A stretch of DNA of 38,663 bases, from assembly GCA_029560585.1 (NCBI GenBank), contig JAKQKQ010000205.1, forward strand, positions 1-38,663, given 5' to 3'. The translations under genes were made by a program, and so were the position numbers. Of the stretch, positions 1-38,663 are shown in pieces. Under the pieces are notes generated by a model. That model was not told where the DNA came from. It saw nothing but the letters and a program-made list of their open reading frames with translations, and searched no databases. Numbering within the stretch: position 1 is the first letter of the stretch; each line of letters begins with the position of its first letter. This DNA comes from Verrucomicrobiota bacterium (GTDB lineage Bacteria; Verrucomicrobiota; Verrucomicrobiia; JADLBR01).

Positions 1-1
1 C

Positions 2-526
2 GTGGTGAAGACGGCCGGCATCAGCGAGGGATTCAAGGCATACTGCGGCGCCAGCTTCGTTTTCGAAGGGCCGTGCGTGATCTTCGAGAGTCAGGACGAC
101 GCGTGCGAGGGCATTCTCGGGGGCAAGGTGCGGGCGGGCGACGTGGTCGTCATCCGGAACGAGGGGCCGCGCGGGGGACCGGGGATGCAGGAGATGCTTT
201 CGCCGACGAGCTACATCGTGGGCATGGGGCTTGGGGACAAGGTGGCGCTGGTGACCGATGGTCGATTCAGCGGTGGTACGGCGGGCGCCTGCATCGGGCA
301 CGTGTCGCCGGAGGCTGCCGAGGGTGGTCCGATCGCCTTGTTGCGAAATGGGGACAGAATTCGGATCGATTTCCCCAATCGGCGGATGGATATCCTGGTC
401 GCTGAGACGGAGCTAGCGGAGCGGCGGCAAGCCTGGCATCCCGAACGGCGTGAACTTTCCGGCTGGCTGGCCCGATACCAGAAGATGGTCAGCAACGCGA
501 GCCAGGGTGGGGTGATGGTGGCGTAG
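2..526 (+). CDS. ilvD: Dihydroxy-acid dehydratase, C-terminal part (cut by window edge)
   Basis: The C-terminal 174 residues of an IlvD/Edd-family dehydratase. The family enzyme converts 2,3-dihydroxy-3-methylbutanoate (or -pentanoate) to the 2-keto acid in valine, isoleucine and leucine synthesis, in the cytoplasm, using an Fe-S cluster. Visible family motifs are [11 protein letters not shown] (about residues 55-65 of the fragment), TDGRFSGGT (85-93) and GHVSPEA (99-105). The reading frame is open to the first base, so the true start and the N-terminal Fe-S cysteines lie outside the window. Phosphogluconate dehydratase and sugar-acid dehydratases share the fold, but the [20 protein letters not shown] stretch fits IlvD best. 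The gene converges on the sulfotransferase. Confidence 0.93.
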
Positions 527-534
527 GAGGCACT

Positions 535-576
535 GGCGGTTCGCCGGAGGCACCGGAAAGCACTGGGGCGAACGCC
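535..576. terminator. Possible bidirectional hairpin between convergent genes
   Basis: GGCGGTTCGCC at 535-545 can pair with GGCGAACGCC at 567-576, with one bulged base, around a 21-nt loop. It lies between the ilvD stop and the stop of the minus-strand sulfotransferase gene. There is no T-tract, so a terminator role rests only on position and symmetry. Confidence 0.25.
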
Positions 577-593
577 GGGGGCTGGGCCGCGAC

Positions 594-1457
594 TCAGGCC
601 TTTGGATTTTCCCACCGGGATTTGCCGAGGTTGCCGTACACCTCGCGTGCGTTGTAGCGCATGATGTGCGGCGATAGGGCGGCGGCGAGAACCCACTCGT
701 TCCGGTAGAGCCAGCGGGGATCGTACAGGATCTGACGGTTCTTTTTGGGGTCGAGGCGCATTCGATTTCCGCGCAGGGCATGGCTTGCGGTGCGCGAGAT
801 ATCGCTCATGGAGGGATAGGGTTCGAGGCCGAGGAAGTCGGTCATGCGGCGGACGGAATCCATGGGCGCGAGGCAGAGTTCATCGTAACCCAGGGTCATG
901 AGGGGAACCCCGGCCCCCACGAATTGGCGACGGATGTGCCGATTTTCGAGATACCATTGCCAGAAGAGTACGAGCATTGGGCGGATCGGGAAATGCTTGG
1001 CGCGATCGCGGTCGCTGCGGGACACGACGAATGCGCGCACGTCTTTGATCAGGTGGATGGCGCGAATGTCCGTGCCTGGCGAGATGGAGCGGATCGTGTT
1101 GATGGTCCGGAGTCGATCTTTGGAATTCTTGGAGATATCGACCGGGATGCTGTCGGGCCCGAAGACGGTGGCAAAGGTTTCGAGGACCGGGCGGTATCGC
1201 ACCTCCGGGGGCGGATTCGGGGCGGAGCGGATGGATTGGGCGACGGGGCCCCAGAATCGGCACTCAGCGGCATTCTGGCCGCACGTGCAGCGCGCATCGG
1301 ACGGGTTCGACTTGCGCCTGCTGAGCCAGCCGGTGGCGGAGAATACCTCGCCGAGGCCGATGATCTTCGGGTGTCCGCCGAGAATGAGATCGAGGAGCGT
1401 GGAGCCGGAGTGCCCGAGGCATGTCACGACGATGGCGCGGTCAACGAGGGGGGTCAT
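594..1457 (-). CDS. Sulfotransferase family protein
   Basis: About 287 residues. The N-terminus carries a 5'-phosphosulfate-binding P-loop-like motif, CLGHSGSTLLDLILGGHP, typical of PAPS-dependent sulfotransferases. A segment around VSRSDRDRAKHF may hold the 3'-phosphate-binding serine. Such enzymes transfer sulfate from PAPS to carbohydrate, lipid or protein acceptors; the acceptor cannot be read from sequence. CTCGQNAAEC, about 60 residues in, is a cysteine cluster seen in some sulfotransferases of environmental bacteria. The ATG at 1457 is chosen; an in-frame TTG at 1472 directly after AGGA would add five residues. It is divergent from the LacI-type regulator and convergent with ilvD. Confidence 0.8.
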   Translation of the reverse strand: MTPLVDRAIVVTCLGHSGSTLLDLILGGHPKIIGLGEVFSATGWLSRRKSNPSDARCTCGQNAAECRFWGPVAQSIRSAPNPPPEVRYRPVLETFATVFGPDSIPVDISKNSKDRLRTINTIRSISPGTDIRAIHLIKDVRAFVVSRSDRDRAKHFPIRPMLVLFWQWYLENRHIRRQFVGAGVPLMTLGYDELCLAPMDSVRRMTDFLGLEPYPSMSDISRTASHALRGNRMRLDPKKNRQILYDPRWLYRNEWVLAAALSPHIMRYNAREVYGNLGKSRWENPKA

Positions 1458-1580
1458 GCGTTGCTGTGCCAATCCTATGATGTGCCGGGGTGCGTTGTCG
1501 ATGCCCGGTGGGCGGGCGGTCCGACAGTTTACAGGATAATGTGGTCATCTGGCCGCGCTTTGTGGTAGGTTAAACGGTTG

Positions 1581-2657
1581 ATGAAGGGGATGAAAGGACG
1601 GCCGACTTTGCGTCATGTCGCAAAACGCGCCGGGGTGTCTATCCAGACAGTCTCCGGGGTTTTGAACCATCGTTCGGATCTGTGGTGCTCCGAGGCCACA
1701 ATCGAGCGGGTGAGACAGGCCGTGGAGGAACTGGATTATCGGCCCAATGCCGCGGCGCGGGGACTGAGACTGGGCACGTTTCAGACCGCCGGGCTTCTCG
1801 TGGAGGACGTGACCAATCCGCACTATATGAATTTCGCGCGGGAGTTGCGGCGGGCGCTGACCGCGCAGGGCTACTCGCTGGTGATCGAGGATGGGGAACT
1901 ATCGCTGAAGGCGGGAAGCATGGCGCTCGAGAATCTCGCGCGGCAGAATATCGATGGCCTATTCGTGATGGCGACCGCGGACGGGCGATTCAAGAGGCTG
2001 TTCGACGGGATCGAGCGGGTGGGGCTGCCTCTGGTGTTTGTCGGGGGGAGGGCGCACCGGCATGGGGACTGCGTGGACCTGGATTACGTCTCGGGATTCC
2101 GCGACGTGGCCCGTCATCTGGCGGATCTGGGGCATCGGAGGGTTGGGTTTGTGTGCGGTTTGCCAGAGGGCGAGAAGATGGCGTCGCGCAAGAGACTTTA
2201 CGCGGCCGCCATTCGGTCGGCGGGTCTCCATTTCTACCCCGCCCTTTTCCGCGAGTGCGAGCCCTCGTGCGCGGGTGCGGCGAGCGCCGCGAGTGATCTG
2301 CTGCGGGATGGGGTGGGCTCGCGCCCGACGGCCATTATCGCGGTGAATGATCTGTTGGCCATCGGGGTGGTGCGCGCCGCGCAAGAACTCGGTCTCCACG
2401 TGCCGCGCGACGTGTCGGTGGTGGGCAATGATAACCTCAGCATCGCGGCGTATCAGTCGGTGGCCCTGACGACACTGTCGGCGCCCCTGAGGCAGTTGGC
2501 GGCGGCGGCGGCAGACTGCTTTTTTGCCCGCAGGCGGACCGGGGAAGCAAACGCCAGTCGGGTGACATTGAGCCGAAAGATCCCCGTCGAATTTGTGCCG
2601 AGGGAATCCACCGGTCCCGTCGGCCCGGCGGCCCGCCAGGCTCCGTCAGCCTGCTAG
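1581..2657 (+). CDS. LacI-family transcriptional regulator
   Basis: About 358 residues. The N-terminal helix-turn-helix reads TLRHVAKRAGVSIQTVSGVLNHR, followed by the hinge-helix segment YRPNAAARGLRLG. A periplasmic-binding-protein-like sensor domain begins near LGTFQTAGLLVEDVTNPHY, with the usual PTAIIAVNDLLAIGVVRAAQ and VPRDVSVVGNDN motifs. Such proteins repress sugar-use genes until a sugar effector binds. The start is uncertain: TTG 1578, ATG 1581 and ATG 1590 are all in frame, and none has an ideal ribosome-binding site. The upstream bases around 1571-1579 hold a short AAC-G-GTT dyad that could be an autoregulatory half-operator, but this is weak. The target genes are unknown. Confidence 0.9.
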   Translation: MKGMKGRPTLRHVAKRAGVSIQTVSGVLNHRSDLWCSEATIERVRQAVEELDYRPNAAARGLRLGTFQTAGLLVEDVTNPHYMNFARELRRALTAQGYSLVIEDGELSLKAGSMALENLARQNIDGLFVMATADGRFKRLFDGIERVGLPLVFVGGRAHRHGDCVDLDYVSGFRDVARHLADLGHRRVGFVCGLPEGEKMASRKRLYAAAIRSAGLHFYPALFRECEPSCAGAASAASDLLRDGVGSRPTAIIAVNDLLAIGVVRAAQELGLHVPRDVSVVGNDNLSIAAYQSVALTTLSAPLRQLAAAAADCFFARRRTGEANASRVTLSRKIPVEFVPRESTGPVGPAARQAPSAC

Positions 2658-2724
2658 GAATCTGCCGGACTCAGGCCGACAGGCGCCTCTGGCAAAACCG
2701 CCTGTTTGTTTGAAGGTGAAGGAG

Positions 2725-3900
2725 TCAGACACCGACTCCCGCGCCATAGCGCTGCCGGTATCGGCCCGGCGGGCAGCCCTTGCGCTGGTGGAATAAGCGG
2801 CAGAAGTACTGGACGGACGCGAAGCCGCTCTCGCGCGCGACATCTGCCACGGGGAGATCGCCCGTCCGGAGCAGGTGCTCGGCGCGATCGAGCTGCGAGC
2901 CGAGGATTTCCTTGTGAACGGTCTTGCCGAGGATCTTTCGGAATCGCCCCTCGAGGGTGCTGACACTGACGCCCGTGTGTTTCGCCACATCGTTGACCTG
3001 GATTCGGTCCATGACGCGACTGTGGATGAATGTGACAGCGGCAGCGATGAGGGGATCGCGCGAATGGAAGACCGAGGTGGACGCGCGGGCCTCCAGGCCA
3101 ACCGGCGGAATCACGCGGCTGAGGGGCGCCTTCTGCCCGCGCAGCAGCATGTCCAGTGTCCTGGCCGCCTCCCAGCCGACGCCCTCGGCATCTTGAATCA
3201 CGCTGGACAGCGGGGGGTTCGCGAAAGAACACATCAGGGGGTCGTTATCGACGCCCACGACCGCCACGTCGGTCGGGACACGGAGACCGCTAATCCTGCA
3301 GGCTTCGAGGACATGGCGCGCTCGAACGTCATCGGCGGCAAAAAGACCGATGGGGGGCGTGAGGGAAACGAGCCACTTGCGGATCTCGTCCAGCATCGTG
3401 TCCCAGTCCCTCGCCTCGCCCCGCGACCCGGCGTATGTGTCGCAAGTCAGGCGCGACGCCTGGAGTGCGGAGGCGAACGCCTCGCCACGCTCCTTCGACC
3501 AGCCGTTGATGGCGTCGGTGCGATAGCCGCAGTAGGCGAAACTCGGGCAGGCGCGCTCCAGAAGGTGGGTGGCCGCCAGTCGGGCGACGCCGGGGTTGTC
3601 GGTGAAAACGTAGGGAGCGCGGGGCAAGAGGCGCCGACCGCCATAGCCGCCTCCCACGCCGACGACGGGGACCGCGGCGTGGCGCAGCGCGGCGGCGATC
3701 CGCGCATCGTCCAGATTGGCAATGACGCCATCGCCATGCCACGAGCGAAACTTTGGCACGCGCTGCGCGGGCTCGTCCTCGAGATAGATGCTCCAGCGGT
3801 CCCGGCGTCGGCCGTCCAGGTAACGTGCGATCCCGGCGGCGACCTTCCGGTCATAGTCCTTGTTGACGTCGAGGATAAGGGCAATCCGAAGCGTGCTCAT
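2725..3900 (-). CDS. XylR-type regulator (sugar-binding domain plus AraC HTH)
   Basis: About 391 residues from the ATG at 3900. The N-terminal two thirds is a LacI-type periplasmic-binding fold (RIALILDVNKDYDRKVAAGI, later VFTDNPGVARLAATHLLERA and VPTDVAVVGVDNDPLMC). Residues from about 285 form an AraC/XylS double helix-turn-helix (IQVNDVAKHTGVSVSTLEGRFRK and VADVARESGFASVQYFCRLFHQ). This is the architecture of E. coli XylR, a sugar-responsive activator, and is widespread in PVC bacteria. The ATG at 3900 is preferred over 3951 because homology begins at RIALIL. A perfect dyad lies 5-22 nt upstream of this start. It ends tail-to-tail with the LacI-type gene, 67 bp apart. Confidence 0.9.
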   Translation of the reverse strand: MSTLRIALILDVNKDYDRKVAAGIARYLDGRRRDRWSIYLEDEPAQRVPKFRSWHGDGVIANLDDARIAAALRHAAVPVVGVGGGYGGRRLLPRAPYVFTDNPGVARLAATHLLERACPSFAYCGYRTDAINGWSKERGEAFASALQASRLTCDTYAGSRGEARDWDTMLDEIRKWLVSLTPPIGLFAADDVRARHVLEACRISGLRVPTDVAVVGVDNDPLMCSFANPPLSSVIQDAEGVGWEAARTLDMLLRGQKAPLSRVIPPVGLEARASTSVFHSRDPLIAAAVTFIHSRVMDRIQVNDVAKHTGVSVSTLEGRFRKILGKTVHKEILGSQLDRAEHLLRTGDLPVADVARESGFASVQYFCRLFHQRKGCPPGRYRQRYGAGVGV

Positions 3901-3904
3901 CGTT

Positions 3905-3922
3905 CCATGCTGCATAGCATGG
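3905..3922. promoter_or_regulatory. Perfect dyad upstream of the XylR-type gene
   Basis: CCATGCT-GCAT-AGCATGG is a perfect 7-bp inverted repeat with a 4-nt centre, located 5 nt upstream of the chosen start of the XylR-type regulator. The position suits an autoregulatory operator or an mRNA hairpin covering the ribosome-binding site. The function is inferred from position only. Confidence 0.4.
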
Positions 3923-3984
3923 TCTGTTAGAAAATACAACTCCTTGGGCAAGGTTTGTGTCGGGCCTCGGGCCGCGCGGGCGTC

Positions 3985-4336
3985 TTAACGCGCGGGTCCG
4001 CCGGGTGATTCGTGGGGAGGCTTCTGCGGGCGCGATTGCTTTTGGATTGCGGTGGCAGAGCGAAGCGACGACACTGCTTCAGCACCGGGCGGGACGCCGG
4101 CTTCGCCGGTCGCTGATAGCGGCGGCGACGCCGCTGCTCTCCAAGACGCGAGGGGCGGGACTTTTTGGAGTGCGGCGCGCGAACGCGCCGCTTTGGCCGT
4201 TAGTCCGGCACAGGCCAAACGGTGGCGCCGTCCGGCGGTTGCCGGGCTCTGCCACCGCAGTCCAAAACCCTCCCGGCCCGGATTCTGGGTCGGGGCACGA
4301 TCCGCACCCGCGAAAAGTGCCCGAAGTTTCTCGCTA
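3985..4336. repeat. Dispersed palindromic element, copy A (long, nested)
   Basis: The outer arms TTTTGGATTGCGGTGGC (4040-4056) and GCCACCGCAGTCCAAAA (4251-4267) are inverted, with one mismatch. Beyond the right arm, the sequence to the TTTCTCGCTAG end matches copies B and C. The loop of about 194 bp holds a second module (about 4125-4226) that also occurs at 38240-38345, next to a partial D copy. It fills the gap between the sugar dehydrogenase gene and the XylR-type gene, and no gene was recognised in this gap. The left boundary is diverged and approximate. Confidence 0.75.
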
Positions 4337-5368
4337 GGCGACGGGGACAGATTGGCCCGTGCGGACGGATTTTTCCTCCGCCTCGCAGATCTGGACGGCG
4401 GCGAGCCCATCGGCTTCGGTGACGATGGTGGGCTTGCGGCCGGCGAGGGCGGCCGAGACCGCATGGCGGAGTTCGGTCTCATAGCCGTCTGGGCCCGGGC
4501 AGGTGATCGTGCGCGGGGGTTCCCCTTCGGCGAAGAGCTTGAGGGCATCGGCGCCTCGGGCGATATCATAGTCGGCGGTGGCTCGCTCGAAATTGACGGT
4601 GTATGACATGTTGAAGCCGAAGCCCTTGGTCATGGCCCAGGACCCCTCCGCGTGGACGGCGGCGCCGGAGGCGACCTCGTACTGGGTGACGACGTGATCG
4701 ATGGCGCCGCTCAGCTTGCTGTATCCGCGCGAGCACACAGTCTTTGGTTTGCCGAAGCAGAACTGCACAAAGTCCGTGTCGTGGATGTGCAGGTCGAGGA
4801 GGGCGCCGCCGGACTTGGAGCCATCCATGAAGTTGCCCCAGCCCGGGGGTTCGGCCACGCGGCGGAAGCGTGCGGCAAGGACGCGCCCGTGGGTTTTCTC
4901 TTCGATGGTTTTCTTGAGCCATGCCCACTCGGGCCAGAAGCGGATGCACATGGCGGGCATGAGGAAACCGCGGGCGCCCCTGGCGGCATCGATCATCTGC
5001 TGGCAGAGGGCGCTGGTGCGGGCCATGGGCTTCTCGCAGACGACGTGCTTGCCGGCGCGCAGCGCCGCGATCGCGATGTCGGGGTGCAAGTGGGTAGGCA
5101 CGCAGATATCGATCAGGTCGATCGCGGGATTCGACAGGAGGTCGTGGTAGTCCTTGATCGCCTTGGTGCGGGACATGTCGAGTTTCACGGTCTGGCCGTC
5201 TCCGACGTTGCCCTGGATGCCCGAGAAATCTCCGTTCTCGGGGAGGCGGACGGCATCGCAGATGGCGGCGATGCGCGCCTCGGCGATCTTCATGTAGGCC
5301 TTGATGTGGGTGAGGCCCATGAACCCGCACCCCACGATGGCGACGTTAACTTCCTTCTTTTGAGTCAT
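4334..5368 (-). CDS. Gfo/Idh/MocA-family oxidoreductase
   Basis: 344 residues. The N-terminal Rossmann motif VAIVGCGFMG (9-18) binds NAD(P). CEKP (111-114) carries the family's catalytic lysine, and GGALLDLHIHDTDF (187-200) is the conserved C-terminal substrate/active-site segment. Members oxidise sugars, inositols or sugar acids; the substrate here is unknown. The ATG has AGGA about 10 nt upstream. The gene lies about 65 bp downstream of the sugar isomerase-like gene on the same strand, so the two probably form one transcript for sugar conversion. Its TAG stop sits inside the terminal CTAG of repeat copy A. Confidence 0.92.
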   Translation of the reverse strand: MTQKKEVNVAIVGCGFMGLTHIKAYMKIAEARIAAICDAVRLPENGDFSGIQGNVGDGQTVKLDMSRTKAIKDYHDLLSNPAIDLIDICVPTHLHPDIAIAALRAGKHVVCEKPMARTSALCQQMIDAARGARGFLMPAMCIRFWPEWAWLKKTIEEKTHGRVLAARFRRVAEPPGWGNFMDGSKSGGALLDLHIHDTDFVQFCFGKPKTVCSRGYSKLSGAIDHVVTQYEVASGAAVHAEGSWAMTKGFGFNMSYTVNFERATADYDIARGADALKLFAEGEPPRTITCPGPDGYETELRHAVSAALAGRKPTIVTEADGLAAVQICEAEEKSVRTGQSVPVA

Positions 5369-5433
5369 GATAATCGTGTCCTTTCCTTGGGTTGGCTTGC
5401 GTTCCGGTGGGCTTCCCTGGGCCCAACGGGCCG

Positions 5434-6261
5434 CTAGGCGATGCGCCCGACGAATTCTTTTGCGGTTCCGATGTCGGCGATGCGGTTGTCACCGGCCTCG
5501 CGTTCGATGCAGAGATCGCCCTTGAAACCGATCTCCTGGAGCGTCTTGAAGAATGCCTTCCAGTCGACTTGGCCAGTTCCGACGGGGACCTCATCGCCCC
5601 AGGTGCCGGGGACCTTCGTGAGGTTGGCGTCCTTGATGTGGACGTTCTTGACGATGGGGCCGAGGGTTCGGAGGGCATCGATGGGATTGCCCTTGGCGTA
5701 GAGGATCATGTTGGCGGGGTCGAAGTTGGCGCCGACGTTCGGGCGGCCGAGGTGGCCGATGAATTCCTTGAGGCAGGGCGCGGTCTCTTGGCCGGTCTCA
5801 AAGGCCAGGTCGATCCCTTCTTCGGCATAATAGTCGGCGATTTGGCGCAGGCGGTTGATGAGCTTGTTGAATGCGGGATCGGAGGGTTCATCGGGGAGGA
5901 AACCGGCGTGGAACATGACGAGCTTGAGGCCGAGGTCCGCGGCGATGGCGGCATCCTCACGGATGTTCTTCCAGTTCTGGTCCCACGTGGCATCGGGCAC
6001 GACACCGCCGGTCACGCGGATGGAGTCCAGGGTAGAATAATCTTCGCCGATGGTCCGGAACATCCCGGAGACCGGCTCGATGCCCGCGGCGCGGAGGGCT
6101 TCGCCGACCTTGCCCCAGACGGCCGGCTCTTCCCGGATGGGGTCGAGGGCGATCTGGATGCGGTTGAGGCCGATGGTTCGGAGGGCCCCGATGAGTTCTT
6201 TGGGGTCGGCGGGCTGAAGTGACCAGCTGCAGACGGCGAGTTTTTGCGAGAGATTACCCAT
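5434..6261 (-). CDS. Sugar phosphate isomerase/epimerase-like TIM barrel
   Basis: 275 residues of the AP-endonuclease-2/xylose-isomerase-like fold. The expected metal-site residues are E155 (AFETGQET), D181 (ANFDPANM), H208 (NVHIKDAN) and E253 (CIERE). Relatives include hydroxypyruvate isomerase, inosose dehydratase and keto-sugar 3-epimerases; the specific reaction is not determined. It is first in a probable two-gene unit with the Gfo/Idh/MocA dehydrogenase, a common pairing in sugar and inositol catabolism. It is divergent from the PIG-L deacetylase gene across about 110 bp. Confidence 0.88.
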   Translation of the reverse strand: MGNLSQKLAVCSWSLQPADPKELIGALRTIGLNRIQIALDPIREEPAVWGKVGEALRAAGIEPVSGMFRTIGEDYSTLDSIRVTGGVVPDATWDQNWKNIREDAAIAADLGLKLVMFHAGFLPDEPSDPAFNKLINRLRQIADYYAEEGIDLAFETGQETAPCLKEFIGHLGRPNVGANFDPANMILYAKGNPIDALRTLGPIVKNVHIKDANLTKVPGTWGDEVPVGTGQVDWKAFFKTLQEIGFKGDLCIEREAGDNRIADIGTAKEFVGRIA

Positions 6262-6372
6262 GGGGGAAAAGCTAGTGGGGGATTTCGCGGGGCGTCAAGG
6301 GGCTTTTCGGGAGAGGTTTGGGGCTTGTCACCGGAATGGCGATAGTGTTAACTGCCATTGTAGGAATTTGCT

Positions 6373-7200
6373 ATGGCTGGTGAAACGGAGTATGGCGTGG
6401 AGTCGGGCGGCGGTCGGCGGGCGATGGCCATTTGCGCGCATCCAGACGACATCGAGTTCGTGGCGGCGGGTACGCTCCTGTTGCTCAAGCGGGAGGGGTT
6501 CGAGATCCATTACATGAACCTGCTGAATGGGGATTGTGGCTCGGAGGTCACGTCGCGGGAGGAGACCGCGAGGATCCGCGAGGGCGAGGGCCGGCGGTCG
6601 GCGGAGGTGTTGGGGGCGGTGTTTCACCCGAGCCTGTGCGGCGATCTGGTGGTGACCTACGACATTGGCCTGCTGCGGCGGCTGGCCGCCGTGGTGCGCG
6701 AGGTGAGGCCGGCGATCATGCTGACGCACTATCTCGAGGACTACATGGAGGATCACATGACGACGGCGCGCCTGGTGACCAGCGCGGTCTTCGGGAGGGC
6801 GTGCCAGAATTTTGCGACGGAGCCGCCGCGGGGGCACTGGACGGGGGATTGCGCGCTATACCACGCGATGCCGACGGGGTTGTGTGACCGAGTGCGTCGG
6901 CGGATAAGGCCGGGGGCCTACGCGGACACGACATCGGTGCACGACGTCAAGCGCAGGGCGTTGGAGTCGCACGAGAGCCAGCGCGCGTGGCTGGACAGTT
7001 CGCAGGGCCTGGGTTGCTATGTTTCGACGATGGACGCGATGTCGGAGGAGGTGGGGCGGATGTCTGGCCGATTCCGGCACGCGGAGGGCTGGACTCGCCA
7101 TTTGCATCGGGGCTACACGGCAGTCGACGAAGACCCATTGACCAAGATCCTCGGCGCCCGGTACTTCATCGATCCGGAGTTTGAAAAACTCACGCAGTAA
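6373..7200 (+). CDS. PIG-L/LmbE-family deacetylase
   Basis: 275 residues. AHPDD at 22-26 and HYLEDYMEDHMTT at 119-131 are the zinc-binding and catalytic motifs of the family, which removes N-acetyl groups from amino-sugar conjugates such as GlcNAc-inositol or GlcNAc-malate. AGGA lies 8 nt before the ATG. No signal peptide is visible, so it is probably cytoplasmic. Twenty-two bases downstream begins a glucosamine-6-phosphate-isomerase-like gene. Deacetylation followed by deamination or isomerisation of an amino sugar is therefore a reasonable joint role, though inferred from context. Confidence 0.9.
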   Translation: MAGETEYGVESGGGRRAMAICAHPDDIEFVAAGTLLLLKREGFEIHYMNLLNGDCGSEVTSREETARIREGEGRRSAEVLGAVFHPSLCGDLVVTYDIGLLRRLAAVVREVRPAIMLTHYLEDYMEDHMTTARLVTSAVFGRACQNFATEPPRGHWTGDCALYHAMPTGLCDRVRRRIRPGAYADTTSVHDVKRRALESHESQRAWLDSSQGLGCYVSTMDAMSEEVGRMSGRFRHAEGWTRHLHRGYTAVDEDPLTKILGARYFIDPEFEKLTQ

Positions 7201-7222
7201 AATCCAAGGGAGATAAAGACAC

Positions 7223-8152
7223 ATGCCACGCAAATTGAGCCACATCGCACCGGACTGGTGGGACTACACGACGCTGGAGGGCGACCTCATCAACGACGCG
7301 GCGAGGTTGACTGACCGGGATCTGGAGGAGCTTTCGCGGCCGGGGTTCAAGGTGGTGATGTACGAGACGCTGGAGGATTTCTATCTGGCGGAGGCGCTGG
7401 AATACATCGGCGCGTGGCGGCAGGCAACGGCGGACAAGCCGGCGGGCATCTGTGGGCCTATCGGGCCGACGGAGCAATTGCCCCTGGTGGCGCGCCTGGT
7501 CAACGAGCTTGGGATCAGCCTGCGGCACGCGCACTTCTGGGGGATGGACGAGTGGTACCATGACGACCGCGAGGTGCCGATGAGCCATCCGCTGTCGTTC
7601 GAGCGCGCGGACCGCGAGCTGTGTTTTGGCCGCATCCGGAAGGAACTGGCGATGCCCGAGGCGAACCTGCATTTCCCGAAGGCCGAGACGGGCACCTACA
7701 CGAAGAGCTGGGATGGCGTGCGGTGCGTCGTGATGCAGGGGGGGCAGGGCGACATCAAGCACTGGGCGTTCAACGATCCGCCGAAGCGGGAGGGCAAATA
7801 CAAAGACAACCCGCCGAAGCCCGAGGAATACCGCGCGCTGGGGACACGGGTCGTGGACCTGCACCCCGTGACGCTGGCCCAGAACGCCCGGACTTCCGGG
7901 GGCGGCAACATCACCATGGTGCCGGCCAAGGCGATCACGGTCGGGCCGCGCGAGACTTGGAGGGCGGAGAAGGTTTCGATCTGGCAGGCGGGGGCGCACG
8001 ACAACGCGCTCGGGCAGCGGCTCACGGCGCTCATGATCTCAAAGCGGATCCCGGATTCGGCGGTGCCGATGTCGCTGCTGGCGGACCACCCGAACGTGCA
8101 GTTTAACTACTATCGTGGCGGATTGGGTTCCTGCGCGGTTGAGATGCATTGA
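7223..8152 (+). CDS. NagB-like glucosamine-6-phosphate isomerase/deaminase family protein
   Basis: 309 residues. It has the NagB/phosphogluconolactonase-type signature MDEW (108-111, equivalent to the MDEY of NagB). The [14 protein letters not shown] segment (173-186) corresponds to GxGxDGHIAFNEP of NagB. D177 and H180 of the catalytic dyad are kept, but the surrounding glycine is changed and the final Glu is Asp. True NagB is about 260 residues, so this is a longer, divergent member that may act on a different amino sugar. It has a good ribosome-binding site (GGGAG, about 9 nt). It probably forms an operon with the preceding PIG-L deacetylase gene and ends next to repeat copy B. Confidence 0.82.
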
Positions 8153-8173
8153 CGCGCTGGCGGGGAGTGGGGT

Positions 8174-8366
8174 GCGCTAGCCAGGAGCTTCGGGCGCTGT
8201 TCGCGGGCGCGACTCATGCCCCGACCCAGGATCCGGGCCGAGAGGGTTTTGGACTGCGGTGGCGCCGTCCGGCGGTTGCCGGACTCTGCCACCGCAGTCC
8301 AAAACGGCACCGCCCTCGGGAGTTTCATCATGAATAATCCGGCGCGTGGACGACTCTGGCTAGCGC
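8174..8366. repeat. Dispersed palindromic element, copy B (compact, with terminal inverted repeats)
   Basis: The ends are a perfect 11-bp inverted repeat: GCGCTAGCCAG at 8174-8184 and CTGGCTAGCGC at 8356-8366. Inside are 17-bp perfect inverted arms, TTTTGGACTGCGGTGGC (8247-8263) and GCCACCGCAGTCCAAAA (8288-8304). It lies between the convergent NagB-like and LRR-protein genes. The TAG stop of the LRR gene is part of the right terminal CTAG. It can form a large hairpin and may act as a bidirectional terminator. Copy C resembles its reverse complement across nearly the whole length. Confidence 0.85.
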
Positions 8367-10354
8367 GACTCGCCCCTCTTGCCGCTGTGCGAGGCGATGT
8401 ATTCTTTCACGGGAATGGGGAGCCCATTCTCGTAGACCGTGGCGATCGCGGCGTGCTTTTCGAGCACGGGGATCGCGTTAACGCCGGGGGGCAGGGACAC
8501 TGCGGAGAGGGATTTGAGCGAGAGGAGGAACTGGAGGTCGTTGACCTTCCTGCAGCCGTTCAGGAAGAGGGTGACGAGGTTTGGCAAACTGTCCCGAACC
8601 ATGGCCATATCGTCATTGCCGGCCGATGTGCCATCGAGCAAAAGCGTCGTCAGCGGCATGCCGCGGAGCGAAGACAGGTCGTTCACTCTTGGGCAACCGG
8701 TCAAGTCCAGGCTGATGAGGGGCATGCCGGCGAGGGGCGATAGGTCGGAGAGGGCGGGGCAATAGTTGAAAGCGAGAACGGTGATCTGTTTTTTGGCGAG
8801 GGGGCGGAGATCGGTTAGGGTGGAAGTGGAAATGATCAGCCAATCCAAGGGGGCGGTCGCGAGCGGGCTGAGGTCGGCGAGATACATGCAGTGCAGAATT
8901 TTCAGCGGCATCTCCGCGAGGGGGCGGTAATCGGAGACGTTGGATCCCCAGAGGTAGAGGGATTGGAGTGGGGCTCTTGAGAGGGGACGGATGTCGATGA
9001 GCGCGGCGCATGCCGAGGCATTGAGATTTGTCAGGGGCGTGCCGGTCAAGGGTTTGAGATCGGCGATCAGGGTCTCGGCGATGGTGAGATCCTTGAGGGG
9101 GGCACCCTCGAGGCCGGCGAGGGTCTTGATTCTTGATCTGTAGAGATTGAGTGATTCGAGGGGGGCACCCTTGATGGCGCGGAGGTCTGTAATCGCGGCG
9201 TTGGTGAGGGATAAGGTTCGCAGGGGGCAACCCTCGATCCCGCGCAATGACTCCACGGGCGTTCCGTCGAGGATGAGGCGCTCCAGCGGCATGGCTTTCA
9301 GGGGAACCAGGGAGCGCACGCCGGTCCCGGTGAGATCGAGGTCGCAGATGGGGAGTTTCTCCAGGGGCGAGAGATCCTTGAGTCTGGCGTTGCCGGAGAG
9401 GTCGAGTTCGACCTTTCCATCGCGGATGAGGTGGCCGGCCTTCAGGGTCCCGTCGATGGAGTTTTTCCGCTTGAGTGCGTCGATCGCCGTGGCCACGTCG
9501 GCATCGCCGGTCCTGCGAGAGCGAATGCCGGCCTCGGCCAGGGCGGCGGCGATCAATGCCCAGGTGTTGGCAACCTTGGTTTGCGAGAAGCGGTTGGTGA
9601 AGACCGTTGCCTGTTCTCGCAGGACTGGCGCGAGGCTGGCCCCGAACTCCTTGCCCTGAACGGCATCGAGCAATTGATCGGTTGGCGCACGTTCGGAGCC
9701 AAAGCCGGCTTTATCCAGCAGCTGGCGGAGGGCGCGCTCGGCGTCACGTTCCAACGATTCTGACTGGGCGCTCTGGAGGGAGGCGAGGAGGTGGGCGGCC
9801 AGCGGGGCGTCGGCGACGTTGCGCAGGGTTTCGGTCGCCTCATCGACCAGGCCCGCGCGCAGCGCATCCAGGGCTTCCACGATCACCTTCTCCGTCTCGG
9901 TATAGCCCTTCAGGCGACGGGCCCTTTCGACCTCGGTGAGCGTGGCCACGTTCAGGGTTTCCTCGACAAAGCCCTTGCCGGCGGAGACTCGCAGGCGCAC
10001 CTCGTTGCCGGTGACGCCTGCAACCGTGGCGGCGAAGGTGCCCCGCGGCGAAACGATCATGACCGTCTTGCCAACGTCTTCGCGGAAGGAGTCGCCGACC
10101 ACGGTGGGCCATTTGAGGATGCGGAGCGCCTGGGCCGCGATGGCCTTCCAATCCAACGGCGCCCCATCGGGCCGTGGGTCATTTGCGAGCTTTTGTGCTG
10201 CATCCGTGTCGTTATCCAGCAGCGCCTTGGCGAGGCGGTCGAGCGGGTCTTGGCCCATGCGCACGGGTTCCGCGGCGGGCGAGGACCACAACCCGCACAT
10301 CATCGTACCGAGGCACGCCACACGCAGAAAAATGGCACATGGTATCGGTCGCAT
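8360..10354 (-). CDS. Exported leucine-rich-repeat protein
   Basis: About 664 residues from the ATG at 10354, which has GAGGG 7 nt upstream; starts at 10375 and 10441 are possible but less well supported. A signal peptide is visible (MRPIPCAIFLRVACLGTMMC, with cleavage near SSPAAEP). Residues of about 30-320 form an unrecognised alpha/beta region. From about 320 to 575 there are roughly a dozen degenerate leucine-rich repeats of about 23 residues with the pattern DLxPLxxxPLxxLxL. No catalytic domain is recognised. A surface or periplasmic binding role is the most that can be said. It converges on the NagB-like gene with repeat copy B between them. Confidence 0.75.
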   Translation of the reverse strand: MRPIPCAIFLRVACLGTMMCGLWSSPAAEPVRMGQDPLDRLAKALLDNDTDAAQKLANDPRPDGAPLDWKAIAAQALRILKWPTVVGDSFREDVGKTVMIVSPRGTFAATVAGVTGNEVRLRVSAGKGFVEETLNVATLTEVERARRLKGYTETEKVIVEALDALRAGLVDEATETLRNVADAPLAAHLLASLQSAQSESLERDAERALRQLLDKAGFGSERAPTDQLLDAVQGKEFGASLAPVLREQATVFTNRFSQTKVANTWALIAAALAEAGIRSRRTGDADVATAIDALKRKNSIDGTLKAGHLIRDGKVELDLSGNARLKDLSPLEKLPICDLDLTGTGVRSLVPLKAMPLERLILDGTPVESLRGIEGCPLRTLSLTNAAITDLRAIKGAPLESLNLYRSRIKTLAGLEGAPLKDLTIAETLIADLKPLTGTPLTNLNASACAALIDIRPLSRAPLQSLYLWGSNVSDYRPLAEMPLKILHCMYLADLSPLATAPLDWLIISTSTLTDLRPLAKKQITVLAFNYCPALSDLSPLAGMPLISLDLTGCPRVNDLSSLRGMPLTTLLLDGTSAGNDDMAMVRDSLPNLVTLFLNGCRKVNDLQFLLSLKSLSAVSLPPGVNAIPVLEKHAAIATVYENGLPIPVKEYIASHSGKRGESR

Positions 10355-10412
10355 GGAGCATCCCTCTTTACTCATGGTTATCGGATGCGCATCGGGGCGA
10401 TGGCGGGCGGCA

Positions 10413-10754
10413 TCAATCGAACCATTCGTCCTCGGGGTCAAAGGGCGGCATGCAGACGTTGGCGATGCGGAGATTTCCGATTGCGCGGTGGCGACAACCC
10501 GGCTTGATCATGATCGCGGTCATGGGGCGCACGGGGATCCGCTCGCCGTCGAGTTCGACGTGGCCTTCTCCCTCGAGCACGAGATAGATCTCGGTGAGAC
10601 TCTTGTGGTAGTGGGGGCGGCTGTCGGCGGAGATATCGACGCGGTGGATCGTGGCCGTGGTATTGCCGGGCACGGCGAAGCCGCGGCGGGTCGTGCCGCA
10701 GGGGCAGGGCTGGGGCTGGATCTCGTCGAGCTGGGCGACCAAGTAGTGTGTCAC
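10413..10754 (-). CDS. Small cupin-domain protein
   Basis: About 113 residues from a GTG at 10754. The cupin motif 1 pattern is present (RPHYHKSLTEIYLVLEGEGHVELDGE, split here as RPHYHKSLTEIYLVLEG then EGHVELDGE), as is a second motif IKPGCRHRAIGN. The two His and one Glu of the first motif suit a metal site. Function within the cupin superfamily is open (isomerase, oxygenase or sensor). The frame stays open far upstream over the rhodanese gene, but protein-like sequence only begins near VTHYLVAQLDEIQ, and no ATG fits there. It lies 59 bp from the LRR-protein start on the same strand. Confidence 0.7.
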   Translation of the reverse strand: MTHYLVAQLDEIQPQPCPCGTTRRGFAVPGNTTATIHRVDISADSRPHYHKSLTEIYLVLEGEGHVELDGERIPVRPMTAIMIKPGCRHRAIGNLRIANVCMPPFDPEDEWFD

Positions 10755-10952
10755 GCGCCCATGCTGTGGCGGGCCGGGTATGGGGGCGAGGATTTCTTGA
10801 ACGGTTGGGGGCGGCGGGAGGCTGCGGGCGCCATCTGGGTGGGGTTTGGCCCAGCGCAAACGATGCGGGTCGCCCGGTTTAGTTTGTGGCCGCCGGGGTG
10901 GTAAATTTTGCGACGGGACTTGAAAGCATTGGGCAATGCGTAAGGTGGGATT

Positions 10953-11813
10953 ATGGGAGCGAACAGATTTTCTCATCCGGAGAGCGTTGTCGAGACCGAC
11001 TGGCTGCACGAGCATTTGGAGGATCCGGAGATTCGCATTATCGAGAGCAACGAGAATCCGTTGCTCTATGGCATGGGCCACATACCGGGGGCGATCCACG
11101 TCGGCTGGCGCGACGATCTTCAGGATCCCATCATCCGTGACTACGCTAGCGCGGATAGCTTTTGCGCCCTGTGTGAGCTCCACGGCATCACGCCTGACAC
11201 CACCTGTGTTTTTTACGGTGACAAGGCCAATTGGTGGGCCTGCTATGCGCTCTGGGCCTTCAGGCTCCTCGGCCACGAGAAGGTCAAGGTCCTGAACGGC
11301 GGCCGTGACAAGTGGGTCCGGGAACGCCGGCCCATCACTCGCGAAACGCCCCGCCATCCCCGGGCGCATTATCCCATTTCCGCCCGGCGGTGCGACGGCG
11401 AAATCCGCGCCTTCTTCGAGGATGCCATGGCTTTCAGCCGTGCCGGAGGACATCTGATCGACGTCCGTACCCCGGGTGAGTTCTGCGGCGAACTGACCCA
11501 CATGCCCAACTATCCCCAGGAGGGCACTTTGCGCGGCGGGCACATTCCCGGCGCGCGCAATGTCCCCTGGGAGGTCGCCGTCAACAGCGACGGCACTTTC
11601 AAGTCCGTCTACGAGCTGCGCAAGATCTACCTGGAGCAGGTGGGTCTCAGGCCGATCCGCGAGGTCATCGTGTATTGCCGCATCGGCGAGCGCTCGAGCC
11701 ACACATGGTTCGTGCTCACCTACCTGCTCGGTTTTGACGCCGTGCGCAACTACGACGGGTCGTGGATGGAGTGGGGCAACCGCGTGCAAGTTCCCATCGA
11801 GAGGGGCAGATAA
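10953..11813 (+). CDS. Two-domain sulfurtransferase (rhodanese)
   Basis: 286 residues with two rhodanese domains. The N-terminal domain has [11 protein letters not shown] but carries Asp in the loop [10 protein letters not shown] where Cys would be catalytic, so it is the usual inactive domain. The C-terminal domain has the active loop [11 protein letters not shown] with C242. Family members (thiosulfate or 3-mercaptopyruvate sulfurtransferases) move a sulfane sulfur to cyanide or thiol acceptors. No signal peptide is evident. It is followed by a hairpin and the convergent AraC-type gene. Confidence 0.9.
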
Positions 11814-11819
11814 CGCCCC

Positions 11820-11837
11820 GCGCCTCGGTTGAGGCGC
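11820..11837. terminator. Hairpin between convergent genes
   Basis: GCGCCTC-GGTT-GAGGCGC is a perfect 7-bp stem with a 4-nt loop. It sits 6 nt after the rhodanese stop and 11 nt before the stop of the minus-strand AraC-type gene. There is no T-tract on either strand, so it is a candidate bidirectional terminator by position. Confidence 0.45.
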
Positions 11838-11848
11838 AGGGCGCGCGT

Positions 11849-12871
11849 TCATCCATCTCGCTGCGCCTTGCGGAAGGATCTCGGGCTACACCGGAACCGT
11901 CGCCGGAAGCGGGTGGCGAAGTACTGGCTGGAGCCGAACCCGCAGGCGATGGCGATATCGGTGATGGGGCGTTGGGGTTCCGCGCGGAGGATGCGCGCGG
12001 CGTGGTCGAGGCGGCAGCGATTGAGGTGTTCCATGGGGCTGGTGTTGGTGATGGCGTGGCAGTGTTCGGTGAACGCGGTCACGCCCATGCCGCAGTGGCG
12101 CGCCATGCGCTGGAGCGTCCATGGCCCATCGAGGGATGAGGGGTTAGCCTCGATATCGCGAAGGAAAAGCTCAACGGTACGGTGGCGGGAGGTGAGGGCG
12201 GGGTCGTGCGAACTCTGCTGGGCGCGGAGGGCGTCGAGGATCCCGAGCAAGAGCTGATTGAGAAGGATGAGCGTGCGGGAGATGGCGCCGGGGGATCTGA
12301 TGTCGGTGATGCATGGGGCGATACCGCGAAACGCGGCGGCGATATCGGGCGTGGCGGACCAGACCGGGTGCTCGCAGCCGCGCAGTTTACGGGTGAGTTC
12401 GGCGAGATCGGGTTTGGCCAAGAGCACCCACCGGGGCCAGCGCCATTCCTGGCTGGGGCGGCGGACGCCGACGTCGAGAATGAGCCAGTACAGGCGGCCG
12501 GGCCCTATGTTGGGGTCGCCCAGCGTGTGGAGCTGCCAGGGGCGGGTGACGGTGAAGTGGCCCGCGCGGATGGGGTGGCGGCGGCGGTCCACGGTGAAGG
12601 TCATGGCGCCGGTTTCGAGGAATACGATTTCGATGCCTTCGTTGCGGTGGGGTTCGAGCCCCCAATCCTGCGGTCCTCGGGCGTCCCAGAAACCGATGCT
12701 GCTGAGGCCGGGCAAGACGTCGCGGGCGAGGGCGGAGCCCGGATAGTGACCGTGGGTGAGGGCATGGAACTGGATCTTGTGGCGCTCGATGGCGCGGCGC
12801 TGGGGGAGGCAGCGGTCGATGCCGTAGGCGGCGTGGCCGGTGCGGTAGATCGGCCCCGGGCGCGATTTCAC
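11849..12871 (-). CDS. AraC-family transcriptional regulator
   Basis: 340 residues. The N-terminal cupin-like ligand domain includes HRNEGIEIVFLETGAMTFTVDRR. The C-terminal double helix-turn-helix reads LQRMARHCGMGVTAFTEHCH and ITDIAIACGFGSSQYFATRFRRRF. It is divergent from the fucosidase operon with about 70 bp between starts, so control of that operon is likely. The effector would presumably be a product of fucoside or rhamnoside breakdown. This is inference from gene order. Confidence 0.9.
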   Translation of the reverse strand: MKSRPGPIYRTGHAAYGIDRCLPQRRAIERHKIQFHALTHGHYPGSALARDVLPGLSSIGFWDARGPQDWGLEPHRNEGIEIVFLETGAMTFTVDRRRHPIRAGHFTVTRPWQLHTLGDPNIGPGRLYWLILDVGVRRPSQEWRWPRWVLLAKPDLAELTRKLRGCEHPVWSATPDIAAAFRGIAPCITDIRSPGAISRTLILLNQLLLGILDALRAQQSSHDPALTSRHRTVELFLRDIEANPSSLDGPWTLQRMARHCGMGVTAFTEHCHAITNTSPMEHLNRCRLDHAARILRAEPQRPITDIAIACGFGSSQYFATRFRRRFRCSPRSFRKAQRDG

Positions 12872-12940
12872 GAATGTTAGATATTCTTCGCCGAAGGGAA
12901 GTGCAAGACGGAATGGGGGCGGGGCATCTATCCTGCTGAT

Positions 12941-14626
12941 ATGAGACGATCTCTTGCAGCAACGTGCCTGATGTTGGGCCTACCGATGGTGCCGATCGCC
13001 GATACCGTGGCCGAGGAGGGGGCGCCGGGGGCGCCGGCGGAGGCGGTGAAGGGGTGGCAGGAACTTCGCTTCGGGATGTTCATCCACTGGGGTCCGGTGA
13101 GCCTTACCGGCCACGAGATTGGCTGGTCGCGGGGCAAGGAGACGCCGATCGAGGAGTACGACGCGTTGTACAAGCGATTCAATCCGACGAATTACGTGGC
13201 GGCGGATTGGGTGTCGGTCGCGAAGGCAGCGGGGATGAAATACGTGGTGCTCACGACGAAGCACCACGACGGGTTCTGCCTGTGGGACACGAAACAGGGC
13301 GAATACAATATCATGCGGTCGCCGTTTGGCCGGGACGTCGTGAAAGAGCTTGCGGCGGCATGCCGGGAGGGGGGCATACGGTTTGGCACATACCATTCCG
13401 TGTGCGACTGGTGGCACGCGGATTATCCGCTGGGCAGCCCGGGGGGCAAGACACAGAAGCCGAATCCGGATCTCGGGAGATACGTGACGTATCTGCGCGC
13501 ACAGGTGACGGAACTGGTGCAGAACTATGGCCCGCTGCTGCTCATGTGGTTCGACGTGCCGCAGGTGGTCGGACCGGAATACGGCATCGAGACCGTGAGG
13601 ATGCTCCGCGGTCTGCAGCCGGACATCGTGATCAACAACCGGGCCTACAGCAGGGGGAAAGGGCCGCCGGTGGGCGACTTTGATACGCCAGAGCAGCGTG
13701 TCGGCGCGTTCCAGATCGATCGGCCGTGGGAAACGTGCATGACCATCTGCCACCAGTGGTCATGGAAGCCGGACGACAAGATGAAGTCGCTCCAGGAGTG
13801 CATACACGCTCTGGTGCGAACCGCCGGGGGTGACGGAAATTTTCTGTTCAACGTGGGACCCATGCCGGATGGGCGGATTGAGGCACGGCAGGTGGAGCGG
13901 CTCAAGGAGATGGGCGACTGGCTGAAACCGCGTGGCGAGGGCATCTACGCGACGCGCGGCGGGCCATACAAGCCGGGCCCGTGGGGCGCATCGACGCGGA
14001 AGGGGAACCGGATCTTCCTGCACGTTTTGAAGTGGCCGGATGCGGGCGATCTCGTGCTGCCGGCGTTGCCCGCCAAGGTCAAGACGGCGGCGCTCGTGGG
14101 CGGCGGTTCGGCGGATGTCCGGTCCGTGAACGGAGGCTTGCTCGTGGCCGTGATGCCAGATAAGCGCGACCCGTTCGACACGGTCATCGCCATGGAGATC
14201 GAAGGTGACGCGATGGGCCTGGCGCCGATCGCGACGACGGAGCCCACGCTGTCTGAGGGGGCCAAGGCAAAGGCGTCGGGGTACTTCCAAAAGGACTGGC
14301 ATTACGCGCCTGGCAGGGCTTTGGACGGGGACGAGGGGACACGCTGGGCGACCGATGCAGGGACGAAGTCGGCGTGGATCGAGATCGATCTGGGAACCGA
14401 GAGAGAGTTTTCGCGGGTGAGGGTGCGCGAGTGGGACGGCGATCCGGGGAGGATACAGGCATTTGAGATCAAGGTGCCGGAGGGTGCCGGATGGAAGGCG
14501 ATCGCGCGGGGTGAGTCGTGCGCGAGGGAGGTTCGGCTCGATCCTGTCAGGGCGCAAAAAGTCAGGCTGGAGATATTGAAGGCGCGCGAGGGGCCGACCA
14601 TTTCAGAGATTGAAATCCTCAAGTAG
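12941..14626 (+). CDS. Alpha-L-fucosidase (GH29) with C-terminal discoidin-like domain
   Basis: 561 residues with an N-terminal signal peptide (MRRSLAATCLMLGLPMVPIA). The GH29 catalytic domain shows RFGMFIHWGP (43-52), KHHDGF (107-112) and LLLMWFD (199-205), with D205 the expected nucleophile. The C-terminal region (about 438-560: LDGDEGTRWATD, then WIEIDLG) resembles an F5/8-type carbohydrate-binding domain. It should release L-fucose from oligosaccharides outside the cytoplasm. It is first in an operon with a UroD-like gene and rhamnose mutarotase, and it faces an AraC regulator. Confidence 0.93.
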   Translation: MRRSLAATCLMLGLPMVPIADTVAEEGAPGAPAEAVKGWQELRFGMFIHWGPVSLTGHEIGWSRGKETPIEEYDALYKRFNPTNYVAADWVSVAKAAGMKYVVLTTKHHDGFCLWDTKQGEYNIMRSPFGRDVVKELAAACREGGIRFGTYHSVCDWWHADYPLGSPGGKTQKPNPDLGRYVTYLRAQVTELVQNYGPLLLMWFDVPQVVGPEYGIETVRMLRGLQPDIVINNRAYSRGKGPPVGDFDTPEQRVGAFQIDRPWETCMTICHQWSWKPDDKMKSLQECIHALVRTAGGDGNFLFNVGPMPDGRIEARQVERLKEMGDWLKPRGEGIYATRGGPYKPGPWGASTRKGNRIFLHVLKWPDAGDLVLPALPAKVKTAALVGGGSADVRSVNGGLLVAVMPDKRDPFDTVIAMEIEGDAMGLAPIATTEPTLSEGAKAKASGYFQKDWHYAPGRALDGDEGTRWATDAGTKSAWIEIDLGTEREFSRVRVREWDGDPGRIQAFEIKVPEGAGWKAIARGESCAREVRLDPVRAQKVRLEILKAREGPTISEIEILK

Positions 14627-14636
14627 GGGGCGAAGG

Positions 14637-15884
14637 ATGACATCGCGCGAGAGGGTGCTGGCGGCAATTGACCACCGGGAACCGGATCGGGTTCCGGTGG
14701 ACCTTGGGGCGACGCCGAGTTCGGGGATATCGGCGATGGCATACGGGCGCCTGAAGCGGCATCTCGGGATGCGGGGGGGGCGAACGCGGATCTATGATGT
14801 GGTCCAGCAATTGGCGCAGCCGGAGGACTCTGTGCTGGATCATTTTGGCGTCGACGTCGTGGACGTGGGCCGGATGTTCAACACGGGCGATGGCGATTGG
14901 TACGACACGGAAATGGCGGATGGACAGGCGGCGCAATATCCAGTCTCGTTCCGGCCCGAGAGAAATGCGGATGGCTCCTATTCGGCGAGGCATCCCGATG
15001 GCAGCGTGATTGCCCGGATGCCCGCGGCTGGGGCCTTCTTCGATCAGACGTGTTATCCGTGGCTCGATGGCTATCCGGCGGACATCCGGGCGGCATTGCC
15101 GGATGCATGGGGGCGCGTGCTGTGGGCGGCGTTCGCGCATAGTCCGTGGGACCACGCGGGCGAGCCCGACTTTTGGCAGGCGCTGCGGGCGCGGGCACTG
15201 GAACTGCGTCGCACGAGCGATCGCGCCCTCATGGTCGTGTGCGGATGCAATCTTTTCGAGTGGGGGACATTCCTGCGGCGCCTGGATTACTTTCTGATGG
15301 ACCTCTATGAGGAACCGGCGTGCGTCGAGGCGCTCTTGGATGCGCTGATGGAGCGGCATCTCGCGGGATTGGAAAAAGTGTGCGAGGCGGTGGGGGACGT
15401 GTGCGATATCCTTCGCTTTGGCGACGACCTCGGCATGGATAGCGGGCCCTTCATGCCGCCCGAGAAGTACCGGAGGTTTTTCAAGCCGCGGCACGCGAAA
15501 CTGTGCGATTACGTCCATCGGCACAGCAAGATGAGAACATTCCTCCACTGCTGCGGTTCGATCCACGCGCTCCTGCCGGATCTGATCGGCGCGGGATTCG
15601 AGGTCATCAATCCGGTTCAGACCAACTGCCGGGACATGGAGCCGGGGCGGCTCAAGAGGGAGTTCGGGCGAGACATTTGCTTTTGGGGCGGGGGATGCGA
15701 CACGCGGACGGTGCTGAATCGTGGGACGCCGGATGAGGTGCGGGCTCACGTGAGGGAGCGCCTGGAGGTATTCGCGCCGGGTGGCGGATTCGTTTTCAAT
15801 ACGATCCACAATATCCTGCCCGAGGTCCCGCCGGCGAACATCGTGGCGATGTACGAGGCGCTGGCGGCATTCGGGCGGGCATAG
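14637..15884 (+). CDS. Uroporphyrinogen decarboxylase-like (UroD/MtaA family) protein
   Basis: 415 residues. The ATG at 14637, behind a GGGGGCGAAGG ribosome-binding site, is 10 nt after the fucosidase stop. The N-terminus SRERVLAAIDHREPDRVPVDLG is the UroD-family opening. LHCCGSIHALLPDLI near residue 303, and NCRDMEPGRLKREFG after it, match MtaA-type members with an H-x-C-x(n)-C zinc site, rather than porphyrin-binding HemE. Related proteins are abundant in PVC and Lentisphaera-like genomes in sugar-use clusters. Their reaction is generally unproven, with methyl transfer or a carbohydrate-linked role possible. It is not the haem-pathway enzyme by context. Confidence 0.83.
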   Translation: MTSRERVLAAIDHREPDRVPVDLGATPSSGISAMAYGRLKRHLGMRGGRTRIYDVVQQLAQPEDSVLDHFGVDVVDVGRMFNTGDGDWYDTEMADGQAAQYPVSFRPERNADGSYSARHPDGSVIARMPAAGAFFDQTCYPWLDGYPADIRAALPDAWGRVLWAAFAHSPWDHAGEPDFWQALRARALELRRTSDRALMVVCGCNLFEWGTFLRRLDYFLMDLYEEPACVEALLDALMERHLAGLEKVCEAVGDVCDILRFGDDLGMDSGPFMPPEKYRRFFKPRHAKLCDYVHRHSKMRTFLHCCGSIHALLPDLIGAGFEVINPVQTNCRDMEPGRLKREFGRDICFWGGGCDTRTVLNRGTPDEVRAHVRERLEVFAPGGGFVFNTIHNILPEVPPANIVAMYEALAAFGRA

Positions 15885-15897
15885 CGGAGGGCATGAC

Positions 15898-16236
15898 ATG
15901 AAGCGGTACGGGATGGTCATAGGGGTCAAGGCCGAGAGACTGGAGGAGTACAAGCGCCTGCATGCGGCCGTGTGGCCGGGCGTGCTCTCGAAGATCGCGG
16001 AATGCCACATCCGGAACTACTCCATCTATCTGCGGCGCCTGCCGGACGGGAATCACTATCTCTTCAGTTACTTTGAATACGGCGGCCGCGATTTCGCGGC
16101 CGACATGGCGAAGATGGCTGCCGACCCAGAGACGCAGCGATGGTGGGCCGTGTGCGGCCCGTGTCAGATGCCATTGGCGGACAGGGCCAAGGGCGAGTGG
16201 TGGGCCGACATGGAAGAGGTCTTTCATTTCGACTAA
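15898..16236 (+). CDS. rhaM: L-rhamnose mutarotase family protein
   Basis: 112 residues, close to the 104 of E. coli RhaM. Conserved features are EEYKRLHAAVWP with the catalytic Tyr and His, NYSIYL, QRWW and the C-terminal EVFHFD. The family interconverts alpha and beta anomers of L-rhamnose, and relatives act on L-fucose-type sugars. It begins 13 nt after the UroD-like gene in the fucosidase operon, which supports a role in deoxy-sugar use. Confidence 0.88.
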   Translation: MKRYGMVIGVKAERLEEYKRLHAAVWPGVLSKIAECHIRNYSIYLRRLPDGNHYLFSYFEYGGRDFAADMAKMAADPETQRWWAVCGPCQMPLADRAKGEWWADMEEVFHFD

Positions 16237-16737
16237 TCTGGCACTGGCGGAGCGCTTTGGCCCTGCGGCCCGTTGAGAAGGGTCATCGGAGCCCGTGCTG
16301 GTTCGCCGCCGCGAATCTCCAGCGGGCGGGCCCGCGGCCTGAGCGTGTCGCAAAACCTCTGAGCGGAGCCGCCTGGCACAGGCGGCCTACAAATTTTGTA
16401 GGGCATCTCTGTGAGATGCCGTGCATTGTAGCGCGCCGCACACCATTGGACGTCCCCTCTACCATCAGATGGGCATTGATTGTTGGGTGTTCCGTGTTGG
16501 GCGTTTGAGTTTTGAGACAGCCTCGCCTCGCTGGCCGAGTTGGCCCGGGTGTTGCGCGGCTGGTGAATCGCGGACGCCGGGGACGGCGTCCCTCCCAACT
16601 GATACTGAGACGCCATCGTGGAGGTGATGATCTGGCGTTGTCGTCGAGTGGTGATGCCCGTTGCGCCGCTTGGGTGCGTGGCGCTGGAGCGGGCATGCCG
16701 ACTCGACGCGCGAACCACGTTCCGCTACGCTGCTGCC
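16237..16737. repeat. Intergenic repeat-rich segment with successive hairpins
   Basis: No convincing gene was found here. Three hairpins follow closely: CCGCCTG-GCA-CAGGCGG (about 16370-16386), CTACAAA with TTTGTAG (about 16387-16401), and GGCATCTC-TGT-GAGATGCC (about 16403-16421). A 35-bp repeat with a GACGCCG-GGGA-CGGCGTC hairpin sits at 16562-16596 and recurs at 31922-31956. The segment looks like an accumulation site for short palindromic repeats downstream of the fucosidase operon. Confidence 0.6.
16562..16596. repeat. 35-bp hairpin repeat, copy 1
   Basis: Matches 31922-31956 at 34 of 35 bases. The core GACGCCG-GGGA-CGGCGTC forms a 7-bp stem. It lies in an intergenic region upstream of the alpha/beta hydrolase gene. 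Confidence 0.65.
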
Positions 16738-18087
16738 ATGGTCGGATTGGCCGGGGCTCTTGAATTCGCGCGGGGGTTGTTTCTGGTGGCCGGATTAGCG
16801 GTGGCCGCCTTTGCGGCAAATGCCAATGCGGGCGGCGACTACTTCAGCGTCACCTACCCGCCTTCGTCCGAGACAAACGTGCTCCAGGTTGGCGTGACCT
16901 ACACGCTCTGGATTCCGGGCGGAACTGGGGAGATGCGCGGGCTTATCGTTCATCAGCACGGATGCGGGGTGGGCGCGTGCAAGGGCGGTGCGACTGCGGC
17001 ATACGACCTGCACTGGCAGGCGCTCGCGAAGAAGTGGAGATGCGGCTTGCTCGGCCCTTCCTATCACCAGGAGGAAAAGCAGAACTGCCGGCTGTGGTGC
17101 GATCCCCGGAATGGTTCCGACAAGGCATTTCTGAGATCGCTTCGCGATCTGGCGGTTCAGTCGAAGCACCCGGAACTGGAGCGGGTGCCCTGGTGCCTGT
17201 GGGGCCATTCGGGCGGCGGATTCTGGGCGAGCCTGATGCAGGTGATGCACCCGCAGCAGATCGTGGCGATCTGGTTTCGGTCGGGCACGGCATACAGCGC
17301 GTGGGAGAGGGGCGAGGTGCCGAGACCCGAGATTCCGGCGGCGGCACTCGGTATTCCAATGATGTGCAACCCCGGCACCAAGGAGCGGGATCACGAGCGA
17401 TTCAAGGGGGCGTGGGAGGGGCTGACGGCGATGTTCCGCGCATACCGCGCCGAGGGGGCACCGATTGGTTTCGCCCCCGATCCAAACACCAGCCACGAGT
17501 GTGGTGACAGCAGGTATCTGGCCATCCCGTTCTTTGATGCGTGTCTGGCGATGCGCTTGCCGGACAAGGCCGGCGAGCAGCTCAAGGCGGTCGATTTCCG
17601 GCGATCGTGGCTTGCTGGGATGCCGGGGGATGAGCCGGGTCCGGCAGATCAGTTCAGCGGTGACGCGAAGACATCGGTGTGGCTGCCAGATGCGCGGGTT
17701 GCAAAGGCGTGGATGGAGTATGTCATCGCGGGCGAAGTTGCCGACACCACGCCTCCGCCCGCGCCATCAGGTGTGAGCGCCACCCCGAAGCCAGACGGGG
17801 CGGTGGAATTGACGTGGGGCGCAGAGGCAGATCTCGAGAGCGGGATTCAGGCCTTCGTGATCCAGCGAGACGGGAAGGAAGTCGGGCGAGTTCCCGAGAA
17901 GGGATTGACGAAGTTTGGCAAGCCACTGTTCCAAACCATGTCGTACCACGACACGCCCGAGGCGCCGTTGCCAGAGATGCGCTTTGTTGACAAGGCCGTC
18001 TCCGGTGGCGGGAGCCACGAGTATCGGGTGTTGACGTTGAATGGTGTCGGTCTGACTTCAGGGCCGAGCGATGCTGTGCGCAATTGA
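16738..18087 (+). CDS. Exported alpha/beta hydrolase with C-terminal fibronectin-like domain
   Basis: About 449 residues from the ATG at 16738, which begins a clear signal peptide (GLFLVAGLAVAAFAANANA). The nucleophile elbow WGHSGGGFWASL lies near residue 155-165, and NTSHECGDSR probably carries the catalytic His. The last 100 residues (DTTPPPAPSGVSATPKPDG, then VELTWGAE and HEYRVLTLNGVG) look like a fibronectin type III domain. Cysteines are frequent for this genome, which fits an exported disulfide-bonded enzyme. The substrate is unknown; polysaccharide esterase or peptidase-like activity is possible. Confidence 0.78.
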   Translation: MVGLAGALEFARGLFLVAGLAVAAFAANANAGGDYFSVTYPPSSETNVLQVGVTYTLWIPGGTGEMRGLIVHQHGCGVGACKGGATAAYDLHWQALAKKWRCGLLGPSYHQEEKQNCRLWCDPRNGSDKAFLRSLRDLAVQSKHPELERVPWCLWGHSGGGFWASLMQVMHPQQIVAIWFRSGTAYSAWERGEVPRPEIPAAALGIPMMCNPGTKERDHERFKGAWEGLTAMFRAYRAEGAPIGFAPDPNTSHECGDSRYLAIPFFDACLAMRLPDKAGEQLKAVDFRRSWLAGMPGDEPGPADQFSGDAKTSVWLPDARVAKAWMEYVIAGEVADTTPPPAPSGVSATPKPDGAVELTWGAEADLESGIQAFVIQRDGKEVGRVPEKGLTKFGKPLFQTMSYHDTPEAPLPEMRFVDKAVSGGGSHEYRVLTLNGVGLTSGPSDAVRN

Positions 18088-18115
18088 AAGAGAGCGGTCA
18101 CCAGGAGATGCCACC

Positions 18116-19201
18116 ATGAAACACATGTACCTAGTCCCCCGACTCCGACCGGATCGGATCAATGCACCGGGGCGGTCATCAGCCGTTGCGCGGGTTGCGG
18201 TCGCCGTCATCCTGTCGATGGCGGGCTTGGCCCATTCCGGTCAACCGGATGCCGTCGCACAGGCCAAGAAGGCCGGGAAGACTGGGGCGCGTCTCGTTGG
18301 CGTGGCTGCGATCTGCCAGCCGCCTGGCGCGCGCGCCGAAGACATGGAAAAGTGGATCGATGCCGCCGCGTTGAACAAGCCGGACATCATCCTGTTGACC
18401 GAGGGCTGCATGCACAACACGCCCCGCAACGCGACCCGCGAGGAGAAGGACGCGAAATCCGAGCCGTTGCCGGAACCCGGGCCGATCACCCGATTGCTCT
18501 CTGGCAAGGCGAAGCAGCACCATTGCTACATCATCGGCAGCTACTGGCGAAAGAACACACAAGGTCCTGGCCGCTTCAACAGCGCCGTGCTGATCGATCG
18601 CGCTGGAGACGTGGTGGGTTACTACGACAAGAAATTCCCCACCATCGGGGAAATGGAGGGGGGCGTTCTTCCGGGGCGCGGCGCGGTTGTTTTTGACACC
18701 GACTTCGGGCGCATCGGTGCGCTGATCTGTTTTGACCTCAATTTCGATGAGCTATTGGCGGAGTACAAGAAGAAGGGCGCCGAGCTGCTGTGTTTTCTGT
18801 CGAACTATCGCGGGGGGGTGCGCGTCCCGGCCATCGCCATGCGAAACCAGTGTTTCATCGCGAGCGCGGTGCCGGACGAGAATGGCGTGATCGTCGATCC
18901 GCTCGGTCGGACGCTCGCCGAATCGAGCCACTACGGGCGCATCATATTTGCCCGCATCAATCTCGACAGTCAGTTGATCCACATCGACTTTAACGTAGAC
19001 CGCGTTCGGCTCATGAAAGAAAAGTACGGCCCGGCGGTGAGCGTCGAGGTCGCCAGCCCAGAGGCCTACTATTTCATTTCGTCGCTCCATCCGGACAAGT
19101 CGATTCAGGACATGATCAAGGAGTTTGAGATCGAGACCCTCGATCAGTATCTGGATCGCTCGCGGTCAGTGCGATTGCAGCATCTGCCCAAAGGGGAGTG
19201 A
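18116..19201 (+). CDS. Exported carbon-nitrogen hydrolase (nitrilase superfamily)
   Basis: 361 residues from the ATG at 18116, preceded by AGGAG at about 8 nt. A hydrophobic N-terminal segment (AVARVAVAVILSMAGLAHS) suggests export. The catalytic Glu-Lys-Cys triad is present: E96 (ILLTEGCM), K172 (YYDKKFP) and C205 (ALICFDLNF). The superfamily cleaves amide or nitrile C-N bonds; the substrate is unknown. It follows the alpha/beta hydrolase gene by 28 nt and probably shares its transcript. It is convergent with the ceramidase-like gene. Confidence 0.87.
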   Translation: MKHMYLVPRLRPDRINAPGRSSAVARVAVAVILSMAGLAHSGQPDAVAQAKKAGKTGARLVGVAAICQPPGARAEDMEKWIDAAALNKPDIILLTEGCMHNTPRNATREEKDAKSEPLPEPGPITRLLSGKAKQHHCYIIGSYWRKNTQGPGRFNSAVLIDRAGDVVGYYDKKFPTIGEMEGGVLPGRGAVVFDTDFGRIGALICFDLNFDELLAEYKKKGAELLCFLSNYRGGVRVPAIAMRNQCFIASAVPDENGVIVDPLGRTLAESSHYGRIIFARINLDSQLIHIDFNVDRVRLMKEKYGPAVSVEVASPEAYYFISSLHPDKSIQDMIKEFEIETLDQYLDRSRSVRLQHLPKGE

Positions 19202-19247
19202 TGGCCTCTGGCGGGCGAGTCCCTTTGTGCATCGATGGTTCGAGATA

Positions 19248-20789
19248 TCACTCCAGCTCTGGCGGCACCGCGCCGTAGCCCCATGGGGCCTTGAAGGGTA
19301 GGGGGGGAGGTGGTTGGGGCACCGGGCCGGGTGTCATCTGGTTGGCCAATTCGATGCCGGTGTTGGCCATTTGGCGGCCGGCGGTGATTTCCAGGTTGCT
19401 GTAGGAGGAGAGCCGCGTTTCGTAGCCGCCGCCGTGGGGGCCGAACGCCTGCTCGGTGGGGACGTATCCGACGACGCCGTTGGCCAGCTCGACAGGGAAG
19501 GTGAATGGGAACTTGCTGCCCTTCTTGATGTCGAGCCCGTACTGCACGAAATACTCCGCCGGGTTTGTCACGAACACAGCGGGGCCAACCTGCACCGCCT
19601 GCACCTCGACCTCCACTTCTGGACGCACCTTCATCAGGGAATCCAGCAGCACGGTCTCTTTGGCGAAGGTCCATTCGGTCGCTCCGACCTCTTTCGGGTC
19701 TTTTTGAACCAGCTCGAGGGCCTTCTTCACCTTCTCCGGCGAAGGTGCGCGGCGTTTGATGTTCCAAACCTTCTGTCGCACATCCAGTGGCACATCGCCG
19801 GACGCGCCGCGGCGGATCAGCAACAGGGTTTTGAATGCCTCCGCTCCGACGCGGCCACCGACGATCTGGCACCATTCCTCGGGGGCGGGGTTCTGGAACT
19901 TGGCGAGGTTATCCACTTGCGTCACGTCGCCGCAGGGTCCTTGCATGAAGACCACCGGCAGGGCGGCGTTGCCGGTTGCGCCGCGCAGCGTCTGTTCCAT
20001 GGCCCAGACCCAGTTTGCCGAGATGCCGCCGGGGGCGGTCGTCGCGTGGCACGCATAATTGACCACCACCCCGAGCAGATTGCCCTTCGCATCCCAGGCG
20101 CCCACGACGCCGACTTGCGGATCGGTGGGTCCCGCGTAACCGACGATATCGGGATTGCCCACGCCGGGATGCGAGAAGCTCAGGCCGTTCTTCATGCGCA
20201 GGCGGCGGTTGAACGCGACCTTGTCCTCGTGTCCATAGCCGACGGCGAGCTTCGCTTCGGCGCGCATGTCGTTGGCGGCCGCGACGGCCTCGACGATCTG
20301 GCGCTTCAGCCGCAGCGTGTAGCCGGGATCCGAGACAATGGATTTGTTGTAGACGAGATCCTTGACCAGCGGCGAGGCGTTGTCGAAATCGCCTGGTTCG
20401 CCCATGCCGATGGGCCCGGAGGAATGCGAGTGCGAGGCACCGACGAGCACGCACTCTGGCGTGATGCCGCAGCGTTTCTGAATCTCTGCGCGCGCGTCCT
20501 TCACCAGGCTGCGGGTCACGAAGAGGATATCGACCCCGACCAGGGCGACGCGCTGCTTGCCGTCGGCGAAGACGGCGGCACGGACCTTGCACGGATCGTG
20601 GAATGCGCGGTGATAGCTCTTGCCGTATCCGCCGGGGGCCTCCATGCCGATGTCCGGTGTGATGTCGCGCTCGGCGAAGCCGGCCTTTAGTGTCGCGGGG
20701 GCGTCGGCGGGCTTCTGGGCGAAGGCGGAGGTCGCAAGTATCGCTGCGGCGCTGATTGCGATGGGCATGAGGGGTAGATCTCGGCGCAT
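19248..20789 (-). CDS. Neutral/alkaline ceramidase-like exported protein
   Basis: About 513 residues from the ATG at 20789, with a signal peptide (PIAISAAAILATSAFA). The N-terminal domain matches neutral/alkaline non-lysosomal ceramidases: LKAGFAERDITP, VGVDILFVT and VGASHSHSSGP with zinc-ligand histidines. GPCGDVTQVDN lies where the ceramidase GDVSPN motif has its catalytic Ser, and here that position is Thr. Activity on ceramide is therefore doubtful, and such family members in PVC bacteria have unknown substrates. It is convergent with the nitrilase gene and divergent from the isomerase-like gene. Confidence 0.85.
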   Translation of the reverse strand: MRRDLPLMPIAISAAAILATSAFAQKPADAPATLKAGFAERDITPDIGMEAPGGYGKSYHRAFHDPCKVRAAVFADGKQRVALVGVDILFVTRSLVKDARAEIQKRCGITPECVLVGASHSHSSGPIGMGEPGDFDNASPLVKDLVYNKSIVSDPGYTLRLKRQIVEAVAAANDMRAEAKLAVGYGHEDKVAFNRRLRMKNGLSFSHPGVGNPDIVGYAGPTDPQVGVVGAWDAKGNLLGVVVNYACHATTAPGGISANWVWAMEQTLRGATGNAALPVVFMQGPCGDVTQVDNLAKFQNPAPEEWCQIVGGRVGAEAFKTLLLIRRGASGDVPLDVRQKVWNIKRRAPSPEKVKKALELVQKDPKEVGATEWTFAKETVLLDSLMKVRPEVEVEVQAVQVGPAVFVTNPAEYFVQYGLDIKKGSKFPFTFPVELANGVVGYVPTEQAFGPHGGGYETRLSSYSNLEITAGRQMANTGIELANQMTPGPVPQPPPPLPFKAPWGYGAVPPELE

Positions 20790-21142
20790 GGGTTGATTCT
20801 GAAGGCTCGTCATCAAGTTGCAAGGCTCGTCCTGAAACGTGGGCTAACCAATAGATTTAAACCACGGATATCGTTCATGGCACGGGCAAGCCCGAAACGT
20901 TCGGGCACGAGGGCCAAGGAACCTGCTCGCGGGCGATTCGAATCGCGCGCAAGCGCGCTCCTGCGCTCGATTTCTCTTCCCGGTCGTCCGGCGGCCACCG
21001 GGCACAGCTGGCTCACGCTTCCCGCTGCAGCTTTGACAAGTGTCGGGCGATGGCTTTCTCCTTGACCTAGGCAACACCGGGGAGTCAGCATTTTTTTGCG
21101 CCCAGCGCATTGTCACGGGGCGTGGCAGGAAGGAGATTCACC
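20790..21142. other. Divergent intergenic region, 353 bp
   Basis: This region separates the ceramidase-like and isomerase-like genes. No gene was recognised. It holds small hairpins (CGGGCAAGCCCG near 20884; CCCGAAACGTTCGGG near 20891) and a REP-like palindromic segment at 20940-20961, whose exact reverse complement occurs at 38481-38502. TTGACA near 21036 lacks a good -10 partner. Confidence 0.5.
20940..20961 (-). repeat. REP-like 22-bp palindromic repeat, copy 1
   Basis: Contains the dyad GCGCGC-AA-GCGCGC. All 22 bases are the exact reverse complement of 38481-38502. It resembles bacterial REP sequences in size, GC content and intergenic position. Confidence 0.55.
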
Positions 21143-22603
21143 ATGGACACGAAGGTCTCCCGGAGATGTTTCTTACAAACCACGGCCACGGGATTGCTGT
21201 CGTCGGGCGCGTTGCTCGCGATGGCCCAGCGGCTGTCGGCCGCACCGCCCGAACTTGGCCTCAGATCGAAGATTCGGGTGGGCAAGATCTATCTCGGTCG
21301 GCCCCGCGGTGGCTGGCCCACGCCGTTGCTCGATCTCGAGGCCGAGATTCGGCGTTTTGAGGCCGAGATGGCGAAGCTGCCCGGCCTCGGGGATATCGAG
21401 TTTATTGATTGCGGGCTGGTCAGCGATGCCGCGCAGATCGCGGGAGCTCGGGAGAAGTGCAAAGATGCCAGCGGCCTTCTTGTGGTCCATCTCAGCATCG
21501 GGACCGCGCCCCTGATGCAGGCCCTGATGGAGTCGAACATCCCGATGGTGATATTCTCCATGCCCTACAGTGGGCACGAGTGGCACGTCGTCGCCGGCTG
21601 GCAGCGCGAAGGTCGGCTGGTCGATGTGCTTCCCAGCAGCCGGTACGAGGACATCGCCGTGGCGGTCCGGCCGTTTCGGGCCGTGCAGCGATTGCGCGAG
21701 ACGCGCGTCCTCCACGTCAGCACGCGGGAAGCCAATGCCGAATATTGCGGTTCCATCCGGGAGAAGTTTGGCACGGAGATCATATCGCTTGGACTTGCCG
21801 ACCTGCAGAAGGCGTATCAGGAGGTGGATCAGTCGGAGGCCCGGGCAGACGCCGAGCGATGGGCCGCCGAGGCGGAGAAGATCGTCGAGCCCGGGAAGGA
21901 CGACATCCTGAAGGGCTCGGTGATGTACGTCGCGATGCGGAATCTCCTCGCGCAGCACAACGCGCAGGCGATAACCATGAATTGCCTCGGGATGGGCCTG
22001 ATCGATCGCGGCATGGGATACCCGTGCCTTGGCTTCGTGCGTTTCAACAACTGCCTGTTGGCGGGAGTCTGCGAGGCGGACTTGAAATCCACCATGACAC
22101 AACTGATCTTCACCTATCTCGTTGGCCGAACCGGCTTCGTGACGGACCCGGTGTTTGACCTCTCCACCAGCAGCATCATTCACGCCCATTGCGTCGCCGC
22201 CACTCAGATGGAAGGCCCGTCGAGCAAGCCCGCGCCCTACCACATCCGCACCCATCTGGAGGACAATCGCGGCGTGTCGCTCCAGGTGAGGATGCCGGTC
22301 GGTGGCAAGATCACGATGGCCCGGCTGATCGGGACGGACAAACTGCTCTTCAGCACGGGGGACGCTATCGATAGCCCCTTTGTGGATCGCGGTTGCAGGA
22401 GCAAGCTCACGATGCGGGTCGAGAATCCCGACCGGTTCCTCGCGAACTGGTCGTGCGGTCTCCACCGCGTCATCTTCTACGGCGACCATGGTCGCGACGT
22501 TGCGCGCTTCTGTCGGCTCACGAAGATCCGCATGCTCTACGAAGGGGTCGATGATCTCAGAGATGTCGAGGGCCTCGAGTGGGAGCCCCGCGTGCACGCA
22601 TAG
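21143..22603 (+). CDS. Tat-exported L-fucose isomerase-like protein
   Basis: 486 residues. The ATG at 21143 has AAGGAG 8 nt upstream. The N-terminus has a twin-arginine signal (SRRCFLQ at residues 6-12, then a hydrophobic stretch ending LSAAP). The C-terminal half has the FucI/AraA-family pattern CLGFVRFNNCLLAGVCEAD then LKSTMTQLIFTYLVGRTGFVTDP, in which CEAD and GRTGF are the conserved core. Aldose-ketose isomerases are normally cytoplasmic, so Tat export is notable, although exported homologues occur in PVC genomes. Whether it isomerises a sugar is not known. Confidence 0.78.
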   Translation: MDTKVSRRCFLQTTATGLLSSGALLAMAQRLSAAPPELGLRSKIRVGKIYLGRPRGGWPTPLLDLEAEIRRFEAEMAKLPGLGDIEFIDCGLVSDAAQIAGAREKCKDASGLLVVHLSIGTAPLMQALMESNIPMVIFSMPYSGHEWHVVAGWQREGRLVDVLPSSRYEDIAVAVRPFRAVQRLRETRVLHVSTREANAEYCGSIREKFGTEIISLGLADLQKAYQEVDQSEARADAERWAAEAEKIVEPGKDDILKGSVMYVAMRNLLAQHNAQAITMNCLGMGLIDRGMGYPCLGFVRFNNCLLAGVCEADLKSTMTQLIFTYLVGRTGFVTDPVFDLSTSSIIHAHCVAATQMEGPSSKPAPYHIRTHLEDNRGVSLQVRMPVGGKITMARLIGTDKLLFSTGDAIDSPFVDRGCRSKLTMRVENPDRFLANWSCGLHRVIFYGDHGRDVARFCRLTKIRMLYEGVDDLRDVEGLEWEPRVHA

Positions 22604-22823
22604 CCGGCGTCGGCACGACTGCCCGAGGCGATTGCGTTTCGTTTGAAGGTGACCGCAAGGGTCGGGCGGTCCAGCGCCCGCTCTCGTGCGCGGAGCGGAT
22701 TTCCCACGTTTGTGTTTCATCGGCGCGGCGGCGCCACGCTGCCAGACAATCGCGTGGGCTCTTTTGCCGAATCGGGAACGCCCTGACCTCGTCTCAACGG
22801 GTAGAAATGGAGTGAGAACAGAG

Positions 22824-23090
22824 ATGAAAAAGCTAGCTGCAATCGTATTAGCGTGTTGTGCGTTGAGCACGGCGGCGATGGCGCATGGCGGCTTCAGCCT
22901 GTCGTTTGGATATAGCGACTGCGGTCGTTCGTATTATCGGCCGCACTACTACGGCTACTCCCGCGCGCCGGTGATCGTCTATCGGGCCCCGTCGTACTGT
23001 TATCGACCGTGGTATGGGGACCGATACTACTATCGGTATAACAGCTGGGATCGGCCGTGGGGGCGCCATCACCATCGCCATCACCATTGA
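22824..23090 (+). CDS. Small exported Tyr/Arg/His-rich protein
   Basis: 88 residues with a signal peptide (MKKLAAIVLACCALSTAAMA). The mature part is rich in Tyr, Arg, Pro and Trp (SYYRPHYYGYSRAPVIVYRA) and ends in the His-rich tail HHHRHHH. GAGAACAGAG lies before the ATG as a weak ribosome-binding site. No known domain is recognised. The tail could bind metal ions. The composition resembles small cell-envelope proteins annotated only as hypothetical. Confidence 0.7.
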   Translation: MKKLAAIVLACCALSTAAMAHGGFSLSFGYSDCGRSYYRPHYYGYSRAPVIVYRAPSYCYRPWYGDRYYYRYNSWDRPWGRHHHRHHH

Positions 23091-23195
23091 TCCTATAGCC
23101 GAAGCTAACGGCCATTAGGAGTGGGCCCCGAATCGGCAATCGGCCAAGAGAGAGCCGGACCGATGAGGGGCCTTGCCGTTGTGCGGATCGGGCGG

Positions 23196-24002
23196 TCACC
23201 CGTCGTCTGCGGACTTGGATCGTGCGCCCTTGACCGGGACGTTGTCGATGAGCCGGGCCTTCCCCAGAAAGATGGCGGCGCAGAGCCTGCCGTTGGCGAC
23301 CTCGGCATAATCGACGCGGAATCCCTGACGTTTCAGCAGGCGGCGGGCTTCGGTGGCCGCGCGACTGGGGCCCAGCTTGGCGGCGGCGGCGAGCGCGCGG
23401 TGGAAGTGGGGCGCTCGGGCGCGCTCGGCGGGAGTGATGTATCGGTTGCGCGAACTCATGGCGAGGCCGTCGGGCTCGCGGGTGGTGGGGGAGATGATCA
23501 GGCGAACGGGGAAATGGAGATCGCGGATCATTCGGGCGATGACATCGCATTGCTGGGCGTCCTTTTGGCCGAACACGGCGACGTCGGGCAGGACGATGTT
23601 GAAGAGTTTGGCGACGACGGTCGTCACGCCACGGAAGTGAGTGGGCCGCGAGGTGCCGCAGCGACCTCGGGATTGTTGGGTTTCCTCCACCCAGGTGGAG
23701 TGATCGGCGGCGTACAATCCTGCCGGGGCGAAGAGGACATCGGCGCCGAGGCGGCGGCACGCGGTGGCATCTCGGCGAAACGTGCGCGGGTAGGCGGCGA
23801 GATCCTCGCGTGGGCCGAACTGGGTTGGGTTGACGTAGATCGAGACCACCACGACGTCCGCAGCGCTGCGCGCGCGGCGGATCAGGCTCAGGTGGCCGGC
23901 GTGCAGGGCCCCCATGGTCGGGACGAATGCGATGCGGAGACCCCGCCGCTTGCAACCGCGGGCGAACGATTGCATTCTTGCCGCCGAACGAATCACGCGC
24001 AT
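23196..24002 (-). CDS. panC: Pantothenate synthetase
   Basis: 268 residues (E. coli PanC has 283). It joins pantoate and beta-alanine using ATP in coenzyme A synthesis, in the cytoplasm. VPTMGALHAGHLSLI (27-41) is the ATP-binding HxGH region. VSIYVNPTQFGP, VFGQKDAQQ and TREPDGLAMSSRNRY (with the KMSKS-like MSSRN) follow in the usual order. The chosen start aligns residue-for-residue with E. coli PanC. It is divergent from dapL with only 14 bp between the start codons. Confidence 0.96.
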   Translation of the reverse strand: MRVIRSAARMQSFARGCKRRGLRIAFVPTMGALHAGHLSLIRRARSAADVVVVSIYVNPTQFGPREDLAAYPRTFRRDATACRRLGADVLFAPAGLYAADHSTWVEETQQSRGRCGTSRPTHFRGVTTVVAKLFNIVLPDVAVFGQKDAQQCDVIARMIRDLHFPVRLIISPTTREPDGLAMSSRNRYITPAERARAPHFHRALAAAAKLGPSRAATEARRLLKRQGFRVDYAEVANGRLCAAIFLGKARLIDNVPVKGARSKSADDG

Positions 24003-24016
24003 AACAGGTCATTCTT

Positions 24017-25258
24017 ATGCCAGAGAACTACATCCAGCAACTGTTTGCCGAGCGCATCGGCGGCGCCGGGTACGGCAAGGGCACGGCGATATACAAGTTT
24101 GAGAAGATCAAGCGGGCCAAGGCGGAGGCGCGCAAGGCGCATCCGGATACGGAGCTGTTGGATCTGGGGGTGGGGGAGCCCGATGAGATGGCTTTTCCCG
24201 AGGTGGTGGACACGCTGGCGGCAGAGGCCAGGCGGCCCGAGAACCGCGGCTATGCGGACAACGGCGACGAGATTCTCAAGCGATCGGCGGCCCGCTACAT
24301 GAGGGATGTGTGCGGGGTCGAGATCGATCCCGCAACGGAGGTGATACATTCGATTGGATCGAAGGCGGCGCTGTCGATCCTGCCGGCGTGTTTCATCAAC
24401 CCGGGCGACGTGGCGCTGATGACGAGCCCGGGATATCCGGTTTTTGGAACGCACGCGAAGTACTACGGGGGCGAAGTCTACAACCTTCCGCTTCGCGAGG
24501 AGAGCGGCTACCTGCCCGATCTCGACGCGATACCGCGGGACGTGCTGGGGCGCGCGAAGACGCTCGTGCTGAACTATCCGAACAACCCGACGGGCGCCAG
24601 CGCGACGCCGGAGTTCTTTCGGCGCGTGGTGGAGTTTGCCGTGCGGAACCGGATCGTGGTGATCCACGATTTTGCGTACGCGGCGCTCGTATTCGAGGGA
24701 CGCCCACTGAGTTTCCTGTCGGTGCCGGGGGCGAAGGACGTGGGGATCGAACTCCATTCTGCCAGCAAGAACTTCAACATGACGGGTTGGCGGTGTGGTT
24801 TTGTGGCGGGCAATCCGAAAGTCGTGCGGGCCTACGGGGACGTGAAGGACAACAGCGACTCCGGCCAATTCTTGGGGATCCAGCACGCGGTGGCGTACGC
24901 ATTCGATCATCCCGAGATCACGCGGGCGATTGCGGCGAAGTACTCGCGGCGGATGGACCTGCTCGTGCCGGCGCTGAAGCGCCTGGGTTTTTCGGCGAAG
25001 AAGCCGAAGGGTTCGTTCTTCCTGTATGTCCGTGCACCAAAGGCGATCGTGCGGGGCGGAGAGCGGGTCGCATTTCAGGCGGCCGAGGATTTCAGCCAGT
25101 TCCTTATCCGGGAGAAGTGCATCTCGACGGTGCCATGGGATGATGTCGGCGCCTACATCCGCTGGAGCGTGACCTTCCAGGCGGCGGGCGAGTCCGAGGA
25201 GCGCAGGGTCGTGGCCGAGGTGGAGCGCCGGCTCTCGGATCTCAAGCTGGAGTTCTGA
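24017..25258 (+). CDS. dapL: LL-diaminopimelate aminotransferase
   Basis: 413 residues, a fold-type I PLP aminotransferase. The N-terminus PENYIQQLFAERIGG, then GTAIYKFEKIKRAK, is characteristic of DapL. NYPNNPTGA binds the cofactor, and SASKNFNMTGWR carries the PLP lysine K251. It converts tetrahydrodipicolinate to LL-diaminopimelate in one step for lysine and peptidoglycan, the route used by Chlamydiae, Verrucomicrobia and some others. This supports a PVC-type host. The start is set by homology. Other class I aminotransferases are less likely given the N-terminal signature. Confidence 0.93.
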   Translation: MPENYIQQLFAERIGGAGYGKGTAIYKFEKIKRAKAEARKAHPDTELLDLGVGEPDEMAFPEVVDTLAAEARRPENRGYADNGDEILKRSAARYMRDVCGVEIDPATEVIHSIGSKAALSILPACFINPGDVALMTSPGYPVFGTHAKYYGGEVYNLPLREESGYLPDLDAIPRDVLGRAKTLVLNYPNNPTGASATPEFFRRVVEFAVRNRIVVIHDFAYAALVFEGRPLSFLSVPGAKDVGIELHSASKNFNMTGWRCGFVAGNPKVVRAYGDVKDNSDSGQFLGIQHAVAYAFDHPEITRAIAAKYSRRMDLLVPALKRLGFSAKKPKGSFFLYVRAPKAIVRGGERVAFQAAEDFSQFLIREKCISTVPWDDVGAYIRWSVTFQAAGESEERRVVAEVERRLSDLKLEF

Positions 25259-25261
25259 TCC

Positions 25262-25795
25262 GTGGCGGCTGGCATAGTGCCGCGGCCATTGGATTTCTCG
25301 CGGTCCGGGACCGGAAGGCCGCTCGGCCCGAGCGAGCTGGCGCGGATGGCGGGGCGCACGCCGTTTCTGCATTGGTTGCTGACGACCGAAGGGCTGACGA
25401 CCGCGGCGCTGGCGGCGCGGTGCGGATGTCGACTTCGCAGCCAGCGAGAGGTTGGCGTGGTCGGCGGCAGGCTGGCGAGGCGGCATCTGCTACTGGACGG
25501 CATGGGTCGGGCGGTGGAGTGCGCGGAAGTCAGGATGGGGACGGGACACGCGGCATGGGCCACGCTCCGTGAGGCGCTGGGCCCGTGGCTGGCCGCTGGG
25601 GGTTGGCGGCTGCGCAAGCGCCAGATCCGGCCCATGGCTTTCCCGAACCATGGAGCGTGGCTCCAGGTTTTCCCCGAAGGGAGATCATGGCTTGAGGTGT
25701 TTGGGCGGAGCTATCTCCTTGATGCTTCGCTTGGGGGGGAGGGGGTGTGCCTCGAGGTTATCGAGGCATGGAATCCGGCGATCGTCGGGTGGTGA
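25262..25795 (+). CDS. Unassigned protein, weakly chorismate-lyase-like
   Basis: 177 residues from a GTG three bases after the dapL stop, so probably co-transcribed with it. The sequence LLTTEGLTTAALAARCGCRL, followed by a basic strand and EVRM, loosely recalls chorismate pyruvate-lyase/UbiC-type proteins (a short alpha/beta domain with an LTxDGSxT motif). The C-terminus contains FPNHGAWLQVFPEGRSWLEVFG. The similarity is faint and is offered only as a lead. Codon use and length suggest a real gene. Confidence 0.55.
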   Translation: MAAGIVPRPLDFSRSGTGRPLGPSELARMAGRTPFLHWLLTTEGLTTAALAARCGCRLRSQREVGVVGGRLARRHLLLDGMGRAVECAEVRMGTGHAAWATLREALGPWLAAGGWRLRKRQIRPMAFPNHGAWLQVFPEGRSWLEVFGRSYLLDASLGGEGVCLEVIEAWNPAIVGW

Positions 25796-25830
25796 TTGAG
25801 TGTCGTCCGCTGCGGCCCGCATTCTCTCTC

Positions 25831-25862
25831 ACGGAGCCGCGGAGGTCCGATCAAGGCTCCGT
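25831..25862. terminator. Hairpin at convergent gene ends
   Basis: ACGGAGCC at 25831-25838 pairs perfectly with GGCTCCGT at 25855-25862 around a 16-nt loop that includes the stop codon of the minus-strand esterase gene. It lies between that gene and the plus-strand gene ending at 25795. The terminator role is inferred from position. Confidence 0.35.
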
Positions 25863-26822
25863 CGATGGGGGTGAAGGGCGCGAGCCCCGGCCATTTGCCG
25901 GGATGTTTTTGAGCTTCTCCAGCAAGAAGCTAAATAGGTCAGGATACCTCATCTTCGCGAAGTCGTTGTTGTAATTGATCTCGTGCTCGATGCCGACCGT
26001 GTTGAGTCGCCCCTCGAGCCCCGCGCCGAAGTTGGCGGAGTGGGGCGGGTCTTTGTAGGGCTGGCCGAGGCGCGGCGGGTTGTCGTAAAAGAGCAGCACG
26101 GGCGGATCATCGGAGGTCGCGAGAGCATACGGCGAGAACTCCTGAATCCACGGCAGCAACGCCTGCCGCTTTTCCAGGAACTCCTGCATGCTGCCCAGGG
26201 CGAAAGCGTGGTTGCCGTATTGAATGTTGGGAATCCACGCGAGCATCTGCTGCGGGTCGAGCGTGGTCTGCGGAACGAAGGCCAGCACGCAGCGCAGTCG
26301 GGTGGATTCGCGGGCGATGGGATCGTTGCATGCCGCATCGGCCATGTCGGGGTGAAACGCCAGCCACAGGGCGGTGAAGCCGCCCGCTGAACCGCCGCAG
26401 CCACCGATTCGGCCTTTGTCGATATGCCATTCGACGGCCTTGCTGCGCACAAATTGCAAAGCGCGGGCCGCATCGTCGAGGCACACCTTCACCGGCGGGG
26501 CGACCTTTTCCGCGGCCGCATCCCCGATGAACCGGTAATTGATCGACGCGACTGAGATCCCGTTTTCAAGGCACTGTGCCAGAAAGTCGGGATTCGCCTT
26601 GTCCCCCGTCATCCATCCCCCGCCGTGGATGAAAAACAGCAGCGGCGCGGCCCGCTCTACCTTTGCCTGATAAAAATCCAGGACTTGGCGCTCGTGCTTG
26701 CCATACGGCACGTCTGACAAAGCCGACTTCGGGGCCGCGGGTGTCTGCGCTTTAAGGTGGGGCGCGATCACGACGGCCGCGGAAGTCAGGGCAAGGGCGC
26801 AGAGCTGGGATCCCCGTGGCAT
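25851..26822 (-). CDS. Exported alpha/beta hydrolase (carboxylesterase/BD-FAE-like)
   Basis: About 323 residues from the ATG at 26822. A signal peptide follows directly (QLCALALTSAAVVIAPHLKA). FFIHGGGWMTGDKAN gives the oxyanion hole, GGCGGSAGGFTALW the nucleophile Ser, and IEHEINYNNDF probably the His. Such enzymes deacylate carbohydrate or small esters. A longer frame runs to an ATG at 26897 behind AGGAG, but those extra codons are the attC site of the upstream cassette. The ATG at 26822 is therefore preferred: it lies 14 nt past the cassette boundary and starts the signal peptide. No attC follows its stop, so it is probably the first chromosomal gene after the array. Confidence 0.85.
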   Translation of the reverse strand: MPRGSQLCALALTSAAVVIAPHLKAQTPAAPKSALSDVPYGKHERQVLDFYQAKVERAAPLLFFIHGGGWMTGDKANPDFLAQCLENGISVASINYRFIGDAAAEKVAPPVKVCLDDAARALQFVRSKAVEWHIDKGRIGGCGGSAGGFTALWLAFHPDMADAACNDPIARESTRLRCVLAFVPQTTLDPQQMLAWIPNIQYGNHAFALGSMQEFLEKRQALLPWIQEFSPYALATSDDPPVLLFYDNPPRLGQPYKDPPHSANFGAGLEGRLNTVGIEHEINYNNDFAKMRYPDLFSFLLEKLKNIPANGRGSRPSPPSTEP

Positions 26823-26829
26823 ATGATGT

Positions 26830-26892
26830 CGCGAACGTCGCGCATCACCGAACCGAGCTTTGGCGAGGGTTCGGTGGATGGGCTGGTTCGGG
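26830..26892 (-). other. Integron attC site of the toxin-antitoxin cassette (attC-c, 63 bp)
   Basis: On the plus strand the core boxes are CGCGAAC (26830-26836) and GTTCGGG (26886-26892). The arms CACCGAACC (26846-26854) and GGTTCGGTG (26868-26876) are perfectly inverted. Outside them, GCGCAT pairs with ATGGGC (one mismatch), with one extra G at 26877, the canonical bottom-strand extrahelical G. The R'' box on the cassette strand, CCCGAAC, is the exact complement of the first bases of this cassette (GTTCGGG, 27454-27448). The second expected extrahelical base is missing. Confidence 0.8.
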
Positions 26893-26893
26893 T

Positions 26894-27187
26894 TCATCTT
26901 AGGTGTCTCCTAATCCAGGTCGGGTCGCGTCGGCAGTCGACGACGGCGTGGACGCGGACAAGGTCGCTATCCAGGGTGTAGAAGACCGCGAGCGGAAACC
27001 TCCGCGAAAGTAAGCGGTGGTACTGGCGGTAGGCGACTCGATGGATCCCGGCGTAAACCGCTAGGGAATCGATGTCGGAATACAGGCTGTCGAGGAAATA
27101 GGCTCCGAGACCAGCCTCGTGACTCTCGTAGAACCGAAAACCGTCGACGAGGTCCCCCTCCGCCTTGTCGAGGATTTCAATCCTCAT
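26894..27187 (-). CDS. RelE/ParE-superfamily toxin
   Basis: 97 residues, a usual length for the family. The pattern AEGDLVDGFRFYESHEAGLGAYFLDSL, a central basic segment (RQYHRLLSRRFPLAVFYTLD) and the C-terminal VHAVVDCRRDPTWIRRHLR are typical of ParE/RelE toxins, which act as a ribosome-dependent RNase or gyrase poison when freed from antitoxin. Its ATG overlaps the antitoxin stop by 4 bp (ATGA). Its TGA ends one base before the attC-c core, so the pair is a cassette cargo that would stabilise the array. Confidence 0.9.
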   Translation of the reverse strand: MRIEILDKAEGDLVDGFRFYESHEAGLGAYFLDSLYSDIDSLAVYAGIHRVAYRQYHRLLSRRFPLAVFYTLDSDLVRVHAVVDCRRDPTWIRRHLR

Positions 27188-27402
27188 GATGACTGGTCTC
27201 GAATCCGCTTCTTCGCGGTCTCCCAGTCAGTGAACCGCGCCTCTCCCGCATCGATCTGTCGCTTGCGCTCGTCGAGAAGCTCCTTGTGCCAATCGGCCAC
27301 CGGAATGTCTCCCTCGTTCCTCGAAAGGTCCGCCCACAATGCCTCCATCGTGCGCAGCTTCTCCACAACGCTCATCTCCGCGAGTGGCAGCGTCACATCC
27401 AT
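27184..27402 (-). CDS. Addiction-module antitoxin
   Basis: 72 residues of the short antidote family that pairs with RelE/ParE toxins (VVEKLRTMEALWADLSRNEG, then ADWHKELLDERKRQIDAGE and a C-terminal W-E-xAKKRI segment). It probably binds and neutralises the downstream toxin, with which it overlaps by 4 bp. It starts 51 bp after the cassette boundary at 27453. The IS1182-like element ends directly upstream and has separated this cassette from the PhzF-like cassette. Confidence 0.88.
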   Translation of the reverse strand: MDVTLPLAEMSVVEKLRTMEALWADLSRNEGDIPVADWHKELLDERKRQIDAGEARFTDWETAKKRIRDQSS

Positions 27403-27454
27403 GCCAAAATCTTGCTTCGACCGGCGAGATTCGCAACTTCCAAATTTCCCGAAC

Positions 27455-29196
27455 GAGTCTGTCGAAAAACTATCTCGAAGTCAGGGCATTTGTTGGCTCG
27501 AGGCGGCCGAGGGGTATCTATCGAATGGGATCGATGGATTTCTGCGGGCCGGACTCCCGCGGGCCGGCCAACGCGTCGCCGGTCAGTTCCATCTTCGGCC
27601 CTTTCCGGCAACTTTCTCGAGGTTGTGGACGATGCAGTAGAGCTTCCACTGGGTGTTTACCTTGGCCCGGCCCCGCAGCGTGAAGCGGTCCAGGCCCTTC
27701 TGGGCGGCGATGTTGGCAAACACCGGCTCGACGATGCCGAGCCGCCGCGAGTAGATCCTGCGCCCCTCGGGCGTGTCGATCTTCCGTTTCATGGCGTGGG
27801 TCAGCCCGGTCGTGCCCTGTCTATAGAAGATGCGCACCTGCCGGGATGTTTTCTGGCCGGGATTTCTCAGGCACTTTAGCCGAAGTCGGCATCGGTCGCA
27901 CGCCCCCTGTGCGGCCCGGAAGCTGATGGCCATCGCCCCGTCGCGGTTCTTGAAGGTCGTCCCGCTGCGGTGCATGCGCACCCCGGCGGGGCAGATCAGC
28001 CGCCCGGAGCCCCGGTCGAAATGGAAGTCCGCTGGCACGAAGTGGCGCCGCCGGCTCCGGTACTGCATCTTGTGCTTGTCGGTCGGCCTCCGGTGGCGCC
28101 GGGCATCGGCGAAGCGCGGGTCCCGCGAGCGGAACTGCCTGTCGGGGATGTAGGCGTCGATCCCGGCGGCCGCGCAGGTCTTGAGATTCTCCACGGTATA
28201 GTATCCGGTGTCGGCGCTGACCACCGCCTCCTGCAGGGCGTCATCGCCCATGCCGGCGATCGCGAGGTTCACGGCCGCGCCCTCCAGCATCGGGGCGGCC
28301 GCGGCCCCGTCGTCGCCCTCCCCGAAGACCTCCGCGTGCACCACCACCTGGTGGGCGCCGTCCACGCACGCGTTGGCGTTGTAGCCCTGGACGATCCCGT
28401 GGGAGCTTTTCATCTTCGCCGACTCGTTGTCCGTCACGTTGGCCTGAACCTCCTCGCCCCGCCGACCGACCCGCGCCGGGTTCTCCGCAAGGAAGCGCTC
28501 GATCCTCTCGGCCTTCTTCTCCAGCCGCTCCAGGCGCCGGCGCTCCCCGCCGGGCCCGCCGCCTTCGCCACCGTCGATGCGCCGGTGTTCCTCCATCGCC
28601 TCCCGCACCAGCCCCCTGAGCTTGTCCCTCTTTCTGATCAGGTCGGACCGCTTGCCGCTCCACTCTTTGGACGCGTTCGACGACATCCTGCAGCCGTCGA
28701 TGGCGAAGTGAGTCCCCCCGAGCAGCCCCTCCTCGGCGCAGACAAGCAGCACCTGAGCGAAGAGGTCCTCGATCCTCTCCTTGCCCATGCCCTCGATGAA
28801 GGCCGCGATCGTGCTGTGGTCCGGCCTCTGCCCGCAGGCCAGCGCCATGAAGGTGACGTTCTCCCGGCAGGCCGCCTCCAGCCGGCGCGAGCCGTTCAGG
28901 CCCCTCGCGTAGCCGAAGAGCACCACCTTGAGCAGCACCCTCGGGTCGTAGGCCCTCCGCCCGGTCTCGTCGTTCTTGAACTCCGCGTCGAACGCACTCA
29001 GGTCCAGCCGCTCCTCCACCACGTAGTGGATCGTGTGCTCCAGCGTCCCGGGCACCAGCTGCTCACTTAGTGACACCGGCACCAGCTGCGTCTGGGAGTA
29101 ATCGCGGGGCTTGTATCTCGCCATCCCGGATACTAACTCGCCCGTTTGATCCGGACCAGAACAACCGCCCGAAAAAGGGGGTTTTTCGACAGTCTC
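27455..29196 (-). mobile_element. IS1182-like insertion sequence, 1742 bp, in an attC core
   Basis: The ends are 16-bp terminal inverted repeats with one mismatch: GAGTCTGTCGAAAAAC (27455-27470) and the complement of 29181-29196, GAGACTGTCGAAAAAC. It is flanked on both sides by AAC (27452-27454 and 29197-29199), which is either a 3-bp target duplication or the preserved core. Removing the IS and one AAC restores a complete 59-bp attC (CCCGAAC to GTTGGCA). It contains one full-length transposase gene. Confidence 0.88.
27583..29124 (-). CDS. IS1182-family transposase
   Basis: About 513 residues from the ATG at 29124 (MARYKPRDYSQTQLVPVSL). The N-terminal domain is YDPRVLLKVVLFGYARG with GQRPDHSTIAAF. 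The DDE catalytic domain follows: HFAIDGCRMSSNASKEW carries the first Asp, VVSADTGYYTVENL the second, and RRLGIVEPVFANIAAQKGLDRF the Glu. A cysteine cluster (CDRCRLRLKCLRNPG) precedes the last motif, as in IS1182 members. It appears intact and could be active. The upstream open frame to 29364 crosses the IS end and attC and is not part of the gene. Confidence 0.92.
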   Translation of the reverse strand: MARYKPRDYSQTQLVPVSLSEQLVPGTLEHTIHYVVEERLDLSAFDAEFKNDETGRRAYDPRVLLKVVLFGYARGLNGSRRLEAACRENVTFMALACGQRPDHSTIAAFIEGMGKERIEDLFAQVLLVCAEEGLLGGTHFAIDGCRMSSNASKEWSGKRSDLIRKRDKLRGLVREAMEEHRRIDGGEGGGPGGERRRLERLEKKAERIERFLAENPARVGRRGEEVQANVTDNESAKMKSSHGIVQGYNANACVDGAHQVVVHAEVFGEGDDGAAAAPMLEGAAVNLAIAGMGDDALQEAVVSADTGYYTVENLKTCAAAGIDAYIPDRQFRSRDPRFADARRHRRPTDKHKMQYRSRRRHFVPADFHFDRGSGRLICPAGVRMHRSGTTFKNRDGAMAISFRAAQGACDRCRLRLKCLRNPGQKTSRQVRIFYRQGTTGLTHAMKRKIDTPEGRRIYSRRLGIVEPVFANIAAQKGLDRFTLRGRAKVNTQWKLYCIVHNLEKVAGKGRRWN

Positions 29197-29251
29197 AACG
29201 TCAATCGTGAGCCACGCGCGGCAGCGCGTTGGCTCCACGATCTTGTTGGCA
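29197..29251 (-). other. Integron attC site of the PhzF cassette (attC-b, interrupted by the IS)
   Basis: On the plus strand, after AAC (29197-29199), ATCGT-GAGCCA-CGCGC pairs with GCGCG-T-TGGCTC-C-ACGAT, leaving two unpaired bases (T inner, C outer) on the arm next to GTTGGCA (29245-29251). The loop is only a few bases, so this is a compact 59-bp type site once CCCG from the far side of the IS is restored. The R'' box complements the start of its own cassette exactly (GTTGGCA at 30044-30038). Confidence 0.85.
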
Positions 29252-30031
29252 TTCGATTCGAATTGTTCCTTCCAAGTATGCCACCGTTCGCCCGGATATG
29301 AAGACGCGCTCGTTCTCAACCCGGCAGCGAAGGGTGCCCGTCCGCTTCGATAGCTGAAAAGCACTCATGGCGGACTTGTTCAAACGTTTAGCCCAATACG
29401 GTGCGAGCGTGCAATGTGCTGAACCCGTCACTGAATCTTCATCAACTCCATAATTCGGTGCAAAAAAACGGCTTACAAAATCCGCCGTCCGTCCCGGCGC
29501 AGTGACGATGACGCCCCGCAAATCAAGGGCCATCAATCGACGGAAATTTGGTGCCATTGCGATGATCTCTGCCTCGCTCTCGAATACAGCCATATAGTCC
29601 ATCGCGCGATAGCATGCGCTTGGACGCGAGCCCAACGCCTCGATCATCTCAGCAGGAGTCTCGCAAGGGACACCAACCTGAGCCGGAAAATCAAGGGTCA
29701 AGAGTTCATCTTCCCGAACAACGTACAGTGGACCACTGCGTGATTGAAACGTGACCCGTGAGTTGCCCGAGCCGCTCAAAACAAACAAAACGTGGGCGGC
29801 GGCCAACGTGGCATGTCCGCAAAGGTCAACTTCCTTCGTGGGGGTAAACCAGCGCAGATCGTAATGGCCATCCCTCTCGACATAGAACGCCGTTTCGGAC
29901 AGGTTGTTCTCAGCGGCAATCGACTGCAGCAATTCATCCGGCAACCAGTCATCGAGTGGGCATACAGCAGCGGGATTGCCCTGAAAAGGAGCCTCGGCAA
30001 ACGCATCGATCTGGTAGATTGGGAGCTTCAT
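29201..30031 (-). CDS. PhzF-family epimerase/isomerase-like protein (cassette gene)
   Basis: 276 residues. The PhzF/DAP-epimerase fold is shown by QIDAFAEAPFQGNPAAVCPL at the start, NNLSETAFY with the catalytic Glu, CGHATLAAAHVL, and DSVTGSAHC in the second lobe. The substrate is unknown; many PhzF relatives are uncharacterised. The last 16 or so codons (after IRIE) are read through attC-b, so the C-terminus is attC-encoded. The ATG lies 13 nt after the cassette boundary. G+C content is clearly lower than in flanking chromosomal genes, which fits lateral acquisition. Confidence 0.9.
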   Translation of the reverse strand: MKLPIYQIDAFAEAPFQGNPAAVCPLDDWLPDELLQSIAAENNLSETAFYVERDGHYDLRWFTPTKEVDLCGHATLAAAHVLFVLSGSGNSRVTFQSRSGPLYVVREDELLTLDFPAQVGVPCETPAEMIEALGSRPSACYRAMDYMAVFESEAEIIAMAPNFRRLMALDLRGVIVTAPGRTADFVSRFFAPNYGVDEDSVTGSAHCTLAPYWAKRLNKSAMSAFQLSKRTGTLRCRVENERVFISGRTVAYLEGTIRIECQQDRGANALPRVAHD

Positions 30032-30037
30032 GTCTTA

Positions 30038-30163
30038 TGCCAACGCCGCGGATGAGGTGACCGCCTGATCGATCCCTCGAAATCATGCTGGTCGGGAGTG
30101 TTCTCCCGTGCCGGCCCGAAACGAGAGCTTCTCTGGCGGTTCACCTCGATCCGCTGGTTAGCC
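30038..30163 (-). other. Integron attC site of cassette 1 (attC-a, 126 bp)
   Basis: On the plus strand, TGCCAAC (30038-30044) and GTTAGCC (30157-30163) are the core boxes. GCGGAT-GAGGTGA-CCGCC (30047-30064) pairs with GGCGG-T-TCACCTC-G-ATCCGC (30135-30154). All bases match except two extrahelical ones, T inner and G outer on the bottom strand, the same placement as in aadA-type attC sites. The long loop contains a further GGGAG/CTCCC hairpin. The R'' box complements the first 8 bases of its own cassette (GTTAGCCG, 30678-30671). Confidence 0.92.
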
Positions 30164-30164
30164 G

Positions 30165-30668
30165 TCATTTCAAATTCCTCAAAGTCACCGCTCCAATGAA
30201 GCTCAACAACAAGCAAAGTGGAACAACCATCCTAGCGATGGCCCACAGGCCGCTCATGGCCTCATGAAGGGAGGCCCACTTCACACCTTGGGCCTCTCTG
30301 TCAAACGCCCGTCGTGCAGGTCCAACGCACCATGCAACACAGTTGGCGAGCATTAACCCCAGGGGTAGGCTAGCAAAAAAAAGCGGCATCAGAAGCAGGA
30401 AGCTAGAAATGAAGGACGGGAAGCTGATGCCACCGCCCCAAAACTCGTGCAATCTCCCAGCGTGCTCTGGGTAAATCGCGATGTGAATGCGCCACATGAT
30501 CTGGAAGAAGATGTATGTGAAGCCGACGACACTGAAGAGACCGAGTGGAATCAACAAAATATTCCATGCACTCTTGCGACGTTGGGCGCGTTGGTGCGCG
30601 CGTGCAAGATATCCGGGTTTTCGGACTTCCTCCATGAACGCGCGTAGTTTGGGGGCATTGTCGTTCAT
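30165..30668 (-). CDS. Predicted membrane protein of unknown function (cassette gene)
   Basis: 167 residues. A basic N-terminus (residues 1-33) is followed by about three hydrophobic segments: ILLIPLGLFSVVGFTYIFF, SFISSFLLLMPLFFASLPLG and, near the C-terminus, MVVPLCLLLSFIGAVTL. No family is recognised. The ATG lies about 10 nt after the cassette boundary, and the TGA abuts the R'' box of attC-a. G+C is near 50%, well below the chromosome. Cassette genes for small membrane proteins of unknown role are common in environmental integrons. Confidence 0.8.
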   Translation of the reverse strand: MNDNAPKLRAFMEEVRKPGYLARAHQRAQRRKSAWNILLIPLGLFSVVGFTYIFFQIMWRIHIAIYPEHAGRLHEFWGGGISFPSFISSFLLLMPLFFASLPLGLMLANCVAWCVGPARRAFDREAQGVKWASLHEAMSGLWAIARMVVPLCLLLSFIGAVTLRNLK

Positions 30669-30671
30669 ATC

Positions 30672-30690
30672 GGCTAACGTTGTTTAGTTG
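30672..30690 (-). other. Array start: simple core site, possibly attI
   Basis: Read on the cassette strand, CTAAACAACGTTAGCC ends in a GTTAGCC core at the first cassette and resembles the end of attI1 (CTAAAACAAAGTTAGGC). No paired inverted arms lie upstream, so it is not a folded attC. It could be attI of a lost or distant integrase, or a secondary site into which cassettes inserted. Confidence 0.5.
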
Positions 30691-30738
30691 ACCCATTTGT
30701 CTGTTTTGGGGGCAAAGCGGACACGCTGTTCGGGGGCC

Positions 30739-30767
30739 TTGACAGAGGCTGGGGTGTGTCGTATTAT
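30739..30767 (+). promoter_or_regulatory. Strong sigma70-like promoter without a clear gene
   Basis: TTGACA at 30739-30744 and TATTAT at 30762-30767 are 17 bp apart, close to consensus. It points away from the cassette array into about 1.2 kb with no recognised gene. The small open frames downstream are Gly/Arg-rich and unconvincing. An RNA gene or a remnant gene is possible. Confidence 0.5.
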
Positions 30768-30768
30768 A
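30763..30768 (-). promoter_or_regulatory. Possible -10 box facing the cassettes
   Basis: On the minus strand the bases read TATAAT, about 85 bp upstream of the first cassette. At 17 bp upstream there is only TTCCCG as a -35. This is a weak candidate for a cassette (Pc-type) promoter. It overlaps the plus-strand -10 box because CGTATTATACG is nearly palindromic. Confidence 0.3.
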
Positions 30769-31086
30769 CGGGCGTACAATGGATTCGGGAAGGAACGGGT
30801 GTCGGCCGGGAAGGGGCCGAGGAACGAGGCGTGGTGGGAGGGGATGCAGGTAGCCGGGAGGTGCCGACGTGGGTGAGGCGCCTGGTGATGGCGCAAGGGG
30901 TGTGCCTGACCAAGGAGACGCTCTGTTGGTGAAATATTCACCGATCCCGTTGGATGGGATGTTGCCGAAGTCGGGGGGCGGTGCAAGCGCGAAGGGGGGA
31001 GGGGGTGCTGGGTACTCAGGGCTTTTGGTTATTCGACGGCAACCTGTTGGAGGTCAGCACCGCCCCCGGCGCGCCGGGGCGGCGCC

Positions 31087-31358
31087 AGCCAGAGTTGTCC
31101 ACGCGCCGGATTATTCATGATGAAACTTCTGGGGGCGGGGCCGTTTTGGACTGCGGTGGCAGAGCGAAGCGGCGTCACCGCTTTTGCCTCCGGCGGAGCC
31201 GAGACCGATGGCCCCGGCTCGCGCTTCGCGCGCTGCCAAAGCGGTGGCGCCGTCCGGCGGTTGCCGCACTTTGCCACCGCAGTCCAAAACCCTCCCAGCG
31301 CGGATCCTGGGTCGGGCACGAGCCGCGCACGCGATCAGCGCCCGAAGTTTCTGGCTAG
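31087..31358. repeat. Dispersed palindromic element, copy C
   Basis: The inverted arms are TTTTGGACTGCGGTGGC (31144-31160) and GCCACCGCAGTCCAAAA (31273-31289), perfect 17-bp matches to copy B. The outer flanks match the reverse complement of copy B, including ATTATTCATGATGAAACT on the left. The right end keeps CTGGCTAG (31351-31358); the left end reads AGCCAGAG without CTAG. The loop is 112 bp. Confidence 0.8.
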
Positions 31359-31921
31359 CCTTTAGGCTGAATCGGGCGCGAAACGGGCTAGAGCCTGGAC
31401 TCCAACGGCTTCGGTCGAGCGAACGAAAAGCTCTGGCTGGGTTCTGGGTGCCGGGTCAATGGTTGGGGCGGAAGAGGGCTTCGAAGTGGCCTTTTCCGTT
31501 CCATGGGCCCCGTGAACTCTTTGGTGTGAAAGGTCTGGCCGTTGCGGCTGGCAGGGGGTCCTTGCGGCGTGGCCGGGGGCCGGTGTGGCGTGGGAGGGGG
31601 CCGTTGCGCCACCGTCAGGAGCGACGGCGGTGCCTATGCCGTTTTCACGCTTGTACCGTCGAAGGTGGGCGCGCCAGACGGGGCACCGTACGGCCCGTGG
31701 CCTCCTGTGAAAGGATGCACGGATCGATGCGTTCGCTGGACTCGCGCTTGGCACGCTCAGGCCTGATCGCATTCTCGCCTTAATCCCCGAAATGAACCCC
31801 GCTTCCTGCGAAGTCCCAAAACCGCGGGCAAATGAACAACCCGCGATTTCGAAGGCAACAGATTTCTATCCCGGATTTCTATCCGAGTTCACGGGGGCCG
31901 CGCAGGATGGGTTTGATCGCG

Positions 31922-31956
31922 GGTGAACCGCGGACGCCGGGGACGGCGTCCCTCCC
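31922..31956. repeat. 35-bp hairpin repeat, copy 2
   Basis: Second copy of the repeat at 16562-16596, one base different (C for T in the GTGAAYCGCGG part), in the same orientation and again intergenic, about 100 bp upstream of the prenyl-synthase gene. Confidence 0.65.
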
Positions 31957-32055
31957 GGGCTGGGACCGGGAAATCGTCGGTGTTCAGGTTCATGTGAGGC
32001 AGTGCGTGACTGCTTGCGGGTGGGCGTGGGATTCCCTAAGAGAGAGGGATTGGCC

Positions 32056-32937
32056 ATGGATCTTCAGAAATACATCAAGGAAAAGGGCGCGCGGGTGGAT
32101 CGGGCACTGGATCGGCTGATCCCGAAGGAGCGGGTGAAGCCGGCGACGATCCACAAGGCGATGCGGTACAGCATTTTTGCGGGCGGGAAGCGCATGCGCC
32201 CGATACTCTGTCTCGCGGCTGGCGAGGCATGCGGGGGATCGATCGAGGACGCTATGCCCTTGGCGTGCGCGGTGGAGTGCATCCACACCTATTCGCTGAT
32301 TCACGATGATCTGCCGTGCATGGACGACGATGATTTTCGACGGGGGCGGCCGACATCGCACAAGGTTTTTGGCGAGGGCATCGCCGTTTTGGCGGGCGAC
32401 GCGCTGCTGACCATCGCGTTTGAGATGGTTGCGGGCAGCTGGGCGAAGAGCCGGTATCCGCATGCGGCGCTGATCGGGGAACTTGCGCTCGCGGCCGGGA
32501 GCCTCAATCTGATCGCTGGGCAGGTGGCGGACTTGGAGGGGGAGGGGAACCATCTGGGATTGGCGGACCTCCGATTCATCCACGAGCGGAAAACCGCGGC
32601 GCTGATCCGTTCGTCGCTGCGGCTCGGCGGGATGTCGGCCAACGCGCCGGCCGGGAGGCTGAAGGCGCTTTCGGACTTCGGATTGGCGCTGGGGCTGGCA
32701 TTTCAGATCATCGACGACATTCTGGACGTGACGCAGACGTCCGAGCATCTGGGCAAGAGCGCGGGCAAAGACGTCAAGGCGCAGAAATCGACATATCCGG
32801 CGCTGCTGGGCCTGGCCGGCGCGCAGAGGGAGGCGGATCGCTGGACGCGGCGGGCGCTGGAGGCGCTGAAGCCCTTTGGTGGCCGAGGTGGGACGCTGCG
32901 GGCCATCGCCGACCACCTGCTCAAGCGAACGAACTGA
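32056..32937 (+). CDS. Polyprenyl (farnesyl/geranylgeranyl) diphosphate synthase
   Basis: 293 residues, typical for IspA-type short-chain enzymes. GGKRMRP, the first Asp-rich motif DDLPCMDDDD (84-93) with the two-residue insertion of bacterial FPP synthases, and the second motif DDILD (220-224) are present. It condenses isopentenyl diphosphate with allylic diphosphates to C15 or C20 in the cytoplasm. The ATG at 32056 is chosen for the AGAGAGAGGGA ribosome-binding site. It is first of eight closely spaced genes on the plus strand. IspA is the closest symbol, but product length is not certain. Confidence 0.92.
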   Translation: MDLQKYIKEKGARVDRALDRLIPKERVKPATIHKAMRYSIFAGGKRMRPILCLAAGEACGGSIEDAMPLACAVECIHTYSLIHDDLPCMDDDDFRRGRPTSHKVFGEGIAVLAGDALLTIAFEMVAGSWAKSRYPHAALIGELALAAGSLNLIAGQVADLEGEGNHLGLADLRFIHERKTAALIRSSLRLGGMSANAPAGRLKALSDFGLALGLAFQIIDDILDVTQTSEHLGKSAGKDVKAQKSTYPALLGLAGAQREADRWTRRALEALKPFGGRGGTLRAIADHLLKRTN

Positions 32938-32941
32938 GCGC

Positions 32942-33565
32942 ATGGAAGAGAAGCTGGAGCTTTTTCCGGCACTTCAGGCGGCGGGGTGGATCCAGCACGT
33001 ATTCACGACGCGCGGATGCACGCCCGCGTTGGTCCGCCATGCCGGGGAGGAGGCGCTGTTGGCGGCCTTGCCGATCGCGGGGCGCGAGTGGCGCTTCGCC
33101 GAGCAGGTGCATGGCAATGGCGTGGCGCTTGTGGGACGCAGTTCGCCGCGGGTGACCCCCGGAGTCGACGCGCTCTGCACGGGAGAAGCGGGCGTGGTGT
33201 TGGGGGTATCGGTGGCGGACTGCTGCGCGGTTTTCGTGGTGGATGCCGCGCGCCGGGCGATCGGACTTGCGCATTCGGGAAGGCGTGGCACCGAACTCAA
33301 TGTCCTGGGCGCGCTGGTCGGGGAAATGGGGCGGGCCTTTGGAACAAGGCCGGGGGACGTGCTGGTGCAATTGAGCCCGTGCATCCGACCGCCGCATTAT
33401 GATGTGGATTTTGCGGCGATGATCCGCCGGCAGGCGGAGGAGCTGGGCGTTGCCGCGTGCCACGATTGTGGCGTGTGCACGGCCTCGCGGCTTGACCGTT
33501 ATTACTCGTACCGGGCCGAGAAGGGCAACACGGGCCGGATGCTGGCGGCATTGGGGATTCTCTAA
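32942..33565 (+). CDS. pgeF: PgeF/YfiH-family protein (laccase-domain, DUF152)
   Basis: 207 residues from the ATG at 32942, four bases after the prenyl-synthase stop. Family motifs: EQVHGNGV, VGVSVADCCAV-like (GVSVADCCAV) with the metal-binding Cys, LAHSGRRGTELN (commonly AHAGWRGT) and SPCIRPPHYDVD. Proteins of this family have been called polyphenol oxidase, purine nucleoside phosphorylase and peptidoglycan editing factor. Which applies here is open. It is slightly shorter than E. coli YfiH. Confidence 0.88.
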   Translation: MEEKLELFPALQAAGWIQHVFTTRGCTPALVRHAGEEALLAALPIAGREWRFAEQVHGNGVALVGRSSPRVTPGVDALCTGEAGVVLGVSVADCCAVFVVDAARRAIGLAHSGRRGTELNVLGALVGEMGRAFGTRPGDVLVQLSPCIRPPHYDVDFAAMIRRQAEELGVAACHDCGVCTASRLDRYYSYRAEKGNTGRMLAALGIL

Positions 33566-33569
33566 GGCC

Positions 33570-34796
33570 ATGGCAGAGCGCGTCGTTGTGACCGGGGTGG
33601 GTGGGATCCTGCCGATGGGCGGGGACAGGAAGTCCCTGATGTCGGCGCTGCGGGCGGGGCGATCGGGGATCGGGCCGCTGACCCGATTTGATCCCGGGCC
33701 GTTTCGCGTGAGGCTGGCCGGGCAAGTGGACGATTTTGAGCCCGAGCGGTGGATCGCGCGGCATCGGCTCAAACGGATGGACCGGTGCGCGCAATTCGCC
33801 GTGGTGGCGTGCCGGCTGGCATTTGAGGACGCGAGATTGGAGGTGGGAGGCGGGTTGTTGCGGGCGCGCTGGGGGGTGTCGTGCGGGACCGCGCTGGGGG
33901 GATTCGCGCAGGCCGAGGCGCAGCACGCGCGTTTTCTGGAGAGAGGGCTCGGGGGCGTGACGCCTTCGTTGGCATTGCAGGTATTCGGCGCGGCCGCGCA
34001 CAGCCAGGTCGCGATCGAATTCGGGCTGGCGGGATACTCCATCACGAATTCGAACAGCTGTGCCGCGGGCGCGGTGGCCGTGGGCGAGGCGTTCCGGGCG
34101 ATCCGCGAGGGTCGGTGCGATCTGATGGTGGCCGTCGGGGCAGAGGCGCCGCTGGCGCCGCTGACGTTCGGGGCATTCGAGTTATTGGATACGATGTGCC
34201 CGGAGGGGTTTTTCCCGTTCGACGTGCGCCGCGGGGGATTCGTGATGGGCGAGGGTTCGATGGCGCTCGTGTGCGAGTCGCGGTCGCACGCGGAGGCGCG
34301 TGGGGCGGAACCGATCGCGGAGATCCTCGGCTATGCCCTGAACAACGATGCGTACCACATGTCGTCGCCAAGGCCGGACCGGGAGACGATCGCGGCATGC
34401 ATGAGGGCGGCGCTGGCCTCGGCCAACGTGGCGCCGGAGGAGATCGGATACCTGAACGCGCACGCCAGCGGGACGAAGCTCAATGATGCGACGGAGTGCG
34501 CGGCGATCCGGGATGTGTTTGGCGCGCACGCGCAAAGACTCACGGTGAGTGGGACGAAGCCCTTCCACGGGCATTCGCTGGGGGCAGTCGGGGCGGTGGA
34601 GTCGGCAATCTGCTGCCTGGCGCTGCACCAGGGATGGTTGCCCCCGACGATCAATCTGGAGCAACAGGATCCGGCCTGCGACCTGTATTGCATTCCGCGC
34701 GTCGGCGTGGAACGGCGGGTGGATCGGATCATGAAGGACTCTTTTGGTTTCGGGGGCATCAACGCGTGCCTTGTGTTTGGGAGGGCGGGGGGATGA
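33570..34796 (+). CDS. Beta-ketoacyl synthase (KAS II/type II PKS KS-like)
   Basis: 408 residues, the length of FabF. The Cys-His-His triad is intact: C164 (NSNSCAAGA), H298 (NAHASGTKLND) and H335 (PFHGHSLGAVG). The motif variants HASGTKLND and GHSLGAVGAVE are closer to type II polyketide or aryl-polyene ketosynthases than to housekeeping FabF (HGTSTPLND, TGHTLGA). No acyl carrier protein gene is adjacent. It starts 4 nt after the PgeF stop and overlaps the next gene by 4 bp. It probably makes a specialised acyl chain, though a FabF role cannot be excluded. Confidence 0.88.
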   Translation: MAERVVVTGVGGILPMGGDRKSLMSALRAGRSGIGPLTRFDPGPFRVRLAGQVDDFEPERWIARHRLKRMDRCAQFAVVACRLAFEDARLEVGGGLLRARWGVSCGTALGGFAQAEAQHARFLERGLGGVTPSLALQVFGAAAHSQVAIEFGLAGYSITNSNSCAAGAVAVGEAFRAIREGRCDLMVAVGAEAPLAPLTFGAFELLDTMCPEGFFPFDVRRGGFVMGEGSMALVCESRSHAEARGAEPIAEILGYALNNDAYHMSSPRPDRETIAACMRAALASANVAPEEIGYLNAHASGTKLNDATECAAIRDVFGAHAQRLTVSGTKPFHGHSLGAVGAVESAICCLALHQGWLPPTINLEQQDPACDLYCIPRVGVERRVDRIMKDSFGFGGINACLVFGRAGG

Positions 34797-35500
34797 GGGA
34801 GCGCCGGGGGCTGAGCGCCGAGCGCCGGTATTGTGCCGCGCTGTGTGCTTTGCTGGTGGGATCGATCGCGCAGGGCTCGATCCAGTGGGAAACGACGCGG
34901 CAGACACTGCGGCCGAAGCGTGGCGAGGCGACCGTGCGCACGGCATTTCGCTTCATCAATCGGGGCGCGCCGGTGAGGGTGAGGCACATTTCGACCTCGT
35001 GTGGCTGCACGGAGGCGAAGCTGGATGATCGCGAGCTGGGGTCGGGCGAGGCCGGTGAACTGACGGTGGTGTTTCGCATCGAATCGCAGCGCGGCGTGCT
35101 GCGGAAGTACATCCGGGTCGAGACGGACGATCCGTCCCGACGCGTGGAAGAACTGATGCTGGTGGTGGAAATACCGGAGACGGTGTGGGTGGCGCCGCGT
35201 TTTGTCTGGTGGGAGGGGCGGGGCGAGCGCGGGGCAAGGTCTTTTTGGGTCGATGCGGTTGGCGACGTGGGGATCAAGTCGGTTCGGGCGACGGCCACCA
35301 AGTCCGAGTGGGGCGTGGGTGTCAAGGCCGAGAGGGATGGGCTGCGCTATCGCGTCGACCTGCGACCGCCCGACAATACCCTGGAGGGATCGACGGTGGT
35401 GGCGATCTCCGTTGGGCTGAAGGATGGGGATACTGTCTCGCTGCCGGTATTCGCGAGGGTGTTTGGGGCGCGGCATGATGGGGGGGGGCGGGCACCGTGA
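34793..35500 (+). CDS. Exported DUF1573-domain protein
   Basis: 235 residues beginning at an ATGA overlap with the ketosynthase gene. A signal peptide is probable (RRYCAALCALLVGSIAQGS). The DUF1573 signature is FRFINRGAPVRVRHISTSCGCTEAKLD followed by GELTVVFRIESQRGVLRKYIRVETDD, an Ig-like fold with the CGC cysteine motif. The biochemical role is unknown. The family is frequent in PVC and Bacteroidota envelopes, often beside rhodanese and MauE-like genes, as here. Confidence 0.85.
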   Translation: MRERRGLSAERRYCAALCALLVGSIAQGSIQWETTRQTLRPKRGEATVRTAFRFINRGAPVRVRHISTSCGCTEAKLDDRELGSGEAGELTVVFRIESQRGVLRKYIRVETDDPSRRVEELMLVVEIPETVWVAPRFVWWEGRGERGARSFWVDAVGDVGIKSVRATATKSEWGVGVKAERDGLRYRVDLRPPDNTLEGSTVVAISVGLKDGDTVSLPVFARVFGARHDGGGRAP

Positions 35501-35964
35501 GGGCGCCGGTCCGACATCTGGCGGTCGCGCTCGCGGGGTCGGTGGCCCTGGCGGGCATCGCTGTGGTGGGCGCCGCGGGATCGCTCTGGCTGAATCGGGG
35601 ACTGCCCGCCGTGCGGCTCGCGTGCGCGGACGTGGGCGGGATAAGTCCGCGGGATGCGATGGCGCTGGTGCCGGCCGGAGTGCTGTGGGTGGATGCGCGA
35701 TTGGAGCGCGACCATGAGGTGGGGCATTTGGCGGGGGCGGTGTGCGTCAACGAGATGAACTGGGAGGCGCAGGTGTCCGCACTGGTCTTCGCGTGGCGGC
35801 CGGCGATGCGCGTGGTGGTGTACGCGGACCGGGGCGACGCGGGCGCGGCGCGGCGCGTGGCAGCGCTGGTGCGCGTGGCGATCGGCCTTCGGGACGTGGT
35901 GTTCCTCGATGGCAACTGGCGAGATCTGGGTGCAGCTTTTGGCATTGACGGGGGTGCGCCATGA
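35497..35964 (+). CDS. Membrane-anchored rhodanese-like protein lacking the catalytic Cys
   Basis: 155 residues from a GTG overlapping the DUF1573 stop (GTGA). The N-terminal helix HLAVALAGSVALAGIAVVGAAG looks like a membrane anchor. The rhodanese domain shows LWVDARLERDHEVGHLAGAVCVN. The active-site loop reads VVYADRGDAGAARRVAAL, where the usual Cys after VVYx is replaced by Asp. It should therefore not transfer sulfur in the normal way and may bind a partner or ligand. Confidence 0.82.
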   Translation: MRAPVRHLAVALAGSVALAGIAVVGAAGSLWLNRGLPAVRLACADVGGISPRDAMALVPAGVLWVDARLERDHEVGHLAGAVCVNEMNWEAQVSALVFAWRPAMRVVVYADRGDAGAARRVAALVRVAIGLRDVVFLDGNWRDLGAAFGIDGGAP

Positions 35965-36395
35965 GGCTGGCGGCTGTCGGGTGCCGGTGGTTGCTGGGGG
36001 CGCTATTCCTCGTTGCCGGGTGCGCGAAGGCGCTGGATCCGGGAGGATTCGTTCGCGACATCGATGGTTATCGGATGTTGGAGGGTCCGCTGCTGGTGGG
36101 GGCCGCGTTCTTTATCCCGTTCTTCGAGGTGGCGGTCGGAACGGCGCTGGTTTTGCGGTGGCCGTATCGGGGGGCGGTGCTGGCGGCCGGTGGGATGCTG
36201 ACGATGTTCTTGGTGGCGTTGGTGCAGGCGTGGGCACGCGGGCTCGACATCAACTGCGGATGTTTCGGGGATGGTCCGGGGCTGTTTGGGTACCCGTGGT
36301 GGGTGGCCCGTGACGCCGCAATGCTGTTGGCCTGCGCCGTGTGCTGGACAGAGGCGACGAAGGGCCCCGGCCCGGATGAAGGGGGTGCGCGGTGA
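35961..36395 (+). CDS. MauE/DoxX-like redox-associated membrane protein
   Basis: 144 residues with four predicted membrane helices (WLLGALFLVAGCAKALDP; LLVGAAFFIPFFEVAVGTALVL; AVLAAGGMLTMFLVALVQAWA; AAMLLACAVCW). AGCAKALDPGGF and the INCGCFG motif are characteristic of MauE-type proteins, which support disulfide or cofactor chemistry across the membrane. The ATG overlaps the rhodanese-like stop by 4 bp. Confidence 0.86.
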   Translation: MRLAAVGCRWLLGALFLVAGCAKALDPGGFVRDIDGYRMLEGPLLVGAAFFIPFFEVAVGTALVLRWPYRGAVLAAGGMLTMFLVALVQAWARGLDINCGCFGDGPGLFGYPWWVARDAAMLLACAVCWTEATKGPGPDEGGAR

Positions 36396-37171
36396 GGGCG
36401 TTCGGCGGGAGGATGCTGGCGTTCTTCTCGTTGTTGCTACCGGGGCCCCGGGCGTTTGGGGCATGGGTGGCGAAGCCGCCGAGGGTCGCCATCGATGGGA
36501 GCGGGGGTCTCGTGATTTTCGAGCGGGACTTCAAATCGGGCGGGGTGAGCGTGACGGTGCGCGTGGCCGCGTTTGATGATCGGCGGCACACGTTGCGGGT
36601 GGTGGATAATCCGGCGAGTGCCCGGGTCACGCTGGCGGATGCCATGCGCCGGGCGGGATGCGATGCCGGGGTCAACGGCGGGTTCTTCCACGCGGACTGG
36701 ACGCCGCTGGGCCTGTTGGTGAGTGCCGGCCGACTGATCCATCCGATGGAGCGGGCGAAGCTTTTGAGCGGCGTGTTGGCCGTGACCCGCGAGAGACCGC
36801 TGTTGCTGAGGTATGCGGAGTACCGACTGGGTCCCCAGACGCGGGATGGGCTGCAGGCAGGCCCATTTCTAGTGGATCGCGGCACTGCCGTTTTCGGACT
36901 GAAGAACCGCAGGCGCGAGCGGAGGACCGCGGTGGCGACGGATGGACATCATCGCTGGGCGATCATTGCAACTGGGCCCGTGGGCCTATCGGATCTTGCG
37001 GCAATCCTCGCGGGCGATGAGAGTGCGGCGGGATTCAAGGTGGCAAGGGCGTTGAATCTCGACGGCGGATCATCGACGGCGTTTTGGGCGGTCGGGGCCG
37101 AGGGGATCGGTTGCGCGGAGGTGGGATTTGTTCGGAATTTTGTGGCGGTCGTGAAGAGGGAGAAACCGTGA
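36392..37171 (+). CDS. Phosphodiester glycosidase (NAGPA-domain) family protein
   Basis: 259 residues from a GTG overlapping the MauE-like stop. Family motifs: GVNGGFF (93-99), LQAGPFLV, RRTAVATDG and LNLDGGSSTAF. The family includes the uncovering enzyme that removes GlcNAc from phosphodiester-linked sugars, plus bacterial sporulation and envelope homologues. An N-terminal hydrophobic stretch (MLAFFSLLLPGPRAFGAW) suggests export. It may trim a glycosyl phosphodiester on an envelope polymer; this is inference. Confidence 0.88.
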   Translation: MRAFGGRMLAFFSLLLPGPRAFGAWVAKPPRVAIDGSGGLVIFERDFKSGGVSVTVRVAAFDDRRHTLRVVDNPASARVTLADAMRRAGCDAGVNGGFFHADWTPLGLLVSAGRLIHPMERAKLLSGVLAVTRERPLLLRYAEYRLGPQTRDGLQAGPFLVDRGTAVFGLKNRRRERRTAVATDGHHRWAIIATGPVGLSDLAAILAGDESAAGFKVARALNLDGGSSTAFWAVGAEGIGCAEVGFVRNFVAVVKREKP

Positions 37172-38208
37172 GGGCGGGACCGGGCTTATACCTTGGCATC
37201 CTATTGGCAGCGCGGGCAGTGGCGGGCGACAATGCCATTCCCACAGTGGCGGACATCCGGGCAGCGGGGGCGTATTCCGTGGGGCAACGGGGCACCTGCC
37301 TGCTCGTGATCCAAGGCGGCAAGACGATCTGGGAGGAGTACACGGGGGGGTCGAGCGAGACAGAGACGAACAAGATCTACAGCGGGACGAAGGCCTTCTG
37401 GAATCTCGCGGCTCTGGCGGCGGAGGAGGACGGGCTCCTGACCCTGAACGAGGCCGCGGCGGACACGGTGACGGAGTGGCGGGGGGACGATCAGAGGGCC
37501 AGGATCACCATCCGGCAATTGCTGGACTTCAGCAGCGGGTTGGATCCGACGTTCTATTTGCATCGCGAGGGGCTCAAAGATCGGGACACGACCGCGATCG
37601 GCAGGGCCCTCGTGGCGGGACCCGGGAGAGAGTTCATCTATGGCCCGTGCTCGCTGCAGGTTTTCCACGCCATCCTGAAAAGGAAGCTGGCTGCTCGTGG
37701 CGAGACGCCGACGCGGTATCTGGAGAGGCGCGTGCTGGTGCCACTGGGATTGGGGCCGCAGCGCTATCTGCCGGACGGAGCGGGAAACCCATTGCTGGCG
37801 TCCGGGTTCATGCTCAGCGCGAGGCAGTGGGCGGAACTGGGCAAGCTCCTGTTGCGCGGCGGCGAACCGGTCTTGCACCAGGCTGCGTTGAAGGACCGAT
37901 TTCGCGGCAGCCGGGCAAACAGGGCGTTCGGTCTGGGCCTGTGGAACAATGGATCGGTGGGAGGTCTGGGCAGCCTATTCAAGGGTTCTGTTGACATCGA
38001 GGAGATGCTCGAGGCGGATTGGAAGAAGCAGCGGTGGGATGGGGTGTTCCTGTGCCGTTCTGCGCCGCCCGATCTGTTTGCGTCGATCGGTTCGGCGGGG
38101 CAGCGATTGTACGTTGTCCCATCGCTGGATCTGGTGGTGGTGAGGATGGGTAAAGGCGCGAAGTTCTCTGACCCGGAGTTTCTGAAGCGTCTTTTCCCGG
38201 GGCGATGA
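37168..38208 (+). CDS. Serine hydrolase of the beta-lactamase/DD-peptidase fold
   Basis: 346 residues from a GTG overlapping the previous stop by 4 bp. A signal peptide is likely (LYLGILLAARAVAG). S72-G-T-K75 is the SxxK nucleophile motif. LLDFSSGLDP (118-127) matches the LLTHTSGL segment of class C-like esterases. The second motif is Y158-G-P instead of Y-x-N, and no clear KTG is seen, which fits an esterase rather than a true beta-lactamase. It is the last gene of the operon and is followed by a truncated repeat. Confidence 0.86.
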   Translation: MRAGPGLYLGILLAARAVAGDNAIPTVADIRAAGAYSVGQRGTCLLVIQGGKTIWEEYTGGSSETETNKIYSGTKAFWNLAALAAEEDGLLTLNEAAADTVTEWRGDDQRARITIRQLLDFSSGLDPTFYLHREGLKDRDTTAIGRALVAGPGREFIYGPCSLQVFHAILKRKLAARGETPTRYLERRVLVPLGLGPQRYLPDGAGNPLLASGFMLSARQWAELGKLLLRGGEPVLHQAALKDRFRGSRANRAFGLGLWNNGSVGGLGSLFKGSVDIEEMLEADWKKQRWDGVFLCRSAPPDLFASIGSAGQRLYVVPSLDLVVVRMGKGAKFSDPEFLKRLFPGR

Positions 38209-38663
38209 TCGGGGCCGTTTTCGACGCGGTGGCCGAGTGAAGCGGCGACGCCGCCGCACTCCAAAACGCGAGGGGCGGGATTTTTTTGGAGTGCGGCGCG
38301 CAAACGCGCCGCTTTGGCCGTTCGTCCGGCACAGCCCAAGCGGTGGCGCGGGCAATTCTGCCCGCGACGGCGGCCAAGGCACGCGGCGGCAGGCAGGATT
38401 GCCCGCGTCACGGCAGCGGGAGTTCTTGAGTCATCGTGCCCCCGCGGACGGGGCGCAACCGGGGGTGAAAAAGAGACGTGGGAGCGCGCTTGCGCGCGAT
38501 TCGCGCACGGGATCGCCTGCAAGCTGAATCGCGCCAACGCAGTTGAGAAAGTGAACTTAGGCGAACTTAGGCGGCAATACGCTTAAAGGCAGTGGGTTGC
38601 GCGAGTGTTCGGCAAGAACGGCTAGTTGAGACAAAAAGGGGGATTTGGGGCGGAATGACAAGC
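38209..38663. repeat. Right-end intergenic region with partial dispersed repeat, copy D
   Basis: No gene was recognised. From about 38210 the bases GGGGCCGTTTTCGACGCGGTGGC recall the left arm of copies B and C (here GCCGTTTTCGACGCGGTGGC). The segment at about 38240-38345, with the hairpin GCGGCGCG-CAAA-CGCGCCGC, matches the nested module of copy A. It then continues into unrelated sequence with a REP-like repeat at 38481-38502. The right arm of the element is missing. Confidence 0.65.
38481..38502 (+). repeat. REP-like 22-bp palindromic repeat, copy 2
   Basis: Exact reverse complement of 20940-20961, containing GCGCGC-TT-GCGCGC. The flanks are not shared, so only this core is repeated. Confidence 0.55.

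Follow-up and report, generated by a model that had tools for sequence, protein, structure and literature searches.

The described repeats that come closest to those reported here are the GTAG-tagged REPs and BIMEs (PMC3733652; PMC2817692), which are likewise high-copy, extragenic, palindromic and mosaic, and in which the verrucomicrobial species Opitutus terrae was reported to be rich (PMC3733652; PMC2817692). The ends of GTAG REPs frequently serve as TAG stop codons (PMC3733652), much as the left ends of the family described here often lie on stop codons, and the characterised TnpAREP enzymes cleave at C|T (PMC8266576). REP/BIME biology, including ends overlapping stop codons, is already known. 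The present family shares with REPs, BIMEs and REPINs a high copy number outside genes and a stable palindromic stem-loop, but no cognate RAYT gene flanked by the repeats was found. Its elements measure approximately 278 bp, compared to 20–40 bp for REPs and BIMEs, they carry CTRR and an 11-nt constant head where those have a GTAG (or CGTC) foot at the hairpin, and unlike GTAG REPs they use any of the three stop codons and have a genus-specific right tag.

REPINs contain two inverted core units per element (PMC3116915), as does our family, but here the core pair sits inside further constant ends and can be replaced by other palindromes. Y1 genes with the GGGGWSAS ends of the TIRYT/TIR repeats (PMC3733652) exist in the genome studied here, whereas the ends of the family do not belong to the GGGGWSAS type, and those Y1 genes are not flanked by them. 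IS-derived MITEs resemble the family in size, in the inverted terminal sequence of some copies and in lacking an internal transposase gene; unlike these, our family shows no matching target duplication, and no parent element was present in the loci examined. A limited literature search yielded neither a description of these repeats in Verrucomicrobia nor any case in which genus-specific constant ends occur together with exchangeable cargo and with a position directly on any of the three stop codons.

Copies in the window and anatomy of the element

The window, the stretch of 38,663 nt that was analysed, is the complete contig C233 of a Verrucomicrobiia MAG (G000; 7.06 Mb, 336 contigs, 95.7% complete), and the sister genome G001 was the sole genome of the same genus in the comparison set. 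The initial annotation had grouped four sequences in the window (A to D) as one dispersed palindromic family. Copies A, B and C are indeed related, with pairwise arms of 76–118 nt that are 81–93% alike; the 17-bp inverted arms are present in the window copies, as are the perfect 11-bp terminal repeats of copy B (GCGCTAGCCAG at 8174–8184 and CTGGCTAGCGC at 8356–8366). D was not retained as a member, as it has neither the left end (head) nor the right tag and resembles only the family core, matching the internal insert of copy A (94% over 67 nt). The suggestion that all copies are intergenic nearly holds, except that the stop codon of a neighbouring gene lies inside the head of A and inside the right-hand CTAG of B. 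The features of the window are as follows:

8177..8363, plus strand: copy B, short form, from left CTAG to right CTAG; best-matching query, with at least 97 matches in its own genome
8177..8191, plus strand: head of B, CTAG-CCAGGAGCTTC (family consensus CTRR-CCWGAAACTTC, from 87 collected left ends)
8246..8305, plus strand: core hairpin of B, with arms GTTTTGGACTGCGGTGGC and an inner loop inverted relative to most copies
8320..8346, plus strand: right tag of B, GAGTTTCATCATGAATAATCCGGCGCG, by direct reading; the family tag
8360..8362, minus strand: TAG stop of the minus-strand gene 8360–10279, within the right-hand CTAG of B (gene scoring)
3990..4337, minus strand: copy A, long form with internal insert; degenerate right tag at about 3999–4026
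4334..4336, minus strand: TAG stop of the minus-strand gene 4334–5383, which is the TRR of the head of A (TAG-CGAGAAACTTC)
31082..31358, minus strand: copy C, long form; head at 31344–31358
31102..31131, minus strand: right tag of C, CAGAAGTTTCATCATGAATAATCCGGCGCG, by direct reading
31053..31084, minus strand: GC-rich hairpin and CTGAC behind the right end of C, an arrangement shared by most long copies
38217..38350, strand not assigned: D, limited to core-type sequence and lacking both head and tag; excluded from the member count

The prediction that many copies would be found genome-wide was borne out, with at least 97 BLAST matches to copy B in G000 (40 of the 186 candidates were scored) and approximately 90 family copies in that genome. 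A search of G000 with the left-end pattern, allowing up to 3 mismatches, gave 98 matches, versus 10 for a reversed-pattern control, and 87 left ends were collected for the family consensus. The ends are constant across these 87 copies, with the head CTRR-CC(A/T)GAAACTTC on the left and the tag CAGAAGTTTCnnCATGAATnATnCGGCGCG on the right, the latter in most cases preceding a GC-rich hairpin and CTGAC. Consistent ends had also been anticipated, although not the right ones, as the GCTAGCCAG terminal inverted repeats that were taken to define the family, perfect in copy B, are not a general feature of it: no more than 15 of 38 copies have CTAG at the right end. The left tetramer was CTAG in 39 and CTGA in 21 of the 87 copies and is not copied at the right end, and copy B was the only one among the scorable cases with its right end at a stop codon.

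Most copies are approximately 278 bp in length, and this long form (named F1) starts with the head CTRR-CC(A/T)GAAACTTCGGGCG, after which come an approximately 70-bp left arm, a central pair of inverted core units (TTTTGGACTGCGGTGGC ... GCCACCGCAGTCCAAAA) and, on the right side, the tag CAGAAGTTTCnnCATGAATAATCCGGCGCG followed by TGGACGACTCTGGCTAG, with the GC-rich hairpin and CTGAC in most copies. The short form of copy B fits a deletion between GCGGTGGC repeats, with an inverted inner loop, and short forms of this kind probably arise by deletion between these internal repeats. The hairpin of copy B (8240–8312) has a predicted fold of −33.8 kcal/mol (z = −8.3). The core arms hardly vary within G000 and gave mixed covariation counts across genomes, with the consensus fold displaying two-sided changes in 2/86 pairs, hence almost no compensatory change. 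There was no match in Rfam at gathering scores, and viral contigs contained no match to the family core. An integron attC array was considered and set aside, as the copies are dispersed over many contigs rather than forming a cassette array at one locus.

Several contigs of the G000 assembly start or stop near a family copy (C127, C160, C240, C7, C98, C146 and C141), and C127, C160 and C240 have one left flank in common, a pattern suggestive of a fork in the assembly at the repeat. The window also contains another repeat, of the GGAGCCTGCTTGCAGGCGAT type with GGAGCGCGCTTGCGCGCGATTCG (20917–20962 and 38481–38503), which occurs at many G000 loci and is often located behind the head CTGACTCGAAAATTC. 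A 38-nt direct repeat (16559–16596 and 31919–31956, 95% alike; GAACCGCGGACGCCGGGGACGGCGTCCCTCCC) lies outside the palindromic family.

Distribution of the ends and the cargo

Matches to the right tag numbered 98 in G000 and 75 in G001, with none in the remaining 284 class genomes and 0 for the control, while the core unit was detected in 29/286 genomes, with 160 matches in G000 and 124 in G205, and also occurs in other contexts in other Verrucomicrobia MAGs. The ends are therefore genus-specific, but the core is not. In G001, what lies between the same head and tag is unrelated cargo, roughly 130 bp in length or longer; the right-hand part of this cargo is found at one place in G000, and a third cargo at another. 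A related head, CTRR-CYCGAAAATTS, had 460 matches in G000 with up to 2 mismatches, versus 34 for the control, and precedes several different palindromes there, with the larger set carrying it comprising about 430 copies. Exact matches to the related head numbered 44 in G000 and 108 in G001, with no more than 2 in each of the 101 other genomes sampled. The family is part of a larger set of repeats with common ends and different palindromic middles.

Position relative to stop codons

As the preferred left neighbour is CTRR, mostly CTAG or CTGA, the head is frequently located on a stop codon. Coding upstream flanks were identified using a codon-usage score trained on the long ORFs of the window and G001, and 44 F1 copies were testable, having an upstream flank that codes on their own strand; in 34 of them the stop codon of the upstream gene is exactly the TRR of the head. 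Within 530 gene ends of G001, chosen independently of the repeats, a related head was present at offset 0 in 21, and in 0–2 at each other offset. The base preceding such G001 stops is a C in 21/26, versus 27% across all G001 genes. In a null model of insertion at CTRR outside genes and up to 100 nt from the stop, 34–56% of copies are predicted at offset 0, depending on the weighting. The F1 share (77%) exceeds this under all weightings (p = 5e-9 to 0.0026), whereas the G001 heads (23/35 at offset 0) are clearly above it only with equal CTRR weights (p = 1e-4; otherwise 0.07–0.16), and the test is rough, as the weights derive partly from the tested copies themselves. This comparison indicates that the anchoring is largely due to CTRR preference and exclusion from genes, which together explain much, not all, of it, with some further excess in G000.

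The related-head set of G000 has 37/47 copies at a stop, but overlaps the F1 set and is hence not an independent test; its non-F1 heads, read by eye, are at distance 0 in roughly 15/20 cases. The identity of the triplet was associated with the bases that follow it in the head (TAG-CCAG 40, TAG-CCTG 2, TGA-CCAG 11 and TGA-CCTG 26), with a p-value of 4e-10 that is overstated, since related copies are not independent. Either subfamilies favour different targets, or the element carries its own triplet.

Comparison with 1.34 Mb of G001 provided 11 G000 genes with a head at the stop for which an orthologous or similar gene end was readable, at an identity of 70–88% at these genes, so these are not base-exact empty sites. 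The G001 counterpart lacked an element at the gene end in 7/11, and in the other 4/11 the stop is followed by another element of the superfamily; in several of these pairs the last bases (up to 86 nt) were unaligned, so that the stop there is not necessarily the same one. At L086/L365 the alignment reaches the same TGA, with no element following it in G001. Both flanks align at L062/L366, where G000 has a chain of roughly 540 bp between the stop codon and a terminator-like sequence common to both species. The G001 orthologue of the window gene 7240–8152 (L182, contig C288) ends in CTAG with another hairpin behind it, CAGCCTGTCGGACTTAGCCAAGTCCGACAAGGCTGCTAG, one more palindrome located immediately after a stop codon.

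Proposed mechanism and alternative explanations

The view of the initial annotation that these repeats are non-autonomous mobile DNA of the REP/BIME type remains the best one, as they are dispersed, high-copy and palindromic, with consistent ends. Our best explanation, to which we give about an even chance, is that they are non-autonomous, palindrome-rich mobile elements of the REP/REPIN type, spread by a Y1 (HuH) transposase presumed to cut at C|T. The elements would move as single-stranded DNA via a transposase supplied in trans, which would cut the C|T of CTRR and join the element there without target duplication. Selection would purge insertions within genes, allowing copies to survive at or after stop codons, and the right end would supply a new CTGA as the next target, which may give rise to head-to-tail chains. 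The preferred left tetranucleotide, oriented insertion, hairpins and lack of a matching duplication fit a Y1/HuH enzyme, and C|T is present at the element boundary. The length of the elements, far beyond that of a typical REP, and the missing GTAG tag count against this explanation, as do the scarcity of compensatory change in the consensus fold, the lack of a base-exact empty site at the genes compared, and the association of TAG/TGA with the following head bases, which fits a triplet belonging either to the target or to the element.

We infer this mechanism, because no transposase was linked to the repeats: none of the six Y1_Tnp loci in G000 is flanked by the family, no gene in the loci examined is bounded by family ends, and the proposed search for a transposase sharing the termini found none. 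As a lead only, the Y1_Tnp gene at L177 (contig C246 of G000) has GGGGTCAG upstream and CTGACCCC overlapping its stop codon, both of these sequences are near the Y1_Tnp gene at L178 on the same contig, and the Y1_Tnp genes at L168, L169 and L171 have a TGA stop followed by CCCC. The motifs at these five loci resemble the TIRYT ends described previously (PMC3733652).

The CTAG tetramers could alternatively point to a MITE of a DDE insertion sequence, moved in trans, with inverted ends CCAGAAACKTC and its complement and a CTAG duplication. YTAR targets are known for IS5 or IS701, CTAG is the commonest left tetramer of the family, and in some copies a left CTAG-CCAGAAACTTC is paired with GACGTTTCTGG-CTAG at the right end. 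We regard such an origin as rather unlikely, since a left CTGA, TTAG or CTGG is not repeated on the right, which leaves no matching target site duplication in such copies, most right ends continue into the GC-rich hairpin and CTGAC, and no insertion sequence with family ends was present among the loci examined. Mosaic junctions, deletion forms and inverted middles might also be expected from old repeats reshuffled by recombination, with modules swapped by homologous exchange between the common ends and no present transposition, but the genus-restricted ends, present at 75–98 copies in the two species, require the repeats to have spread inside the genus. Several copies are 92–95% identical to copy C, and orthologous genes are found without the element, which makes reshuffling alone a distinctly improbable account.

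The placement directly after stop codons may instead reflect functional 3′-UTR elements, kept there for mRNA stability, termination or translation and not by insertion preference, with the chain between stop codon and shared terminator-like sequence at L062/L366 being consistent with such a role. REPs up to 15 nt from a stop codon were reported to stall ribosomes (PMC12306157), which also favours a function at this position. There is only a small likelihood of this, as just a few per cent of genes have an element, orthologues have no element or an unrelated one, zero distance is not needed for mRNA function, and an intrinsic terminator has the opposite order to TTTT-hairpin-AAAA.

Returning to mobile elements of the REP/REPIN type, it is possible, albeit doubtful, that the repeats form a superfamily specific to the genus, comprising several hundred small elements with a common head and exchangeable palindromic cargo, inserted at stop codons (CTRR) by a single-strand enzyme distinct from the GTAG/RAYT system, where the stop is kept or regenerated and the gene is spared. 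Insertion at stop codons, if true, would offer repeats an easy route to multiplication in a gene-dense genome with no damage to genes. The common ends with different cargo in two sister species offer a natural experiment for telling which parts movement depends on, and the repeats set large hairpins beside the 3′ ends of genes.

What the first reader, a model, noticed from the sequence alone, without database searches (positions are those of the whole stretch)
27452..29199. IS1182-like element inserted exactly at the attC crossover triplet
The IS (16-bp inverted ends, one mismatch) sits between two copies of AAC, the invariant triplet of the attC R' box where IntI cuts (G/TT on the other strand). 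Removing the IS plus one AAC restores a perfect 59-bp attC linking the PhzF and toxin-antitoxin cassettes. attC-targeting is known for some IS1111-group elements. I am not aware of it as an established property of IS1182-like elements, so this may be a distinct specificity or a single chance event.
Basis: partly seen in the sequence, partly recalled or inferred. Interest (0 to 1): 0.75.

Follow-up and report, generated by a model that had tools for sequence, protein, structure and literature searches.

The report
DDE insertion sequence lineage targeting integron attC
A bacterial jumping gene in this window belongs to a widespread lineage that inserts almost exclusively at one exact spot, the end of the recombination site joining integron gene cassettes, a habit previously described only for unrelated mobile elements.

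Summary
Confirmed and extended. The window holds an intact 1,742-bp IS1182-family element (27455-29196) between two AAC copies (GTT on the attC strand). Without the IS and one AAC the flanks form a 59-nt attC. It is not a chance event. I read the flanks of 75 copies of related elements from several phyla. Of 50 copies with both ends readable, 45 are GTT/GTT; of 25 with one readable end, 23 are GTT. The 5' transposase end nearly always abuts the attC hairpin, and GTT plus the next cassette follows the other end. The attC geometry is enriched 22-fold over other GTTs, and polarity shows the site is R', not R''. All 6 complete copies in one finished genome and all 7 in Microbulbifer sp. HZ11 obey this. 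IS-free attC sites and cassettes show one GTT where occupied sites have two. One occupied attC with a mutated triplet has TTT on both sides, so the triplet is a target duplication. A nested subclade uses CAA or TGC; outgroup IS1182 elements have other duplications. This is convergent with IS1111-attC elements and group IIC-attC introns but uses a DDE transposase. I found no report of it in the open-access library; ISfinder could not be checked. Recognition of the folded hairpin is inferred.

The parts
27455..29196 (-). IS1182-family insertion sequence, 1,742 bp
   Evidence: 16-bp terminal inverted repeats with one mismatch
27583..29124 (-). IS1182 transposase, 513 aa, intact
   Evidence: NCBIfam NF033551 transpos_IS1182 296.5 bits vs cut-off 270; Pfam DDE_Tnp_1_6, DUF772, DDE_Tnp_1
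27455..27470 (+). terminal inverted repeat at the 3' end of the transposase gene
   Evidence: GAGTCTGTCGAAAAAC
29181..29196 (-). terminal inverted repeat at the 5' end of the transposase gene, abutting the attC hairpin
   Evidence: GAGACTGTCGAAAAAC on minus strand
27452..27454 (-). target triplet copy 1 (GTT on attC strand), start of the toxin-antitoxin cassette
29197..29199 (-). target triplet copy 2 (GTT on attC strand), R' core attached to the attC hairpin
29197..29251 (-). attC of the PhzF cassette, from R'' to the R' GTT; its last four bases lie at 27448-27451
   Evidence: L-box pairing 8/8 with extra base in L'', strand fold z -3.7
27448..27451 (-). distal four bases of the interrupted attC R' (CGGG)
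29201..30031 (-). PhzF-like cassette gene; its 3' end runs into the attC
   Evidence: Pfam PF02567 E 5.7e-60
30038..30163 (-). preceding attC-like site (126 nt)
   Evidence: L 8/8, R 2/4
27184..27402 (-). antitoxin (addiction module component)
   Evidence: Pfam PF09720 E 4.4e-14
26894..27187 (-). putative toxin partner, 97 aa
   Evidence: ORF overlapping the antitoxin; no Pfam hit; toxin role inferred from position
26830..26892 (-). following attC-like site (63 nt)
   Evidence: L 8/8, R 3/4

Best explanation
The element is an intact member of a distinct lineage of IS1182-family (DDE transposase) insertion sequences specialised on integron attC sites. The transposase joins the IS ends to the two strands either side of the R' GTT triplet at the 3' foot of the attC hairpin. 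Repair duplicates the triplet, giving hairpin-GTT|IS|GTT-RRRY-next cassette. The 5' transposase end nearly always faces the hairpin, so the gene is co-directional with the cassettes. Shown: position, 3-bp duplication, polarity (R' not R''), clade-wide recurrence. Inferred: that the transposase reads the folded hairpin (cruciform or single strand) rather than only the double-stranded sequence, in line with hairpin targeting known for IS1272. Also inferred: that the hairpin keeps a usable R' (GTT plus GAG of the IS end), so the IS can travel with the downstream gene as part of a larger cassette.
For: Family: NF033551 over cut-off. Recurrence: 45/50 copies GTT/GTT, 23/25 single-ended copies GTT; 46 distinct left flanks and 45 distinct right flanks with GTT. 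attC: strict hairpin rule met at 26/47 sites versus 2.5% of 4,933 other GTTs. Polarity: extra base on the L'' side in 38 sites, other side in 4, ties 5. Empty sites: the L065 joint flank is 206/206 identical to an IS-free attC in the same genome and crosses the junction, and its downstream cassette is IS-free elsewhere; same for the L092 and L116 cassettes. Duplication not IS-borne: TTT/TTT (L035, attC with TTTAGGC), CAA/CAA (L030), TGC/TGC (L029). All 6 complete copies in G084 and 7 in G286 conform, with intI in both genomes. Tree: clade of 44 rows, 99/98 support; outgroup IS1182 elements carry TAAT, CTAG, TCGG or TCATGTG repeats.
Against: About 45% of the sites fail my strict hairpin rule, either because the rule is crude or because some attCs are degenerate. 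Three relatives (L029, L030, L073) insert outside attC. Three (L060, L068, L118) are flanked by AAC with the hairpin on the other side, so orientation is not absolute. No transposition was observed. Structural recognition is not separated from recognition of a long double-stranded motif.
Confidence: 0.88

Rival explanations
1. The IS is itself a gene cassette: IntI, not the transposase, put it there, and the GTT on both sides is simply the cassette boundary that IntI always leaves.
For: IntI cassettes are also bounded by GTT. Many IS ends give GTTGAGC, which fits GTTRRRY, and intI genes are present in the host genomes.
Against: The IS lacks its own attC hairpin at its 3' end. Relatives outside attC also have 3-bp repeats (CAA/CAA, TGC/TGC), and one attC copy has TTT/TTT, which IntI cutting G/TT would not make. 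Copies in reverse orientation exist (L118). The ends are classic inverted repeats of an intact DDE element.
Confidence: 0.05
2. Recognition is of double-stranded sequence only (a CGTTA-type core), with attC hit because it carries that core; hairpin structure plays no part.
For: C precedes GTT in 43/46 and A follows in 35/45 sites, so a short sequence signal exists.
Against: The R'' box carries the same core inverted, yet polarity favours R' 38 to 4. L035 shows the triplet can be TTT. Other family members target palindromes (IS1272, PMC5678879; L121 here).
Confidence: 0.3
3. Survivorship: the IS inserts widely and is kept only in cassette arrays, where insertions are harmless.
For: Arrays tolerate insertions (general knowledge; not tested here).
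Against: Tolerance cannot explain single-base precision at R' in dozens of independent sites or polarity; outgroup IS1182 elements sit elsewhere.
Confidence: 0.02
4. Single chance event in this window.
For: None after sampling.
Against: 75 copies examined.
Confidence: 0.01

Closest known systems
IS1111-attC group (ISKpn4, ISPst6 and relatives; Tetu & Holmes 2008, Post & Hall 2009, cited in PMC11187229)
   Same: Insertion sequences that target one end of attC sites
   Different: DEDD transposase with subterminal repeats, guided by a seekRNA; here a DDE IS1182 transposase, 16-bp terminal repeats, 3-bp duplication, no IS110/IS1111 domain
IS1182 family, e.g. IS1272 (PMC5678879)
   Same: Same transposase family; related elements use inverted-repeat (hairpin) targets
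   Different: IS1272 replaces generic stem-loops with no target duplication; here the hairpin is kept, its R' foot triplet is duplicated, and the hairpin is attC
Group IIC-attC introns (PMC7923331)
   Same: Mobile elements using the attC hairpin as target
   Different: Retro-elements inserting at R'' of the bottom strand (TTGT/T) through RNA; here a DNA element at R'
Non-attC IS1182 elements sampled here (L138, L139, L140, L143)
   Same: Family and architecture
   Different: Repeats TCGG, CTAG, TAAT, TCATGTG instead of GTT

Membership tests
IS1182 family | Transposase matches the curated IS1182 model | tested here: met
   NF033551 296.5 bits, cut-off 270
IS1182 family | Single DDE transposase ORF flanked by short terminal inverted repeats, about 1.3-1.95 kb | tested here: met
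   1,742 bp, 16-bp TIR, DDE Pfam domains; invariant D143, D305, E466 across 12 aligned relatives are candidates for the triad, assignment inferred. The length range is from memory.
IS1182 family | Active transposition | not testable with these tools
   Only sequence-level signs of recent movement: identical copies at different attCs
IS1111-attC group | DEDD (IS110/IS1111) transposase | tested here: not met
   Pfam gives DDE_Tnp_1_6, DUF772 and DDE_Tnp_1 only
IS1111-attC group | Insertion at attC | tested here: met
attC site (target) | AAC...GTT core triplets and palindromic arms with an extra base in L'' | tested here: met
   Window site L 8/8, fold z -3.7
attC site (target) | Full RYYYAAC / GTTRRRY 7-mers | tested here: not met
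   Window site has TGCCAAC / GTTCGGG; many relatives do match
Gene cassette (IS as cassette) | Own attC at the 3' end | tested here: not met
   No hairpin next to the 3' IS end; it ends directly in the TIR
IS1272-like stem-loop replacement | Target hairpin lost, no target duplication | tested here: not met
   Hairpin retained and triplet duplicated

The most novel reading that the evidence does not exclude
A cut-and-paste DDE transposase lineage, spread over several bacterial phyla, evolved to read the folded attC hairpin and to land exactly at its R' foot. The upstream attC stays usable and the IS becomes part of the next mobile cassette, so it parasitises the integron's own recombination system.
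Probability: 0.35. Interest if true: 0.8.

Novelty: new variant of a known kind. Interest (0 to 1): 0.66.

Why it matters
attC targeting is known for RNA-guided IS1111 elements and group IIC introns. An independent origin in a DDE family shows integron cassette boundaries are a repeatedly exploited landing site. It offers a system to test how a DDE transposase without a known guide recognises a structured target. It also gives a source of cassette rearrangement: in G084 IS copies bracket an exactly repeated 4,903-bp block of IS plus cassettes. The conserved joint makes such elements easy to annotate.

Tried and rejected
A first, loose attC score separated real from null sites only moderately and was replaced by a rule with fixed geometry. 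Viral contigs gave no relatives. An exact empty site for the window itself was not found among 24 relatives: G025 holds the antitoxin cassette IS-free at 86% identity, but its junction has no clear GTT and does not settle the point. AAC as part of the IS end was rejected because other triplets occur symmetrically (TTT, CAA, TGC). IS-as-cassette was rejected for lack of an attC. Tetu & Holmes 2008 and the Siguier 2014 review could not be opened. Text searches for IS1182 with attC or integrons gave no report of this specificity. ISfinder was not available.

Full report
Observation. The IS lies at 27455-29196, with 16-bp inverted ends (one mismatch) and AAC on each side at 27452-27454 and 29197-29199. 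The transposase (513 aa, minus strand 27583-29124) passes NCBI's IS1182 model (296.5 bits, cut-off 270) and has Pfam DDE_Tnp_1_6, DUF772 and DDE_Tnp_1. On the minus strand the order is attC-like site (GTT 30044), PhzF gene, attC hairpin, GTT, IS, GTT, antitoxin and putative toxin, attC-like site (GTT 26836). The interrupted site, rejoined, is 59 nt: AAC/GTT triplets, L boxes 8/8 with the extra base in L'', fold z -3.7. Its outer bases do not fit RYYYAAC/GTTRRRY. No intI was found on this contig, but three complete intI genes lie elsewhere in the genome (C281, C48, C238), one of them about 2.5 kb from another, contig-truncated copy of the IS.

Is it chance? A scan of GTDB genomes gave 55 loci, nearly all at 37-65% identity. 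Their ends were read, and copies were added from the window's genome, a congener, a finished genome of the same class (G084), Microbulbifer sp. HZ11 (G286) and Pseudoalteromonas/Catenovulum plasmids. Of 75 copies, 50 have both ends readable: 45 are GTT/GTT; the others are TTT/TTT (L035), CAA/CAA (L030), TGC/TGC (L029), an ambiguous TGC/TTG that can be read as TTGC/TTGC (L073), and AAC/AAC (L118). Of 25 with one readable end 23 have GTT and 2 have AAC (L060, L068). Copies from one genome are not fully independent, but 46 left and 45 right GTT flanks differ from each other.

Are the flanks attC? A fixed-geometry rule (AAC upstream, spacers of 4-6 nt, 8-bp L arms with one extra base in L'', at least 7 pairs) is met at 26 of 47 GTT sites and at 2.5% of 4,933 other GTTs in the same loci. 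With the extra base placed on the opposite arm only 2 sites pass, and site by site the L'' side wins 38 to 4. Since both extrahelical bases of attC lie on one side of the fold (PMC3053210), this fixes the polarity: the IS sits at R', not at the symmetric R''. Arrays in G084 and G286 carry many IS-free attCs around the IS copies.

Empty sites. In G286 the upstream flank of L065 matches an IS-free attC at 206/206 bases through the junction (one GTT), and its downstream cassette is found IS-free behind another attC at 94%. In G084 the cassette after L092 stands IS-free after another attC (GTTAGCCATGAAGG...). In Pseudoalteromonas the cassette after L116 occurs IS-free, joined at a single GTT. One GTT when empty, two when occupied: a 3-bp target duplication. 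L035, nested in the GTT clade, has TTT on both sides of an attC whose R' reads TTTAGGC. The duplicated triplet therefore comes from the target, and the position can be hit even when the triplet is mutated.

Clade. In a maximum-likelihood tree the attC users and their closest kin form a clade of 44 rows (99/98), spanning Pseudomonadota, Thermodesulfobacteriota, Nitrospirota, Spirochaetota and MAGs labelled Myxococcota. A nested group (L030, L029, L073, with L060 at its base) has other targets, which looks like a later change. IS1182 elements outside the clade show TAAT, CTAG, TCGG or TCATGTG repeats, or sit within a palindrome (L121). Long branches make the deeper joins uncertain.

Mechanism. 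Shown: joint position, 3-bp duplication, polarity, co-orientation of transposase and cassettes in nearly all copies. Inferred: recognition of the folded site. Arguments are discrimination between R' and R'' despite the same core, tolerance of TTT, and hairpin targeting in the family (IS1272 replaces stem-loops; PMC5678879). A sequence component exists (C before GTT in 43/46, A after in 35/45). Because GAG of most IS ends follows GTT, the hairpin keeps an R'-like GTTGAG, and the IS becomes the 5' part of the next cassette; whether IntI still uses it is untested. In G084 three identical IS copies bracket two exact 4,903-bp repeats, each IS plus about 3 kb of cassettes, which fits unequal recombination between IS copies; this is inference.

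Against known systems. Works like IS1111-attC elements and group IIC-attC introns, but is neither: it has a DDE IS1182 transposase, terminal repeats, and inserts at R' with a duplication. Text searches found no account of attC-targeting IS1182 elements; ISfinder and subscription papers were out of reach, so priority is not proven.

Noticed in passing
L106/L107 (G084:C1 1418000-1445000): Three identical IS copies with two exact 4,903-bp tandem units, each IS plus about 3 kb of cassettes ending in the same attC; suggests IS-mediated duplication of cassette blocks.
   Followed up: partly
L118 3001-4149 and right flank; L060 and L068 right flanks: Copies flanked by AAC with the attC-like hairpin on the 3' side of the transposase: opposite orientation relative to attC.
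   Followed up: partly
L029, L073 (TGC/TTGC) and L030 (CAA): Nested subclade with other targets; L029 and L073 share the target ACTTGCCA, hinting at a second specific site.
   Followed up: no
G000:C184 23143-24209 (L012, L013): About 1.07-kb stretch bounded by two IS-like ends (TTT on one side, GTT on the other), possibly a decayed or non-autonomous derivative.
   Followed up: no
L118 1733-2245: Group II intron maturase-domain gene near the IS, beside a BrnT toxin gene: two kinds of mobile element in one neighbourhood.
   Followed up: no
window 29201-29251: The last codons of the PhzF cassette gene are read from the attC hairpin itself.
   Followed up: no
L143 (G030:C17): A distant IS1182-like element with perfect GATTCCGCTGAAAAACC ends and a 7-bp TCATGTG repeat, unlike the 3-4 bp of the rest.
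   Followed up: no
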